Positions 1 through 64,000 of a stretch of 64,000 nt of DNA are shown here, piece by piece. The stretch is from contig NZ_CP147520.1 of assembly GCF_037201975.1 (NCBI RefSeq), forward strand, positions 1,674,001 to 1,738,000, written 5' to 3'. The stretch's first letter is position 1. Each line of letters starts with the position of its first letter. Made by a program: the position numbers and the translations under genes. The notes under the pieces are model-generated. The model had not been told where the DNA came from and made no database searches. It worked only from the letters and a program-made list of their open reading frames with translations. Origin of the DNA: Streptomyces sp. TG1A-60 (GTDB taxonomy: Bacteria > Actinomycetota > Actinomycetes > Streptomycetales > Streptomycetaceae).

Positions 1-335
1 CGAAGGGCCTGGACGTACTCGGGCTTTCACCACCGTCCGCCACAACGGGATCACCACCCGCCCGCGGGAGGCCGGACCGGGTGTTCTGGCCGACCTCGGC
101 TTCGTCGGCCTGGACGACGGCCCCGGCGACCCGGTCATCGTCACCGGCCGGCGGGCGACCCGCGGCCATCCGCTCACCGACGCCCAAGGAGCGAACGGCT
201 GGTCAGCCGCGAGCGAGAGGCGAACGAGCACGGCTCTGCCACCTGCTGAAGAACTGGTGGATCCTCACTCGCCAAGGTCGGCGTGGATGCCCGACACGCG
301 ACCCCGCTTCTACGAGCTCTCCTCGCACGTTCACC
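1..335 (+). pseudogene. Decayed IS5-like DDE transposase, C-terminal remnant
   Basis: Three reading frames in turn give pieces of the C-terminus of an IS5-like transposase common in Streptomyces. About 47-200 reads in one frame with GVLADLGFVGLDDGPGDP followed by VTGRRATRGHPLTDAQ. After about 205 the homology moves frame to RLVSREREANEHG, and the LKNWWILT motif near 245-268 lies in yet another frame, followed by VDARHATPLLRALL. The fragment has no N-terminus inside the window and no intact frame, so it cannot be active. The bases from 336 to 607 hold no convincing gene. Known of the family: the C-terminal region carries the catalytic Glu of the DDE triad. Inference: relic of an old insertion; IS family assignment is from motif memory only. 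Confidence 0.7.
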
Positions 336-607
336 GTCGCATCGACCACCACGCTGTTCCGGGCCGAGCTCGTCAACCGTCTGCCGTAACCTGTCCGTCC
401 GGTCCGGGCGGCGCCCGGATCAAGGACCGGCAACGTGAAGAAGCACCTGAACCGGGGCGACAGAGCTGTCAATCGGGCTCTGTCGCCCCAACGGGCTTGC
501 CGGCGTCACGGCCCACCGCTCGTACCTCGTCTCATCTGGTGAGTCCGCGGCAGCAGGTCAGGCAGGTCCACGGCTTGACGTTGCCCCTGAGGGAAGCCGT
601 CGCGGTT

Positions 608-2086
608 CTACGCCGTCCCGGCCTCGGGCGCGCCGGGGTTCTCCTGCCGGCCGCGCAGCCACACGTACACCGGGATGCCGGCGAAGAGGAACAGGACGCC
701 CTGGTAGACGGCCGCGTAGCCGGCGCCGGCGATCAGCCAGAAGGAGAAGACGAAGGAGAGGGCGGCGACGATCAGGTCGCGGACCAGGCCGGCGGGGCGG
801 ACGCGCTCGCGGGTGCCCCGGGCCAGCCAGTACAGCTGGGCGGCGGCGGAGAGGAGGTAGGGGACACAGCCGGTGAACGTGGTGATGAGGACCAGGACCC
901 GGAAGGCGGTGTCCGGGTCGTCGGCGTAGTTCACGGCGATGAGGAGCGTGCCGAGGACCGCCGTGGCGAGGACACCGAAGCCGGGGACGCCGCCCTTGCC
1001 CACGCGGGCGAAGCGCTTCGGGAAGAGACCGTCGCGGGCGGCGGCGTACGGCATCTGGGCGCTGAGCAGGACCCAGCCGTTGAGGCAGCCGACGATCGAG
1101 GCGACGGCGACCAGCGCGATCACCGTGCCGCCCCAGCTGCCGCCGGCGATCGAGTTCACCGCGTCGGCGAAGGGCGCCCCCGACTCGACCAGTTCCTCGT
1201 GCGGGACCAGACCGAACACGGCGACCGTGCCGAGGATGTAGACCAGCGCGGAGGCGAGCGTGCCGAGGACGCTGGCGCGGCCCACGGTGCGCTCCGGGTC
1301 ACGGACCTCGCCGGCGCTGACGGCGGCCGACTCGACGCCCAGGAAGCTGTAGAGGAGGAGCGCGGCAGCGGCGGCGAGCGCGCCCGGGACGCTCTCACCG
1401 GAGGCGTTGAAGGGGCCGTAGTTGTCCGTGTCGATGAAGAACAGGCCGATGGTGGCGACCAGCAGCAGCGGCACGAACTTCAGGACCGTCGACACGATCT
1501 GCACGGCACCGACATAGCGGGTGCCGGCGAAGTTCGCGGCGGCCGGCAGCCACAGGGCTGCCAGCGCCACCACCGCCAGGGCGACCTTGCCGTCCCCCAG
1601 GGGTATCAGCACGTCGACATAGCCGACGACACCGACGGCGAGGGCGGCGATGCTGACCCAGCACATCGTCCAGTACGACCAGGCCGACAGGAAGCCCGCG
1701 AAGGGGCCGAAGGCGTCGCGCGGGTAGACGTAGAGGCCGCCGGTGACGGGGCTGCGCCTCGCCAGCCTGCCGAAGAGCAGCGCCAGCAGCACGGCGGCCA
1801 CGGAGAGGACGACGAAGGCGAGCAGGCTGACCGTGCCGTACGGGGCGACGGCGGCGGGGAGCGTGAAGATACCGCCGCCGATGATGTTGCCCATGACGAG
1901 GGCGGTGGCCGCGCCGAGGCCGAACTTGCGGCCCGGTGAGGCCGCGTTCGTCCCGGGTCCGGTCGCGGAGATCTCCTCGGACCCGGCGACCGGGGCCTTC
2001 CCGGACCCCGAGGCCGGGGTGGGCTCGGGCCCCGGGACAGGGGTCGGATCGGGCTCGGCGGCCTCGGGGGTGCTGGTCGTGGTCAT
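608..2086 (-). CDS. APC-superfamily amino acid permease
   Basis: Cytoplasmic-membrane amino acid transporter of about 492 residues with roughly 12 hydrophobic segments. The first segment carries the APC signature GNIIGGGIFTLPAA, and a later hydrophobic segment follows SFLGVESAAVSAGEV, both typical of the basic amino acid/polyamine antiporter branch. The N-terminal 40 residues are a Pro/Glu/Gly-rich cytoplasmic tail. The ATG at 2086 (MTTTSTPEA) is chosen; an in-frame GTG at 2146 would add 20 low-complexity residues, and neither has a strong Shine-Dalgarno sequence. It diverges from the homocysteine S-methyltransferase gene with about 130 bp between starts. That pairing recalls E. coli mmuP-mmuM, so S-methylmethionine is a possible substrate (inference from context; sequence alone says only amino acid or antiporter type). 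Confidence 0.85.
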   Translation of the reverse strand: MTTTSTPEAAEPDPTPVPGPEPTPASGSGKAPVAGSEEISATGPGTNAASPGRKFGLGAATALVMGNIIGGGIFTLPAAVAPYGTVSLLAFVVLSVAAVLLALLFGRLARRSPVTGGLYVYPRDAFGPFAGFLSAWSYWTMCWVSIAALAVGVVGYVDVLIPLGDGKVALAVVALAALWLPAAANFAGTRYVGAVQIVSTVLKFVPLLLVATIGLFFIDTDNYGPFNASGESVPGALAAAAALLLYSFLGVESAAVSAGEVRDPERTVGRASVLGTLASALVYILGTVAVFGLVPHEELVESGAPFADAVNSIAGGSWGGTVIALVAVASIVGCLNGWVLLSAQMPYAAARDGLFPKRFARVGKGGVPGFGVLATAVLGTLLIAVNYADDPDTAFRVLVLITTFTGCVPYLLSAAAQLYWLARGTRERVRPAGLVRDLIVAALSFVFSFWLIAGAGYAAVYQGVLFLFAGIPVYVWLRGRQENPGAPEAGTA

Positions 2087-2220
2087 GACGGTTCCCGGGG
2101 GATGGGGCGGGGACGGGGAGGGCGTGATCGTACCGCCGCGTTCCACATGGTGGTCAACCTGTTCACCTTCTGGACATCGTCGGTGTGGCCTCCGCGTCCG
2201 GCTCGACTACCGTCGTCGGC

Positions 2221-3174
2221 ATGACCAGCAACACGCCCGGCACGTCCCCCGCCCTTCCCGGCCCTCACTCCGTCCCTTTCGCCACGGCCCTCGCCGACGG
2301 CGTCCTCGTCCTCGACGGCGGCATGTCCAACCAGCTCGAATCGGCCGGGCACGACCTGAGCGACGAACTCTGGTCGGCGCGACTGCTGGCGGAGCGGCCG
2401 GAGGCCATCACCGAGGCCCATCTCGCCTACTTCGAGGCGGGCGCGGACGTGGCCATCACCTCCAGCTACCAGGCCACCTTCGAGGGCTTCGCGGAGCGCG
2501 GGATCCACCGGGAGCGTGCGCACGAACTACTCTCCCTGAGCGTCGAGTTGGCCGCGGACGCGGCAGTGGAGGCCAAGGCGAAGGGCGTCACGCGACCGCT
2601 GCTCGTGGCAGCCTCGGTCGGCCCGTACGGGGCGATGCTCGCGGACGGCTCGGAGTACCGCGGCCGGTACGGACTGAGCGTGGCGGAACTGGAGCGGTTC
2701 CACCGGCCCCGCCTTGAGGCACTGGCCGCCGCCCACCCGGACGTCCTGGCCCTGGAGACGGTCCCCGACACCGACGAGGCCGAGGCGCTGATACGGGCCA
2801 TCCGCGGCCTGGACGTGCCCGCCTGGCTGTCGTACACCGTCGCCGGCGACCGCACCCGCGCCGGGCAGCCGCTGGAGGAGGCCTTCGCCCTGGCCGCCGA
2901 CGTCGAGGAGGTCGTCGCCGTGGGCGTGAACTGCTGCTCCCCCGACGACGTGGACGGGGCGGTCGAGACGGCCGTCCGGGTCACCGGCAAGCCGGTCGTC
3001 GTGTATCCGAACAGCGGAGAGGCCTGGGACGCGTCGGCGCGGTCCTGGACCGGGCGGTCGACGTTCACGGCCGAGCAGGTGGAGGGATGGCGGACCGCCG
3101 GGGCCCGGCTGATCGGGGGGTGCTGCCGGGTGGGTCCTGAGGCGATCTCGGCGATCGCGCGGACACTGGGCTGA
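2221..3174 (+). CDS. mmuM: Homocysteine S-methyltransferase
   Basis: Transfers a methyl group, typically from S-methylmethionine or S-adenosylmethionine, to homocysteine to give methionine in the cytoplasm. The 317-residue length fits the MmuM/Hmt family. It begins with the family's substrate-loop region LVLDGGMSNQLE and has the three zinc-binding cysteines expected of the fold: one in GVNCCSPDD (about residue 240) and the pair in IGGCCRVGP near the C-terminus. The ATG at 2221 places the barrel start at the usual distance; an upstream in-frame GTG at 2185 would add only a short tail. The divergent permease may import the methyl donor. It could also serve as a methionine salvage enzyme using SAM; the donor cannot be read from sequence. 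Confidence 0.9.
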   Translation: MTSNTPGTSPALPGPHSVPFATALADGVLVLDGGMSNQLESAGHDLSDELWSARLLAERPEAITEAHLAYFEAGADVAITSSYQATFEGFAERGIHRERAHELLSLSVELAADAAVEAKAKGVTRPLLVAASVGPYGAMLADGSEYRGRYGLSVAELERFHRPRLEALAAAHPDVLALETVPDTDEAEALIRAIRGLDVPAWLSYTVAGDRTRAGQPLEEAFALAADVEEVVAVGVNCCSPDDVDGAVETAVRVTGKPVVVYPNSGEAWDASARSWTGRSTFTAEQVEGWRTAGARLIGGCCRVGPEAISAIARTLG

Positions 3175-3472
3175 CGCGCACGGCGCTGCCGCCGCTCCCC
3201 CGCGGCTGGCCTCACTTCCGGGGTGACCGGTTACTGATGACCAGGCCGGGTTTCTGCCCAGGCGGCGGCGATGAGGGGGCGATGCAGGTCGGCCCGTCGG
3301 ATGCAGATACCGACGACCCCTGGCCCCTGGCCAGCCTGCGCCGCGCGCCCGACCCGTCCCGTGGCCGAGCGGTGGCCCCCTGCGCCTGGGCCCCTCGGCC
3401 CGCCTCACCGTCATCAGCGAACATCCGGCAAACCACTCGCCCGGCCCCCGGTCGGACCCCGCACCCGCTGTT

Positions 3473-3490
3473 CGAAGTTTCGAAAGTTCT
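3473..3490. promoter_or_regulatory. Overlapping CGAAA-N-TTTCG-like sites
   Basis: CGAAGTTTCG (3473-3482) runs directly into CGAAAGTTCT (3481-3490). Both resemble the CGAAA-N-TTTCG inverted repeat described upstream of streptomycete xylan and other sugar-utilisation genes. They lie about 160 bp upstream of the LacI-family gene. Probable operator half of an autoregulatory region; inference. Confidence 0.4.
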
Positions 3491-3549
3491 GGCCGGGGCG
3501 GCCCTCCGAATCCCTGCTTCTTCACGCGGTGTTGAGTTGGGCTTACCGT

Positions 3550-3563
3550 AGGAAGCGCTTGCT
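3550..3563. promoter_or_regulatory. LacI-type operator
   Basis: AGGAAGCGCTTGCT is an inverted repeat around a central CG; 12 of its 14 bases equal its reverse complement. It closely resembles LacI/GalR-family operators of Streptomyces such as the CebR site TGGGAGCGCTCCCA. It sits 83 bp upstream of the start codon of a LacI-family regulator gene, the position expected for autoregulation. Confidence 0.55.
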
Positions 3564-3597
3564 ACGCGGTGGGGCTCCGCCGCGCGAGCGTGCTGTT

Positions 3598-3608
3598 CGA
3601 AAATTTCA
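3598..3608. promoter_or_regulatory. CGAAA-N-TTTCG-like site
   Basis: CGAAAATTTCA matches the CGAAA-N-TTTCG pattern at 10 of 11 positions and lies about 37 bp upstream of the LacI-family start codon. The preceding bases (GCTGTTCGAA) repeat those at 3467-3476, so this is a second copy of the upstream element. Confidence 0.4.
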
Positions 3609-3645
3609 CCGGCCCTCGGGACGGGCCCTGAGAGGTGGAGTCGCG

Positions 3646-4686
3646 ATGGTGCGTGGCGGGAACGCGACGGCCGGGCCGACGCTGGCGGTGGTGGCGCGCG
3701 AGGCCGGGGTCTCCGTACCGACGGCCTCGAAGGTGGTCAACGGCCGGGAGGACGTGGCCCCCGAGACCAGGCGCCGGGTCACCGAGGCGTTGGACCGGCT
3801 CGGCTATGTCCGCAGACCCCGGTTCGAGGCGTCGAAGCCGCCGCGCATGGTCGACCTGGTGGTGCACTCGCTGGAGAGCTCCTGGTCGGGCGCCGTCCTG
3901 CACGGCGTCGAACAGGCGGCCCACGACGCGGGCCTGGAGGTCGTGGTCTCGGCCGGTCTGACCCGCACCCGGGGTGCCCGCCCCGAACGCGGCTGGTTCG
4001 ACAAGCTGACCGCCCGGGGCTCGGCGGGCGTGCTGTTCAACCTGGCCGAGCTGTCCCCCGCCCAGTACTCCTGGCTCACCCGGCACCGCATCCCGTTCGT
4101 CCTGATCGACCCGGTCCTCGAACCGCCGCCCGGCGTGGTGTCGGTCGGCGCGGCCAACTGGCAGGGCGGGATGACCGCCACCGAGCATCTGCTGGCCCGG
4201 GGGCACGAGCGGATCGCCGTGGTCGCCGGGTACCGGCGCAATATGTGCAGCAGCGCCCGGGTGGCGGGTCACCGCTCGGCGCTGATGGCGGCGGGGGTCC
4301 GGTACCGGCCGGAGTACGTCCGCTACGGCAATTTCGTGGAGACCACCGCCCGCCGCCGTATGCACCAGCTGCTCGACCTCCCCGAGCCGCCGACCGCCGT
4401 CTTCGTCTGCTCGGACAAGATGGCCCTCGGCGTGTACGAGGCGCTGGCCGAGCGGGGGCTGAGGGTGCCGGACGACATCAGTGTGGTCGGTTTCGACGAT
4501 CTTCCCGAGGCCCGTTGGGCGACTCCGGGCCTGACGACGGTCCGCCAGCCGCTCTCCGAGATGGCCTCGGCCGCGCTACGGCTGCTGGTGCGGATGATGG
4601 AGGGCGATCAGCCGGAGAGCACGCGCACCGAATTGTCGACGCGGCTGGTCGAGCGGGCGAGTACCGGGGCCCCACGCTCGGGCTGA
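3646..4686 (+). CDS. LacI/GalR-family transcriptional regulator
   Basis: DNA-binding repressor or activator of 346 residues, likely controlling sugar uptake or hydrolysis genes. The N-terminal helix-turn-helix reads [18 protein letters not shown] (about residues 14-31) with the hinge helix region following GYVRRP. The rest is a periplasmic-binding-protein-like effector domain ending in [26 protein letters not shown], the usual LacI-family C-terminal block. The ATG at 3646 has a purine-rich site (GAGGTGGAG) 6 bp upstream; the longer open frame upstream is not coding. LacI-type and CGAAA-N-TTTCG-like sites upstream suggest autoregulation. No sugar transport or hydrolase genes are adjacent, so the effector and regulon are unknown. 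It may control distant genes. Confidence 0.88.
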
Positions 4687-4877
4687 ACCCGTGGGCGCCG
4701 GGCATGTCGCTGTTCGGTGAAGTGGTGCGGAGAACTCGAGTGCGGGTGAACGGTGGGCGGCGTGGGACCGTACGCATAGGGATGGCCGTACGGGTGTCCC
4801 GGCGGTTCCGCCGCTCCCGGCCCGCGCCACCGCACCAGCACTGAGCTCCACATGCTCCACAGGGAAGGACCTTCGGG

Positions 4878-6902
4878 TTGTCGCACACACGCTCTCCGCA
4901 GCTCCCGGGACCAGGACCGGCACCGGCACCGGCACCGGACGACGACACCGCTCCCGAGGAAGCCGCCCCACCGGCCCCGGCACCCGAGGAGAGTTCGCCG
5001 GACGCCGGGGCCAAGGCGGAGCCCGAGCCCAGGCCGGAATCCACGCCGGAGGCGGAGCCCGAGCCCAAACCGGAGCGCAGGCCGAAGGCGGAGACGGAGA
5101 CGAAGCCGGACTCCGAGCCGCAGGCGGAGCCCAAGTCGAAGGCGGAGACGGAGACGGGGCCTGCCCCCTCGCCGAAGGCGGAGCCCGAGCCCGAGCAGGA
5201 CCCCGAGACCGGCCCTGGCCAACTGCCTGCCGAGTCCCCGGCCGTCCCCACCGGCTGGCGCACCGAGCACCCCGCCGTCGCGCGCACCGTCGCCTGGACG
5301 GTCACCGGGCTGGCCCTCGCCCTCGTGCTGTTCGCGTTGCTCGTGCCGAACGACGTCACCAACCTGGAGTTCGGCCGTTTCCTGCGCATCCCGGCGGAGG
5401 GCATCCTCGTGGCGGCGCTGCTGCTCGTGCTGCCCGCGACCGCGCGGCGGGTGGGGGTGGTGGTGGTCGGGGTGGTGCTCGGGCTGCTGACGATCGTCAA
5501 GGTGCTGGACATGGGGTCGTACTGGACCCTGGACCGCCCGTTCGACCTGGTGCTGGACTGGATCCTGCTGGACGACGCCCAGTCGTTCATGAAGGACTCG
5601 CTGGGCGGCGCGGTCGCGCAGGCGGCCACGATCGGGGTGATCGCGCTTGCGGTCGCGCTGCCGGTGCTGATGACGCTGGCGGTGGTGCGGATCAGCCGGC
5701 TGATGGTGCGCAACCGGCACACGGCGAGCCGTACGCTGCTGGTCCTGGGCACCGCGTGGATCACCTGCTCGACGCTTACGCTTGAAATCGCGAACGTGCC
5801 GGTGGCCTCGCACAGCGCGGCGACCCTGGTGGAGAACCGGGTCGAGGCGGTGAGCAACGGGCTGAAGGACGGGGAGGCGTTCAAGAAGGAGGCGGCGGTG
5901 GACGCCTTCGCCGACGTACCGCCGGACGAGCTGCTGACGGGTCTGCGCGGCAGGGACGTGCTGATCACGTTCATCGAGAGCTACGGCCGCTCCGCGATCG
6001 ACGACCCGCAGATGGGCGGGCCGCTCGGCGAGACGCTCGCGCAGAAGACGAGGGAACTCGAGGAGGCCGGGTACGCGTCCCAGAGCGGCTGGCTGCGCTC
6101 CCCCATCACGGGCGCGGGTAGCTGGCTGGGCCACTCCACGTTCCTGTCAGGCCTGTGGATCAAGAACCAGCAGCGCTACCGCAACCTCGTCTCCGGCGAC
6201 CGTCTCACCCTCACCGAGGCGTTCCGCCGTACGGACGCGTGGCGCACGGTCGGCATCGTGCCGGGCACCCAGAAGACCTGGCCGGAGGGCAAGTACTTCG
6301 GCCTGGAACACATCTACGACTCCGACCAACTCGGCTACAAGGGCCCGAAGTTCAGCTGGTCGACGATGCCCGACCAGTACACGCTGAAGGCCTTCGAGGA
6401 GCTGGAGCACGGCAAGAAGGACCGCGAGCCGATCATGGCGGAGATCATCCTCACCTCCAGCCACAACCCGTGGGCGCCCGTCCCGAGCACGATCCCCGAG
6501 GAACAGATCGGCGACGGCTCGGTCTACCACTCGCTCCAGAAGGCGGAGGGCAAGGACCCCAAGGAGGTCTGGAAGGACCCCTCGGACGTCCGGGACGAGT
6601 ACCGCAAGTCCATCCAGTACTCGGTGACCAGCCTCGTCGACTACGTCGCCGAGTACGGCTCGAAGGACACCGTCCTGGTCTTCCTCGGTGACCACCAGCC
6701 CAACAAGACGGTCACCGGCGCCGACCCCAGCCACGACGTGCCGGTGTCGATCGTCGCCCAGGACCCCGAGGTGCTGGAGAAGGTCGCCGACTGGGGCTGG
6801 ACGGACGGCCTCAAGCCCGCCGACGACACCCCGGTGTGGCGGATGGACAAGTTCCGCGACCGCTTCATGACGGCGTTCGGCCCGGCCGTCCCGGCCGGCT
6901 GA
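4878..6902 (+). CDS. LTA synthase-like membrane sulfatase/alkaline phosphatase-fold enzyme
   Basis: Integral membrane protein of 674 residues. Residues 1-130 are a Pro/Glu/Lys-rich cytoplasmic tail of degenerate AEPEPKPE-like repeats; about five membrane segments follow between residues 135 and 300. The C-terminal extracytoplasmic domain has the metal-site pattern of the LTA synthase/sulfatase clan: Glu367 in FIESYG, Thr421 in GHSTFLSG as the likely nucleophile, and Asp605-His606 in FLGDHQP. Known of the clan: a covalent Thr intermediate with a divalent metal, transferring phosphoglycerol, phosphoethanolamine or similar groups. Predicted job is modifying a cell-surface glycopolymer or lipid; the substrate is not shown. 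The TTG start at 4878 is a compromise because there is no strong ribosome site; the tail makes the exact start uncertain. It is monocistronic between the LacI regulator and a VOC gene. Confidence 0.8.
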   Translation: MSHTRSPQLPGPGPAPAPAPDDDTAPEEAAPPAPAPEESSPDAGAKAEPEPRPESTPEAEPEPKPERRPKAETETKPDSEPQAEPKSKAETETGPAPSPKAEPEPEQDPETGPGQLPAESPAVPTGWRTEHPAVARTVAWTVTGLALALVLFALLVPNDVTNLEFGRFLRIPAEGILVAALLLVLPATARRVGVVVVGVVLGLLTIVKVLDMGSYWTLDRPFDLVLDWILLDDAQSFMKDSLGGAVAQAATIGVIALAVALPVLMTLAVVRISRLMVRNRHTASRTLLVLGTAWITCSTLTLEIANVPVASHSAATLVENRVEAVSNGLKDGEAFKKEAAVDAFADVPPDELLTGLRGRDVLITFIESYGRSAIDDPQMGGPLGETLAQKTRELEEAGYASQSGWLRSPITGAGSWLGHSTFLSGLWIKNQQRYRNLVSGDRLTLTEAFRRTDAWRTVGIVPGTQKTWPEGKYFGLEHIYDSDQLGYKGPKFSWSTMPDQYTLKAFEELEHGKKDREPIMAEIILTSSHNPWAPVPSTIPEEQIGDGSVYHSLQKAEGKDPKEVWKDPSDVRDEYRKSIQYSVTSLVDYVAEYGSKDTVLVFLGDHQPNKTVTGADPSHDVPVSIVAQDPEVLEKVADWGWTDGLKPADDTPVWRMDKFRDRFMTAFGPAVPAG

Positions 6903-7030
6903 TCACGTTCCGCGGGCGCGCCGAGAAGTCCGGGCCTCGTACGACGCGTCCCGCCGCGTGGCCGGGCGGGGCCTGGCCGGGTGTCCGATTCCTTCAAGAC
7001 CGGCCGCCCCGGCCCGCCTACGGTGGCCGT

Positions 7031-7435
7031 ATGACTCCACGACTCGATGCGATCGGCATGGTGGCCTCGGACATGGCCGCCTCCGTCACCTTCTACCGCC
7101 GGCTCGGCTTCGCCTTCCCCCAGGGCGCCGAGAACCAGCCGCACACCGAGGCGCAGTTGCCCGGCGGGCTGCGACTGATGCTCGACACCGAGGAGACCGT
7201 GCGCTCCTTCCACCCCCAGTACCGGCCGGGAACGGGCGGCGGCGCCGGGCTGGCGCTGCTGTGCGACAGTCCCGCCGAAGTCGACGCGCTGTACGAGGAG
7301 TTGGTGGGCGCCGGGTACCACGGTGAGCTCAAGCCGTGGGACGCGGTGTGGGGCCAGCGGTACGCCGTGGTCCTCGATCCCGACGGCAACGGGGTAGACC
7401 TCTTCGCGCCGCTGCCCTCGTCCGCCCGCGAGTAG
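7031..7435 (+). CDS. VOC-family (glyoxalase/bleomycin resistance fold) protein
   Basis: Small cytoplasmic protein of 134 residues with the vicinal-oxygen-chelate fold: an N-terminal beta-alpha-beta unit (VASDMAASVTFYRRLGF), a central LPGGLRLMLDTE strand pair, and the C-terminal VVLDPDGNGVDLFAPLP module that usually carries a metal ligand. The ATG at 7031 follows CGGTGGCCGT; an upstream extension is not family-like. VOC proteins include lyases, dioxygenases and drug-binding proteins, so the activity cannot be named. It converges on an AraC-family gene with a 24-bp gap; no operon partner. Confidence 0.8.
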   Translation: MTPRLDAIGMVASDMAASVTFYRRLGFAFPQGAENQPHTEAQLPGGLRLMLDTEETVRSFHPQYRPGTGGGAGLALLCDSPAEVDALYEELVGAGYHGELKPWDAVWGQRYAVVLDPDGNGVDLFAPLPSSARE

Positions 7436-7459
7436 CCGTCCCGGCGCCGCGCCCTTCCG

Positions 7460-8158
7460 CTATCGTCCACCGAGCAGCTCGCCGAGCGGCACTCCCGCCA
7501 ACTCCCGTACGTCACGGGCCAGATGCGCCTGATCGGCGTACCCGGTCCGGGCCGCCGTCTCGGCCCGGGGCAGCCCGGACCGGGCGAGCGCGAGCGCCCG
7601 TTGCAGCCGCAGCACACGCGCCAGAGTCTTGGGCCCGTACCCGAACGCGGCGAGCGACCTGCGGTGCAACTGCCGTGCTCCGAGACCGAGTTCGTCGGCG
7701 GTCGCCGCGACCGTCCGCCCCGCGTCGAGGGCGGCGACGACCCGCCGCAGAAGCGGATCGGACCGCCCCGTCACGGCCGCCCGCGCCAGGGCCACCTCTT
7801 CGAGCCCGCTCGCCGGATCGGCCGCCGCGTTCACCCGCGCGGTGAGCCGCCGCACAAGCGCCGGGGACCACAGGTCGGCCAGCTCCACCCGCCGGTCACG
7901 CAGTTCGTGCGCGGGCACCCCGAGGAAGGCGGGCGCGGTGCCGGGGTAGAAACGGAGACCCGCCCAGCCGCTGGGCACCCCTCCGGTGACGTACGCCCGT
8001 GTGTCCGGCCCGGCGACCAGCAGCCGCCCGTCGTTCCACAGCAGGTCCAGGCACCCGTCCGGCAGAACCCGGCCGGCCCCGGGACCGGCCGGCGGATCAC
8101 TCGGGCTGTTGGTCCACACAACGGCCCCGCCCAGCCGAGACGCCCTTTCCGCATACAC
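7460..8158 (-). CDS. AraC-family transcriptional regulator
   Basis: DNA-binding protein of 232 residues. The N-terminal part (residues 1-110, with [15 protein letters not shown]) is the small sensor domain found in AraC proteins of the DUF6597 type. The C-terminal 90 residues form the double helix-turn-helix: [19 protein letters not shown] is the first helix pair, and [19 protein letters not shown] is the second, with the conserved GYADQ(A/S)H turn. The start is a GTG at 8158. Arginine and alanine-rich, as usual at this GC content. It is convergent with the VOC gene and could regulate it, but no operator was identified. Confidence 0.85.
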
Positions 8159-8202
8159 GCCGAAAGGCTACGCCTGCGCCCGTCGAGCGCCGCCGCGCCC
8201 CT

Positions 8203-9330
8203 TCAGCCGTCCTCGCCCTTCCTCACGGGTGACCGCAGTCGCGCCGTCACGTCCTCCGGCGGCAGGAAGCGCGACCACCGCTCGGGGAACTCGGACGGCA
8301 TGTCCGGGTCCTCGGGGTCCTGGGAGCGGGCCGCGGCGGCGCGGGCGACGTACTCGGCGGCCTGTTCCTCGCGGAGTCGCTCGTTGGCGGCGCGGGCGGC
8401 GGCGGTGGCGGCGGCGGGCCAGACGCGGTCGATGGCGGCGTTGACGGCGGCGCCGACGAGCACCGCGAAGGCGCTCACGCCGATCCACAGGAGGACGGCG
8501 ACGGCAGCGGCCAGGGAGCCGTAGATGGTCGCCCCCTCGACCGTGCTGGTGAGGTAGATGCGGAGCAGGAAGCTGCCGAGGACCCACATGCCGAGGGCCA
8601 TCAGGGCGCCGGGGACGTCCTCGACCCAGGGAGAACGGACCGGCACCGAGACGTGGTACAGCGTGGTCAGGAAGACGATGGACAGGACCATCACGACGGG
8701 CCAGTAGAGGACCTGGACGACGGTCGCCGACCACGGGACGATCCGGACGACGGCGTCGGGCCCGGCCACCATCAGGGGCAGGGCGATCGAGCCGATCAGC
8801 AGGGCCACGATGAACAGCAGAAACGCCATGAGGCGGGTCTTGACGATGCCGCGGACGCCGTCGAGGCCGTACATGACGGTGATGGTGTCGATGAAGACGT
8901 TCACCGCGCGGGAGCCCGACCACAGGGCGAAGAGGAAGCCTATGGAGATGACGTCCGGACGGCCGCCTTTCATCACGTCGTCCAGGATCGGCTGGGCGAT
9001 CTCGGCGACGCCCTTGTCGGACAGGACGGTGCGTGAGGCCTCCAGGATGTTGAGCTCCAGGCTGGCGATGGTGTCGGCGCCGGTCCAGTCGTCGACGTAG
9101 CCGAGCAGGCCGATCATGCTGAGCAGCAGCGGCGGCACGGAGAGCAGCGTGAAGAACGCCGCTTCGGCCGCGAGGCCCAGGATGCGGTACTCGATGCAGG
9201 AGTTGACCGTGTCCTTCAGCAGCAGCCAGGCGGTCCTGCGCTTGGAGACGTTCCGGTAGAGGACACGCACGCGGTGGAGACGCCCATGGGGGCTCTCCGG
9301 TCGTCGGGGTGACTGACTTGCTGGCTGCAC
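8203..9330 (-). CDS. YihY/BrkB-family inner membrane protein
   Basis: Membrane protein of 375 residues with about six hydrophobic segments, of the YihY/virulence factor BrkB family, historically misnamed ribonuclease BN. The family core begins with AAFFTLLSVPPLLLSMIG and continues through LYHVSVPV, LGSFLLRIYL and the C-terminal segment AVAVLLWIGVSAFAVLVGAAVNA. The C-terminal 60 residues are a charged cytoplasmic tail. The start is a GTG at 9330, with no strong ribosome site; an internal start a few residues on cannot be excluded. Function of the family is not established; transport or serum-resistance roles have been suggested. Monocistronic, divergent from aidB with a 282-bp gap in which no convincing gene was seen. 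Confidence 0.85.
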   Translation of the reverse strand: MQPASQSPRRPESPHGRLHRVRVLYRNVSKRRTAWLLLKDTVNSCIEYRILGLAAEAAFFTLLSVPPLLLSMIGLLGYVDDWTGADTIASLELNILEASRTVLSDKGVAEIAQPILDDVMKGGRPDVISIGFLFALWSGSRAVNVFIDTITVMYGLDGVRGIVKTRLMAFLLFIVALLIGSIALPLMVAGPDAVVRIVPWSATVVQVLYWPVVMVLSIVFLTTLYHVSVPVRSPWVEDVPGALMALGMWVLGSFLLRIYLTSTVEGATIYGSLAAAVAVLLWIGVSAFAVLVGAAVNAAIDRVWPAAATAAARAANERLREEQAAEYVARAAAARSQDPEDPDMPSEFPERWSRFLPPEDVTARLRSPVRKGEDG

Positions 9331-9612
9331 GCCCTAAAGGTATCCGTCTGCGCGTGCCGCTCTCACCTCCCGGGCTTCGACGGCTCCCTGTGGCAGTTGC
9401 CGGCCGCGCCGCTGGTCGGCGGGCGGACGCCGCTGTACGGGGAAGGCGCACGGGACGACGGCGTCCTGGATCCGGCGGACGGGTTCGGCACGGACGACCA
9501 GGGAACGGGCGAGCCGGCGGCCCCGGTCTGAGCCGCCGGCTGTGATCCGGCGCCGGACGGATACTGGTGGGCGTCGCCGCACCGACGCCATACCGAGGGG
9601 TAGGTTCGAGTC

Positions 9613-11265
9613 ATGGCAGCCAGCACCCACGAAGTGACCAATCAGGCTCCGCCCCTGGTGGACTACGACGTCTTCGCCGCCGACCGGGTCCTGGCGGAGG
9701 CGGTCGACCGGCATCTGGACCCGGCGGTGCTCGACGAGGCACGTGCCGAGCTGTCCGGGCTGGGACGTACGGCGGGCTCCGCGCAGGCGCAGGAGTGGGG
9801 AAGGCTGGCGAACGAGAATCCGCCGAAACTGCGAACGCACGACCGGTACGGCAACCGGGTCGACGAGGTCGAGTTCCACCCGTCGTGGCACCGGCTGCTC
9901 GGCAAGGGCGTGGCGGCGGGGCTGACGGCGGCCTGGACGCGGCCCGGCGGGCATGTGCGGCGGGCGGCCGGCTTCGTCGTGTGGACCCAGGTCGAGGCCG
10001 GCAACGGCTGTCCGCTGTCCATGACCCACGCGGCGGTGCCCGCCCTGCGCACGGACCCGGCGCTCGCCGCCGAGTGGGAGCCGCGGCTGACGTCCCTGCT
10101 CTACGACTGGGATCTGCGGCCCGCCGACCAGAAGCCCGGCGCCCTGTTCGGGATGGGCATGACGGAGAAGCAGGGCGGCAGCGACGTACGCGCCAACAAG
10201 ACCGGGGCACGGCCGCTGGCCGAGGACGGGACGTACGAGCTGACGGGCCACAAGTGGTTCTGCTCGGCGCCGATGTCGGACGGCTTCCTCGTGCTGGCGC
10301 GGGCGCCCGGCGGGCTGACGTGTTTCCTGGTGCCGCGTGTGCTGGCGGACGGCTCGCGGAACGTGTTCCGCATCCAGCGGCTCAAGGACAAGCTGGGCAA
10401 CCGGTCGAACGCCTCCGCCGAGGTCGAGTTCGACGGGACGTGGGCGCGCCGGGTCGGCGACGAGGGCCGGGGGGTGCGCACGATCATCGAGATGGTGGCG
10501 GCGACCCGGTTGGACTGCGCGCTGGGCGCGGCCTCGCTGATGCGGCAGGCGGTGGCGCAGGCAGTGCACCACTGCACCCACCGGGAGGCGTTCGGGGGCC
10601 GGCTGGTCGACAAGCCGTTGATGCGCAATGTTCTCGCCGATCTCGCGCTGGAGTCGGAGGCGGCGACGACGCTGGCGATGCGGTTGGCTGCAGCTTACGA
10701 CAACGTGGCCGCGGCTGAGGCGGGCGACAAGAACGAGCGCGCGTTCCTGCGGCTCGCGGTGCCGGTCGCCAAGTACTGGGTGACCAAGCGCTGCACCCCG
10801 ACGGCCGTCGAGGCCCTGGAGTGCCTGGGCGGCAACGGCTATGTCGAGGAGTCCGGCATGCCCCGCCTGCTGCGCGAGTCCCCGCTCAACTCCATCTGGG
10901 AGGGCGCCGGCAACGTACAGGCCCTGGACGTACTGCGGGCCCTCCAGCGTGAACCGCAGGCCCTCGACGCCTACTTGCGGGAGGTGGGCCGGGCCCGGGG
11001 CGCCGATCACCGTCTCGACGGCGCCATCAAGGACCTGCTGACCGAACTCGCCGACCTGGACGGCATCGAGGCCCGCGCGCGCCGGCTCGTGGAGCGCCTC
11101 GCCCTCGTCCTGCAGGGAGCGCTTCTCGTGCGGTACGCGCCCCCGGCGGTCGCGGACGCGTTCTGCGCCTCCCGACTGGGCGGCGACCGGGGCACGGCCT
11201 TCGGCACACTGCCGCACACGCTGGATCTGGCGTCGGTGGTGGAACGGGCGCGCCCGGTGAGCTGA
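9613..11265 (+). CDS. aidB: AidB-like acyl-CoA dehydrogenase family protein
   Basis: Flavoprotein of 550 residues, the length of the AidB branch (ordinary acyl-CoA dehydrogenases have about 380). Diagnostic motifs: MTEKQGGSDVRANKT (about residue 182, FAD/substrate region), TGHKWFCSAP, and ALECLGGNGYVEESGMPR followed by LNSIWEGAGNVQALDVLRAL near residue 420. Known of E. coli AidB: FAD-containing, binds DNA and is induced by alkylation damage; its chemistry is unsettled. Here no ada or alkA neighbours are present, so a role in alkylation defence is inferred only from family. The ATG at 9613 follows a GAGGGG-rich stretch. A strong terminator hairpin follows. Confidence 0.85.
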   Translation: MAASTHEVTNQAPPLVDYDVFAADRVLAEAVDRHLDPAVLDEARAELSGLGRTAGSAQAQEWGRLANENPPKLRTHDRYGNRVDEVEFHPSWHRLLGKGVAAGLTAAWTRPGGHVRRAAGFVVWTQVEAGNGCPLSMTHAAVPALRTDPALAAEWEPRLTSLLYDWDLRPADQKPGALFGMGMTEKQGGSDVRANKTGARPLAEDGTYELTGHKWFCSAPMSDGFLVLARAPGGLTCFLVPRVLADGSRNVFRIQRLKDKLGNRSNASAEVEFDGTWARRVGDEGRGVRTIIEMVAATRLDCALGAASLMRQAVAQAVHHCTHREAFGGRLVDKPLMRNVLADLALESEAATTLAMRLAAAYDNVAAAEAGDKNERAFLRLAVPVAKYWVTKRCTPTAVEALECLGGNGYVEESGMPRLLRESPLNSIWEGAGNVQALDVLRALQREPQALDAYLREVGRARGADHRLDGAIKDLLTELADLDGIEARARRLVERLALVLQGALLVRYAPPAVADAFCASRLGGDRGTAFGTLPHTLDLASVVERARPVS

Positions 11266-11316
11266 GACCGGCGGGTGGGCCGCCCTCGCTCGAGTGGTAC
11301 GACCGAGGTGTACGAC

Positions 11317-11354
11317 GCGGGGGTGGTGCTGCGCCGACACGGCACCACCCCCGC
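11317..11354 (+). terminator. Intrinsic terminator-like hairpin after aidB
   Basis: GCGGGGGTGGTGC and its exact complement GCACCACCCCCGC form a perfect 13-bp stem with a 12-nt loop, 51 bp after the aidB stop. No U-run follows, which is common for Streptomyces terminators. Confidence 0.7.
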
Positions 11355-11811
11355 CTCGTCGGGCGCCTTCGAGCGGAGCGCACACGCCGCACTGGGCGGC
11401 GTCGAACAAGTCTCAACGAGGCCACGGCGGTTCGCCAGAGGTGCGGGGGGGGTGCGACTCGTCCGCGCTCTGTGACACGGCATACGTCTCCTCCGTGGCC
11501 GAAGAGCGGCAGACTTCGAAACCCGCGGTCGACGCCGTAACCCGGATCCGGGCTCCCACGGCCGCCGGGGGCCGTGGGGCCGCACGGGCCTGCCGGGGAG
11601 GAACAAGTACCGCCTCCGGGAAGAACACCCGCCGGCCACCGGTGAACGGATCATGATCCCGGGGTGAGGGATCTCCCTGTATTTCAGGCGTCCTCGGCGT
11701 GACACCCGTCTCACTGCCGTAGCATCGCTGCCAGGCCACCCCACCTGCCCCTCCGTCAAGGTCCTGGAGTCGGGGAGCAGTTGGCCGTCGCCACCCTCGG
11801 GAGGTTGTTGT
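11355..11811. other. Intergenic region without recognised gene
   Basis: 457 bp between the aidB terminator and the next gene. No open frame on either strand has family-like content. It should contain the promoter of the secreted-protein gene. The last bases hold a clear ribosome site, GGGAGG at 11799-11804. A dyad of GGCCG/CGGCC blocks near 11557-11580 could fold, but I recognise no riboswitch. Confidence 0.5.
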
Positions 11812-13200
11812 ATGAAGCACCGCGGCAGGCACCGTCGACGCAGGAGGGGGCGTGCGCTGCGCGCGTCCCTGGCAGGGACCGCGCTGGCGCTCACGGCGGC
11901 GGCCACGCTGATCAGCACGTCACAGGCGACCGGCGGCGAGACGCCGGGCCCGCTGTCCTCGGTCTCCTCGGCCGGTGAACTGCGTGAGCTCCGGCTGCGG
12001 GAGAACCTGACCGACAGGACCGCGCTGAACACCCTCACCACCCACATGGGCGGCGGGGTCGATGTCGACGAGGTGCTGCGGAGCGCGAACCACGCGATGC
12101 GCGACAAGGCCGACTGTTTCGTCACCGAGAAGGACAACCTGCCTGTCGAGCCGACGGCCGCGCGGGCGTACTGCTGGGAGCCGGGCGACGCGGTCGACGA
12201 CAGGTGGACCCCCCGCTCCATCACCACGTCGCGGAACAACCGGGTCATCGTCTCCGGCTGGACGCACAACGGCTCCGACGGCCGCGCGGGCAGCGACAGC
12301 ACCGGCGGCGCCGGCGCGGACGAGGAAGGGCTCGCGAGGGTCGCCTTCGTCGACACCGCCGACCCGGCGAGCCCGAAGTACCGGTGGGTTCTGCTGGTCG
12401 TGCCGAAGGCCGACGGACAGGACTTCGAGGGCCTGCGCTCCCGGCTCGGCGGCATGGCCTGGTACGAGGACAAGCTGATCGTCACCGCGCGGGGCGCTGA
12501 GAGCCGCGGACGGCAGGACGACTCCCTGTTCGTGTTCGACCTGGCTCGCTTCCTCCGTGCCGACGTGACCGACAGCGACGAGATCGGCAGGGTCCGCGGC
12601 GGGTGGTCGGCCCATCACTACCGGTACGTGCTGCCGGCCGTCGCCGCCTACAGTCCGGCGGCGGGCGACAGCTGTGACGCGCGTGACAACGACGGGGTGC
12701 CCTGCCTCGGTTCGCTCTCGCTCGACCGGACGTCCACACCGCCCGGCGTCGTCGCGAGCGAGTGGTTCGCGCCGAGCCGGGAGGAGCCCGCCCGTGTCTG
12801 GCGGTACGGCCTCGACACCACCGCCGACCGCGCCGGCCTGCTCACCACCGCCGGACGCCGGAGCGACGCCGTCGCCACCGAGGCGTACCGGACCGTGGCC
12901 GCCGGTGTCCGGGGTGTCCTCTCCCACGAAGGGCAGTGGTACGTCGGGCAGGCCGCCGAGAGTCGCGACGGGCGCGGCACCCTGTGGCGTCAGGACGAGG
13001 ACGGGGCGAAGGCCGCCAAGTGCGCGGGCGGTGAGCCGGGCGACGACTCGGGCGGTACGTCGTACGCCTGCTGGGGACGGCAGACCGTGTCCCTCTCCTA
13101 CTCGCCGGAGACCGACGAGGTGTGGACGCTCACCGGCCCGGTCCCGGAGCGTGTGCTGTACGCGGTGAAGCTGTCGGACGTCGACAGCGCGCTGGGCTAG
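11812..13200 (+). CDS. Secreted protein of unknown function
   Basis: 462 residues. The N-terminus has a very basic n-region (RGRHRRRRRGR), a hydrophobic stretch SLAGTALALTAAATLIS and a likely signal-peptidase site near SQA-TGG, so export is expected. GGGAGG lies 7 bp before the ATG. The mature part has repeated short beta-strand-like blocks (ITTSRNNRVIVSGWTHN, GMAWYEDKLIVTARG, GVLSHEGQWYVGQAAE, VSLSYSPETDEVWTLTG), suggesting a beta-propeller-like domain, and six cysteines consistent with an extracellular location. No catalytic motif is visible. Not in an obvious operon; followed 77 bp later by a GNAT gene on the same strand. Function unknown; extracellular binding or structural role is only a guess. 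Confidence 0.7.
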   Translation: MKHRGRHRRRRRGRALRASLAGTALALTAAATLISTSQATGGETPGPLSSVSSAGELRELRLRENLTDRTALNTLTTHMGGGVDVDEVLRSANHAMRDKADCFVTEKDNLPVEPTAARAYCWEPGDAVDDRWTPRSITTSRNNRVIVSGWTHNGSDGRAGSDSTGGAGADEEGLARVAFVDTADPASPKYRWVLLVVPKADGQDFEGLRSRLGGMAWYEDKLIVTARGAESRGRQDDSLFVFDLARFLRADVTDSDEIGRVRGGWSAHHYRYVLPAVAAYSPAAGDSCDARDNDGVPCLGSLSLDRTSTPPGVVASEWFAPSREEPARVWRYGLDTTADRAGLLTTAGRRSDAVATEAYRTVAAGVRGVLSHEGQWYVGQAAESRDGRGTLWRQDEDGAKAAKCAGGEPGDDSGGTSYACWGRQTVSLSYSPETDEVWTLTGPVPERVLYAVKLSDVDSALG

Positions 13201-13277
13201 GCGGCCCGGCCCGGTCATGGCAGAGCGAACTCGACCCGCCCTTGGAGGCGGGCCGAGCCGCGTGATTCCCTGACCCC

Positions 13278-13859
13278 ATGAGCAGCAGCCCCGTCACCAC
13301 CTGGTCCCTGGAACAGACCTCGCCGAGCGATCTCCTTCCCGCCGCCGCGCCCGACGGCGACGACGTGCGTGTCGTCCGCTCCGAGGTGCCCTCCCCCGAG
13401 TTCAGCCGCTTCCTGTACGCCTCCGTCGGCGGGGACATCCTCTGGATCGACCGGCTGGCGTGGTCGTACGAGCGCTGGCAGGAGCACCTGGGGCGGCCGG
13501 GCGTGGAGACCTGGGTCGCCTACGACCGGGGCACGCCGGCCGGCTATGTCGAGCTGGAGTCGCAGGACGACGGGGTCGTGGAGATCGGGTACTTCGGACT
13601 GGTCCCGGCGTTCCGGGGCCGGCGTATCGGCGGGTACCTCCTCTCGTACGGGACGGCCCGTGCCTGGGACCTCGCCGAGCGGTGGCCGGGGCCGGCACCG
13701 ACCAAACGGGTCTGGCTGCACACCTGCACCCGGGACGGGGAGCACGCCATGGCGAACTACCTGCGGCGGGGGTTCAGGCTGTTCGACACGAAGGTGACGG
13801 AGGAGGCCGACGCTCCGGCGCCGGGCCCCTGGCCCGGAGCGACCACGTCCACACCATGA
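13278..13859 (+). CDS. GNAT-family N-acetyltransferase
   Basis: 193-residue acetyl-CoA-dependent N-acetyltransferase. The acetyl-CoA binding core is VVEIGYFGLVPAFRGRRIGGYLL (split here: strand VVEIGYFGL, motif A with the R-G-R-R-I-G-G loop, about residues 100-122), followed by the motif-B block VWLHTCTRDGEHAMANYLRRGFRLF. N-terminal residues before 40 are variable, as usual. The acceptor substrate (protein, small amine or antibiotic) cannot be told. It stands just upstream of the sulfur assimilation locus but is separated from it by the leader region, so functional linkage is unlikely. Confidence 0.85.
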   Translation: MSSSPVTTWSLEQTSPSDLLPAAAPDGDDVRVVRSEVPSPEFSRFLYASVGGDILWIDRLAWSYERWQEHLGRPGVETWVAYDRGTPAGYVELESQDDGVVEIGYFGLVPAFRGRRIGGYLLSYGTARAWDLAERWPGPAPTKRVWLHTCTRDGEHAMANYLRRGFRLFDTKVTEEADAPAPGPWPGATTSTP

Positions 13860-13886
13860 CCCACATCACACTGTCCCACTATGCGA

Positions 13887-13898
13887 GACAACCTTGTC
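13887..13898. promoter_or_regulatory. Inverted repeat upstream of the cys leader peptide
   Basis: GACAA-CC-TTGTC, a perfect 5-bp dyad, flanked on each side by a CTATG pentamer (13879-13883 and 13900-13905). It lies about 55 bp before the leader peptide start and may be an operator or overlap the -35 region. Candidate only. Confidence 0.3.
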
Positions 13899-13951
13899 CG
13901 CTATGTGGATGAAGGTGGACTCGGTCTAAAGAGCCGTGACAGGCTTCCGTC

Positions 13952-14035
13952 ATGTCTGGAACTGGAATTGCCTTGGTGAGTCGGCGGCACGTCGACCTCG
14001 GCCGCATGTCCAGCGCCATCTGTCCGGTGAGCTGA
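13952..14035 (+). CDS. Putative cys-operon leader peptide (27 aa)
   Basis: A 27-residue frame starting MSGTGIALVSRRHVDL and ending GRMSSAICPVS, 164 bp before the sulfite reductase start. It resembles the small putative leader peptides found ahead of sulfur-assimilation genes in actinobacteria, which keep an invariant Cys near the C-terminus (here the Cys in AICPVS). Known or proposed for actinobacterial leaders of this type: ribosome behaviour at the Cys codon couples cysteine supply to downstream expression. There is no obvious Shine-Dalgarno sequence, so leaderless or weak translation is possible. Too small to be found by length criteria. The peptide itself probably has no cellular role. 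Confidence 0.75.
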   Translation: MSGTGIALVSRRHVDLGRMSSAICPVS

Positions 14036-14199
14036 CGCCCGACGCGAGGGTCGTCACGACCCCGGGCGACAGCGCCGCACCCTCCTCCGTTTCACCCAGC
14101 GCAAGGACGCGCAGGCGCCGCACGGCGCCGCGCGCGTGCCCACATGCGCCAGCGCAGGTCAGAGCCGCTTCCACGCCTTTCCCGAAGGACATACACACC

Positions 14200-15891
14200 A
14201 TGGCCGCCACCCCGCAGAACTCCGCCACGCCCCGCCGCAAGGTGAGCCGTCACCGTGGTGAAGGACAGTGGGCAGCGGGACATTTCACCCCGCTGAACGG
14301 CAACGAGCAGTTCAAGAAGGACGACGACGGTCTCAATGTGCGGACACGCATTGAGACGATCTACTCGAAGCGCGGCTTCGACTCGATCGACCCCAACGAC
14401 CTGCGCGGCCGGATGCGCTGGTGGGGGCTGTACACCCAGCGCAAGCCCGGGATCGACGGCGGCAAGACCGCGATCCTGGAGCCGGAGGAGCTGGACGACG
14501 AGTACTTCATGCTGCGGGTACGGATCGACGGCGGCCGGCTCACCACCCGGCAACTGCGGGTCATCGGCGAGATCTCGCAGGAGTTCGCGCGGGGCACGGC
14601 CGACATCACCGACCGGCAGAACGTCCAGTACCACTGGATCCGGGTCGAGGACGTGCCCGAGATCTGGGAGCGGCTGGAGGCCGTCGGGCTGTCCACCACC
14701 GAGGCATGCGGTGACACGCCCCGTGTGATCATCGGCTCGCCCGTCGCCGGGATCGCCGCGGACGAGATCATCGACGGGACGCCCGCGATGGACGAGATCC
14801 ATCGGCGGATCATCGGCAACAAGGACTTCTCCAACCTGCCCCGCAAGTTCAAGTCCGCGATCTCGGGCTCGCCGCTGCTCGACGTGGCGCACGAGATCAA
14901 CGACATCGCCTTCGTCGGTGTCCGCCACCCCGAGCACGGCCCCGGCTTCGACCTGTGGGTCGGCGGCGGTCTGTCCACCAACCCCAAGATCGGGCAGCGG
15001 CTCGGCACCTGGGTCCCGCTGGACGAGGTCGCGGACGTGTACGAGGGCGTCATCTCGATCTTCCGCGACTACGGCTACCGGCGGCTGCGCACCCGCGCCC
15101 GCCTGAAGTTCCTGCTCGCCGACTGGGGGACGGAGAAGTTCCGCCAGGTGCTGGAGGACGAGTACCTGAAGCGGAAGCTGATCGACGGCCCCGCGCCGGA
15201 CCAGCCGGTGGCCCGCTGGCGCGACCACGTGGGTGTCCACCCGCAGAACGACGGCCGGTACTACGTCGGCTTCGCCCCGCGCGTCGGCCGCGTCGACGGC
15301 ACCACGCTGACGAAGATCGCCGACCTCGCCGAGGCACACGGCTCCGGCCGGGTCCGGACCACCGTCGAGCAGAAGATGATCGTGCTCGACGTCACCGAGG
15401 ACCAGGTCGACTCGCTCGTCTCGGGCCTGGAGGCGCTGGACCTCACGGTGCACCCGTCGCCGTTCCGGCGCGGCACCATGGCCTGCACCGGCATCGAGTA
15501 CTGCAAGCTCGCCATCGTCGAGACGAAGGCGCGCGGCTCCGCGCTGATCGACGAGCTGGAGCGCCGTATCCCGGACTTCGACGAGCCGATCACCATCAAC
15601 ATCAACGGCTGCCCGAACGCCTGTGCGCGTATCCAGGTGGCGGACATCGGTCTCAAGGGACAGCTCGTCCTCAACGAGGAGGGTGAGCAGGTCGAGGGCT
15701 TCCAGGTGCACCTGGGTGGCGCGCTCGGCCTGGAGGCCGGGTTCGGCCGCAAGGTGCGCGGACTGAAGGTCACCTCCGAGGAACTGCCCGACTACGTCGA
15801 GCGGGTGCTCAAGCGGTTCCAGGAGGAGCGCGAGGACGGCGAGCGGTTCGCCGCCTGGGTCACCCGCGCCAGCGAGGAGGCCCTGTCGTGA
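14200..15891 (+). CDS. sir: Ferredoxin-type sulfite reductase (siroheme, [4Fe-4S])
   Basis: Catalyses six-electron reduction of sulfite to sulfide. 563 residues, the length of the monomeric ferredoxin-dependent enzyme of actinobacteria. Two ferredoxin-like half domains are followed by siroheme/4Fe-4S modules. The four cluster cysteines are visible as CTGIEYC (C-x5-C, about residue 430) and CPNAC (C-x3-C, about residue 470) in the contexts RRGTMACTGIEYCKLAIVE and ITININGCPNACARIQ. Family blocks RGRMRWWGLYTQR and TDRQNVQYHWI are present near the N-terminus. The ATG at 14200 is preferred to upstream starts because family homology begins a few residues later. Its stop overlaps the next gene (GTGA), and it heads the cysH-C-D-N operon. 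Nitrite reductases share the fold; context favours sulfite. Confidence 0.92.
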   Translation: MAATPQNSATPRRKVSRHRGEGQWAAGHFTPLNGNEQFKKDDDGLNVRTRIETIYSKRGFDSIDPNDLRGRMRWWGLYTQRKPGIDGGKTAILEPEELDDEYFMLRVRIDGGRLTTRQLRVIGEISQEFARGTADITDRQNVQYHWIRVEDVPEIWERLEAVGLSTTEACGDTPRVIIGSPVAGIAADEIIDGTPAMDEIHRRIIGNKDFSNLPRKFKSAISGSPLLDVAHEINDIAFVGVRHPEHGPGFDLWVGGGLSTNPKIGQRLGTWVPLDEVADVYEGVISIFRDYGYRRLRTRARLKFLLADWGTEKFRQVLEDEYLKRKLIDGPAPDQPVARWRDHVGVHPQNDGRYYVGFAPRVGRVDGTTLTKIADLAEAHGSGRVRTTVEQKMIVLDVTEDQVDSLVSGLEALDLTVHPSPFRRGTMACTGIEYCKLAIVETKARGSALIDELERRIPDFDEPITININGCPNACARIQVADIGLKGQLVLNEEGEQVEGFQVHLGGALGLEAGFGRKVRGLKVTSEELPDYVERVLKRFQEEREDGERFAAWVTRASEEALS

Positions 15892-16121
15892 GCGAGCGAG
15901 CCGCGCCCTTCTACTGCCCCTACTGCGGTGACGAGGACCTGCGCCCCAGCGAAGCCTTGGAAGACAGTCGTGGGGCGTGGGAATGCGGAGCCTGCAATCG
16001 AGCCTTCCAGTTGAAGTTCCTCGGGCTGCTGGCCCGGGGCGTGAGCCGTCGCGCTCCCTCGGCTCACGCCCCTCAGGAAGGCAGCCTTCAGCGAGCCGAC
16101 AGCGGAGGGGACCACAAATGA
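15888..16121 (+). CDS. Small zinc-ribbon protein of the sulfite reductase operon
   Basis: 77 residues, GTG start overlapping the sulfite reductase stop by 4 bp and its own stop overlapping the cysH start (ATGA), so translation is coupled on both sides. Two CxxC knuckles, CPYC (residues 10-13) and CGAC (about 33-36), make a rubredoxin/zinc-ribbon-like domain with a conserved FQLKFLGL segment after it. The last 25 residues are disordered. Small proteins like this sit between the same two genes in other streptomycetes. A possible role is binding metal or electron transfer to sulfite reductase; this is inference. Confidence 0.8.
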   Translation: MSERAAPFYCPYCGDEDLRPSEALEDSRGAWECGACNRAFQLKFLGLLARGVSRRAPSAHAPQEGSLQRADSGGDHK

Positions 16122-16873
16122 CGACCGTTCAGGCGGATTCCGATACATCCGCGTCCTTCGAGGACGCGGCCGGCCCGGAAGCGGCGAAGCGCGCCGAGCT
16201 CAAGGCGCTCGCCGAGCAGGCCGGCCGTGACCTTGAGGACGCCTCGGCGCTGGAGATCCTCCAGTGGGCCGTGGACACCTTCGGCAAGCGCTTCTGCGTG
16301 ACCTCCTCCATGGAGGACGCCGTGGTCGCACACCTCGCCTCCCGGGCCAGGCCCGGCGTGGACGTGGTGTTCCTCGACACCGGATACCACTTCCCCGAGA
16401 CCATCGGCACCCGGGACGCGGTCGAGGCCGTGATGGACGTCAACGTCCTCACGATCACCCCGCGTCAGACGGTCGCCGAGCAGGACGCCGAGTACGGGCC
16501 CAGGCTGCACGACCGCGATCCCGACCTGTGCTGCTTCCTGCGCAAGGTCAAGCCGCTCGAAGAGGGCCTGGCCCGGTTCGACGCGTGGGCGACCGGTCTG
16601 CGCCGCGACGAGTCCGAGACCCGGGCGAACACCCCGGTCGTCGGCTGGGACGACAAGCGCGGCAAGATCAAGGTCTCGCCGATCGCGCGCTGGACGCAGG
16701 ACGACGTGGACGCCTACGTCGCCGAGCACGGCGTGCTCACCAACCCCCTGCTCATGGACGGCTACCCGTCCGTGGGCTGTGCCCCCTGCACCCGTCGTGT
16801 CGCCCCGGGCGAGGACGCGCGGGCCGGCCGCTGGGCGGGCAACGCCAAGACCGAGTGCGGGCTGCACCTGTGA
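16118..16873 (+). CDS. cysH: Adenylylsulfate (APS) reductase, CysH family
   Basis: Thioredoxin-dependent reduction of activated sulfate to sulfite. 251 residues. The ATP-pyrophosphatase-like N-terminal fold has a P-loop-like VTSSMEDAVVAH, then LDTGYHFPET. Two cysteine pairs, CC in PDLCCFLRKVKPL and CAPC in SVGCAPCTRR, are the [4Fe-4S] ligands that mark APS reductases rather than cluster-free PAPS reductases. The catalytic cysteine is in the C-terminal TECGLHL. The start overlaps the preceding zinc-ribbon gene and its stop overlaps a possible GTG start for cysC. An APS preference would make the neighbouring APS kinase serve PAPS-dependent sulfation rather than assimilation. Confidence 0.9.
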   Translation: MTTVQADSDTSASFEDAAGPEAAKRAELKALAEQAGRDLEDASALEILQWAVDTFGKRFCVTSSMEDAVVAHLASRARPGVDVVFLDTGYHFPETIGTRDAVEAVMDVNVLTITPRQTVAEQDAEYGPRLHDRDPDLCCFLRKVKPLEEGLARFDAWATGLRRDESETRANTPVVGWDDKRGKIKVSPIARWTQDDVDAYVAEHGVLTNPLLMDGYPSVGCAPCTRRVAPGEDARAGRWAGNAKTECGLHL

Positions 16874-16914
16874 CCGCCACCGTGCCCGCCGACACCCCCG
16901 AGAACACCGTCCCC

Positions 16915-16960
16915 GTGACGAACCGCGGTCCTGTGACGAACCGCGGTCCTGTGACGAACC
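16915..16960 (+). repeat. 18-bp tandem repeat ahead of cysC
   Basis: GTGACGAACCGCGGTCCT occurs twice exactly (16915-16932 and 16933-16950) with a 10-base third copy (16951-16960). Each unit opens with a GTG in the cysC frame and would encode VTNRGP. Directly after it comes an AGGAG ribosome site. It is most likely spacer sequence between cysH and cysC. Confidence 0.85.
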
Positions 16961-16971
16961 AGGAGAACCAA

Positions 16972-17508
16972 GTGACGACCGGAGCCACCGTCTGGCTCAC
17001 GGGTCTGCCGAGCGCCGGCAAGACCACCATCGCCTACGAACTCGCGGGCCGGCTCCGCGAGGAGGGCCACCTCGTGGAGGTGCTCGACGGCGACGAGATC
17101 CGCGAGTTCCTCACCGCGGACCTCGGCTTCAGCCGCGCCGACCGGCACACCAACGTGCAGCGCATCGGCTTCCTCGCCGACATGCTCGCCCGCAACGGCG
17201 TCAAGGCGCTGGTGCCGGTCATCGCGCCGTACGCCGACAGCCGTGAGGCGGTGCGCAAGCGCCACGCGGCGAGCGGCGCCGCGTACATCGAGGTGCATGT
17301 GGCCACGCCGGTCGAGGTGTGCTCCGTACGCGATGTGAAGGGGCTGTACGCCAAGCAGGCGGCCGGTGAGATCTCCGGACTCACCGGGGTCGACGACCCG
17401 TACGAGGCTCCCGAGACCCCTGATCTGCGCATCGAGTCGCAGGACCAGACGGTCCAGGAGTCCGCCGCCCTGGTCCACAAGCTGCTCACCGAGAGGGGTC
17501 TGGCATGA
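16972..17508 (+). CDS. cysC: Adenylylsulfate kinase
   Basis: Phosphorylates APS to PAPS with ATP. The P-loop is GLPSAGKTT (residues 9-17), followed by LDGDEIREFL and the family block FSRADRHTNVQRIGFLADML; VIAPYADSRE and DVKGLYAKQA are also typical. The GTG at 16972 gives 178 residues, the usual APS kinase length, and has AGGAG 6-7 bp upstream at 16961-16965. An alternative GTG at 16870, overlapping cysH, would add 34 residues including VTNRGP repeats that no kinase domain needs. The stop overlaps cysD (ATGA). Standalone kinase: CysN lacks the fused C-terminal kinase domain seen in some bacteria. Confidence 0.9.
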   Translation: MTTGATVWLTGLPSAGKTTIAYELAGRLREEGHLVEVLDGDEIREFLTADLGFSRADRHTNVQRIGFLADMLARNGVKALVPVIAPYADSREAVRKRHAASGAAYIEVHVATPVEVCSVRDVKGLYAKQAAGEISGLTGVDDPYEAPETPDLRIESQDQTVQESAALVHKLLTERGLA

Positions 17509-18443
17509 CGACGACCGTCGCGACCGTCTCCGAGGAGACGGGTGCCCCGTACACCCTCTCCCATCTGGACGCGCTGGAGTCCGAGGCGGTCCACATCTTC
17601 CGCGAGGTGGCGGGCGAGTTCGAACGGCCGGTGATCCTCTTCTCCGGCGGCAAGGACTCCATCGTCATGCTGCACCTGGCCCTGAAGGCGTTCGCCCCGG
17701 CGACGATCCCCTTCTCCCTGCTGCACGTGGACACCGGCCACAACTTCCCCGAGGTTCTTCAGTACCGCGACCGTACGGTGGCCGAGCACAACCTGCGGCT
17801 GCACGTGGCCTCGGTCCAGGACTACATCGATCGCGGGGTGCTGCGCGAGCGCCCCGACGGCACCCGCAACCCCCTGCAGACCGTGCCGCTCACCGAGAAG
17901 ATCCAGACGGAGAAGTTCGACGCCGTCTTCGGCGGTGGCCGCCGCGACGAGGAGAAGGCGCGGGCGAAAGAGCGGGTGTTCTCGCTGCGGGACGAGTTCT
18001 CGCAGTGGGACCCGCGCCGCCAGCGCCCCGAGCTGTGGCAGCTGTACAACGGCCGTCACGCGCCCGGCGAGCACGTCCGCGTCTTCCCGCTCTCCAACTG
18101 GACCGAGCTGGACGTCTGGCAGTACATCGCCCGGGAGGGCATCGAACTGCCCCAGATCTACTTCGCGCACGAGCGTGAGGTGTTCCAGCGGGCGGGCATG
18201 TGGCTGACCGCCGGCGAGTGGGGCGGCCCCAGGGACGGCGAGACCGTCGAGAAGCGCCTCGTCCGCTACCGGACCGTGGGGGACATGTCCTGCACGGGCG
18301 CCGTCGACTCCGACGCGACCACCCTGGAGGCCGTGATCACCGAGATCGCCGCCTCCCGGCTCACCGAGCGGGGCGCGACCCGCGCCGACGACAAGATGTC
18401 CGAGGCCGCGATGGAAGACCGTAAGCGCGAGGGGTACTTCTAG
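17505..18443 (+). CDS. cysD: Sulfate adenylyltransferase, small subunit
   Basis: With CysN forms ATP sulfurylase, making APS from ATP and sulfate. 312 residues. The PP-loop motif is ILFSGGKDSIVMLHLA (about residues 44-59). Further family blocks are LLHVDTGHNFPEVLQYRD, DAVFGGGRRDEEKARAKER, VFPLSNWTELDVWQYI and GDMSCTGAV. The ATG overlaps the cysC stop and the stop is 2 bp before cysN, so the pair is tightly coupled. PAPS reductase-like proteins share the PP-loop, but the length and the cysN neighbour settle the call. Confidence 0.95.
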   Translation: MTTTVATVSEETGAPYTLSHLDALESEAVHIFREVAGEFERPVILFSGGKDSIVMLHLALKAFAPATIPFSLLHVDTGHNFPEVLQYRDRTVAEHNLRLHVASVQDYIDRGVLRERPDGTRNPLQTVPLTEKIQTEKFDAVFGGGRRDEEKARAKERVFSLRDEFSQWDPRRQRPELWQLYNGRHAPGEHVRVFPLSNWTELDVWQYIAREGIELPQIYFAHEREVFQRAGMWLTAGEWGGPRDGETVEKRLVRYRTVGDMSCTGAVDSDATTLEAVITEIAASRLTERGATRADDKMSEAAMEDRKREGYF

Positions 18444-18445
18444 GC

Positions 18446-19774
18446 ATGAGCACGACCACGGAACTCACCGAGACGACCCTGCTGCGCTTCGCGACCGCCG
18501 GTTCCGTCGACGACGGCAAGTCCACGCTCGTCGGGCGACTGCTACACGACTCCAAGTCGGTCCTCACCGACCAGCTGGAGGCCGTGCAGCGCGCCTCCGC
18601 GAGCCGTGGCCAGGAGGGCCCCGACCTCGCGCTGCTCACCGACGGTCTGCGGGCCGAGCGGGAACAGGGCATCACCATCGACGTGGCCTACCGCTACTTC
18701 GCCACGCCCCGCCGCCGGTTCATCCTCGCCGACACCCCCGGCCATGTGCAGTACACCCGCAACATGGTCACCGGCGCCTCCACCGCCGAACTGACGGTGA
18801 TCCTGGTCGACGCCCGCAACGGCGTCGTCGAGCAGACCCGCCGGCACGCCGCGATCGCCGCGCTGCTGCGCGTGCCGCACGTGGTGCTCGCCGTGAACAA
18901 GATGGACCTCGTCGCCTACGAGGAGCAGGTCTTCGCACGGATCGCCGAGGAGTTCACGGCGTACGCGTCCGAGCTGGGCGTCCCGGAGATCACCGCCATC
19001 CCGATCTCGGCGCTCGCCGGTGACAACGTGGTGGAGCCGTCGGCGAACATGGACTGGTACGGCGGACCGACCTTCCTGGAACACCTGGAGTCCGTGCCGG
19101 TCAGCCACGACCTGGCCCACTGCCACGCCCGCCTCCCCGTGCAGTACGTGATCCGTCCGCAGACCGCCGAGCACCCGGACTACCGGGGGTACGCGGGGCA
19201 GATCGCGGCCGGCACGTTCCGCGTCGGCGACTCGGTGACGGTGCTGCCGTCCGGCCGTACGACGAAGGTCACGGGTATCGACCTGCTCGGCAAGCCGGTC
19301 GAGGCGGCCCACACCCCGCAGTCGGTGACCCTCCTGCTGGAGGACGACATCGACATCTCGCGCGGCGATCTGCTCGTGCCCAGCAAGGACGCGCCCGCGA
19401 CCACGCAGGACATCGAGGCGACCGTCTGCCATGTCGCCGACCAGCCGCTCACCGTGGGCCACCGGGTTCTGCTCAAGCACGGCACCCGCACGGTCAAGGC
19501 GATCGTCAAGGACATCCCGTCCCGGCTGACCCTCGACGACCTGTCCCTGCACCCGCACCCGGGACAGCTCGTCGCGAACGACATCGGCCGGGTGAAGGTC
19601 CGCACCGCCCAGGCGCTGCCGGTCGACTCGTACGCCGACTCCCGCCGCACCGGCTCGTTCATCCTGATCGACCCGGCCGACGGCACGACGCTGACCGCCG
19701 GCATGGTCGGCGAGTCCTTCGCCTCCCCCGAGCCCGTCAAGGACGAGGCCGAGGACGACGGGTGGGACTTCTGA
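18446..19774 (+). CDS. cysN: Sulfate adenylyltransferase, large GTPase subunit
   Basis: GTPase that drives APS synthesis with CysD. 442 residues. G motifs: GSVDDGKSTLVGRLL (P-loop, about residue 16), EREQGITIDVAYRYF (switch I), DTPGH (G3) and NKMDL (G4), followed by EF-Tu-like domains II and III. It ends at residue 442 without a CysC extension, in line with the separate cysC upstream. It starts 2 bp after cysD. After its stop a 230-bp spacer separates the ABC transporter genes, so the transporter may have its own expression signals. Confidence 0.95.
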   Translation: MSTTTELTETTLLRFATAGSVDDGKSTLVGRLLHDSKSVLTDQLEAVQRASASRGQEGPDLALLTDGLRAEREQGITIDVAYRYFATPRRRFILADTPGHVQYTRNMVTGASTAELTVILVDARNGVVEQTRRHAAIAALLRVPHVVLAVNKMDLVAYEEQVFARIAEEFTAYASELGVPEITAIPISALAGDNVVEPSANMDWYGGPTFLEHLESVPVSHDLAHCHARLPVQYVIRPQTAEHPDYRGYAGQIAAGTFRVGDSVTVLPSGRTTKVTGIDLLGKPVEAAHTPQSVTLLLEDDIDISRGDLLVPSKDAPATTQDIEATVCHVADQPLTVGHRVLLKHGTRTVKAIVKDIPSRLTLDDLSLHPHPGQLVANDIGRVKVRTAQALPVDSYADSRRTGSFILIDPADGTTLTAGMVGESFASPEPVKDEAEDDGWDF

Positions 19775-19775
19775 C

Positions 19776-19877
19776 ATGAACTGCCTGGACTTCTACGCGA
19801 CGTTCGCGAAGGAGGGTGGCCGGGTCGGCAGCGGCGCCCTCGGCAGCGGGCAGGGCGGAGTGGCCCGATGTGCGTGA
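19776..19877 (+). CDS. Possible 33-aa small ORF between cysN and the ABC transporter
   Basis: ATG one base after the cysN stop codon opens a 33-residue frame beginning MNCLDFYATFAKEGG and ending GVARCA. It has one Cys near each end. There is no separate ribosome site, so expression would depend on cysN coupling. Nothing else supports it; it may be chance. Confidence 0.2.
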   Translation: MNCLDFYATFAKEGGRVGSGALGSGQGGVARCA

Positions 19878-20007
19878 CGACGTACGCGCACCCCATGCGC
19901 GCCCCGTCCCCCCGCCCGACGTCCCGGCTGCGACGAAGACCCTTTTCCTGACCCCGGCCACGCCCGAGAAGACCGTGACCGCCGGGCCTCCGAGAGGAAC
20001 ACCTCCC

Positions 20008-21117
20008 GTGCCTGCCTCCCGCTCATCCGCCTTCCGGCGCGTCTTCGCGGTCGTAGCGGCGCTTCCGCTGCTCGCGCTCGCCGCCTGCGGTTACGGCTCC
20101 CAGGCTCCCGACGACGACGCCTCGCAGGTCGCCGCCGGTGCCAAGAAGATCGACGGTCTCGACTCCGTCAACATCGGCTACTTCGGCAATCTCACCCACG
20201 CCACCGCCCTGGTCGGCCGCCAGAAGGGCTTCTTCCAGAAGGAACTCGGCGGCACCGAGGCGAAGTACGCGGTCTTCAACGCCGGCCCCTCCGAGATCGA
20301 GGCCCTCAACGGGGGCTCCATCGACATCGGCTGGATCGGCCCCTCCCCGGCGATCAACGGCTACACCAAGGCGAACGGCACGAACCTGCGCATCATCGGC
20401 GGCTCGGCGTCCGGCGGGGTGAAGCTCGTAGTCGACCCGGACAAGATCAAGACCCTGAAGGACGTCAAGGGCAAGAAGATCGCCACCCCGCAGCTCGGCA
20501 ACACCCAGGACGTGGCGTTCCTCGACTGGATCGCGGAGCAGGGCTGGAAGGTCGACGCGGAGAGCGGCAAGGGCGACGTCTCCGTGGTCCGCACGGACAA
20601 CTCCGTCGCTCCGAACGCCTACAAGTCCGGCGCCATCGACGGCGCCTGGGTGCCGGAGCCGACCGCGTCCCAGCTGGTCGCCGAAGGCGCGAAGGTGCTG
20701 CTGGACGAGGCCGACCTGTGGCCGGACAAGAAGTTCGTGATCACGAACGTCATCGTGCGGCAGGAGTTCCTGAAGAAGCACCCGGCCGTCGTCGAGGCCG
20801 TACTGCGCGCCTCGGTGAAGACCACCGCGTGGATCCACGACAACCCGGACGAGGCCAAGGCCGCGGCCAACGCCCGCCTCAGGGCCGAGACCGGCAAGGA
20901 ACTGCCCGCCGAGGTGCTCGACCCGGCGTGGCGGTCCATCCGGTTCACCGACGACCCGCTGGCCGCCACCCTCGGCGTGGAGGCGGAGCACGCTGTGCGG
21001 GCCGGTCTCCTCGAGAAGCCCGACCTCGCCGGCGTCTACGACCTGACCTTGCTGAACAAGGTCCTCGAGGCCGCGGGTGAGCCCACGGCCGACGACGCCG
21101 GGCTCGGCGTCGAGTAA
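20008..21117 (+). CDS. ssuA: ABC transporter substrate-binding lipoprotein, sulfonate/taurine type
   Basis: Extracellular solute receptor of 369 residues. The N-terminus SSAFRRVFAVVAALPLLALAACGYG is a lipoprotein signal with lipobox LAAC (lipidated Cys near residue 28, split view: hydrophobic core VVAALPLLALA then AC). The body has the SsuA/TauA family blocks VNIGYFGNLTHATALV, GPSEIEALNGGSIDIGWIG and GKKIATPQLGNTQDVAFLDW. The GTG at 20008 has GAGAGGAA 9 bp upstream. ATP-binding and permease genes follow at once. Position behind cysN makes a sulfur source (sulfonate, taurine or possibly sulfate) likely; the exact ligand is not shown. The symbol is by family likeness. Confidence 0.8.
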   Translation: MPASRSSAFRRVFAVVAALPLLALAACGYGSQAPDDDASQVAAGAKKIDGLDSVNIGYFGNLTHATALVGRQKGFFQKELGGTEAKYAVFNAGPSEIEALNGGSIDIGWIGPSPAINGYTKANGTNLRIIGGSASGGVKLVVDPDKIKTLKDVKGKKIATPQLGNTQDVAFLDWIAEQGWKVDAESGKGDVSVVRTDNSVAPNAYKSGAIDGAWVPEPTASQLVAEGAKVLLDEADLWPDKKFVITNVIVRQEFLKKHPAVVEAVLRASVKTTAWIHDNPDEAKAAANARLRAETGKELPAEVLDPAWRSIRFTDDPLAATLGVEAEHAVRAGLLEKPDLAGVYDLTLLNKVLEAAGEPTADDAGLGVE

Positions 21118-21153
21118 CCGCACAGTCCGATGAGTTCCCAGGAGGTGACGACC

Positions 21154-21942
21154 ATGGCCACCGCACTCGCCAAGGCCGCCGACAGCGCCGGAACGGCCCT
21201 GCACGCCGCCCGTATCGAGCACGTGTCGAAGTCCTTCGCCGGGCCTGGCGGGCAGCAGCTCGTCCTCGACGACATCACCCTCGATGTCGCTCCGGGCGAG
21301 TTCGTCACCCTCCTGGGGGCCTCGGGCTGCGGCAAGTCGACGCTGCTGAACCTGGTCGCCGGGCTCGACAGGCCGACGGCGGGCAGCATCACGACCGACG
21401 GGCGTCCGGCCCTGATGTTCCAGGAGCACGCCCTGTTCCCGTGGCTGACCGCGGGCAAGAACATCGAACTCGCCCTGAAGCTCAGGGGGGTTCCGAAGAA
21501 CGACCGGCGCGAGCGGACCGAGGAGCTGCTCGGCCTGGTCCGGCTCAAGGGCGCCTACGGCAAGCGGGTGCACGAGCTGTCCGGCGGTATGCGCCAGCGG
21601 GTCGCCCTGGCCCGCGCGCTGGCCCAGGAGAGCAAGCTGCTGCTGATGGACGAGCCGTTCGCGGCGCTCGACGCCATCACCCGCGACGTGCTGCACGACG
21701 AGCTGACCCGCATCTGGAGCGAGACGAAGCTGTCGGTGCTGTTCGTGACGCACAACGTGCGCGAGGCGGTCCGGCTCGCCGAGCGCGTCGTGCTGCTGTC
21801 CTCGCGCCCCGGCCGGGTGGCCCGCGAGTGGACGGTGGGCATTCCGCAGCCGCGCCGTATCGAGGACACCGCCGTGGCGGAGCTGTCCGTCGAGATCACC
21901 GAAGAACTGCGTAGGGAGATCCGCCGCCATGGCCAGCACTGA
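21154..21942 (+). CDS. ssuB: ABC transporter ATP-binding protein, sulfonate/taurine/nitrate type
   Basis: Cytoplasmic ATPase of 262 residues. Walker A GASGCGKST (about residue 53), Q-loop LMFQEHALFPWL, signature LSGGMRQRVALARALA, Walker B LLLMDEPFAALD and the switch His in VLFVTHNVREAV are all present. A perfect AGGAGG at 21140-21145 lies 8 bp before the ATG at 21154, which decides this start over an ATG at 21130. The gene overlaps the permease by 14 bp. Confidence 0.9.
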   Translation: MATALAKAADSAGTALHAARIEHVSKSFAGPGGQQLVLDDITLDVAPGEFVTLLGASGCGKSTLLNLVAGLDRPTAGSITTDGRPALMFQEHALFPWLTAGKNIELALKLRGVPKNDRRERTEELLGLVRLKGAYGKRVHELSGGMRQRVALARALAQESKLLLMDEPFAALDAITRDVLHDELTRIWSETKLSVLFVTHNVREAVRLAERVVLLSSRPGRVAREWTVGIPQPRRIEDTAVAELSVEITEELRREIRRHGQH

Positions 21943-22834
21943 GACCAGGAGCGACGCCTCCGGCAGGGACGGGGACGGGGACGATCTCGCCGGCCTGGAG
22001 GCGGGCCTCGACGCGCTGGACGCGGTGCAGACCGGGCGTCCGCCGCTGCGCCAGGTCCTCCTCCAGAAGGTGCTGCCCCCGGTCGTCGCGGTCGCCCTGA
22101 CGCTCGCGGTCTGGCAGCTCCTCGTCTGGGCGGAGGTCACCCCGGCGTACAAGCTGCCCTCCCCGTCCGCCGTCTGGGACGAGGTGGAGCAGGCCTGGCT
22201 GCAGGGCACCCTCCTCGACTACATCTGGACCAGCGTCTCCCGAGGTCTGCTCGGGTTCCTGCTGGCCCTGCTGATCGGCACGCCGCTCGGTCTGCTGGTG
22301 GCCCGCGTCCGGATCGTCCGCGCGGCGCTCGGGCCGATCCTCTCCGGTCTGCAGTCGCTGCCGTCGGTGGCGTGGGTGCCGCCCGCGGTGATCTGGCTGG
22401 GCCTGCAGCCGTCGGTGATGTACACGGTGATCCTGCTCGGCGCGGTGCCCTCGATCGCCAACGGGCTGGTGTCCGGCATCGACCAGGTGCCGCCCCTGTT
22501 CCTGCGGGCCGGCCGCACCCTCGGCGCCACCGGGCTGAAGGGCACCTGGCACATCGTGATGCCGGCGGCGCTGCCCGGTTACGTGGCCGGTCTGAAGCAG
22601 GGCTGGGCGTTCTCGTGGCGCTCGCTGATGGCCGCCGAGATCATCGCGCAGGCACCGGACATGGGCACGGGCCTCGGCCAGCTGCTGGAGGCGGGCCGGA
22701 CCAACAGCAGCATGTCCCAGGTCTTCCTCGCCATCCTGCTCATCCTGATCGTCGGCATCGCCATCGACCTGCTGATCTTCAGCCCGCTGGAGCGGTGGGT
22801 GCTGCGCAGCCGAGGTCTGCTCGTGAGCCGCTGA
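21929..22834 (+). CDS. ssuC: ABC transporter permease, sulfonate/taurine type
   Basis: Inner-membrane permease of 301 residues with about six hydrophobic segments. The first 45 residues are a charged cytoplasmic tail (SGRDGDGDDLAGLEAGLD). The EAA cytoplasmic loop that contacts the ATPase reads LFLRAGRTLGATGLKGTWHIVMPAALPG (seen in parts: RAGRTLGATG and HIVMPAALP). The start overlaps the ATPase gene by 14 bp, indicating coupled translation. The BPD_transp_1 fold and operon partners support a SsuC/TauC-like role; specificity is set by the receptor. Confidence 0.88.
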   Translation: MASTETRSDASGRDGDGDDLAGLEAGLDALDAVQTGRPPLRQVLLQKVLPPVVAVALTLAVWQLLVWAEVTPAYKLPSPSAVWDEVEQAWLQGTLLDYIWTSVSRGLLGFLLALLIGTPLGLLVARVRIVRAALGPILSGLQSLPSVAWVPPAVIWLGLQPSVMYTVILLGAVPSIANGLVSGIDQVPPLFLRAGRTLGATGLKGTWHIVMPAALPGYVAGLKQGWAFSWRSLMAAEIIAQAPDMGTGLGQLLEAGRTNSSMSQVFLAILLILIVGIAIDLLIFSPLERWVLRSRGLLVSR

Positions 22835-22898
22835 GCACGGATCCCGACCGCCGACGCCCCGATACGGAACCGAAGGAAGAGCTGAGAGAGCCACCTGC

Positions 22899-23648
22899 AT
22901 GCACAGCCCCGTACTCCTCGTCATCGCCCACGGCAGCCGCGACCCTCGGCACGCCGCGACCGTGCACGCCCTCGTGCGGCGGGTACGGGCGACGCGCCCC
23001 GGGCTGCGCGTGGAGACCGGCTTCCTGGACTTCAACGTCCCTTCGGTGCAAGGGGTGCTGGAGTCGCTGGCGGCGGAGGGCGTACGCGACGTGGTGGCTC
23101 TGCCGCTGCTCCTGACCCGCGCGTTCCACGCGAAGGCGGACATCCCGGCTGTACTGAGTGCCGCGCCGCCACGGCTGCGCATCCGTCAGGCGGAGGTCCT
23201 GGGCCCCTCCCCGCTGCTGCTGTCGGCCCTCGAACACCGTCTGTACGAGGCGGGGTCGAGCCCCGCCGACAAGTCCTCGACCGGGGTCGTTCTGGCCTCG
23301 GCGGGGTCCACCGACCCGGAGGCGATCGCGGTGATCGCCGACATCGCGCGGGAGTGGTGGCACACCGGTTGGTGCGCCGTGCGACCCGCGTTCGCCTCCG
23401 CATCCCTTCCCCGCACCGAGGACGCCGTGCGCGAGCTGCGCTCCCTCGGCTGCGAGCGCGTCGCCGTCGCGCCGTACGTCCTCGCCCCCGGCTTCCTCCC
23501 GGACCGCATCGCCCGGGGCGCGGCCGGGGCGGACGTCCTCGCCGATGTCCTGGGACCCGCCCCGGAGGTGGCACGGCTGCTCCTGCGCCGGTACGACGAG
23601 GCGGCCACGAAGGCGCTGGCGTCGACGCGGATCAGCGCGAGCGCCTGA
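22899..23648 (+). CDS. CbiX/SirB-like sirohydrochlorin chelatase
   Basis: 249 residues with two CbiX-like halves. The N-terminal motif LLVIAHGSRDPRHAATV carries the metal-chelation His that follows IAHGS; the second half has YVLAPGFLPDRIARGA. Known of the family: insertion of Fe2+ (SirB) or Co2+ (CbiX) into sirohydrochlorin. As siroheme is the cofactor of the sulfite reductase encoded upstream, ferrochelation for siroheme is the sensible job; cobalt chelation cannot be excluded. ATG at 22899, 64 bp after the permease; last gene before a strong terminator. Confidence 0.82.
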   Translation: MHSPVLLVIAHGSRDPRHAATVHALVRRVRATRPGLRVETGFLDFNVPSVQGVLESLAAEGVRDVVALPLLLTRAFHAKADIPAVLSAAPPRLRIRQAEVLGPSPLLLSALEHRLYEAGSSPADKSSTGVVLASAGSTDPEAIAVIADIAREWWHTGWCAVRPAFASASLPRTEDAVRELRSLGCERVAVAPYVLAPGFLPDRIARGAAGADVLADVLGPAPEVARLLLRRYDEAATKALASTRISASA

Positions 23649-23701
23649 GCTTGACGTTCAACCCCGACAAGATCGTCTCTTGTCGGGGTTGAACGTCAAG
23701 C
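23649..23701 (+). terminator. Strong terminator of the sulfur operon (perfect 24-bp stem)
   Basis: Left arm 23649-23672 and right arm 23678-23701 are exact reverse complements over 24 bases, with a 5-nt loop TCGTC. The left arm starts GCTTGACGTTCAACCCCG. It begins right at the chelatase stop and also lies 29 bp past the stop of the convergent minus-strand gene, so it should stop transcription both ways. Confidence 0.85.
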
Positions 23702-23730
23702 CGAGCGCCACACTCGGTCGGCAGCCCGCG

Positions 23731-24327
23731 TCACCGCGCGACCGGCTCCGGGTGGCGGCCACTCGACGCCAGCGCGCGGTCGAACACCGGGGCGTCGGCC
23801 GGGACGGGCACCGGGGCGGCGAAGCCGTCGTACCGGCGGTAGAGGTCGCCGTGGGTCTCCACGACGGTGAGGACGAAGCGGGCGGGCGGGCCCGGGAGGT
23901 GGAAGGACTGGCCGGTGGCGGTGGCGACGTCCCAGCCGTGGACGGCCATCTCCTTGATGATCATGCCGGCGAGGTCGACGGCGGGCAGCGGGCCCATGCC
24001 GAGGTCGATGTCACCCTCCCAGAGCGCCGGGTCGGCCCAGGCCGTGACCGCACGGTCCAGTCGGGCGGCGTAGGCGTCGGCCCAGTCGGGGTCGGCGGTG
24101 AAGTCGCGCCGGGTCAGTTCCTCGGGCAGGTGTTCGCGCAGGGCGTGGTGTTCGAGGCCGTGCGAGGTGTACAGGACCCAGTGGTTGACCAGGGCGCGGA
24201 CGTCCCAGTCGGGGCAGTGGGTGGACAGGGGGAGCTGCGCCGCCGTGACGCCCCGGGCGACCCGGGCCGCCTCGGCGGCGCATTCGGCCATGTACGGGTG
24301 GTGCGGGTGCGTGTCGTGGTTCTTCAT
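23731..24327 (-). CDS. TIGR03086/DinB-like maleylpyruvate isomerase-type metal-binding protein
   Basis: 198-residue cytoplasmic protein of the actinobacterial TIGR03086/mycothiol-dependent maleylpyruvate isomerase-like family. The N-terminal motif LSTHCPDWDVRALVNHW (C-x-x-W-D-V-x-x-L-x-x-H) carries the first metal His. EMAVHGWDVATATGQ supplies the later HGWD His, another expected ligand. Such DinB-fold proteins usually bind one divalent metal, often with mycothiol as cofactor. Start ATG 24327; a longer frame further upstream reads through unrelated sequence. Substrate unknown; convergent to the sulfur operon and separated by the shared terminator. Confidence 0.78.
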   Translation of the reverse strand: MKNHDTHPHHPYMAECAAEAARVARGVTAAQLPLSTHCPDWDVRALVNHWVLYTSHGLEHHALREHLPEELTRRDFTADPDWADAYAARLDRAVTAWADPALWEGDIDLGMGPLPAVDLAGMIIKEMAVHGWDVATATGQSFHLPGPPARFVLTVVETHGDLYRRYDGFAAPVPVPADAPVFDRALASSGRHPEPVAR

Positions 24328-24476
24328 GCGCCTCACGCTAGGGACGGCCCGCTCAGTCCTCTTGAACAAACGCGACAGCCTCGTCCGCCGGACACATCGG
24401 CTTCGCCGCCGGGGCCGGACCCCGGGCCGCCGGTGCCGCCTCCGTTTCCTGGGTCGGCCCGGGTCGTTCCGGGTCT

Positions 24477-25034
24477 TCACGGCGAGGAGGGGAACCGGGT
24501 CAGTTCCGCCAGCTTCACCACCGTGTTCCAGTTGCGGGTCGTGGCGGTCAGACCCTTCAGGAGGCGCGGCCTGGACAGGACCTCCGCGAGTCTGGAGCGG
24601 CCGAGGCCCTCGGGGGCGTAGAGGTACAGGGCCCGGTCGCCGAGTGCGAACTTCTCCGGCAGGAAGGCCTGTTGGTCGATCGTCTCGAAGCGGTTCGTGT
24701 CCACCGGCGCCGAGAAGTACGTCACGTGCAGTTGCCTGCCCTCCAGTTCCGCCGCCGGAAACGGGCAGGCGCCCTGGACCGCCGCCAGGTAGGCGTGGTC
24801 GCGTACCAGGACGTCGACGGTGAAGCCGAAGTGCTTCTCGACGGCGGCGGCGATCTCGGCGGCGAGGGAGTTCTCGTCGCCGTGGTCGCTGGTGAAGACC
24901 GCGTTGCCGCTCTGGAGGTAGGTGGCCACGCCGTCGTGGCCCAGGCCGGTCAGGAGGGTGCGGAGGTCGGCCATCGGGACCTTCTTGTTGCCGCCCACAT
25001 TGATCCCGCGCAGAAGCGCCGCGTACGTCGTCAT
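24477..25034 (-). CDS. DUF1697 family protein
   Basis: 185 residues. The opening TYAALLRGINVGGNKKVPM is the DUF1697 signature, with LRTLLTGLGHDGVATYLQSGN next and the C-terminal TATTRNWNTVVKLAEL block, both conserved in this family. Cytoplasmic, no membrane segment. ATG at 25034 is chosen over a GTG 33 bp upstream because homology begins with it. Function is not known. Probably a single-gene unit. Confidence 0.85.
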   Translation of the reverse strand: MTTYAALLRGINVGGNKKVPMADLRTLLTGLGHDGVATYLQSGNAVFTSDHGDENSLAAEIAAAVEKHFGFTVDVLVRDHAYLAAVQGACPFPAAELEGRQLHVTYFSAPVDTNRFETIDQQAFLPEKFALGDRALYLYAPEGLGRSRLAEVLSRPRLLKGLTATTRNWNTVVKLAELTRFPSSP

Positions 25035-25123
25035 GCGCCCACGATAGGCACGGCGGGGCGGGCTCACCCTGAGGAGCTGCCCCGAGGACCCGGGGCAGCC
25101 GCAAGAGGTCGCCGCCCGGCCCG

Positions 25124-26185
25124 TCAGGCCGCCTCGGCCACGTCGCCCCGGTCGAAGGAGGCCAGGGTGCGGGTGAAGTCGCGGGTCGACAGCAGCAGTT
25201 TGTAGATGATGGCCAGTTCGAAGACGAGCAGCAGGGCGCCGGAGACGATGGTCGCCGTCAGCACCGAGTCGAGCAGCGGGCCGATCATGAAGACACCCAT
25301 CTGGAACTCGATGCCGCTGATCAGATGGGGGCGGATGCGGTGGCGCAGCAGGAAGGACCGTGCGCGCAGGTAGGCGGGGAAGCGGCGGCGGAACTCCTGG
25401 TGCAGGTCGACGACCTGCGTCCGCGTCGCGGGCGGCGCGTCCTCACCGACGGCCGCCGACGGGATCACGGCGGCGGTCGGCGGGGACGGGACTCCGGCTG
25501 TCCGAGCGACTTCGGCCACGGCCGCCGGCGGGGCTTCGGCGGCAGCAGCCCTGTCGGCCGCGGCGACGGCCGTCCGCAGGTCCTGCTCGATGTCGGCCTC
25601 GGGGTTGTCGCGCAGCAGGTCCTCCATGAAGGCGAGTTCCCGTCCGTTCTCGGCGCGGCGGGCCTCACGGAGCCGGGCCTTGATCTGCTTGCGCATGGTG
25701 TGGCGGATCTTGAAGATCTCCAGGGAGTTGATGTACCGGAGGGTGTCGAGGCCGATGACGGCGGCGGCCAGCCAGATGTAGCGGGCGTCGTCCGTGCGCT
25801 GGTACTGCCCCGCCATCAGCGCGACCCCGCAGACCGCCACCCGGACGCGGTCGAAGACGAAGTCGAGCCAGGCACCGAACACGGAGCCCTGGCCGGTGAG
25901 TCGGGCGACCTTGCCGTCCATGCAGTCGAGGATGAAGCTCAGGTGGTAGACGGCGGCACCGGCGATCAGCCAGCGCCAGTCGCCCAGTGCGAAGAAGGCG
26001 GCCGAGACGAGACCCAACAGGAAGGCGCCCCACGTCAGCTGGTTGGGCGTGATCCTCGTGCACTTCGCGGTGAACCGCACCAGCGGTGTGGCGACCGGGT
26101 CGACCAGCAGCACGGTCCACCAGGCGTCACGCTTCTTCTGCGTGACGCGGCGCACCTCGGCGAGGTCGGGTATGTCTCGACGCAT
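25124..26185 (-). CDS. CDP-alcohol phosphatidyltransferase family membrane protein
   Basis: 353 residues. The catalytic motif D-x2-DG-x2-AR-x8-G-x3-D-x3-D is complete: DCMDGKVARLTGQGSVFG then AWLDFVFD, about residues 87-112. Membrane segments flank it (LTWGAFLLGLVSAAFFALG, VAVCGVALMAG, VSGALLLVFELAIIY). Known of the family: transfer of a phosphoalcohol group from CDP-alcohol to an acceptor alcohol such as inositol or glycerol phosphate, making phospholipids. Odd: residues about 210-265 are an Ala/Pro-rich insert (EAPPAAVAEVAR, PSPPTAAVIPSA) that splits the membrane domain, making the protein longer than the usual 200. Acceptor unknown. Confidence 0.82.
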   Translation of the reverse strand: MRRDIPDLAEVRRVTQKKRDAWWTVLLVDPVATPLVRFTAKCTRITPNQLTWGAFLLGLVSAAFFALGDWRWLIAGAAVYHLSFILDCMDGKVARLTGQGSVFGAWLDFVFDRVRVAVCGVALMAGQYQRTDDARYIWLAAAVIGLDTLRYINSLEIFKIRHTMRKQIKARLREARRAENGRELAFMEDLLRDNPEADIEQDLRTAVAAADRAAAAEAPPAAVAEVARTAGVPSPPTAAVIPSAAVGEDAPPATRTQVVDLHQEFRRRFPAYLRARSFLLRHRIRPHLISGIEFQMGVFMIGPLLDSVLTATIVSGALLLVFELAIIYKLLLSTRDFTRTLASFDRGDVAEAA

Positions 26186-26423
26186 GGGTCAACTTCCTGG
26201 CGTTCGACGTGTGTTCACGCTCAGCCTGGGAGCCGTTCACCCGAGGTACAAGAAGTGCAGGACACAACCTTTCGGAGGGGGTAACGGTCGAACCCGGCAC
26301 CAGAGTCGATGGAAGGTCCACGCTGACCGGACGTTATCCGAGCGTTACCAAGCGGCCCGGCCGTCACCCAGAAGGCGCCGAGACTTCATGGCATGAGCAC
26401 AATCGCCCTGCTTGTCATGCTCT

Positions 26424-27209
26424 TCACCGCTCGTCCCGGTGCCCTCCGCCGCCCGCCAGTTGTGCCTCGATGAGGTCGGCGGCCCGCCGGGTACCGCCCT
26501 CCTTGGCCATCCCCTCCCGTACTTCCCTGAGCCGACGGGCCACGTCGGGGTCCCCGACGAGGGCGAGGACCGCCTCCCGCAGGGTCTCGGCCGTCGCCTC
26601 CTCCATGGGGATGTGACGGGCGACACCGAGCGCCTGGAGCATGTCGGCGTTGCCGAACTGGTCGACGGCCTGCGGCACGCCGACCATGGGCGTGGCGGTG
26701 GCGAGGCCCTCCTGACTGCCGCCGGCGCCCGCGTGGGTGATGAAGGCGTCGGCCTGCTTGAGGACCGCCAGCTGCGGCACCCAGTCCCGCACCTCCACGT
26801 GGGCCGGGATCTCGCCCAGCTCCGCCGGGTCGACGTGCCTGCCGACCTGGAGCACCAGGTGCCAGCCGGGCAGATCACCGATTGCCTTGACGCACTCGCG
26901 GTAGAAGCCGGGCTGTTTGGTGAAGGACGACCCGAGCGAGACGAGGACGACTTTCTCGGCGGCGGCCGGCCGCCGCCAGGCGCCCTGCGCGGAGCGGTCG
27001 CCCCGGCAGGCGCCGACGAAGGTGTAGCGGCTCTCGTCGACCCGGTCGGCGTTCGGCTGGAGCGCCTTCGGGATGAGGACGAGGGAGCGGGCGGGCCTGC
27101 CGATGAACACGTCGGGGTGCTCGGTGACCCCGTTCTCCTCCAGCCAGGCCTGGAAGCGGGCGTAGTACGCCTTGTTGACGGTGTGAAGGGGCGTCAAGTC
27201 ACCGCGCAC
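26424..27209 (-). pseudogene. 5'-truncated macrolide glycosyltransferase (OleD/Mgt-like)
   Basis: Only the C-terminal, nucleotide-sugar-binding half of an OleD/MgtA-type macrolide-inactivating glycosyltransferase is present. Recognisable blocks run from [42 protein letters not shown] and [16 protein letters not shown] to [17 protein letters not shown] and [15 protein letters not shown] complete family member has about 400 residues; here homology starts near 27190 and leaves about 261. The N-terminal acceptor domain is absent: upstream DNA runs into the promoter of the phosphotransferase gene within 110 bp. An in-frame GTG at 27209 could initiate a stub, but without the acceptor site it should be inactive. 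Inference: deletion-derived relic of a macrolide self-resistance gene. Confidence 0.75.
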
Positions 27210-27315
27210 ATCGGCCGACCTGTACGAATGGGAGACTGGCCGCCGTACGGCGTGAACCTTGCGTCCCGCTCCCGGGGCGTCGGCCGCACGGCCGGGCCGG
27301 ACACGGAGGCGGAGG

Positions 27316-28179
27316 ATGGACGAGGCAGGGGCGCGGGACGTAGTGGTCGCCGCCGGTGTGCTGCCGGGTGCGGCCGGAGAGGCGCGGCTGCTCGCCCTGG
27401 GCGAGAACGCGGTGTTCGCCGCCGGTGACCTGGTGGTCAAGGTGGGCCGGGACGCCGGGCTCCTCGACCGGGCCCGCCGCGAACTGCGCGTCGCGGCCTG
27501 GCTCGCCGAGGCCGGCGTCCCGGCGGTGCGGGCCGCCGAGCCCCAGGCGCTGCTCGTCGCGGGTCACCCGGTGACGGTGTGGCACCGCCTGCCCGATCCC
27601 GTACGCCCCGCCGGGCCCCGCGACCTGGCCGAACTCCTTCGACTGGTCCATGCCCTCCCCACCCCTGCCTTCGCACTGCCCCGCCGGGAACTGCTGGACG
27701 GTGTGGAGCGCTGGCTGCGCCTGGCCGGCGGCGCGATCGACCCGGCGGACGCGGCCTACCTCCGCGAACGCCGCGACGGCTTCGCGGCGGCCTCGTCCGC
27801 CCTCACCCCGCACCTGGCACCCGGCCCGGTCCACGGCGACGCGCTCCCCCGTAACGTCCACCTCGGCCCGGACGGCCCCGTCCTGGTCGACCTGGAGACC
27901 TTCTCCGGCGACCTCCGCGAACACGACCTCGTCGTCATGGCCCTCTCCCACGACCGCTACGGCCTGCCGAGCGAGGACTACGGCGCCTTCACGGCGACCT
28001 ACGGCTGGGACGTACGCGAGTGGCCGGGCTGCTCCGTCCTGCGCGGCGCCCGGGAGACGGCCAGCTGCGCCTGGGTAGCCCAGCACGCGCCGAACAACCC
28101 GGCGGCACGGACGGAGTTCGAACGCCGCGTCGCCTCGCTGCGGGACGGCGACGGGACGGTCCGGTGGTATCCGTTCTGA
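27316..28179 (+). CDS. Aminoglycoside phosphotransferase family (APH) kinase
   Basis: Small-molecule kinase of 287 residues. The catalytic loop is HGDALPRN (H-x-D-x4-N, about residues 174-181) followed by the metal-binding VLVDLETFS. The N-terminal lobe has DLVVKVGR with the ATP-anchoring Lys (about residue 43). GGAGG lies 6 bp before the ATG at 27316. APH-family kinases may inactivate antibiotics or phosphorylate metabolites such as homoserine or choline; the substrate cannot be decided. It diverges from the truncated macrolide glycosyltransferase, so a former resistance locus is conceivable but not proven. Convergent to a GNAT gene 9 bp away. Confidence 0.8.
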
Positions 28180-28188
28180 GCGGGGACG

Positions 28189-28668
28189 TCAGGTCAGGGT
28201 GAGGAGCACTTCGTCGATCTCGCCGGCGCGGGCTCGGGCGAAGCATCGGCCGTGGCCGGTGACGACGAAGCCGCACTTCTCCAGCACGCGGACCGAGCCC
28301 GCGTTGTCGGCCGCCGCGTGGGCGTGCAGCGGCCGGGTACCGACGAGCCCTATCAGAGCACGGAGCGCCGCGGTGGCTGTGCCGCGGCCCCAGTACTCCC
28401 GGTCGATCCAGTACGTGACCTCGCGTTCGCCCGGCGGCCCGAACACCGCGACATGGCCGACCACCTCGTCATCGGCGAGCACGGTGCGCATCTGGACGTC
28501 CGGTTCGGCGCGGACCCTCGCCCAGTGGCTGTCGAAGAGGTCCCGGTCGTAGTGGTAGTCCCTGGTGACGGCGGCAAGCCGCTGTGCCTCCGGATCGGAC
28601 AAGTGCTTCCAGAAGAACGGCAGGTCACTGTCACGCACTTCGCGGAGGGAGACCAGGGCGGTCGTCAT
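28189..28668 (-). CDS. GNAT-family N-acetyltransferase
   Basis: 159 residues of the RimJ/RimL-like group. N-terminal LREVRDSDLPFFWKHLSDPEA, acetyl-CoA site VTYWIDREYWGRGTATAALRAL (with the R-G-x-A/G-T-A turn) and the C-terminal NAGSVRVLEKCGFVVTG are all typical. The ATG overlaps the stop of the upstream exonuclease gene by 4 bp, so the two are translationally coupled. RimJ/RimL-type enzymes acetylate protein N-termini or small amines; substrate unknown. Confidence 0.87.
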   Translation of the reverse strand: MTTALVSLREVRDSDLPFFWKHLSDPEAQRLAAVTRDYHYDRDLFDSHWARVRAEPDVQMRTVLADDEVVGHVAVFGPPGEREVTYWIDREYWGRGTATAALRALIGLVGTRPLHAHAAADNAGSVRVLEKCGFVVTGHGRCFARARAGEIDEVLLTLT

Positions 28669-29387
28669 ACCGTTTCGTCCGCCGGCTCACGCAGGGGCCA
28701 GGTCGCGTCCACCACCGCGTCCGGGTTGCCCTTGCGGCGCAGGAAGGCCTGGAAGTCGGCGGCCCATTCGGCGTACCAGTCGATCTGGCGGCGGTGCAGC
28801 TCGGCCGGGCCGAGTCCGGCGACCTTCGGGTGGCGCTGGGCTATCGCGCGGGCGAGGCGGGCGGCGGCGAGGGCGTCGGCGGAGGCGTCGTGGGCGGCGT
28901 CGAGAGGGACGCCGTACTCGGCGCAGACCGCTTCGAGGTTGCGCTTGCCGCGGCGGTAGCGGTCGATGGAGCGGTCGATCGTGTACGGGTCGATGACCGG
29001 CGCCGGGTCGAGGCCGCCGAGCCGGTCGCGCAGGGACGGCAGGGCGTGCCGGCGCAGCTCGGCGGAGAGCAGGGTGAGATCGAAGGCCGCGTTGTACGCC
29101 ACGACCGGGACGCCCGTCTGCCAGTGGGAGACGAGGACGTCGGCGATGGCGTCGGCGACCCGGTCGGCCGGCCGGCCCTCGGCCGTCGCGCGGGCGTTGG
29201 TGATGCCGTGCACCGCCACCGCCTCCTCCGGGATCTCCATGCCGGGATCGGCGAGCCACTCCCGGTGCCCGACCGGCTCCCCGTCCCTGACCTCGATCAC
29301 CGCGCCCGTGACGATGCGCGCCTCGCGCGGGTCCGTCCCGGTGGTCTCCAGGTCGAAGCCGATCAGCAGCTGCCGGTGCCAAGCCAT
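28665..29387 (-). CDS. DEDDh 3'-5' exonuclease (DnaQ-like)
   Basis: 240 residues. Exo I: IGFDLETTGTDP (the D-x-E pair about residues 11-13). Exo II: VAYNAAFDLTLL (D about residue 102). Exo III: HDASADALAAARLA (H-x4-D), the DEDDh signature. Known of the family: metal-dependent removal of nucleotides from DNA or RNA 3' ends, as in the epsilon proofreading subunit or RNase T. It is a standalone domain, so it may act in repair or RNA processing rather than replication. ATG at 29387, coupled to the GNAT gene downstream. Upstream is a 136-bp intergenic stretch. Confidence 0.88.
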   Translation of the reverse strand: MAWHRQLLIGFDLETTGTDPREARIVTGAVIEVRDGEPVGHREWLADPGMEIPEEAVAVHGITNARATAEGRPADRVADAIADVLVSHWQTGVPVVAYNAAFDLTLLSAELRRHALPSLRDRLGGLDPAPVIDPYTIDRSIDRYRRGKRNLEAVCAEYGVPLDAAHDASADALAAARLARAIAQRHPKVAGLGPAELHRRQIDWYAEWAADFQAFLRRKGNPDAVVDATWPLREPADETV

Positions 29388-29484
29388 GCTGGCCCCCCTT
29401 CTTGGTGGTGCTTTCCCCCAGTGACGACCACCATCCCATGGGCCACTGACAATCCGAGGACCGCATTCCGCTTACCACCGCCCG

Positions 29485-29500
29485 GCCCGCGCTCGCGGGC
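29485..29500 (-). terminator. Short GC hairpin after the HEPN-domain gene
   Basis: GCCCGCG-CT-CGCGGGC, a 7-bp stem with a 2-nt loop, 24 bp after the HEPN gene stop. Such a tight loop makes folding poor; weak terminator candidate. Confidence 0.3.
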
Positions 29501-29523
29501 ACGGCGCCGGGTCGCACCCCGGC

Positions 29524-30762
29524 TCATGACACCGGGCGCGAGTCCGCCCAGGCCACTTCGAACTCCTCGCGGTATGTGTCGAACAACCCGACTTCGCCGT
29601 TCTCGTCCGCCTTGAGGACCCGGCTACCGCCGCGCAGCACGAGCACCGGTGCCTCCATACCCCGCGTGCGCCGCAAATAGGTCTGGATGACGGCGACGCC
29701 GTCCGAGCCGTCGCCGTTCACTAGGTGGGCGGTGAAGCGGGGGGTCTCGTCGAAGACCTGGATCTCGAAGGCGCCGGGGTCGCGCAGCCGGGCGCGGACC
29801 CGGCGCATATGGAGGATGTTCATCTCCACCGCACGGCTCAACTCGCCGCGTTTTATGCCGAGTTCCCGCTCGCGCCGCTTCACAGCACTGGACGCGGGGT
29901 TGAGGAAGAGCAGGCGCACCCGGCACCCCGACTCGGCGAGCCGCACCAGCCGCCGCCCGGAGAAGTTCTGCACGAGGAGGTTCAGGCCTATGCCGATGGC
30001 GTCCAGGCGGCGGGCACCGCCGAAGAGGTCCTCGGCGGGAAACTGCCGCAGCAGCCGTACCCGGTCGGGGTGGACGGCGACGACGTCGGCGTACCGGTCA
30101 CCGACGAGGTCCTCGACCGCGTCGACGGGCAGTCGGCGCGCGGACGGCACGTCGCTGCCCGCGCCGAGGATCTCCAGCAGCTTCGCCGAGGCACGCTCGG
30201 CCTGGGCGAGGACGGCTTCGGAGAGGGCCCGGTTGCGGGAGACGACGTTCCGGGTGACCTCCAGCTCGTCGAGGGCCAGCTCCACGTCGCGCCGCTCGTC
30301 GACGTACGGCTCGAAGCAGGGCCAGTGCTGCACCATCAGCTCGCGCAGCTGGGGCAGGGTGAGGAAGCTGAGGACGTTGTCGTCGGCGGGGTCGAGCAGA
30401 TAGCCCTTGCGGCGGCTGACCTCACGTACCGCGACGGCGCGCTGCACCCACTCCTGTCCGGCGGGTCCGGCGGCGGCGACCACCCAGTCGTCGCCGTGGA
30501 CGGGCTCGTAGACGGGCCGCAGCACGGCGGCGACGACGGCGCGAAGCCGCTGCTCGACGAGGTTCAGCCAGATGTAGGCACGGCCGGCCCGCTGGGCGCG
30601 CGTACGCACTTCGAGCCAGGCGTCGGCGTTCCAGTCCAGTTCCGGGCCGATGGATCCCAGCTCCATCGGCCGTGCCAGGGACACCGCGCCGGGTGGGACA
30701 TCTGTGGAGTCCCCCTCGTGACCTTCGTCACCAGGAGGCAGCTCCAGCCCTCCCGAGCCCAC
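29524..30762 (-). CDS. SAV2148-type HEPN domain-containing protein
   Basis: 412 residues, similar to streptomycete proteins annotated as SAV2148-family HEPN proteins. Residues 1-35 are disordered; the next section (LVEQRLRAVVAAVL, HGDDWVVAAAG, LTLPQLRELMVQHW) is alpha-helical and probably the HEPN-like portion. The second half, from LDAIGIGLNLLVQNFSGRRL through CRVRLLFLNPASSAVKRRE to LRGGSRVLKADENG, resembles a phospholipase D-like/restriction-endonuclease-like fold seen in innate immunity proteins (inference). GTG at 30762. Diverges from glgX. Function unknown; a stress or RNA-associated role is a guess. Confidence 0.75.
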   Translation of the reverse strand: MGSGGLELPPGDEGHEGDSTDVPPGAVSLARPMELGSIGPELDWNADAWLEVRTRAQRAGRAYIWLNLVEQRLRAVVAAVLRPVYEPVHGDDWVVAAAGPAGQEWVQRAVAVREVSRRKGYLLDPADDNVLSFLTLPQLRELMVQHWPCFEPYVDERRDVELALDELEVTRNVVSRNRALSEAVLAQAERASAKLLEILGAGSDVPSARRLPVDAVEDLVGDRYADVVAVHPDRVRLLRQFPAEDLFGGARRLDAIGIGLNLLVQNFSGRRLVRLAESGCRVRLLFLNPASSAVKRRERELGIKRGELSRAVEMNILHMRRVRARLRDPGAFEIQVFDETPRFTAHLVNGDGSDGVAVIQTYLRRTRGMEAPVLVLRGGSRVLKADENGEVGLFDTYREEFEVAWADSRPVS

Positions 30763-31091
30763 CCACGCACCGCCTTCCGCTCCCCGAGCTCACCCCTACT
30801 CAACGATCAAGGAAGGGTACTCCGGTAGCGGTCGGCGATGCAGCCGGATGGACAGGTCGTTTCTCAACTACCGCACGTCACTGGGCTGTTCCGGCCCGCT
30901 GCGGCGGCCGGGAGTGAGCCGATTCATAGCGGTCGGGCCGAGGCGCCCGCCATACCGGCGGCCAGTGGAGCGTCAGAACGTGCCCGCCGCTGGGCAGAAG
31001 GGAGGTATGTCCTAGGAGGTTCCATCAGTTTGGGGGAGACTCCCCCGAAAGTCGCCCTCAGCGGCGCGCGACAACTGGAAGAGTCGTATTC
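30763..31091. other. Divergent intergenic region between the HEPN gene and glgX
   Basis: 329 bp with no convincing gene on either strand. It must hold promoters for both divergent genes. A tight dyad GGGGGAGACTCCCCC lies at 31033-31047, 45 bp before the glgX start, and could be an operator or part of the 5' UTR fold. Confidence 0.45.
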
Positions 31092-33210
31092 ATGCAGGTC
31101 TGGCCTGGACAGGCGTATCCGCTCGGCGCCACGTACGACGGCGCCGGTACCAACTTCGCGGTCTACTCGGAGGCCGCGCACCGAGTCGAGCTGTGTCTGC
31201 TGCACGACGACGGCTCCGAGGCGGCGGTGGAGCTGCGCGAGACGGACGCGTTCGTACGGCACGCGTATCTGCCCGGCGTGATGCCCGGGCAGCGGTACGG
31301 CTTCCGTGCGCACGGCCCGTACGCGCCGGAGCGCGGGCTGCGCTGCAACTCCGCGAAGCTGCTCCTCGATCCGTACGCGCGTGCCATCAGCGGCTCGATC
31401 GAGTGGGGCGAGGAGGTGTACGGCTATCACTTCGGGGCGCCCGACAAGCGCAACGACCTCGACTCGGCACCGCACATGATGACGTCGGTCGTGGTCAACC
31501 CGTACTTCGACTGGGGCGACGACCGGCGGCCCCGTACCGAGTACCACCACACGGTGATCTACGAGGCCCACGTCAAGGGCCTCACCATGCGGCATCCGGG
31601 GCTGCCCGAGGAGCTGCGCGGCACGTACGCGGCGCTCGCCCATCCGGCGATCATCGAGCACCTGACCGAGCTGGGCGTGACGGCCCTGGAGCTGATGCCC
31701 GTACACCAGTTCGTGAACGACCACCGTCTGACCGACCTGAACCTCAGCAACTACTGGGGCTACAACACGATCGGTTTCTTCGCCCCGCACAACGCGTACG
31801 CCTCCTGGGGCGACCGAGGGCAGCAGGTTCTGGAGTTCAAGTCGGCGGTCCGGGCGCTGCACGAGGCGGGGATCGAGGTCATCCTCGACGTGGTCTACAA
31901 CCACACGGCCGAGGGCAACCACCTGGGCCCGACGCTGTCGTTCAAGGGCCTCGACAACCCGTCGTACTACCGGCTCACCGACGACCCGCGCTACTACATG
32001 GACACCACGGGGACGGGCAACTCCCTGCTCATGCGGTCGCCGCACGTCCTGCAGCTGATCATGGACTCGCTGCGGTACTGGGTCACGGAGATGCACGTCG
32101 ACGGCTTCCGCTTCGACCTCGCGGCCACCCTGGCCCGGCAGTTCCACGAGGTGGACCGGCTCTCGTCGTTCTTCGACCTCGTCCAGCAGGACCCCGTGGT
32201 CTCCCAGGTGAAGCTCATCGCCGAACCCTGGGACGTCGGCGAGGGCGGCTACCAGGTGGGGAACTTCCCGCCGCTGTGGACCGAATGGAACGGCAAGTAC
32301 CGGGACACGGTCCGGGACCTGTGGCGGGGCGAACCGCGGACACTCGCGGAGTTCGCCTCGCGGCTGACCGGCTCGTCCGACCTGTACCAGGACGACGGGC
32401 GGCGCCCGCTGGCCTCCATCAACTTCGTGACCTGCCACGACGGCTTCACGATGCGGGACCTCGTCTCCTACGGCGACAAGCACAACGACGCGAACGGCGA
32501 GGAGAACCGGGACGGCGAGAGCCACAACCGGTCCTGGAACTGCGGGACCGAGGGCGAGACCGACGACCCCGGGGTGACGGGCCTGCGGATCCGGCAGATG
32601 CGGAACCTCATCGCCACGCTGATGCTGTCGCAGGGCGTGCCGATGCTCAGCCACGGCGACGAGTTCGCACGGACGCAGGGCGGCAACAACAACGCGTACT
32701 GCCAGGACAACGACTTGTCCTGGGTTCCGTGGCCGTCCGCCGACGACGGCGAGGTCTTCGGGAATCTGCTGGAGTTCACCCGCGCGATGGTCTGGCTGCG
32801 GAAGGACCATCCGGTGTTTCGGCGGCGGCGGTTCTTCCACGGGCGGCCGGTGGAGGGGACGCACGACGAGCTGTCGGACATCGCCTGGTTCACGCCTGGG
32901 GGAAGGAGATGGTGCAGCGGGACTGGGATTCGGCTCAGGCCGGTGCGCTGACCGTGTTTCTGAACGGGAACGCGATCTCCGAGCCGGGGGCTCGGGGGAG
33001 CGGATCTCCGATGACTCGTTCCTGTTGATGGTGAACGCCTCCGCGCTGCCGCTGGAGTTCGTGGTTCCGGTCGACCACGGTCAGCAGTGGCAGGTGGTGG
33101 TGGATACGGGACGGGAGGACGCGGTTCCTGAGGACGGGCCGAAGGTGGCGGCCGGGGATCGGGTGACGTTGGTGGATCGGAGCCTTGCGGTGTTGCGGCG
33201 GCCGGCATAG
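31092..33210 (+). pseudogene. glgX: Glycogen debranching enzyme GlgX, interrupted by two -1 frameshifts
   Basis: GH13 isoamylase-type debranching enzyme that hydrolyses alpha-1,6 branches of limit dextrins. The first 603 residues are intact: catalytic blocks [18 protein letters not shown] (nucleophile Asp), LIAEPWD (acid/base Glu) and CHDGFTM. After IAWFTP the frame is lost at a run of five G (32898-32902); one extra G restores [16 protein letters not shown] second loss at five G (32994-32998) precedes DDSFLLMVNASALPL. Adding both Gs gives one protein of about 706 residues ending AVLRRPA at 33210, the normal size. As read, translation stops at 32951 after 619 residues with the catalytic domain complete but the C-terminal beta domain lost. 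Both shifts look like sequencing or assembly error in G runs. Starts 329 bp from the divergent HEPN gene; treY follows. Confidence 0.85.
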
Positions 33211-33275
33211 AGATGCCTGTGGGAGCGCCGTAGGAGTGACGGTGCTTCGTCGGCCGCGGATTGCCTGTGGCTGGG

Positions 33276-33317
33276 CGCGCCCACGCGGCGGAGCCGTCGA
33301 AACAGCCCCGCGCCCCT
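33276..33317. repeat. Dispersed GC-rich intergenic repeat, copy 1
   Basis: CGCGCCCACGCGGCGGAGCC followed by the ACAGCCCCGCGCCCCT block (33302-33317). The same two blocks occur at 51479-51515. It lies between glgX and treY. Resembles short Streptomyces intergenic repeats of unknown role, often near gene ends. Confidence 0.55.
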
Positions 33318-33384
33318 CGAAAGCCGGGGATGCCGTCGCGTGTCACAGCGCACGAATCGTGGTCCTGCGGGTACGTAGGTCTGC

Positions 33385-35712
33385 ATGACCTCTGTCGTGC
33401 CTGCCGCCACCTACCGGCTTCAGCTTCAGCCCTCGTTTCCCTTCGCCGCCGCGTCGGCCGCCGTGCCGTACATCGCCTCGCTCGGGATCTCGCACCTTCA
33501 TCTGTCCCCCGTGCTGGAGGCCGTGCCGGGGTCGGGACACGGGTACGACGTGGTGGACCACGGGCGGGTGCGGGGCGAGCTGGGCGGGGAGGAGGGGCTG
33601 CGGGCGCTGGCCCGCACCGCCCGGGAGCACGGGGTCGGGCTGGTGGTGGACATCGTGCCCAATCACATGGCCATGGCGCCCCGGCACAACCGCGCGCTGT
33701 GGGAGGTGTTGCGGGAGGGGCCTCGGTCGGCGTACGCGCGGTGGTTCGACATCGACTGGGAGGCCCAGGGCGGGCGGGTGCTGCTGCCGGTGCTCGGGGG
33801 GCCGCTGGGGGCGGAGGTCGAGCAGTTCGTGGTGGACGGGCGGGAGCTGCGCTACTACGACCACGTGTTCCCGCTGCGGGAGGGCACCGAGAAGCTGCCG
33901 TTGCCGCGGTTGCTGGACGCGCAGTGGTACCGGCCGGTGTGGTGGCGGCTGGCCCGTACGGAGCTGAACTACCGGCGGTTCTTCAGCATCTCGGAGCTGA
34001 TCGGGGTGCGGGTGGAGGATCCGGAGGTCTTCGACGCGACGCACGCGAAGATCCTCCAGCTGCTGGACGAGGATGTCGTCGACGGGCTGCGCGTCGATCA
34101 TCCTGACGGGCTCGCCGATCCCGACGCCTATCTGCGGCGGCTGCACGAGGCCACCGGTGGGCGGTGGACCGTCGTCGAGAAGATCCTCGCGGACGGGGAG
34201 GCGCTGCCTGCCGCGTGGCCGGTCGCGGGAACCACCGGCTATGACGCGCTGCGGCACGTCGACGGGCTGTTCAACGATCCGGCCGGGACCGGTGAGCTGT
34301 TGGGGCACTACCGGCGGTTCACGGCCGTGCAGGCCGACCGGGGCGGTGAGTGGGAGCCGACCGTGCGGCGGGCCGCGTACCGGGTGCTCACGCACGAGCT
34401 GGTCACGGAGGTCGAACGGCTCACCCGGGTGGCGCACCGGCTGTGCGAGCGCTCCCCCGATCTCGCCCTGCGCGACCACGCGCCGTGGGCACTGCGCACC
34501 GCGCTGTGCGAGCTGCTCGCGCGGATGACGGTGTACCGCCCGTACGCCTCCCAGGACGCCTCCCTCGTCGTCACCGAGGAGGCCGCGGCCGAGGCGCGCG
34601 CGGTGTTCGTGGTGCCCGAGGAGGCCCGGTCGGTGGATGCCGTACGGGATCTGGTGCTCGGGCGGTTCGGGGAGGGGCCCGAGCAGGTGGAGTTCCGGGC
34701 GCGGTTCGCGCAGACCTCGTCGGCGCTGCGGGCCAAGTCGGTGGAGGACACGGCGTTCTACCGTTATGTGCCGTTGCTGTCGGCGAACGAGGTGGGCGGT
34801 GAGCCGGGGAGTCCTGCCGTGTCGCCGGAGGACTTTCACGCGTACTGCGCGCGTGCGCAGCGGGACTGGCCGGGCACGGGGACCGTGTTGTCGACGCACG
34901 ACACCAAGCGCAGCGCGGATGTGCGGGCGGCGATCGCGGTGCTCGGGGAGTGCCCGCAGCGGTGGGCCGACGTGCTGGCGGAGGTGACGCGGGACGGTGC
35001 GGGTGTGCCGGACGCGCAGCTGGCGTGGGCGGCGTGGCAGACGGCGTTCGGGCTCGGGCCGGCGGACGGGGAGCGGCTTGAGGGGGCGCTGCTGAAGCAT
35101 GTGCGGGAGGCGGGGCTGCACACCTCCTGGACAGAGCAGAACCCGGCGTACGAGCGGGCGGTGGCCGACTTCGTGGCGCGGGGGCCCGCCGTGGACACCC
35201 GGGTGGCCGCGCTGCGGGCCGCCCTGGAGCCCCATGTGCGGGCGAACGGTCTCGGTGCGGCCCTGGTGCAGCTGACCATGCCGGGGGTGCCGGACGTCTA
35301 CCAGGGGACGGAGGGCGAGTACCGGGCGTTGGTGGACCCCGACAACCGGCGGCCCTTCGCCCCGCGGGAGGAATCCTCGGAGAAGTCCCGGCTCACCTCG
35401 GCCGCGCTGCGGCTGCGCCGGCGGCGGCCCGAGGTGTTCGGGGAGGCGGCGACGTACACGCCGCTGGCCGCTGACGGGCCGGGGGCCGGGCACTGCGTCG
35501 CCTTCGTGCGGTCCGGTGCGGTGGTCACGGCTGTCACGCGGCTGTCGCTGCGGCTGGCCGAGGCCGGGGGCTGGGGGGAGACGCGGCTGACGCTGCCGGA
35601 GGGGCGGTGGGCCGACGTGGTCGACGGGGAGCGGGAGTTCATGGGGGGTGCCCGGGTGGCGGAGCTGTTCGGAACGCTGCCGGTCGCGCTGCTGGAGCGG
35701 GTCGACGGGTGA
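33385..35712 (+). CDS. treY: Maltooligosyltrehalose synthase
   Basis: Isomerises the reducing-end glucose of maltodextrins from alpha-1,4 to alpha,alpha-1,1 linkage, the first step of the TreYZ trehalose route. 775 residues, the family's usual length. Motifs: HLSPVLEAVPGSGHGYDV (typical TreY N-terminus), DIVPNHMAM, the GH13 nucleophile block DGLRVDHPDGLADP, the acid/base Glu in VVEKILADGE and the late TVLSTHDTKRSADVRA. ATG at 33385. It follows glgX by 174 bp containing a short repeat, and treZ lies 3 kb downstream on the same strand, with an inserted inhibitor/peptidase cluster between. No frame problem here, unlike glgX and treZ. Confidence 0.95.
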   Translation: MTSVVPAATYRLQLQPSFPFAAASAAVPYIASLGISHLHLSPVLEAVPGSGHGYDVVDHGRVRGELGGEEGLRALARTAREHGVGLVVDIVPNHMAMAPRHNRALWEVLREGPRSAYARWFDIDWEAQGGRVLLPVLGGPLGAEVEQFVVDGRELRYYDHVFPLREGTEKLPLPRLLDAQWYRPVWWRLARTELNYRRFFSISELIGVRVEDPEVFDATHAKILQLLDEDVVDGLRVDHPDGLADPDAYLRRLHEATGGRWTVVEKILADGEALPAAWPVAGTTGYDALRHVDGLFNDPAGTGELLGHYRRFTAVQADRGGEWEPTVRRAAYRVLTHELVTEVERLTRVAHRLCERSPDLALRDHAPWALRTALCELLARMTVYRPYASQDASLVVTEEAAAEARAVFVVPEEARSVDAVRDLVLGRFGEGPEQVEFRARFAQTSSALRAKSVEDTAFYRYVPLLSANEVGGEPGSPAVSPEDFHAYCARAQRDWPGTGTVLSTHDTKRSADVRAAIAVLGECPQRWADVLAEVTRDGAGVPDAQLAWAAWQTAFGLGPADGERLEGALLKHVREAGLHTSWTEQNPAYERAVADFVARGPAVDTRVAALRAALEPHVRANGLGAALVQLTMPGVPDVYQGTEGEYRALVDPDNRRPFAPREESSEKSRLTSAALRLRRRRPEVFGEAATYTPLAADGPGAGHCVAFVRSGAVVTAVTRLSLRLAEAGGWGETRLTLPEGRWADVVDGEREFMGGARVAELFGTLPVALLERVDG

Positions 35713-35873
35713 CCGAGACTCGCCTGCCGGGGAGTGGTGACTCCCGTGCCGGCCAAGGCCGAATGCCCCTGGGCGCCTCGAGCCGCCCCGTCCACGGAAG
35801 GACACTGGGGAATTTCCCCCACTCGGGGCTCGATCGGGTGCATGGGATCTGATGCCAGGCGGACTGGACGGGG

Positions 35874-36040
35874 GTGGGTCTCCTGTTGGACCTCGGTCAT
35901 CCCACGGTGGCGCAACTGAAGGCGGCGGCACGGTGCCCTACGGCGCGTCGGCCGGGACTGTGCGCGCTGCGGCGGATCGGTGTCTCGCGGGCGGGCCGGC
36001 CGCTGCGGCTGCTGTCCGTGGGCCGTACGAGACGTGCTTC
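35874..36040 (+). pseudogene. Fragment of an M14 carboxypeptidase gene
   Basis: The plus-strand frame HPTVAQLKAAARCPTARR followed by RIGVSRAGRPLRLLSVGR aligns with the N-terminus of the intact M14 peptidase encoded just downstream on the other strand (YPTVDELSARAAAIV..., RRVGTSRAGTPMWLLSVGR). Only about 50 residues remain; the reading then enters the antisense of the SSI-like gene and no HxxE zinc site follows. It is too diverged to be a recent duplication. It may once have been a second, oppositely oriented carboxypeptidase truncated by rearrangement. No promoter or ribosome site was evaluated. Confidence 0.55.
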
Positions 36041-36448
36041 TCAGCTCGACAGGGCGAACACCGCTCCCGTCCGGGCCGCCATCACACAGCCGTTCGCGAA
36101 CGGCTGCTCGTAGCCGACCGGTCGGCCGTTCCACTGCCCGCGGGCCGTGACGCGGACCGGCGCGTAGATCTCGGTGCAGACGGCGTCCTCGTGGGGGATG
36201 CGGGTGATGTCCCCGCCGGCCTCGCGGAGTTCCGCGCAGGCCTGGACGGCCTGGCCGTGGCCCTGGGGCGGGTCGCAGAGGAGCAGGGTGCCGCGGGTGT
36301 CGGAGGAGCGGGCGTCGCCGCGGGTGACGGAGACATACAGCCAGTCACCGTTGAAGGAGGTCGCTCCGGCCGGAGCGGAGGCGCCGACGGTGAGCAGCGC
36401 GAGCGCCGCCAGCAGACCGCTGCGTACCGCGTGGATGGTGTGCGTCAT
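36041..36448 (-). CDS. SSI-family (subtilisin inhibitor-like) secreted protease inhibitor
   Basis: 135-residue secreted inhibitor. The signal peptide has the hydrophobic core SGLLAALALLTVGASAPAGA with likely cleavage after AGA. The mature protein keeps the four SSI cysteines in order (LLLCDPP, QACAEL, AVCTEIYAP, NGCVMA). The reactive-site loop aligns without gaps to SSI: EDVMCPMVYDP there, EDAVCTEIYAP here, so P1 is Glu instead of Met. SSI-family members normally have Met, Lys or Arg at P1. Inference: the target may be a glutamyl-specific protease rather than subtilisin. Its ATG (36448) overlaps the stop of the M14 gene (ATGA), so the two are coupled. A longer start at 36484 is less likely. 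Confidence 0.85.
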   Translation of the reverse strand: MTHTIHAVRSGLLAALALLTVGASAPAGATSFNGDWLYVSVTRGDARSSDTRGTLLLCDPPQGHGQAVQACAELREAGGDITRIPHEDAVCTEIYAPVRVTARGQWNGRPVGYEQPFANGCVMAARTGAVFALSS

Positions 36449-37893
36449 TCCCGGTGCATCGGCACGGCGGGCTCGGAACTCCATCCCGGCTCACCCGAAC
36501 GGGAATCCGCGTGGGCGTCCGGGCAGGCGGCCGGCGGGGCGGGCGCCGTGCGCGGGCGGCCGGCCGCCAGGTCGAAGGCGGCGAGGACCACGCGTGTCTG
36601 GTACTCCGCCTGGCGGGCGACGGGGATCCAGCGCGCCCGGTAGCCGTCACGGTAGTCGGCGCACCACTCGTCGATGAGCCGGTCCAGCTCGGGCAACGCG
36701 CCGGCCGGGTCGTGTCCGGCACGGGTCACCAGCTGGTGCAGCAGCCCGGCGGCGCGCAGGGCGACCCGGCGGCCGGAGATGGCGAGGGCGGCGAGCCGGG
36801 CGGTGTCGAGCGGTGGCAGCGGCCGGGCGGCGCCGTCGTGGACGTCGGGGTCCCAGGAGTCGGCGAGGCCGGGGCCGACCAGAAGGTAGTCGTCGACCGG
36901 AGCGAGCAGCCGGGCGGCGTCCGGGCCACCGCTCACCGAGGGGCGGACCCGGGCGAGGATGTCCCCCAGCAGGCGGGTGTCACGGCGCAGAACGCGGCTG
37001 ACGGTGCGCAGTACGGCGTCGGCGTCGGGTGACGCGGAGGCGTCCTCGACTGCGCTCACGCCCCACATGGGTGCCTCGACGACGGCGGTGACCGTGCCGT
37101 AGCGGTGCGGGTGGAACCAGGTGGATTCGACGGCCGCCTCGGTCATGGCGGCGGCCAGGTCGCCCCGGCGCGGGGGCGGGATGCGGTAGACGGCGGGGCC
37201 GAGGCAGGGCCAGTACAGGGTGTCGTACGGGCGCAGCTCGCGCGGGATGCCGAGGCGGGCGGCGGTGTGGGCGACGCGCTGGACGATGCCCGGCAGCTCT
37301 CGGGTCAGCTCGACGAAGCCGCCGCCGACGTCGACGCCGTGCAGGGAGCACTGGAAGAAGGGCCGCAGTTCGTCCTGGAGGCCGAGCAGGGCACGGGTCT
37401 CCGGCAGGACGGCCCCGGCCGCGCCGTCGGGCAGCCACTCGGGCTGTTCCAGGAAGCCGGGGCGGAAGAAGTTCCGGAAGTAGTGTCCGAGGGTGTACGG
37501 GCCGGACAGCCAGCCCTCGTTGCGGCGGGAGCCGTCGGGGTCGAGGCTCAGCAGCAGGTTCCAGGTGATGTCGGCGGCGTCGCTCAACCGGGGTTCGGCC
37601 AGGGCCCGTTCGGCGAGTCTGAGGACCGTGGCCCCGCCCACGGGTTCGTTGGCGTGCGGTCCGGCGACGATCAGGGTGTGGCGGCTGCCCCGGCCGACGG
37701 ACAGCAGCCACATCGGGGTGCCCGCCCGTGAGGTGCCCACCCGGCGCAGCCGGGCGCGGTGCGGATGTCCGGCGACGATCGCGGCGGCACGGGCGGACAA
37801 CTCGTCCACGGTCGGGTAGCGGAGGAGGGGCGGCAGGGCACACCTCCACGAATGTGGCGCCGTCGGTTCACCTGGTGTGCATGGTGTAAGCAC
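36445..37893 (-). CDS. M14-family zinc carboxypeptidase
   Basis: 482 residues. The zinc site begins with AGPHANEPVGGATV (H-x-x-E); the third ligand is probably the His in CSLHGVDVGG, and the general-base Glu probably the one in AVVEAPMWG. Known of the family: metallocarboxypeptidases remove C-terminal residues or cut specific amide bonds in peptides and cell-wall precursors. There is no signal peptide, so it appears cytoplasmic. GTG at 37893 is used; the first residues are not convincing, and a GGAGG 6 bp upstream of an in-frame CTG near 37849 is an alternative start. The stop overlaps the inhibitor start. Linkage with a secreted inhibitor is unusual. Confidence 0.82.
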   Translation of the reverse strand: MLTPCTPGEPTAPHSWRCALPPLLRYPTVDELSARAAAIVAGHPHRARLRRVGTSRAGTPMWLLSVGRGSRHTLIVAGPHANEPVGGATVLRLAERALAEPRLSDAADITWNLLLSLDPDGSRRNEGWLSGPYTLGHYFRNFFRPGFLEQPEWLPDGAAGAVLPETRALLGLQDELRPFFQCSLHGVDVGGGFVELTRELPGIVQRVAHTAARLGIPRELRPYDTLYWPCLGPAVYRIPPPRRGDLAAAMTEAAVESTWFHPHRYGTVTAVVEAPMWGVSAVEDASASPDADAVLRTVSRVLRRDTRLLGDILARVRPSVSGGPDAARLLAPVDDYLLVGPGLADSWDPDVHDGAARPLPPLDTARLAALAISGRRVALRAAGLLHQLVTRAGHDPAGALPELDRLIDEWCADYRDGYRARWIPVARQAEYQTRVVLAAFDLAAGRPRTAPAPPAACPDAHADSRSGEPGWSSEPAVPMHRE

Positions 37894-38011
37894 AGTCAGT
37901 CATGGCCGAGAACGTACGTCAACACCCTCGAACCGAAGGGAAGTTGGGAAACTCGCTGCGTAAATCCCAGGCCAGAGCTTTGCGGTGGGTCGACGGGCGC
38001 CCGGTTCCGTC

Positions 38012-38563
38012 TCACTCCGAGGAGAGCCGGAAGGCCATCCGGCCGAAACCCACTTGATCGCCGTCCCGCACGATGGCCGCGCCGATCACCCGACGGCCGT
38101 TGACGGTGGTGCCGTTGGTGGAGCCGAGGTCGCGCAGGATCCACATGCCGCCCTGCCGGCTCAGCTCGGCGTGCACCCGGGAGACCGTCTCGTGGCTGAG
38201 CCGGAGGCCGCTCGCGGGGTCGCGGCCGATGCGCAGACTGTGACCGCTCGCCGGATGCGGCAGCTGGAGCTTGGGCAGCCGCTCGGTCTGCCAGGCCCGG
38301 CGCAGCTTCACCCCGAAGCCGGACATCGCCCCGACGGTGCCGAGCACCAGCCGGGACCACCGCTTCTCGGCGGGCAGGTCGGCGGTGAGCGCGGCGAGTT
38401 CGTCGGAGCGGCGGGCGGTGAGCGCCAGCTCCATGCGCCGGATGAACGTGTCGTGCGACAGCCGGCCCAGTGCGACGCCGTCACGGAGCGCGCTCAGCGC
38501 GCGGTCGCGCTCCGCGTCCGACAGCCGCGCGGGGTACGTGTGGAACTCGAAGGACGACGTCAC
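38012..38563 (-). CDS. DUF1707 and FHA domain protein
   Basis: 183 residues. N-terminal DUF1707 domain RLSDAERDRALSALRDGV, with FIRRMELALTARRSDELAAL after it. The C-terminal FHA domain (residues about 105-183) has the phosphothreonine-binding core LRIGRDPASGLRLSHETVSR and the hallmark LGSTNGTTVNGRRV. Such proteins bind phosphothreonine partners of Ser/Thr kinases, so a role in signalling is likely. A GTG at 38563 fits the family start; a GTG-ATG rich stretch upstream could give a longer form. Divergent from treZ with 189 bp between. Confidence 0.8.
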   Translation of the reverse strand: MTSSFEFHTYPARLSDAERDRALSALRDGVALGRLSHDTFIRRMELALTARRSDELAALTADLPAEKRWSRLVLGTVGAMSGFGVKLRRAWQTERLPKLQLPHPASGHSLRIGRDPASGLRLSHETVSRVHAELSRQGGMWILRDLGSTNGTTVNGRRVIGAAIVRDGDQVGFGRMAFRLSSE

Positions 38564-38752
38564 GCACGCGATTGTCGCCTCGGTACCACCGGGGTGTCCA
38601 CAAGACCCGTGAACGGTGACCATCTCCGGACACAGCGACGCACGCGGCAAAAGCGCCGATCCGAGCGCGCGCCGATGCCGTTTGCCGCACGATGGACGGG
38701 CTACACCTGACTACCCCAGGACCAGGACCGGCAGCCGAGGGAGAACCGTTTC

Positions 38753-40515
38753 GTGCAGTTCGAGGTGTGGGCACCGCAGGCCGACCGTATGACGCTCCAC
38801 TGCGCGGGCGCCACGCACGCGATGGAGCGGGACCCGGACCGGCCGGGCTGGTGGACCGCCGAGGCGGGGCCGGAGCCGGGAGCGGGGTCGGCGGACGGCA
38901 CGCGCTACGGCTTCGCGGCCGACGACGGTCCCGTGCTGCCCGACCCGCGCTCCCGCCGCCAGCCGGACGGCCCCGACGGGCTGAGCGCGGTCGTCGACCA
39001 CGAACGGTACCCGTGGCGCACGCCATGGGCGGGGCGCGGGCTGCCGGGGGCGGTGCTCTACGAGCTGCACGTCGGCACGTACACCCCCGAGGGCACGCTG
39101 GACGCCGCCGCCCAGCGCCTCGGCCATCTCGTCGAACTCGGTGTCACACACGTCGAGTTGATGCCGCTGTGCCCGTTTCCCGGGACGCACGGCTGGGGGT
39201 ACGAGGGCGTCTCGCTCTGGGCCGTGCACGAGCCGTACGGCGGTCCCGAGGCGCTGAAGCGGTTCGTGGACGCGGCGCACGGGCTGGGGCTCGGCGTGGT
39301 GCTCGACGTCGTGCACAACCACCTGGGCCCCTCCGGCAACTACCTGCCCGTCTTCGGCCCCTACTTCACCGAGCGGCACCACACGCCCTGGGGCGCGGCG
39401 GTCAACCTGGACGCGCCCGGCTCGGACGAGGTGCGGGCGTACTTCCTGGGAAGCGCCCTGGCCTGGCTGCGCGACTACCGCCTCGACGGCCTGCGCCTGG
39501 ACGCGGTGCACGCTCTCAAGGACACCCGCGCGCTGCACTTCCTGGAGGAGCTGTCGACGGCAGTGGACGCCCTCGCCGACGAGGTGCGGCGGCCCCTGTT
39601 CCTGATCGCCGAGTCCGACCTGAACGATCCCCGCCTGGTGACCCCGCGCGCCCAGGGCGGCCTCGGGGTGCACGCCCAGTGGAACGACGACTTCCACCAC
39701 ACCCTGCACACCACCCTGACCGGCGAATCGCGGGGCTACTACACGGACTTCGCGCGGGCCGGCCTGGCGGGCCTGGCGAAGACCCTGACGGGCGGCTACT
39801 TCCACGACGGCACCTACTCGTCGTTCCGGGAACGTCGCCACGGCCGGCCCCTGGACCGCACGAGCGTGTCCGCCCACCGTCTGCTGGGCTACGCCCAGAC
39901 CCACGACCAGGTCGGCAACCGCGCCCGGGGAGACCGTCTCTCCGCCGTCCTCTCCCCGGACTGCTGGCCTGCGCGGCGGCGCTGGTGCTGACGGGGCCGT
40001 TCACACCCATGCTCTTCATGGGTGAGGAGTGGGCCGCCTCCTCACCCTGGCAGTTCTTCACCGACCACACCGACCCCGAGCTCGCGGAGGCGGTACGGCG
40101 GGGCAGGCGGCGGGAGTTCGCCGCGCACGGGTGGGCCGAGGAGGACGTGCCGGATCCACAGGACCCCGCGACCCGTGACCGGTCCTGCCTCGACTGGTCC
40201 GAGCCCGGCCGCGAGCCCCACGCCCGTGTCCTCGCCTGGTACCGCGACCTCATCACCCTGCGCCGCACCCTCCCCGACCTCTCCGACCCCGACCTCTCCG
40301 ACGTCCACGTCACGTTCGACGAGGAGGCCAGGTGGTTCGGCTTCCGGCGGGGGGACGTGCTGGTGGCGATGAACCTGGGCGAGCAGCCGGTCGCGGTTCC
40401 GCTCGGGGTGCCCCACGCGCGGGCGCTCGCGGCCTGGGAGCCGGTGCGGGCCCCGGGGGCGGACGGGGTGCTGAGGCTGGCCGGGGAGTCGTGCGTGGTC
40501 CTGATGGCGGCGTGA
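38753..40515 (+). pseudogene. treZ: Maltooligosyltrehalose trehalohydrolase TreZ, interrupted by one -1 frameshift
   Basis: Hydrolyses maltooligosyltrehalose to release trehalose. The N-terminal CBM48-like part and GH13 core are present: YELHVGTYTPEG, VVLDVVHNHLGPSGNY, nucleophile DGLRLDAVHAL, acid/base FLIAESDLNDPR and the HDQVGNRARGDR block. The frame breaks at 39954-39959 (CCCCGG), where SAVLSP should continue GLLACAAALVLTGPF; one extra base restores it. The remainder (MLFMGEEWAASSPWQFF, ending VVLMAA) is intact in the second frame. Repaired protein about 587 residues, normal for TreZ. As read, the first frame ends at 39991 after 412 residues. GTG start at 38753 has GAGGGAGA upstream. Likely a sequencing error, as in glgX. 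Confidence 0.85.
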
Positions 40516-40540
40516 ACCGCCGCGGCTCGGTCGGCGGGGT

Positions 40541-40578
40541 CCCGTGCGGGGCGCGGGGAACTGCGCGATCACCCACCT
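40541..40578. repeat. Dispersed GC-rich intergenic repeat, partial copy
   Basis: GTGCGGGGCGCGGGGAACTG, in the gap after treZ, shares the GGGGCGCGGGGAAC block with 51529-51542. Short and partial; it may belong to the Streptomyces family whose fuller copy follows DUF6114. Confidence 0.4.
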
Positions 40579-40652
40579 GTCGCCCGAGGTCGCCGCACGG
40601 CAGGCGTCCCCGAGCTGTCGGGTGCCCGACCACACACACCGGGGGACGCTCG

Positions 40653-41591
40653 TCAGTCTTCGCCCCGCAGGTCCGTGACCCGCTCCAGCAGGATCGCCTC
40701 CCACGTGCGCCGCAGGCGGTCCCGTAGGACCGGGAGCGGGGTGGCCGGTCGGCCCCGCAACCCTTCAGACAGGGCGATGACCGTGTCACAGCGAGCGAGC
40801 CAGAGGCCGCGCAGGCAGGGGCGCGCGCCGTAACCCGCGAGGGTGGCTGCGCGGACGGCGGCGGGGGAACCGACGGCCGTGGCGAGGCCTGCGATGTCCT
40901 CGGCGGGGTCACCGACGACCGCGTCGCTCCAGCCGAGGACCCCACGGACACGGCCCTCGGCGCTGACGAGGAGGTGGTCGCCCGTGAGCCGTTGATGGAC
41001 GAGGACCGCGGCGGGCGCCGCCAACTGCGCGGCGCTCGCCGGTGTGAGCTGCCCGAGCCGTGCCGCGTCGAACTCGTCGGCCTCGGCGAGGTGCCGCGCC
41101 GCACGCCCGGCGGCCGTACGCAGCGCCTCCAGGGAGCGCGGTGCGAGCCGACCCACCCCGAGCAGCTCGGCCTGGCGCGGCGGCACGTCGCGCAGCCCCG
41201 TCAGGAGTGCCGCCAGATCGTCCTCGCCCACGGCGGACACCTCGTGGTCCTCGGCGGTGCCACCGGGCAGCCTGGTGTCGAGCGTGTAGGTGAGGCCCCC
41301 GGCCCACTCGCCGTGCGCGACGCTCACCGGGACGGCGACCCCGACGTGCGGCCGGACCAGGTCTCGCAGCCGCAGTTCGCGCCGTCGGCGCCCGACGGCG
41401 TGCCGGTCGGACGCGAGGCGCAGCACATGGCGGTCGCCGACCCACCAGGTGCGGTGCGCGTCGTCCCCGGCGACGGGCCGTACGTCGGGTCCGTCGCCAC
41501 CCTCGCCGCCGCGCCGGCCCTCCCCGTTCTTCAGCAGGGAACGGACCAGTCGGCGGACGCTGTCCGCGGTGGGTGTCGGTGCCTGGGTCAT
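40653..41591 (-). CDS. APH-fold kinase-like protein with degenerate catalytic loop
   Basis: 312 residues with an aminoglycoside/macrolide phosphotransferase-type layout. The place of the catalytic loop H-x-D-x4-N reads HQRLTGDHLLV: the His is kept, the catalytic Asp is Arg and the Asn is His. The following metal-binding block GVLGWSDAVVGDPAED keeps an Asp, and DDLAALLTGLRD and LRGLWLARCDTVIALSEGL support the C-lobe. Either a pseudokinase or a branch using shifted residues. In many streptomycetes this position would be annotated as macrolide 2'-phosphotransferase; function is uncertain. No partner gene is obvious; it is convergent with treZ. Confidence 0.62.
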   Translation of the reverse strand: MTQAPTPTADSVRRLVRSLLKNGEGRRGGEGGDGPDVRPVAGDDAHRTWWVGDRHVLRLASDRHAVGRRRRELRLRDLVRPHVGVAVPVSVAHGEWAGGLTYTLDTRLPGGTAEDHEVSAVGEDDLAALLTGLRDVPPRQAELLGVGRLAPRSLEALRTAAGRAARHLAEADEFDAARLGQLTPASAAQLAAPAAVLVHQRLTGDHLLVSAEGRVRGVLGWSDAVVGDPAEDIAGLATAVGSPAAVRAATLAGYGARPCLRGLWLARCDTVIALSEGLRGRPATPLPVLRDRLRRTWEAILLERVTDLRGED

Positions 41592-41908
41592 GGTCGCGCC
41601 GTCGTCCGGGGTTCAGGGGAGCGGGGGTACGCGGTCGGTCACTCCACTATCGCCCTCTCACGCGGGGTGGTGTCGAGGCGCCGGCCACTGGGGCTACGGG
41701 CAGCATCCTGCCCCTCAGCAGCAGCGCACGCGAGCCGATCGCGCCGTGTCGTCGACTCTCGTGGGCCCGGACGACGGGCGCCGGTGGGATCTGACGCTCC
41801 GTCACCTCGCGTTGTCGTCGGCGACCGCGCCGGGGGGCGCCGCCCAGGCCCTCGGTCGACCGTGCGCGCCGGGCGGCGGCGAGCGGGCCGGCGTGGACCG
41901 GCCGGGGG
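41592..41908. other. Intergenic region upstream of the APH-like gene and downstream of geosmin synthase
   Basis: 317 bp without a recognised gene. A plus-strand frame near 41740-41900 (VSSTLVGPDDGRRWDLT) is open but has no start signal or family likeness. It holds the 3' end region of the geosmin gene and the promoter of the APH-like gene. Confidence 0.4.
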
Positions 41909-44125
<2,217 letters not shown>

Positions 44126-44252
44126 CTACCCGTGCCGTTCGGCGGGCATCCGGACGGGGATACATGATCACACCATCGCGTGAATCCGGGCACGAAAGCC
44201 CACTCCCCGCCCGTCACGGGGTCACGGGGCCTCGGGAGAACGCCCGCCGCCG

Positions 44253-45413
44253 TCAGAGCCTGACCTGGATCAGCGCCCTCGTCCCGCTCGTACGCCACCG
44301 CTGCCCCTCCGAGGCCACGAGAGCGGACTCCGTCTCGGGGGTCAGGCCGACGACGACGTCGGACTTCAGGGTGCGCAGGGCGGCGACCGGGCCGGGGAAG
44401 GAGGACGTGGCCTCGGCGAAGGAGGTGGTGGGGGGCCGGAGTCGGTCGCCCACCAGACGGCGGTAGTTGAGGTCGCCCTTGAGGAGGGTGAGGGTGGCGG
44501 AGGCGAAGTCGGCGCGGAGGTCGGAGGGCATGTCCGCGTAGGGCGAGGGGGCGCAGGAGAAGGGGTGGGTCCGCAGGGTCAGGCGGCCGTCGCGGAGTGC
44601 GGAGCGCAGGCGGTCGCCGGCGTCGGTCTTCGCGGACACCAGGTGGCGTACGGCGTCGAGGGTGTCGTCGGTGGTGGCGTCGGAGACGAAGTACGGGTAC
44701 GGCTTCAGGTGCAGGAGGGCGCGGTCGAAGTGGCCGTGGGTGAGGAGGTGGTCGATGAGGAGGAGGTCGGGGATCAGTTCGCGGCCCGCGTTGTCGGCCA
44801 CCAGGCAGAGCGTTCTGCCGCCGGGGCCCGTGCCCCGGCCCGTCAGCAGCGACAGGAGCGACTCGCTGTCGTCCGAGACCAGTCGGGAGTCCGTGGCGGC
44901 CGGGTTCTCCTCGGTGGTCTGGAGGCGGAAGCCCAGGTCCGCTCGGTTCCCCCAGAGGGAGCCATGGAGGAGGGCCTTGAGCTGTGCGGGGAGCGGCTGT
45001 TGCGACAGGGGAGCGAGGGCCGTCAGTTCGGCGGCTGCCTCGGGGGTGTCGAGTTCGGCGAGCTTGAACGGGCGGAACGGGTCCACGCCCTGCCAGGGGC
45101 CCGGGGTGAAGTAGTCGACCGCGTGCAGGAGCTGGCGATAGAAGCAGCTCTCGGCCACGAGGAAGGGCAGGGAGAACCAGGAGTGGCCGGCGTGGCGGCG
45201 TACGTTCCAGGTGTCCCACCAGTCGTCGCCCGGGGGTGGTTCGACGGTGCCGTGGAGTGTGCCGGCCAGCAGGTCGTCGAGGGCGCGGCGCTGTTCGGGG
45301 CCGTAGGGGGTGGCGTCCTGGACCCTGCGGATGAGGGCGGGGTGCCGTTCGGCGAGGACGCTGTGCGGGAAGGAGGCCGGGTCGTCGCAGCGGATCACGG
45401 GGGCGTCAGGCAT
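44253..45413 (-). CDS. ARMT1/DUF89 family damage-control phosphatase-like protein
   Basis: 386 residues. Characteristic metal-binding blocks are VADNAGRELIPDLLLIDHLL (D-N-A-G-x-E, about residues 204-223) and LLKGDLNYRRLVGD near residue 320. The N-terminal helical half has WDTWNVRRHAGHSWF and the conserved FLVAESCFYRQLL. Family knowledge: DUF89 members dephosphorylate damaged sugar phosphates or, in ARMT1, were reported to methylate proteins; phosphatase is the better established role. Its ATG lies inside the end of the next gene upstream (8-bp overlap with the 45406-46008 gene), so the pair is probably one operon. Confidence 0.82.
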   Translation of the reverse strand: MPDAPVIRCDDPASFPHSVLAERHPALIRRVQDATPYGPEQRRALDDLLAGTLHGTVEPPPGDDWWDTWNVRRHAGHSWFSLPFLVAESCFYRQLLHAVDYFTPGPWQGVDPFRPFKLAELDTPEAAAELTALAPLSQQPLPAQLKALLHGSLWGNRADLGFRLQTTEENPAATDSRLVSDDSESLLSLLTGRGTGPGGRTLCLVADNAGRELIPDLLLIDHLLTHGHFDRALLHLKPYPYFVSDATTDDTLDAVRHLVSAKTDAGDRLRSALRDGRLTLRTHPFSCAPSPYADMPSDLRADFASATLTLLKGDLNYRRLVGDRLRPPTTSFAEATSSFPGPVAALRTLKSDVVVGLTPETESALVASEGQRWRTSGTRALIQVRL

Positions 45414-46008
45414 GGCCGGTGGCTCCTCCCGGACCGGAGGGGCCCGCGGGTGTCCCGGGCGGCAGCTCCACGTCCCTCAGCCGCTCGTCGATCTGCTGGT
45501 CGAAGCCGGCCTCGGTCCATACGTACTTCCTGAACTGGTCCGGGGTCAGCGGGCCCGGCCACGGGGTGCCGGCGGGGTAGAACACGCACGCGCAGGACGC
45601 GCAGTGGTGGGCCGGGCGCCACACGCGTTCGGCGCGGGGCTCGCCAGCGGCGACGGCGGCGCGTTCACGGAACTCGCCACGGATCACGACGAGGGTGCCG
45701 ACGAGGAGCAGGACGGCGAGGAGGGTGCCGCCGATCGTGTACGGGGGTTTGTCGTGCTGTACGCCGCTGTGGGCGAGGCCGGCGCCGATGCCGGCCAGGA
45801 CCATGCCTTCGAGGACGTGCATCACGCTGTCGGATCCCGACGGCACGTCCGGGGTCTTCGCCAGCCGGTCGGACAGTCCGGAGCGCGCCGAACCGGGGTC
45901 GGCGCAGGCCTCGGCGACCGTTCGCACCGGCGGCCCCGAAGCCCCGCAGCGGGGGCACACCACCGCGGCCGGAGCCCCGGCCGGTCCCTCGGTCTTCTCT
46001 GTCGGCAT
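45406..46008 (-). CDS. Small membrane protein with zinc-ribbon-like cysteines
   Basis: 200 residues. An N-terminal CPRCGASG knuckle (residues 18-21) is paired with a second CASCAC (about residue 137). Two hydrophobic segments, VMHVLEGMVLAGIGAGLAHSG and GGTLLAVLLLVGTLVVI, anchor the middle in the membrane. The C-terminus (YVWTEAGFDQQIDERL, then a Gly/Pro-rich tail) is soluble. Overlaps the ARMT1-like gene by 8 bp. Unknown function; the metal site may be formed across the two cytoplasmic parts. Confidence 0.7.
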   Translation of the reverse strand: MPTEKTEGPAGAPAAVVCPRCGASGPPVRTVAEACADPGSARSGLSDRLAKTPDVPSGSDSVMHVLEGMVLAGIGAGLAHSGVQHDKPPYTIGGTLLAVLLLVGTLVVIRGEFRERAAVAAGEPRAERVWRPAHHCASCACVFYPAGTPWPGPLTPDQFRKYVWTEAGFDQQIDERLRDVELPPGTPAGPSGPGGATGHA

Positions 46009-46042
46009 GCCCCTACGCTAACGGTCGCTCCGACGCACGGGC

Positions 46043-46086
46043 GCCGGCGGCCGGCCGATGCCCGCTCGCATCGGTCGGCCGCCGGC
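46043..46086 (-). terminator. Long terminator stem after the S8 peptidase gene
   Basis: Left arm 46043-46061 and right arm 46068-46086 pair over 19 bp with one G-T wobble; loop CCGCTC. Left arm starts GCCGGCGGCCGGCC. It is 44 bp past the peptidase stop and 35 bp before the next gene on the same strand. Confidence 0.72.
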
Positions 46087-46109
46087 AGTGGGGGGTGGCG
46101 GTCGGTGGG

Positions 46110-46127
46110 CCCGGCTTCTCAGCCGGG
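46110..46127 (-). terminator. Short hairpin directly after the S8 peptidase stop
   Basis: CCCGGCT-TCTC-AGCCGGG, a 7-bp stem, 2 bp after the stop codon. It may help the longer stem at 46043-46086. Confidence 0.5.
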
Positions 46128-46129
46128 GA

Positions 46130-47980
<1,851 letters not shown>

Positions 47981-48401
47981 GTCAGGGGAGGAGCGGCGGT
48001 GAAACGCTTCTTCATCGAAGCGGCGGGGGGGTCCAGAAAGGGGTGGCGCTGAGGCCGGCCAGGCGCGAGCTGCATCAGGGGTTACCTGGAGTTCAGCTGT
48101 GCGATGACCATAGGCAAAGCGCAGGTCACGGGGATACGGGGAAAACCCTCGACCCGTCGGTAACTTCCCTATGCCGCCCGACAGTCGGGCCCGGATATGA
48201 CACTTCGCCGGTTTCGCCGAGGCGCTGCCCCCGTACGGCGCGTGACGGGATCCGGCCGGCCGAACAAGGTCGGCGCGTGGAACACTGCACGCGCGGGTTC
48301 CGTACGTCTCCGTGGACCGCCCGAGCCTGGACTCGGGTGCTCGGATCCGGGATCCGAAGCCCCGGGCACCAGCCCTCAGCCGCCGGCACCCGTCCCGCGG
48401 A
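47981..48401. other. Intergenic region upstream of the S8 peptidase
   Basis: 421 bp with no supported gene; holds the protease promoter, with CGGTAACTTC at 48156-48165. The plus strand toward 48400 is a GC-rich stretch before the LPMO relic begins. Confidence 0.45.
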
Positions 48402-48974
48402 GCCGGGTTACGACCCCACGAAGCCGCTGAGCGGTCCGACCTGCCCGAGAGGCCGTTCGCCTCGGTCACCGACCCGCAGCTCCGGGACGGCTCGTACCGT
48501 TTCCCTGCGAAGCCGCCGACGGACCGGCCAGGGCACCATGTGCTGTGCGCCATCCGGCACGACACGAGCACGGTGGACACCTGCTACTCGTGTTCGGACG
48601 CGGCGTTCCCCTGGGTGAAGCAGGCCGACTCGAAGACCGATGGCGCACGTCCGGCGAAGCCACCCGCCGGGGGCGAGGAGACCGAGGCCGAGAAAGTCGG
48701 CGGCGGAAAAGCCCGGGCCCGCCGCCAAGCCCACGCCCATGCCCATGCCCACGGAGTCCACGGAGGCGCCGCCCGTCGCAGCGGACACGGGCGCCGGCGA
48801 CGCTCGGGCAGTCGACCCCGACAGCCCCGTCGGCCTCCACGACGGACGAGAGCGGCACCACCGTGCCACTGGTGGAGGGCGGTGCCCGCGGCGTTGGTAC
48901 TCGCCGCGGGCACCGCCCTCTTCCCGCGCGGACGCGGGCACCACTCTCACATCAGCTGCCCGTCAGGCGACTGA
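48402..48974 (+). pseudogene. Relic of an AA10 lytic polysaccharide monooxygenase gene
   Basis: The frame first reads GYDPTKPLS (48402-48434), then one base is missing (an expected TGG reads GG) and the next frame gives SDLPERPFASVTDPQLRDGS, YRFPAKPPTDRPGHHVLCAI and DTCYSCSDAAF. This matches the C-terminal third of AA10 chitin/cellulose-active monooxygenases, where the same YDPTKPL, VTDP, RxGxHxLYxxWQ and YYSCSD blocks occur. The N-terminus with the copper-binding first His is missing. After 48600 a Pro/Thr/Glu-rich linker and a hydrophobic tail typical of membrane-anchored LPMOs can be traced through three frames to TTLTSAARQATD (stop near 48974). Multiple lesions make this a true pseudogene. 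Confidence 0.65.
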
Positions 48975-48987
48975 TCCGTGTCCTGGT

Positions 48988-49947
<960 letters not shown>

Positions 49948-50147
49948 TCACCCACACCCCGTCTGCGACGGGGAGTTCGGGACGGTGACATACGCCGCGC
50001 GTTCGGATCCGGCGCCACGGATCCGCGGGGGGAACCCGGGAGAGTTGTAGACCTGGGAATGAGTCAACGTCAAGGCACTTCAAGGAAGTTGACGACCCGT
50101 GACAACACGCCTGGAGGCACAGCCGAAGGCTGCCGGACGACAAAACC

Positions 50148-50170
50148 AAAGGTGAGAGTTGTTCACCTTT
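50148..50170. promoter_or_regulatory. Inverted repeat upstream of the DUF6230 gene
   Basis: AAAGGTGA-GAGTTGT-TCACCTTT, perfect 8-bp arms, about 215 bp before the DUF6230 start. Regulator-binding candidate. Confidence 0.4.
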
Positions 50171-50384
50171 CACGGATGCGGCACAACCGACATCCTTTTG
50201 CCACAAGCGCCTTGACCCTTGAATGTAACCACCGGTAACTTCGCGAATGGCTACTGCGGCGTAGCAAGCAGGCCCTCGCATGCTCGGGAGGTGTGCGCGG
50301 GTGTGCGCCGCAACCGCTGTCCGCGCCAGGACAACGTGCCGTCGAAGCCCCATCTGCAATGACTTGGAAGTCCAGGGAGCACAC

Positions 50385-51047
50385 ATGGCCTCGTCCTCGG
50401 ACGCCACGGCGTCCACCAACGAAAGACCCGAGGGTCCCGAAGCGTCCGGAAGACGCGGGCGGGTCCGCCTGAAGCGCGCCGCCGTGATGGCGGTGCCGGC
50501 CACGGCGGTCGCCGCCGGGTTGATGGTCCTCACCGCGCAGGGCGCTCTGGGTGTCCAGTTCGCCATCTCGGGCATGCCGTTCGTCGTCACCGCCGACAAG
50601 CTCGAAGGCCAGGGCTTCGCCCAGTTCGGCGCGCTGGACCACATGATCGAGAACAGCCCCAACGAGGGCGACACCGGCGGTCAGGTGCTGGTCGTGACCT
50701 CGGTCGTCAAGAACGGCAAGCTGACCAACCTCTGCCAGAGCGTCGACCTCGGCGGCATCCAGCTCGTCCTCACCGCCGGCAACAAGTCCACGCCGGTCAG
50801 TGTGAAGAACCTGGCGATCGACTCCGACGACATCAAGGGCGACGCCGCGTTCAACAACATGGAGATCGGCCGCGACTCCAGCACGTTCGACAAGGTCGGA
50901 CAGCAGGGTCCCCCCGGTGTCTACGGCCAGCAGGCGGACTCGGTCACCATCACCGACCTGTACCAGCACAACTACGCCGCCACCGCGGCCGTCTTCAAGC
51001 TCCCCGACCTGCACATGAGGTTCCAGAGCGAGGGCTGTTCGAAGTGA
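50385..51047 (+). CDS. DUF6230 family protein
   Basis: 220 residues. A basic, disordered start (about 30 residues) is followed by one hydrophobic segment AAVMAVPATAVAAGLMVLTA, which anchors or exports the rest. The remaining domain, with ALGVQFAISGMPFVVTADKLEGQ and TITDLYQHNYAATAAVFKLPD, is the conserved DUF6230 part, once mis-annotated as cholesterol esterase. ATG at 50385 with AGGGAG 7 bp upstream. The stop overlaps the next gene by 4 bp, an arrangement I recall for DUF6230/DUF6114 pairs in streptomycetes. Function unknown; probably cell-envelope. Confidence 0.78.
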   Translation: MASSSDATASTNERPEGPEASGRRGRVRLKRAAVMAVPATAVAAGLMVLTAQGALGVQFAISGMPFVVTADKLEGQGFAQFGALDHMIENSPNEGDTGGQVLVVTSVVKNGKLTNLCQSVDLGGIQLVLTAGNKSTPVSVKNLAIDSDDIKGDAAFNNMEIGRDSSTFDKVGQQGPPGVYGQQADSVTITDLYQHNYAATAAVFKLPDLHMRFQSEGCSK

Positions 51048-51439
51048 GCCGGTTCCGGGAATGGAGAGGACACCGGCCGTTCGCCGGTGGACTGCTGCTG
51101 GTGCTGGGCGGCGCCGAGATCCTGCTGACCATGAAGGCGCCGCTGCCGGTCATCCTGAAGATCGGTATGCAGGGCCTGGCGGGTTATCTGCTGCCCTCAC
51201 TGATGATCGTGTGCGGGTTGCTGATCGTCTTCAACCCCGCGCAGCGCCTGTTCTACTCCATCCTCGGGATCATGCTCTCGCTGGGCACCTGGCTCACCTC
51301 CAACATCGGCGGCTTCGTCGTCGGCCTGCTGATGGGTGTGATCGGCAGCTCGCTCGCCTTCGGCTGGCTACCGGACCAGGAACCCCGGCCGAAGCGCTCC
51401 GCGAGGCGGCGGGAGAAGCATGTGGCGGAGCTCGGTTAG
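51044..51439 (+). CDS. DUF6114 family membrane protein
   Basis: 131 residues, GTG start overlapping the DUF6230 stop (GTGA). About four hydrophobic segments, FAGGLLLVLGGAEILLTM, YLLPSLMIVCGLLIVF and FVVGLLMGVIGSSLAFGWL among them, then a basic cytoplasmic tail. The coupled DUF6230 protein probably forms a complex with it in the membrane. No catalytic motif. Confidence 0.8.
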   Translation: MSRFREWRGHRPFAGGLLLVLGGAEILLTMKAPLPVILKIGMQGLAGYLLPSLMIVCGLLIVFNPAQRLFYSILGIMLSLGTWLTSNIGGFVVGLLMGVIGSSLAFGWLPDQEPRPKRSARRREKHVAELG

Positions 51440-51478
51440 TCGAGGTCGTTCGGCGGGTGCGGGTGAGTCGTGGTCGTT

Positions 51479-51540
51479 CGCGCCCACGCCGCGGAGCCGC
51501 GTATCGACAACAGCCCCGCGCCTCTCCTGGGGCGCGGGGA
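51479..51540. repeat. Dispersed GC-rich intergenic repeat, copy 2
   Basis: CGCGCCCACGCCGCGGAGCC and ACAGCCCCGCGCC repeat the two blocks of copy 1 at 33276-33317 with about 90 percent identity by eye. The right part, CCCCGCGCCTCTCCTGGGGC, folds into a GC-rich stem and may also terminate DUF6114 transcription. Confidence 0.55.
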
Positions 51541-51547
51541 ACGGCAC

Positions 51548-51943
51548 TCACCGTGCGGCGACGGCGGCGGCCGTGAGGGCCGTGCGGAGGCGTTCCGGAT
51601 CGGTCCAGTAGTGCTCGCGGGAGAGCGGGACACGCCAGAAGAGGCCGGGGCCCGAGGTGCGGCGCAGGGGCGGGACCGCGACATGGCTGCCCGGTCCGAG
51701 AACCTGGACGCCGGTCAGCCGCCAGTCGGTCGCGGCGCCCGGCGGGATCAGCCAGTACAGGATGCCGCCGTAGCCGTCCTTGATCACGGCGCCCGACTCG
51801 TCCGCGAGGGACTTCAGCGCGGGGGCGCCGAGGACGACCGGCACCCGTACGGCGTTCCACCAGCGCCCGGCCAGCACCGTGCGCACCTCGGGGCTGTAAG
51901 CGCACATCCAGCGCGGGGCCCTGCTGACAGTCATGGCATTCAC
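51548..51943 (-). CDS. Conserved hypothetical protein of the conservon neighbourhood
   Basis: 131 residues; no signal peptide, membrane segment or known motif. Conspicuous sequence: PRWMCAYSPEVRTVLAGRWW, YGGILYWLIPPGAATDWRL and a C-terminal helix DPERLRTALTAAAVAAR. Similar short proteins occur in streptomycetes but I do not recognise a named family. It diverges from the first P450 gene with 187 bp between starts. An exact 18-bp motif 59 bp upstream recurs in front of the conservon operon, tying the two units together. Confidence 0.6.
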   Translation of the reverse strand: MNAMTVSRAPRWMCAYSPEVRTVLAGRWWNAVRVPVVLGAPALKSLADESGAVIKDGYGGILYWLIPPGAATDWRLTGVQVLGPGSHVAVPPLRRTSGPGLFWRVPLSREHYWTDPERLRTALTAAAVAAR

Positions 51944-52002
51944 CGGCTCTTCATGGGGGTGAGGCCGATCCTAGGAGCCGGTACGGAACCCGACTTGCGA
52001 GT

Positions 52003-52020
52003 ACGCGCAGGGAAGTTGCC
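52003..52020 (-). promoter_or_regulatory. Shared 18-bp motif, copy 1
   Basis: ACGCGCAGGGAAGTTGCC on the plus strand is identical to 57628-57645 and to no other place I found. Read on the minus strand it is GGCAACTTCCCTGCGCGT. It sits 59 bp upstream of the minus-strand hypothetical gene; copy 2 sits 107 bp upstream of cvnA, in the same orientation to its gene. Confidence 0.55.
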
Positions 52021-52130
52021 GTCGTACGCAGCGCACGGCCCGTGATCTCCCCCGACGTCGCGACCAAGCCATAGCGTGACCGGACGTCTACGTTGTGCTG
52101 TTGGACTGATGTCGACCGCAGGAGGGTTCG

Positions 52131-53378
52131 ATGGGCAACCCCAGCCCCATAGTGATTGACGCGACCGGCCGTGACATCCACGGTGAGGCCGCCCGTATCC
52201 GCGAGACGGGTCCGGCGGCCCGGGTCGTGCTGCCGGGGCCGCCCGCCGTCGAGGCATGGGCCGTCAGCAGCCCCGAGCTGCTCAAGCGGTTACTCACCGA
52301 TCCCCGGGTGTCGAAGGACGCGCGCCAGCACTGGCCCAGGCTCGGCGCCGGTGAGATCACCCCGGAGTGGCCGCTGTTCACCTGGGTCGCCGTACAGAAC
52401 ATGTTCACCGCGTACGGCGGTGAACACAAACGGCTGCGGACTCTGGTCTCCAAGGCGTTCACCGCGCGCCGGACGGCCGCGCTGCGGCCCCGCGTCGAGG
52501 AGATCACCAAGGAGCTGCTCGACCGGGTCGACGAGGGCTTCCGGCGCGGCGAGACGGTCGATCTGCGGGAGGAGTTCTGCTACCCGCTGCCGATCCAGGT
52601 GATCAGCGAGCTGTTCGGGCTGCCCGAGGAACGCGGACCGCTGCTGCGGGAGCTGGTGGACAAGATCTTCGACACCTCCGCCGACCCTGGCGAGATGACG
52701 GCAGCCTACGAGCAGTTGTACGGCGTGCTGGGCGAACTCGTCGCCACCAAGCGGGAGTCGCCCGGCGAGGACCTCACCACGGGGCTGATCGCGGCCCGCG
52801 ACGAGGACGACACCCGGCTCAGCGAACAGGAGTTGCTCGACACCCTGGTGCTGATGATCAGCGCCGGGCACGAGACCACGGTGAACCTCCTCGACCAGGC
52901 CGTGCACGCGCTGCTGACGCACCCCGAGCAACTCGCCCATGTCCGGGAGGGCCGGGCGACCTGGGAGGACGTGGTGGAGGAGACGATGCGGTACGAGGCG
53001 CCGGTGGCGAGCCTGCCGCTGCGCTACGCCGTGGAGGATCTCGACCTCGCCGAGCTCGGCGGCCCCGAGGGCGTGGTGATCGGCAAGGGTGAACCGATCC
53101 TGGCCGCGTACGCCGCCTCCGGGCGGGACCCCGAGCGGCACGGGAAGGACGCCGACCGGTTCGACGTCACCCGTGCCGACAAGGAGCACCTCGCCTTCGG
53201 GCACGGGGTCCACTTCTGCCTGGGCGCCCCGCTCGGCCGCATGGAGGCCCGCATCGCGCTCCCGGCGCTCTTCGACCGGTTCCCCTCGCTGCGGCCGGCC
53301 GCCACGGGCGAGGAGTTGGGGTACGTGGAGTCGTTCATCTCCAACGGCCACCGCCGCCTCCCCGTCCGCGACGCCTGA
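52131..53378 (+). CDS. Cytochrome P450
   Basis: 415-residue class I P450 monooxygenase, soluble. Oxygen-activation helix MISAGHETTVNLL (A-G-x-E-T-T), K-helix ExxR as EETMRYEAP, and heme loop FGHGVHFCLGAPLGRMEAR with the axial Cys about residue 363. AGGAGG 5 bp upstream supports the ATG at 52131. Convergent with a CYP157-like P450 47 bp away. It resembles CYP107/CYP154-type streptomycete enzymes that pair with conservons, but the family number cannot be assigned without a search. Needs ferredoxin and a reductase encoded elsewhere. Confidence 0.9.
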   Translation: MGNPSPIVIDATGRDIHGEAARIRETGPAARVVLPGPPAVEAWAVSSPELLKRLLTDPRVSKDARQHWPRLGAGEITPEWPLFTWVAVQNMFTAYGGEHKRLRTLVSKAFTARRTAALRPRVEEITKELLDRVDEGFRRGETVDLREEFCYPLPIQVISELFGLPEERGPLLRELVDKIFDTSADPGEMTAAYEQLYGVLGELVATKRESPGEDLTTGLIAARDEDDTRLSEQELLDTLVLMISAGHETTVNLLDQAVHALLTHPEQLAHVREGRATWEDVVEETMRYEAPVASLPLRYAVEDLDLAELGGPEGVVIGKGEPILAAYAASGRDPERHGKDADRFDVTRADKEHLAFGHGVHFCLGAPLGRMEARIALPALFDRFPSLRPAATGEELGYVESFISNGHRRLPVRDA

Positions 53379-53397
53379 CGGACACCCCGCGTCCGCG

Positions 53398-53414
53398 CGC
53401 CCGCCGGGCGTTTT
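53398..53414. terminator. Hairpin with T-tract between the convergent P450 genes
   Basis: CGCCC-GCC-GGGCG followed by TTTT, 20 bp after the plus-strand P450 stop. One of the few sites in the window with a U-run. Confidence 0.5.
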
Positions 53415-53425
53415 CGACGGGGCGG

Positions 53426-54778
53426 CTACCCGCCGCGCCACCAGGCCGGCAACCGGGCCCAGCCGCTCTTCGGGCGGGTGGGCTCCGCCGGCACCCGGGC
53501 CCCGGAACCACGGCCGTGCGGCCTGTCCGGGCGGCCCGCGGGAGACGCGGGCGCCCGGACCGCCGTGCCGACCACGGGCGCCGGCGGGAACGTCACCGGC
53601 AGCGCGGCGAGCGCCCGGTGGAAGGGCCCCGGACGCCACTCCAGCGCCTCCGCCGGCACGGCGAGTTCGACGTCCGGCAGCCGGTCGAGGAGCTTCTCCA
53701 CGGCCACCGACGCGATGAGCCGCGCCTCGCTCTGCGCGGGACAGCCGTGCGGGCCGGCGCTCCATGCCAAGTGGGCCCTGTTGCCCACGCGCTGATCGCT
53801 CGTCAGGGCCGGGTCGGTGTTGGCGGCGGCCAGCGAGATGACGAGCGGGTCGCCGGCCTTCAGGAGCACACCCTCGTACAGCACGTCCCGCTTCGGGTAG
53901 TGCACGGCGTAGTTGGCCATCGGCGGGTCGGTCCACAGCACCTCGTCGAGGGCGTCCTCGACGGGCAGGCTGCCGCCGGACAGGTCACCCGCGAAGCGGT
54001 CGTCGCACAGCAGCAGGCGCAGAGCGCCTGCGATGAGGTTCTGCTGCGGCTCGGTGCCCGCGCCCATGAGGACGACGAGCGTGTGGATCATCTCCTCGTC
54101 CGTGAGCCGCGCCGGATGCAGGGTGAGCCACGACGTCACATCGGCCGCGGGCTGCTTCCGCTTCAGCGCGACCAGCTGCAAGAGCGTGCTGGTGAGCAGT
54201 TCGTTGGCCCGCTCGGCGTCCACCCCGTCGAAGATGCCGGACATGCCCTCGACCAGCCTCAGCCCGAGCTCGGCCGGGCAGCCGAAGAGGTGGTTGAAGA
54301 CGAGCAGGGGCAGCACCTGGGCGTACTCGCCGAGGAGGTCCCCCTTGCCGGTGGGCGCGAGCCGGTCGATGAGGGTGTCGGCGCTGCGCTCGACATAGCC
54401 GCGCAGGGTGCTGGGCTCGACCCGGGCCAGGCTGTCGGTGATGGCGCCGCGCAGCCGCCGGTGCTCCTCGCCGTCGGAGAACAGCGCGTTGGGCCGGTAC
54501 ATCATCATCGGCACGACGGGACTGTCCGGGGGGACCGTGCCGTCGTTCAGGTCGTTCCAGCGGCGCGCGTCCTTGGCGAACGTCTCGGTGCTGCGCAGCA
54601 CGTGCAGGGCGGCCTCGTACGAGGTGACGAGGGTGGCCCGCACGCCGGGCGCCAGCTCCACGGGTGTGGTCGGGCCGCTCGCGCGCGCCCGACGGTAGAA
54701 CTCGGCCGGGTCGGCGGCGAACTCCGGCCCGTACATGGGCCGGTGGGCCGGGCAGCCCGGCGGCGGTACCGCACTCAC
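53426..54778 (-). CDS. CYP157-like cytochrome P450 of a conservon
   Basis: 450 residues. The heme loop is GPHGCPAQSEARLIASVAVE with the only obligate Cys. The I-helix reads VVLMGAGTEPQQNLIAGAL, without the usual acid-alcohol pair. The K-helix should be ExxR but reads ALDEVLWTDPP, i.e. E-V-L-W, an ExxW. Replacement of ExxR is known for the CYP157 family, whose members accompany conservons, so this is family-typical. GTG start overlaps the cvnD stop by 4 bp. Last gene of the cvnA1-B1-C1-D1 operon. Whether such enzymes hydroxylate or only serve as accessory proteins is unclear. Confidence 0.85.
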   Translation of the reverse strand: MSAVPPPGCPAHRPMYGPEFAADPAEFYRRARASGPTTPVELAPGVRATLVTSYEAALHVLRSTETFAKDARRWNDLNDGTVPPDSPVVPMMMYRPNALFSDGEEHRRLRGAITDSLARVEPSTLRGYVERSADTLIDRLAPTGKGDLLGEYAQVLPLLVFNHLFGCPAELGLRLVEGMSGIFDGVDAERANELLTSTLLQLVALKRKQPAADVTSWLTLHPARLTDEEMIHTLVVLMGAGTEPQQNLIAGALRLLLCDDRFAGDLSGGSLPVEDALDEVLWTDPPMANYAVHYPKRDVLYEGVLLKAGDPLVISLAAANTDPALTSDQRVGNRAHLAWSAGPHGCPAQSEARLIASVAVEKLLDRLPDVELAVPAEALEWRPGPFHRALAALPVTFPPAPVVGTAVRAPASPAGRPDRPHGRGSGARVPAEPTRPKSGWARLPAWWRGG

Positions 54779-55377
54779 GCGGGCTCCGGTTCGGTCTCGC
54801 GGCTCAGCAGGTACTCGACGAGGGAGATCAGCGCCCGGGTGGAGGACTCCGGGTCGCGGGCGTCGCAGCGCACCAGCGGCGTCTCGTCCAGCAGGTCGAG
54901 GGCCTCGCGCACCTCGTCCAGGCCGTGCACGGGGGCGCCGTCGAAGTCGTTGACGGCGACGGCGTACGGCAGCTCCAGCTCCTCCAGGACGCCCATGACG
55001 TCGAAGGAGTGGGACAGGCGCCGCGTGTCGGCGAGGACCAGCGCGCCGAGGGCGCCGCGGGTCATGTCCTGCCAGAGCCTGGTGAAGCGCTGCTGTCCGG
55101 GGGCACCGAACAGGTACAGCACCAGGGAGTCGTTGAGGGTGAGCCGGCCGAAGTCCATGGCGACCGTGGTGGTGGTCTTGTCGCGGGTGCCGGCGAGGTC
55201 GTCGACCAGCGCGCCGGCCTGCGTCATGACCTCCTCGGTGCGCAGCGGCCGGATCTCGGAGAGCGTGCCGACATAGGTGGTCTTGCCGACCGCGAAGTGG
55301 CCGACGACGAGCAGCTTGACCGCCGTCTTCACGGTCGGCCGCAGGTAGACGTCGTCAGAGGCGGGCGCGGAGCCCAT
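54775..55377 (-). CDS. cvnD: Conservon GTPase CvnD, first operon
   Basis: 200-residue Ras-like GTPase, the switch of the conservon. P-loop GHFAVGKTTYVGTLSEI (about residues 24-40), TTTTVAMDFG (switch I region), LYLFGAPGQQRF (G3; DxxG replaced, A-P-G-Q-Q) and NDFDGA (G4-like: NxxD). A Shine-Dalgarno AGGAGG lies 7 bp before the ATG (rev. of 55383-55389). Starts 23 bp inside the end of cvnC; overlaps the P450. Known of conservons: the four proteins form a membrane-linked complex resembling receptor-G-protein systems. Confidence 0.9.
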   Translation of the reverse strand: MGSAPASDDVYLRPTVKTAVKLLVVGHFAVGKTTYVGTLSEIRPLRTEEVMTQAGALVDDLAGTRDKTTTTVAMDFGRLTLNDSLVLYLFGAPGQQRFTRLWQDMTRGALGALVLADTRRLSHSFDVMGVLEELELPYAVAVNDFDGAPVHGLDEVREALDLLDETPLVRCDARDPESSTRALISLVEYLLSRETEPEPA

Positions 55378-55749
55378 CGAGGACCTCCTGGAGGATTCTG
55401 GCGTCGAACGGCCGGACGGCCGACTGGAGTCCCCCGCGTGAGTCCGTTCGAACGTGGGGGACGGTGCGCGGGTGACGATGTGGCCGCTGTCCATGAGGTC
55501 GGCGACCAGCACCTTGGTCACGCTGACCGGCAGCCGCAGATGGCCGGCGACCTCGGCGAGGGAGAGCGCGCCGGGCCGGCAGAGCTCCATCACGCGGCGC
55601 GTCTCCGGGTTCAGGCCGGTCAGCGGCAGGTCGGTGGTGGCGATCAGCAGCGTGACCAGGTCCAGGGTGTTGCGGGTGGGGTGGGCCCGGCCGCCGGTGA
55701 CGACGTACGACCGCACCAGGCGCCCCTCGGGCCTGCGGCGGGGTGTCAT
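55355..55749 (-). pseudogene. cvnC: Conservon DUF742 protein CvnC, first operon, with one -1 frameshift
   Basis: DUF742 protein that normally binds the GTPase. MTPRRRPEGRLVRSYVVTGG through VSVTKVLVADLMDSGHIVTR is intact for about 90 residues. The frame then breaks at five C (55431-55435 plus strand, a run of five G in the gene). With one G added the end becomes LQSAVRPFDARILQEVLDGL then RARL and a stop at 55355, just like the second operon's CvnC (NREVLEAVLDGLRARL). Without it, reading continues in frame into cvnD, falsely joining the genes. Repaired protein 131 residues. Start ATG 55749 overlaps the cvnB stop. Probably sequencing error. Confidence 0.75.
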
Positions 55750-56159
55750 GTCCTGCTGCCCGTGTCCAGCCGCGCGGGGCTGGAGAGCTCCTTGCCGAGC
55801 CGGTCGACGAGCTTGTGCATGCGGTACGTCACCGCCTCCATGTCGACCTCGTCGCCGGTGGACACCGCGAGATGGGCGCCCTCGCCGGCCGCTACCAGGA
55901 AGACGAAGCCGTGCCCGAACTCGATCAGGGTCTGCCGCCACGGGCTGTCCTCCGAGCCGCAGAACTCGGCGGTGCTGCGGCTGATCGACTGCAGTCCGGA
56001 GAGCCCGGCCGCGAGGCGCTCGGCGTCGTCGCGGTCGATGCCGGCGGAGTGGGCGCGGAGCATGCCGTCGGCGGAGAGCAGGATGGCGTGCCGCGCCTCG
56101 GGCACCTTCAGCACGTCGTCGAGCATCCAGCCCAGCTCGTTGGTCGTGGGCTCGATCAT
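55746..56159 (-). CDS. cvnB: Conservon roadblock/LC7 protein CvnB, first operon
   Basis: 137 residues with a roadblock/LC7 fold: NELGWMLDDVLKVPEARHAI, LLSADGMLRAHSAGI and the last strand EGAHLAVSTGDEVDMEAV. Known role: partner of the CvnD GTPase, as MglB is for MglA, likely a GTPase-activating or regulating protein. Start overlaps the cvnA stop (ATGA) and its stop overlaps cvnC. Soluble, no signal. Confidence 0.9.
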   Translation of the reverse strand: MIEPTTNELGWMLDDVLKVPEARHAILLSADGMLRAHSAGIDRDDAERLAAGLSGLQSISRSTAEFCGSEDSPWRQTLIEFGHGFVFLVAAGEGAHLAVSTGDEVDMEAVTYRMHKLVDRLGKELSSPARLDTGSRT

Positions 56160-57520
56160 GCGTGGGGGGTCCCTTCGTTGTTGTGGGGGGTGGGCCCTGT
56201 GGGGTCGGCGGCGGGGTCGGGGACGTACTCGTCCTCGTCGAGGATGCGTCCGGCCGCCCGGCCGAAGCGGGTGCCGCGGGCGAAGGCGCCCATGATGCGG
56301 GCGTTCTCCTCGGGCGAGCGGCCGGGGGCCTCCTCGGTCCGCGCGGGCTCCGGCTCGGGGGCGGTCGTCCGCCTGGGGGTGCGCCGGCGGCGCTTGGGCA
56401 GCCCGCCCCCGGTGGTGCTCGCGGGTGTGTCCTCGGCGGTGGCCGGGCGGTGCGGGGCGGAGTCGGTGTCCGGTACGGGTGTCGGGTCGGTCTGTGGCTC
56501 CGGGACGGCGGGCTCCGGGTGGGTGAGCACCGCGGTGGGCAGGAACGCGACCGCGCGGACGCCGCCGTACGGCGAGCGGGTGTCGACGGAGACGGTGAAC
56601 CCGTAGCGGCGGGCGAGCAACCCGATGACGGCGAAGCCGAACTGGGGCGGGTCGTCGAGGCGGGTGACGTCCACCTCGCTGCGTCCACTGAGCAGATGGG
56701 TGGCGCGGTGCACGGCCTGGCCGTCCATGCCGACGCCGGCGTCGTCGATGACGACGCAGGCGCCGTTGTGCACGGACTGGACGTTGACCTCGACCGTGGT
56801 GTTGGGCTGCGAGTGCCGGGCGGCGTTGTCGAGCAGTTCGGCGACCGCGAGGACGACGGGCTCGACGGCACGGCTCACCACCGCGATGTCGACCTGGCCG
56901 TGGACGCGGATGCGGCGGTAGTCGCGGATGCGCGAGGTGGCGCCCCGGACGACCTCGACGAGCGGGGAGGTGGCGCGCTGCCGGCCCGGCCAGGAGCCGC
57001 ACAGGACGGCGATGGCCTGGGCGCGGCGGCCGAACTGGGCGTTGGTGTGGTCGACTTCGAGAAGGTCGCGCAGCACGTCGGGGTCGTCGTGCCGGTCCTG
57101 CATCTCGGCGATGGACACCTGCTGTTCGTTGGCGAGGGCCTGGATCGAGCGCATCGACGCCTTGAGGGCGGCCTTGGCGGACTGGTCGGCGCGGGCCTGC
57201 GCGTGCTCGACGGCGCCGGTGAAGCGGGCCAGCACTTCGCCGAGGCCCTTGCCGAACTCCGTGTCGGCGATCCGTCCGTCGAGCGGGCCGACGCAGGGGA
57301 CGCCCTGGCCTGGGTGGTCCGCGAGGGCCGGCAGCCGAACCGTGACCAGATGGCGCAGCTCCTCCTCCCGGACCCGCACGTCGTCGGCCAGAGCGGCGTT
57401 GCGCCGGCGCTGCCGCCTGGTGATCCCGTGCTGGCGCAGCAGGAGTACGGCGGTGACGCACAAGGCCGCTGCCAGGACCCAGATCACCGCCTGCGGTATC
57501 GGTTCGGTCATGAAGTCCAC
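56156..57520 (-). CDS. cvnA: Conservon sensor-kinase-like ATPase CvnA, first operon
   Basis: 454 residues. One N-terminal membrane segment (AVIWVLAAALCVTAVLLL), a coiled linker rich in Arg and Ala, a region before the ATP site (DRHDDPDVLRDLLEVDHTN), then a GHKL ATPase domain: N box LAVAELLDNAARHSQPNTTV, G1 box VVIDDAGVGMDGQAVH, G2-like QFGFAVIGLLARRYGF. Conservon A proteins resemble histidine kinases but usually lack a clear HisKA phospho-acceptor, and none is evident here. The last 130 residues are Pro/Thr-rich and disordered. Start is a GTG at 57520 (ATG 57511 possible). Transcribed with cvnB-C-D and CYP157; a shared 18-bp motif lies 107 bp upstream. Confidence 0.88.
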   Translation of the reverse strand: MDFMTEPIPQAVIWVLAAALCVTAVLLLRQHGITRRQRRRNAALADDVRVREEELRHLVTVRLPALADHPGQGVPCVGPLDGRIADTEFGKGLGEVLARFTGAVEHAQARADQSAKAALKASMRSIQALANEQQVSIAEMQDRHDDPDVLRDLLEVDHTNAQFGRRAQAIAVLCGSWPGRQRATSPLVEVVRGATSRIRDYRRIRVHGQVDIAVVSRAVEPVVLAVAELLDNAARHSQPNTTVEVNVQSVHNGACVVIDDAGVGMDGQAVHRATHLLSGRSEVDVTRLDDPPQFGFAVIGLLARRYGFTVSVDTRSPYGGVRAVAFLPTAVLTHPEPAVPEPQTDPTPVPDTDSAPHRPATAEDTPASTTGGGLPKRRRRTPRRTTAPEPEPARTEEAPGRSPEENARIMGAFARGTRFGRAAGRILDEDEYVPDPAADPTGPTPHNNEGTPHA

Positions 57521-57627
57521 AAGTCCTTACGTCCTCAAGTCCCCAGGCGTCCGCGGGTCCAGGACGTCGGGCGTGAGTTGACGGAGCGCCCGACGCTAGC
57601 GGTGCGACCGCTCGGGTGCTTTCCGTG

Positions 57628-57645
57628 ACGCGCAGGGAAGTTGCC
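57628..57645 (-). promoter_or_regulatory. Shared 18-bp motif, copy 2
   Basis: ACGCGCAGGGAAGTTGCC, identical to 52003-52020, 107 bp upstream of cvnA and in the same orientation to its gene. Possible activator or repressor site, or an unusual promoter core, common to the hypothetical gene and the conservon. Confidence 0.55.
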
Positions 57646-57721
57646 ACAGGGCGCACGAGTGGCGCAAGGGGCGCGAGGCGGACACACGGTTTCCCCTGCA
57701 TATTCGACCACCGGCCGGGAG

Positions 57722-57743
57722 GCGTGGCAACCGCTTGCCACGC
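57722..57743. promoter_or_regulatory. 9-bp inverted repeat between cvnA and the AraC gene
   Basis: GCGTGGCAA-CCGC-TTGCCACGC: perfect 9-bp arms with a 4-bp spacer, in the divergent region, 130 bp from the AraC-type start and 202 bp from cvnA. Good candidate operator for a dimeric regulator; AraC proteins more often use direct repeats, so another factor may be involved. Confidence 0.5.
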
Positions 57744-57872
57744 TAGGGTGCCCTCCGGGTGTGACCGGATGGTAACTATCTTAGTTCGAAAAGAAGTTGA
57801 AGCTTTTTCCGTCCGGGCCCGTAAGAGACCACAAGGACGCCGTCGGAGGCCCGGCACAAGGGAGGAGCAGCG

Positions 57873-58829
57873 TTGCCCGCGGGAAGCTACAGCGTCGAGG
57901 CGCTGACCACCGAGGAGTTGGCGCCGCGCCGGCGCGCCGACTTCTGGACCGAGCAGATCGGCACGTACCAGTCCCGCATGGGCTTCCGGTACGCCCACTC
58001 GGACTCCTTCCGCGGCGAGGCCGTCCGGCAGCGCACCGACACGTACCAGTTGGTGAAGTACCTGTCGGACGAGATCGAGTACACGCGCACACCCCGCCAG
58101 GTGCGCCAGGACCCGGACGAGGACTACCGGCTGCTGCTGCCGGTGCGCGGCGAGGTCGTGCTGCGCCAGGACGGCGAGGAGGCCCGGCTGACCCCGGGCA
58201 CCGGCGCACTGGTCACGTTCGCGTCCCCCTTCCAGTGCTTTCAGGGCGACGCCCTCGACGCGTTCATCCTCACCATCCCGGCCCGTGAGGTGGACGGCCG
58301 GCTCAACAGCAGGTCACCGATCGCCTGCGGTCTGGACCTTTCCGCAGGCCTCGGCCGGATCGTCGGCTCGATGCTGACCGGCCTGCACGAGGAGCGGGAG
58401 CACCTCACCGAGCCGGATTTCAACGCCGTCGCCGACCGTGTCGTCGAGCTGGTCTGCATGCTCACCGTCGGCGACGACCGCCCCGACGCCCCGGGCCAGT
58501 TGGGCGAGGTGGAGTCGATGGTCCGCCGCTATGTCCGCGACCACGTGGCCGATCCGAACCTCACGGGTACGACGGTGGCGCGCGCCCTCGGCTGGTCGCT
58601 GCGCCAGATCCAGCTCGCGCTGCAGAAGGCCGGGACCACACCCCGCGAGCTGATCCGTGAGGAGCGGCTGCGCCTGGTCCGGGACCGCTTGTTGTGCGCG
58701 GAGTGCGAGCACATGACGATCACGGACCTCGCCCACTCCGTCGGCTTCTCCTCCGCGAGCGCCCTCAGCACCACCTTCCGGCGGCGCTACGGAGTCAGCC
58801 CACGGGAGATGCGCCAGAACACCCGTTGA
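57873..58829 (+). CDS. AraC-family regulator between the two conservons
   Basis: 318 residues. N-terminal half (residues 1-190) is the AraC_binding_2-type sensor domain, with LLLPVRGEVVLRQDGEEAR and the later FILTIPAREVD. The C-terminal two helix-turn-helix motifs are TVARALGWSLRQIQLALQ and DLAHSVGFSSASALSTTFRR, ending in RYGVSPREMRQ, as in XylS/AraC proteins. TTG start at 57873 with GGAGGA 6 bp upstream. Divergent from conservon 1, 620 bp before conservon 2, so it may control either. Ligand unknown. Confidence 0.87.
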   Translation: MPAGSYSVEALTTEELAPRRRADFWTEQIGTYQSRMGFRYAHSDSFRGEAVRQRTDTYQLVKYLSDEIEYTRTPRQVRQDPDEDYRLLLPVRGEVVLRQDGEEARLTPGTGALVTFASPFQCFQGDALDAFILTIPAREVDGRLNSRSPIACGLDLSAGLGRIVGSMLTGLHEEREHLTEPDFNAVADRVVELVCMLTVGDDRPDAPGQLGEVESMVRRYVRDHVADPNLTGTTVARALGWSLRQIQLALQKAGTTPRELIREERLRLVRDRLLCAECEHMTITDLAHSVGFSSASALSTTFRRRYGVSPREMRQNTR

Positions 58830-59448
58830 CTCGACTCCAGGCGGAACCAGCGGAGTTCCCGCAGGTCCGCAGCGCGACGGCACCCGGTGAACAGGCTCTC
58901 ACACCTCCGCCCTCCCCAGGCTCATTGAAGTCTAAAGCTTGGTCAAAGCATAACCGGAGCCGACCAGGCCGCCCCGCCCCCGCCGAGGTGAGCACCCCCT
59001 CCGCGAGCAGGCACACGCGGACTTTCCGACTCCCCGGTGTGAATGTTGCCGGGATTCGTCGTGCCCACTGTGTGTGACCGCGTTTACCCCGCGGCCGACG
59101 GTGCACGCGGTAACCCGGGTCGGCGGTGCGCCGGAAAGCGGCCGAGTGGCGCGAAACCTACGGCCGGCGCTTCGCCGGCCCGGACCCGGCCGTGGGCCGC
59201 CGTGACAGAACCCGCAGGTGGCCCACCGCTTGGCCGCCCCTCTTTCACACGTGGCACGGCGCCATGACCGAGGTGTGAAGAACTGTTGCGGCACCACGTC
59301 GCGAAGAGACGGTACAAAGGCCTCTCAAGCCCTTGCCGCACTGACGGCACTTCAGGTGACAGACCTCCCCTGGGCGTCTAGGACTGCTGGTCAGGTAGTT
59401 GACGTTCTTCGCTACTCTGTCGCGTACTGGCTGATCGAGAGGACTCCG
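58830..59448. other. Intergenic region upstream of conservon 2
   Basis: 619 bp without a supported gene. A TTGACG hexamer at 59399-59404 lies 45 bp before the cvnA2 start, with no clear -10 partner. A longer frame through 59218-59448 has no family likeness and is not counted as part of cvnA2. Confidence 0.45.
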
Positions 59449-61269
59449 ATGCCTGAACCCCCACCCTTCGCAACGACCCCGGATCACGGTCGGCCGGACA
59501 CGACGACTCCCCCTCCTCGCGCCCGGCACGGAAAGTCCGGTACCGCGGATGCCGCGGATGCCTCGGCGGGCCGGCCCCGGCTGACGCGGCTCGCCGTGCT
59601 CCCCGCGGCGTTCATGGCCGGAATATCCACCGCCGTCACGGGCACGGTCCTGCGACTGCAGGAAGGTACGGCCGACGCCGCCACCTGGGGTGTGCTGGCC
59701 GGCGGCGCGGTCCTCGGCTGCGGCTGCCTGGCCGGGGCCGTGATGGCGGCCAGGTCCCGGGCCAAGGCGGACGCCAAGCGCGCCGAGTCGCTGCGGCGGG
59801 CCATCACGACCGGCAACTGGGCGCTCGACGAGGACCTGACCAGGCTCAAGCGGGGCGAGCAGCTGCTCTCACGCGGGTTCGCCTACCAGGCGCCGCGCAC
59901 CGAAGACCCGTACCAGAAACTGGGGTACGAGGTCACGCAGGCCCAGCACCGGGCCCGCGAGGCGCTCGTCTGGGCGGCGAGTCACTTCCAGGCCACCTCC
60001 GACGACAACAGCGACAAGGTCGAGGTCTTCGTCAACCTGGCTCGCCGGCTGCAGTCGCTCGTCCACCGCACCATCCGTGAGCTGGACGATCTGGAGAACC
60101 AGGTCGAGGACCCGGACCTGCTCCGGCGCATCTTCGGCATCGACCATCTGGCCACCCGTATCCGGCGGCACGCGGAGAACCTCGCCGTGCTCGGCGGCGC
60201 GGTCTCCCGCCGCCAGTGGACCAATCCCGTGACGCTGACCGAGGTGCTGCGGTCCTCGATCGCCGAGGTCGAGCAGTATTCCCGCGTCAAGCTGGTGCCG
60301 CCGATCGAGGGCACGCTGCGCGGCCACGCGGTCGCCGACGTCATCCACCTGCTGGCCGAGCTCGTCGAGAACGCCACCATGTTCTCCCACCCGGACACCC
60401 AGATCCTGCTGCGCTCCCGGCGGGTGACCGCCGGCATCGCCATCGAGGTCGAGGACCGCGGCCTGGGCATACCGCAGGAGGACCAGGACCGGATCAACAC
60501 ACTGCTCGCCGACCCGGCCCGCATCGACGTCGCCAAGCTGCTCGCGGACGGCCGGATCGGTCTGTTCGTGGTCTCGTCCCTGGCCCGCCGGCACGGCATC
60601 GCGGTCGAACTGCGGGGCAACATCTACGGCGGTGTCCAGGCGATCCTGGTGCTGCCGCAGGGGCTGCTGGGCGACGAGGAGGGACAGGCGCCGGTCCAGG
60701 CACGGCTGGCCGCGCCCCAGCCGGCGCAGGTGCCCCCGCCCCAGCCCGCACAGGTGCCCCCGCCCCAGCCGGCGCAGGTGCCCGCGCCCCACCGCGCGCA
60801 GGGCTCCGTGCCCGCCTGGGAAGCCGCACCACGGTCCGCGCCGCCGGTTCCCCTGCCGTCCCAGGCGCACGCCGGCCATCCGGCGGGCGTACCGCAACGG
60901 CCGGCGCCCGCGCCCGCCCCGGTGGCCGCCCGGCACGAGCGGGCGCAGCCGGTCTCGGAGGTCAGGTCCGAGTACCGCCCCTCGGGCTACGAACGTCCCA
61001 CGGCCGCCCCGCACGGCTCCGGGCCCTCCGGCCGGCCGGTCCTGCCGAAGCGCCGCGCGATGGAGCACCTGGCACCCGAGCTCCGCAACGGGCCCGCCCC
61101 CCGTGCCGAGACCACTGAGCAGGACCTGAACTTCAGCCCCGGCCTCCTGGCCGGTATCAATCGAGGCTTCGGTCTCGCCGGCGCGACCTCCGACGCGATC
61201 CCCGTCGACGACACGCGCTGGGCCCCGCCCCGAACGCAAGGAGAAGAACCCCACCATGGTGAGCGATAG
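59449..61269 (+). CDS. cvnA: Conservon sensor-kinase-like ATPase CvnA, second operon
   Basis: 606 residues, longer than the first CvnA. Two hydrophobic segments near residues 48-90 (LTRLAVLPAAFMAGISTAV and GVLAGGAVLGCGCLAGAVM) place it in the membrane. A helical region with FGIDHLATRIRRHAENLAVL leads into the GHKL ATPase: N box HLLAELVENATMFSHPDTQI, G1 EVEDRGLGIPQEDQDR, G2 IGLFVVSSLARRHGI. A clear phospho-acceptor His domain is not evident. After residue 420 a disordered tail contains three 24-bp PAQVPPPQ repeats. ATG at 59449 with GAGAGGA upstream. Ends 14 bp inside cvnB2. Confidence 0.88.
   Translation: MPEPPPFATTPDHGRPDTTTPPPRARHGKSGTADAADASAGRPRLTRLAVLPAAFMAGISTAVTGTVLRLQEGTADAATWGVLAGGAVLGCGCLAGAVMAARSRAKADAKRAESLRRAITTGNWALDEDLTRLKRGEQLLSRGFAYQAPRTEDPYQKLGYEVTQAQHRAREALVWAASHFQATSDDNSDKVEVFVNLARRLQSLVHRTIRELDDLENQVEDPDLLRRIFGIDHLATRIRRHAENLAVLGGAVSRRQWTNPVTLTEVLRSSIAEVEQYSRVKLVPPIEGTLRGHAVADVIHLLAELVENATMFSHPDTQILLRSRRVTAGIAIEVEDRGLGIPQEDQDRINTLLADPARIDVAKLLADGRIGLFVVSSLARRHGIAVELRGNIYGGVQAILVLPQGLLGDEEGQAPVQARLAAPQPAQVPPPQPAQVPPPQPAQVPAPHRAQGSVPAWEAAPRSAPPVPLPSQAHAGHPAGVPQRPAPAPAPVAARHERAQPVSEVRSEYRPSGYERPTAAPHGSGPSGRPVLPKRRAMEHLAPELRNGPAPRAETTEQDLNFSPGLLAGINRGFGLAGATSDAIPVDDTRWAPPRTQGEEPHHGER
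60714..60785 (+). repeat. 24-bp tandem repeats in cvnA2 (PAQVPPPQ units)
   Basis: Three near-exact copies of a unit starting GCCCCAGCCGGCGCAGGTGC (60714, 60738, 60762) encode PQPAQVPP. They lie in the disordered C-terminal tail, an expected place for length variation. Confidence 0.85.
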
Positions 61270-61693
61270 CCACCCCACCGGGCAGAACATCGACTGGCTG
61301 CTGGAAAACCTCAAGAAGACCGTCCCCGGCACCCGGCAGGTGCTGCTGCTCTCCTCCGACGGGCTGAGCAAGGCACATGTGGACCTGGGCGGCGACGACG
61401 CCGACCGGCTGTCCGCCATCGCCTCCGGGCTCAACTCCCTGGGCCGCTCCTTCGGCCACGACCGGGTGCTGGGCAACGGCGGCACCGTCCGTCAGGTCAT
61501 CGTGGAACTGCACAACGGCATCCTCATCGTGGCCTCGGCCGGCCATGGCGCCGTGCTGGCGGTCACCGCGGACGCGTCGACGCACACCGAGACGCTCGGC
61601 TACGAGATGGGCATGCTGATCCGGGCCGTGCAGCCGTTCCTCGCCACACCGGCCCGCCGCCCGACCACCGCACCGTCCAGCGCGGGGATGTGA
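61256..61693 (+). CDS. cvnB: Conservon roadblock/LC7 protein CvnB, second operon
   Basis: 145 residues, roadblock/LC7 fold: NIDWLLENLKKTVPGTRQVL, LLSSDGLSKAHVDLGGDDAD and the strand GILIVASAGHGAVLAVTAD. Start overlaps cvnA2 by 14 bp; a 4-bp gap precedes cvnC2. Expected to control the adjacent GTPase. Confidence 0.9.
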   Translation: MVSDSHPTGQNIDWLLENLKKTVPGTRQVLLLSSDGLSKAHVDLGGDDADRLSAIASGLNSLGRSFGHDRVLGNGGTVRQVIVELHNGILIVASAGHGAVLAVTADASTHTETLGYEMGMLIRAVQPFLATPARRPTTAPSSAGM

Positions 61694-61697
61694 CGCG

Positions 61698-62066
61698 ATG
61701 ACGGACGAGATGTTCCTGGACGAGGAGGCCGGACGCTTAGTCAGGCCGTTCACCGTCAGCAACGGGCGCACTCGGCCCTCGACGCCGTTCGACCTGCTCA
61801 CCCTGGTGATGGCCACCGGCGTCCAGCCGATCACCGACCTCGGCCCCGACCACGACATGGTGCTCGGCCTGTGCGTCAGGCCGGTGCCGGTGGTCGAGGT
61901 GTCCGCCCGGATGAACCTGCCGGTCGCCGTCACCAAAGTCCTGTTGTCCGACCTAGTGCAGCACGAGGCGCTCACCGCACGGGCGCCCCGTGCCGTCGAG
62001 GCGGCCTCCGCCGCCAACCGAGAAGTTCTGGAGGCGGTGCTTGATGGCCTACGCGCACGGCTCTGA
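61698..62066 (+). CDS. cvnC: Conservon DUF742 protein CvnC, second operon
   Basis: 122 residues. RLVRPFTVSNGRTRPSTPFD and LLTLVMATGV followed by VVEVSARMNLPVAVTKVLLS (helix-turn-helix-like) and the family end EVLEAVLDGLRARL. Intact here, which provides the reference to repair the first operon's CvnC. Overlaps cvnD2 by 23 bp, the same overlap as in operon 1. Confidence 0.9.
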   Translation: MTDEMFLDEEAGRLVRPFTVSNGRTRPSTPFDLLTLVMATGVQPITDLGPDHDMVLGLCVRPVPVVEVSARMNLPVAVTKVLLSDLVQHEALTARAPRAVEAASAANREVLEAVLDGLRARL

Positions 62067-62646
62067 CCCTTTCCCGACCGCCCTGAAGATCCTCGTAGCG
62101 GGAGGGTTCGGGGTGGGCAAGACGACCTTCGTGGGGGCGGTCAGCGAGATCGCGCCACTGAGCACCGAGGAAGTCATCACCACGGCCAGTGTCCGTACCG
62201 ACAGCCTCGACGGGGTGGAGGAGAAGTCCACCACCACCGTGGCCATGGACTTCGGCCGCATCACCCTCGACTCGGACCATGTCCTGTACCTGTTCGGCAC
62301 ACCCGGACAGGAACGGTTCTGGTTCATGTGGGACGAACTGTCCGACGGGGCGCTGGGCGCGGTCGTACTCGCCGACACCCGTCGGCTCGACGCGTGCTTC
62401 CCCGCGGTGGACTTCTTCGAGGTGCGCGGAATCCCGTTCGTCGTCGGGGTGAACGAGTTCGACGGGGCGTACCAGTACTCCACCGAAGAGGTCCGCGACG
62501 CGATCGGTCTGAAGTCCAACGCGCCGATCGTGTTCTGCGACGCCCGGCACTGCAGCTCCGGTACGGGGGTGCTCGTCGAACTCGTGCAGCATCTGCTCGG
62601 CATGACACCCGGTGTGGCGACGCACCAGCCACCCGTGCTCCGCTGA
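62044..62646 (+). CDS. cvnD: Conservon GTPase CvnD, second operon
   Basis: 200 residues, same length as the first CvnD. P-loop GGFGVGKTTFVGAVSEI, STTTVAMDFGRIT, LYLFGTPGQERFWFMWDE (T-P-G-Q-E) and NEFDGA as G4. CDARHCSSGTGVL is the likely G5 block. Ras-like switch of the complex. ATG at 62044 overlaps cvnC2. A GAF protein follows after 37 bp and may be its effector or regulator. Confidence 0.9.
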   Translation: MAYAHGSDPFPTALKILVAGGFGVGKTTFVGAVSEIAPLSTEEVITTASVRTDSLDGVEEKSTTTVAMDFGRITLDSDHVLYLFGTPGQERFWFMWDELSDGALGAVVLADTRRLDACFPAVDFFEVRGIPFVVGVNEFDGAYQYSTEEVRDAIGLKSNAPIVFCDARHCSSGTGVLVELVQHLLGMTPGVATHQPPVLR

Positions 62647-62683
62647 CCCCTACTCGACCCGGCCGACCCCGAACGGAGTTCGC

Positions 62684-63268
62684 ATGAACACCCCCTATTC
62701 CTCCTATGAACCACCGCTCGACCGTCTGCTGCTGACCCCCGAGGACCCGGGCGGCCCGCAACGCGCCGCCCGGCTCGCACAGCTCGGGCTCGCGAACACC
62801 CCCCGGGCCGAGTTCGACGCGTTCGCGCGGCGGCTGGCGCTGGAGCTCGACGCGCCGTACGCGATGGTCAACTTCGTCGACGACAGGCGTCAGTTCTTCG
62901 CCGGGCTCTACACGCCCGACGCGGGGCCCGTGAACGTCGCCCAGGGGCACGCGAGCGAGACCTCGATGAGCCGGGAGATGCGCCTGGACCACGGCTTCTG
63001 CCCGCACACCGTCAAGCGGACCACGGCGCTGGTGCTCGACGACGTCTGTGACTACCCGCGGTTCGCGGGCAACCCGGTCGTGGACGAGATCGGCATCCGC
63101 TCGTACATGGGCGCGCCGTTGATCGACACGCTGGCGGGGATCAACCTCGGCACGATCTGCGTCGTCGACACCGACTCCCGGACGTGGGGACGTCAACGGC
63201 TGGAGATCATCAAGCACATGGCGCAGGAGATGTCCGACCAGATCCAGGTCATCGCCGGCGGCAACTGA
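62684..63268 (+). CDS. GAF domain protein downstream of conservon 2
   Basis: 194 residues, essentially one GAF domain (about residues 40-190). Landmarks: LDAPYAMVNFVDDRRQFFAG, HGFCPHTVKRTTALVLDDVC, GIRSYMGAPLIDTLAGINLG and TICVVDTDSRTWG, the standard GAF order. GAF domains bind small molecules such as cyclic nucleotides, heme or bilins; ligand unknown. Only 37 bp from cvnD2, so it is likely part of the operon, in place of the P450 of operon 1. No enzyme domain attached. Confidence 0.82.
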   Translation: MNTPYSSYEPPLDRLLLTPEDPGGPQRAARLAQLGLANTPRAEFDAFARRLALELDAPYAMVNFVDDRRQFFAGLYTPDAGPVNVAQGHASETSMSREMRLDHGFCPHTVKRTTALVLDDVCDYPRFAGNPVVDEIGIRSYMGAPLIDTLAGINLGTICVVDTDSRTWGRQRLEIIKHMAQEMSDQIQVIAGGN

Positions 63269-63341
63269 GTCCGACCGGGTGCCCTTCGCCGGTCCGGTGG
63301 GTCGAGGGGAAGCGGGCGGCCGGGCACCCGGCTCACGAAAG

Positions 63342-63367
63342 CCGCGGACACGACGTCGTGTCCGCGG
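63342..63367. terminator. Bidirectional terminator-like perfect palindrome
   Basis: A 26-bp perfect palindrome (arm CCGCGGACACGAC) between convergent genes: 74 bp after the GAF gene stop and 46 bp past the acyl-CoA dehydrogenase stop. No loop bases, so hairpin formation is through a few central pairs opening. Confidence 0.6.
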
Positions 63368-63412
63368 TTCCCTGCTTCACCGGCCCCGCCCGGCGGACGA
63401 GACCGGCGAGCC

Positions 63413-64000
63413 CTAGACCAGCTCGCCGACCGGGCTCAGCTCCGTCTCCCGCGACTCGAACCGCGGGCTACGGACCAGGTCGGCGAGACGTTCGGACCAC
63501 TGGCCCTTGTTCTCGCCGAGGGCGAACTCACCGAGTCTGAGGCCCTGGATCTCGGAGGTGCCGGCGGGTGCGTAGATGTGGAGGGCGTCGCGCAGATAGC
63601 GCTCCACCGGGCGGTCGGTGAACAGGCCGCAGGCCGCGTGCATCTTCATGGATGCCTGGGCCGACTCGATGGACGACTCGACGTTGAAGAGCTTGGCGGT
63701 CATGAGCTCCACGTCGCAGGGCCGGCCCTGGTCCAGCAGATGCGCCGCGAGGTAGGCGCTCTGCCGTGCGAGGGTGAGGCGCTGCAGCATCCGCCCCAGC
63801 TCGATCTTGACGTTGGGCAGGTGCCCCAACGACTTTCCGTAGCGCTGCACTTCGCCGCAGTACCGGGCGGTCTCCTCGAACACCGCCTGGTGGATGCCCA
63901 GGGACACCGCCGTCAGGTTGGGGCGGCCGTAGAGCACCGAGGAGGAGTAGGCGACGGCCAGGCCCTCGCCCTCCTCGCCGAGCCGGTTGGCGGCCGGCAC
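63413..64000 (-). CDS. Acyl-CoA dehydrogenase family protein, C-terminal part (cut by window edge)
   Basis: The 5' end lies beyond the window; 195 residues of the C-terminus are seen. They carry the dehydrogenase C-domain helices ARYCGEVQRYGKSLGHLPN and RQSAYLAAHLLDQGRPCDVE, and YAPAGTSEIQGLRLGEFALG (FAD-contact G-T-S/T-E-I block). The pattern GTSEIQGLRLGEFA is typical of dehydrogenases of the secondary-metabolism-associated kind. Substrate unknown. Convergent with the GAF gene. Confidence 0.85.
   Translation of the reverse strand: MPAANRLGEEGEGLAVAYSSSVLYGRPNLTAVSLGIHQAVFEETARYCGEVQRYGKSLGHLPNVKIELGRMLQRLTLARQSAYLAAHLLDQGRPCDVELMTAKLFNVESSIESAQASMKMHAACGLFTDRPVERYLRDALHIYAPAGTSEIQGLRLGEFALGENKGQWSERLADLVRSPRFESRETELSPVGELV

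Follow-up and report, generated by a model that had tools for sequence, protein, structure and literature searches.

The locus described here, from Streptomyces sp. TG1A-60, raises the question of which protease is met by an inhibitor of the SSI family that carries glutamate at P1. The window is the whole stretch of 64,000 nucleotides that was analysed, and the inhibitor gene lies on its minus strand. The reactive site was assigned by alignment to SSI, the P1 residue was compared across the family, and the proteases of the genomes that carry such inhibitors were searched for a candidate target.

Inhibitor Gene and Family Assignment

The inhibitor gene and its parts are as follows.

36041..36448, minus strand: gene for an SSI-family (PF00720) inhibitor, probably secreted, with Glu at P1 (Pfam, PDB matches, cysteines)
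36361..36448, minus strand: probable signal peptide with an approximate end (hydrophobic N-terminus, by eye in the translation)
36170..36172, minus strand: P1 codon GAG, Glu93, the equivalent of SSI Met73 (alignment to SSI)
36152..36154, minus strand: codon for Arg99, at the P6′ position (column comparison)

The open reading frame runs from an ATG at 36448 to a stop codon at 36041–36043 and encodes a protein of 135 amino acids. An alternative in-frame ATG upstream, at 36484, would give a protein of 147 amino acids. It is the less likely start, since the listed homologues begin at the position equivalent to 36448; their N-terminal residues are MT in 110 of 120, MK in nine, and MR in one.

The protein matches the Pfam SSI profile with 84.2 bits (cut-off 23.9, E 6.3e-24) and is a member of PF00720, which we take to be MEROPS family I16. 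Seven distinct PDB sequences were matched at E 0.001, the top one being the SSI chain of 3SIC (E 3.5e-15). The cut-off of the NCBIfam models NF009715/6/7 was missed, with a best score of 86.9 bits against 197, and by these scores the window protein is placed in a subfamily different from the one that the models describe. Its N-terminus indicates that it is probably secreted, and membership of the family suggests that it would inhibit serine proteases by the standard mechanism. A scan for promoters and terminators was uninformative.

Assignment of the P1 Residue

The register of the reactive-site loop was obtained by sequence alignment to solved SSI chains. In the HMMER alignment, EDAVCTEIYAP of the window protein matches EDVMCPMVYDP of 3SSI without a gap, and Glu93 falls in the column of SSI Met73. 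The C-x-P1-x-Y-x-P loop is likewise in register (CTEIYAP against CPMVYDP). The 3SIC sequence has Lys in the P1 column where 3SSI has Met; we take 3SIC to be the M73K variant of SSI. Cysteines 58, 71, 91, and 121 align with the four disulfide cysteines of SSI and are invariant in 67 aligned relatives. The P4–P4′ residues of SSI are Met-Cys-Pro-Met73-Val-Tyr-Asp-Pro, as given in PMC9623506. Since P1 of SSI is Met73 and the alignment is ungapped, P1 of the window protein is Glu93. The preliminary description had placed Glu at P1 and had stated that the four disulfide cysteines are all retained; both statements are confirmed.

P1 Residues across the SSI Family

The genome of TG1A-60 contains three SSI-domain matches. 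One is a canonical SSI copy (P0122, L001) with Lys at P1 in the loop CTKEYDP, and the third match is divergent, with the loop CTMQYGG. For the relatives of the canonical copy, P1 is Lys in 105 and Arg in 15 among the matches listed (120 of 772). For the closest homologues of the window protein (best 120 of 446, query included), P1 is Met in 78, Glu in 27, Gln in 13, His in one, and Leu in one. In 60 of the sequences listed among the matches in the class outside Streptomyces, P1 is Met (26), Leu (6), Ala (5), Glu (4), Lys (3), or His (3); Arg, Phe, Thr, Pro, and Tyr occur twice each and Ser, Gly, and Gln once each.

Because P1 is so highly varied in these 60 sequences, Met, Lys, or Arg at this position is a habit of Streptomyces and not a rule of the SSI family. 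The norm of Met, Lys, or Arg that had been assumed for the family applies within Streptomyces, where the canonical inhibitors have Lys or Arg and the inhibitors of this locus mostly have Met, and it fails in the wider family with its 14 residue types. P1 was compared across the family, as had been proposed as a check, and P1 Glu of the window protein is no stray mutation; it belongs to a clade that has Glu, Gln, or in one row His at this position.

A Streptomyces Clade with Glu or Gln at P1

A tree of 213 rows, nearly all of them orthologues from the same locus, was computed without the P2 and P1 columns. Left out of the set were L003, all rows below 80 residues in length, of which the canonical L001 is one, and rows that duplicate another over the C-terminal 100 residues. 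P1 is Met in 154 rows, Leu in five, Ala in one, and Lys in two (L108 and L110). The remaining 51 rows have Glu (33), Gln (17), or His (1), and all of them form a clade of their own that contains no further row (SH-aLRT 85). Near-copies remain in the set; 11 of the 51 clade rows match an earlier row over the 60 residues from CDPP on, and the number of independent rows is therefore smaller. The branching of the aligned rows shows a single origin of Glu/Gln at P1 in this Streptomyces clade.

Glu is not strictly kept at P1 across these 51 rows. Parsimony gives eight P1 changes within the clade, all of them exchanges between Glu, Gln, and His. By this count P1 ties for 10th to 14th place among 101 columns and does not belong to the slow ones inside the clade, and relaxed constraint between neighbouring codons is for this reason a possible reading; the P1 codons at 11 loci are GAG and CAG, which are one base apart.

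The clade was also compared column by column with the 160 Met/Leu/Ala rows, a comparison that leaves out the two Lys rows. Of the 130 columns, P1 and position 99 (P6′) differ most between the two groups. Arg is present at P6′ in 51 of 51 Glu/Gln/His-P1 rows, against Thr in 147 of the 160 Met/Leu/Ala rows. At P2, Pro (126 of 160) gives way to Thr (40 of 51), and at P4 the Phe or Tyr found in most Met/Leu/Ala rows is replaced by Ile, Val, Leu, or Met. On the primed side, the clade has Tyr (48) or His (3) at P2′, with Ala at P3′ and Pro at P4′ in all 51 rows. A basic residue at P6′ strengthened the binding of a synthetic subtilisin-binding peptide, according to PMC9623506, an effect that may or may not extend to the SSI fold.

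Genes Surrounding the Inhibitor

The neighbouring features are listed in order of position.

33385..35712, plus strand: alpha-amylase-family gene (PF00128), a conserved flank, presumably treY (maltooligosyltrehalose synthase)
35853..36038, plus strand: remnant of a second M14 gene, M14-B (tblastn with the L092 M14-B, E 2e-30)
36445..36448, minus strand: ATGA overlap of the M14-A stop and the inhibitor start (sequence)
36445..37893, minus strand: M14-family zinc carboxypeptidase-like gene, M14-A (PF00246, E 6e-9)
38012..38650, minus strand: gene for a DUF1707 and FHA domain protein, a conserved neighbour (domain matches)
38753..39991, plus strand: alpha-amylase-family gene, a conserved flank, presumably treZ, with the frame apparently broken near the 3′ end

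In Streptomyces, the inhibitor, M14, and FHA/DUF1707 genes make up a conserved minus-strand set (36041–38650 in the window) between the treY-like and treZ-like genes. Where the stretch is long enough, the gene order is treY, M14-B, inhibitor, M14-A, FHA, treZ. The inhibitor is accompanied by a treY-/treZ-like gene and by one or more M14 genes in 46 of 47 loci, some of them from the same species; the exception is L108. No M14-B match is present in L093, and no M14-A in L107 and L110. The latter two and 12 more loci have the inhibitor with the converging M14-B only and no upstream M14-A, and L091 has a short M14-A remnant. The treZ-like gene of the window (38753–40515, plus strand) is apparently split; the open part extends to 39991, and an ORF in another frame carries the treZ-like end to 40515. 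This seems to be a frameshift or a sequencing error.

The M14-A stop overlaps the inhibitor start in 57 of 75 loci (55 ATGA, 2 GTGA). In three loci M14-A adjoins the inhibitor with no overlap, and in 15 there is no M14-A match on that strand. The 75 loci represent 75 genomes out of the 108 with a close inhibitor match; the count omits L001, which belongs to the other SSI locus, as well as 16 duplicates (L002, L092–L106). The ATGA overlap suggests that M14-A and the inhibitor are translationally coupled. No report of inhibitor–M14 coupling within a trehalose locus was found in a narrow literature search of titles and abstract starts. Longer M14-B ORFs occupy the equivalent place in most of the 47 loci, and M14-B converges on the inhibitor gene in 45 of the 47 listed. 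The remnant in the window matches residues 1–62 of the L092 ORF at 81% identity, and the rest of M14-B was not found by tblastn in the gap of the window.

A Second Subfamily with Glu or Gln at P1

The four Glu cases outside Streptomyces (L318, L324, L326, L328) are members of a divergent SSI subfamily with a CTEIYGG-type loop, represented in Cellulomonas, Actinotalea, and Kineosporiaceae. Among the matches listed (120 of 837; P0242–P0361), P1 is Glu in 84, Gln in 30, Asp in four, Leu in one, and Met in one, which gives Glu, Gln, or Asp in 118 of 120; two of the 30 Gln rows were read from rows unmatched by the loop search. Lipoprotein-like N-termini were recognised with a loose motif in 99 of the 120 matches listed. 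The subfamily resembles the window protein in P1 Glu/Gln, P2 Thr, and the four cysteines, but it differs in its mostly lipoprotein-like N-termini, in one extra residue after P2′, and in its separate branch. Some further relatives (L321–L323 and L325) have Met or Tyr at P1. L319 also falls in this actinobacterial, mostly lipoprotein-like SSI-domain subfamily.

A second tree was computed from 67 chosen rows; its columns are few and several of its branches are long. In this tree, Met-P1 orthologues enclose the window clade, and the lipoprotein-type group stands apart as a starred branch of its own. A single origin of all Glu/Gln/Asp rows is rejected on this tree (AU p 1.5e-62), and the Glu/Gln/Asp state needs five changes, not two. 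The common locus of the Glu/Gln and Met rows points in the same direction. The alignment-based phylogeny shows that Glu/Gln P1 evolved independently in the window clade and in the lipoprotein-type subfamily.

Proteases in the Producer Genomes

The S. griseus Glu protease has orthologues (at least 71% identity) in 35 of 295 Streptomyces genomes. In none of 10 genomes with a Glu/Gln-P1 inhibitor, that of TG1A-60 included, was an orthologue of this enzyme (1HPG) found. Six of these genomes are within the 295-genome set, and four were searched directly, with a best match of 54%; G248 and G296, which denote one genome, were counted once. His at the specificity position is used here as the marker of a Glu-specific enzyme, as in V8. 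The S1E proteases of TG1A-60 have Thr, not His, at the marker position of the S. griseus Glu protease. In those S1E proteases that were read, from nine of the 10 genomes (all but G108), this position is Thr and in one case Ala (L333).

The absence of the Glu protease is not specific to P1 Glu, because the enzyme is rare (1 of 108) wherever this inhibitor subfamily occurs, irrespective of the residue at P1. The Glu protease orthologue and the inhibitor subfamily, present in 35 and 108 of the 295 genomes, share a single genome (Fisher p 1e-6, kinship ignored), and the avoidance holds for Met-P1 genomes too.

V8-like paralogues are present in all 24 genomes searched. A His-bearing V8-like domain was found in four of the 10 Glu/Gln-P1 genomes (G000, G139, G297, and G299; L198, L221, L225, and L226) against one of 14 Met-P1 genomes (G201; L199), a difference with a Fisher p of 0.12, kinship ignored. 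One of the four is the domain of TG1A-60 itself (L198), for which a search for PDB relatives found none. A Gly/Ala difference beside the V8-like pocket tracks the P1 groups in most rows; it looks like common descent and was set aside. A more distant His-bearing protease (L331) comes from a genome with a lipoprotein-type SSI; a relative with 53% identity occurs in one Met-P1 genome, and none so close occurs in the Glu/Gln-P1 genomes. In five genomes with a lipoprotein-type SSI, no S. griseus-type orthologue above 60% was found.

Thirteen S8 subtilase matches were obtained in the genome of TG1A-60, two of which (L196 and L197) are fragments of a single gene. No Lys or Arg, as a basic S1 residue, is present at 156 or 166 in the eight rows in which Asn155 and 166 are aligned to subtilisin (L185, L187, L188, L190, L191, L192, L194, and L195); L186 has a gap at 166, and L189, L193, L196, and L197 are unaligned there. 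At 46130–48580 on the minus strand, some 10 kb away from the inhibitor, lies the gene for an S8 subtilase that has a proprotein convertase P-domain; this enzyme is a candidate target. SGP-type protease matches number three to four per genome in the 10 Glu/Gln-P1 genomes against four to eight in the 14 Met-P1 genomes; this difference sets one clade against others and hence is no independent evidence.

Probable Specificity of the Inhibitor

We hold with moderate confidence that the window protein would be a standard-mechanism SSI inhibitor in which the S1 preference is shifted to Glu/Gln, directed at a protease that accepts both, with some inhibition of subtilisin retained. In the ancestor of one Streptomyces clade, Glu/Gln would have taken the place of Met at P1, along with the shifts at P2 and P4 and the fixed Arg at P6′. 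The loop would enter the protease active site in the manner of a substrate and place its Glu or Gln of P1 in the S1 pocket. The protease behind this selection would probably be a secreted serine protease that takes Glu and Gln at P1. A strictly Glu-specific enzyme is disfavoured because Gln repeatedly replaces Glu. Retention of some subtilisin inhibition is probable; in the second-hand account given by PMC10004685, all P1 mutants of SSI retained subtilisin inhibition to differing degrees. There the Gln mutant is very strong, the Pro, Ile, Gly, and Val mutants from P1 saturation are weak against subtilisin, and Glu is unnamed. The interchange of Glu and Gln in two lineages and the behaviour of these mutants are the reasons for favouring a shifted, non-exclusive specificity.

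The preliminary description had predicted specificity for glutamyl endopeptidases rather than subtilisin. This exclusive form of the prediction is not supported, in view of the same P1 mutants, of the repeated replacement of Glu by Gln, a change for which a target restricted to Glu would hardly select, and of the search of 10 Glu/Gln-P1 genomes, in which no S. griseus-type Glu protease orthologue was found. Inhibition of Glu-specific enzymes by the window protein is possible.

A dedicated inhibitor of glutamyl endopeptidases, aimed at a foreign enzyme or at an uncharacterised V8-like enzyme of the producers, appears rather unlikely. Glu is the commonest P1 residue both in the clade and among the listed matches of the CTEIYGG subfamily, the Glu protease orthologues of 35 Streptomyces genomes are possible foreign targets, and a Kazal inhibitor with an engineered P1 Glu is reportedly a strong inhibitor of the S. 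griseus Glu protease. The His-bearing V8-like domains of four Glu/Gln-P1 genomes, too small a number to judge by, fit as well, but at E 1e-20 this domain is absent from six of the 10. One-third of the clade rows (17 of 51) and one-quarter of the listed CTEIYGG-subfamily matches (30 of 120) have Gln, and the search of the 10 Glu/Gln-P1 genomes yielded neither an S. griseus-type orthologue nor, in the S1E proteases read, anything other than Thr or Ala at the marker position.

It is also improbable that P1 is no longer important, either through loss of the old target followed by drift or through action by another surface, as in the metalloprotease-inhibiting members of the family. The eight P1 changes within the clade would fit drift, the fewer SGP-type matches would fit the loss of a target, though in one clade, and ScNPI and the transglutaminase-activating metalloprotease inhibitor are relatives in the same family. 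Drift would be unlikely, however, to stay within Glu, Gln, and His while P2′, P3′, and P4′ stay fixed or nearly so, and unlikely to recur as Glu, Gln, or Asp in a separate subfamily. Least credible, and very improbable, is a role of the inhibitor as a partner or regulator of the coupled M14 carboxypeptidase. The frequent overlap with M14-A and the converging M14-B gene speak for it, but no signal peptide was seen by eye in the M14 proteins, M14-A of the window included, whereas the inhibitor is apparently secreted. The window has kept the inhibitor after losing most of M14-B, one-fifth of the loci (15 of 75) have no M14-A on that strand, and the coupling may merely set expression.

Relation to Known Inhibitors and Significance

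The window protein shares with SSI (PDB 3SSI and 2SIC) the family, the four cysteines, and an ungapped reactive loop. It differs in having Glu in place of Met73 at P1 and Thr in place of Pro at P2, and its gene occupies the treY–treZ interval together with an M14 gene. The SSI domain and the four cysteines are common to the canonical Lys/Arg-P1 Streptomyces inhibitors as well, one copy of which is in the same genome; these inhibitors are 35–42% identical to the window protein (17 aligned rows), lie at another locus, and have Lys or Arg at P1. ScNPI and the transglutaminase-activating metalloprotease inhibitor (PDB 4HWX and 6I0I) belong to the same family by sequence. Relatives of the ScNPI type are named for metalloprotease inhibition in the PDB molecule names, and the window protein was compared with them at the sequence level. 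To our knowledge, few natural canonical inhibitors have Glu at P1. No report of a natural Glu-P1 SSI was found in the literature searched, which was covered as listings with abstract starts; two classical papers on SSI-like proteins lay outside this search, and an earlier description is possible.

Two lineages of one fold with an independently acquired Glu/Gln bait constitute a natural experiment on shifts in S1 specificity, and they suggest that unrecognised proteases accepting Glu and Gln occur around these bacteria. We tentatively propose, as an idea that may well fail, that SSI-type inhibitors against secreted proteases cleaving at Glu/Gln have evolved at least twice in actinobacteria, at the treY–treZ locus and in a subfamily of inhibitors that seem to be membrane-anchored. 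If this is true, a class of natural inhibitors with an acid or amide residue at P1 would guard these bacteria from a not-yet-recognised type of protease.
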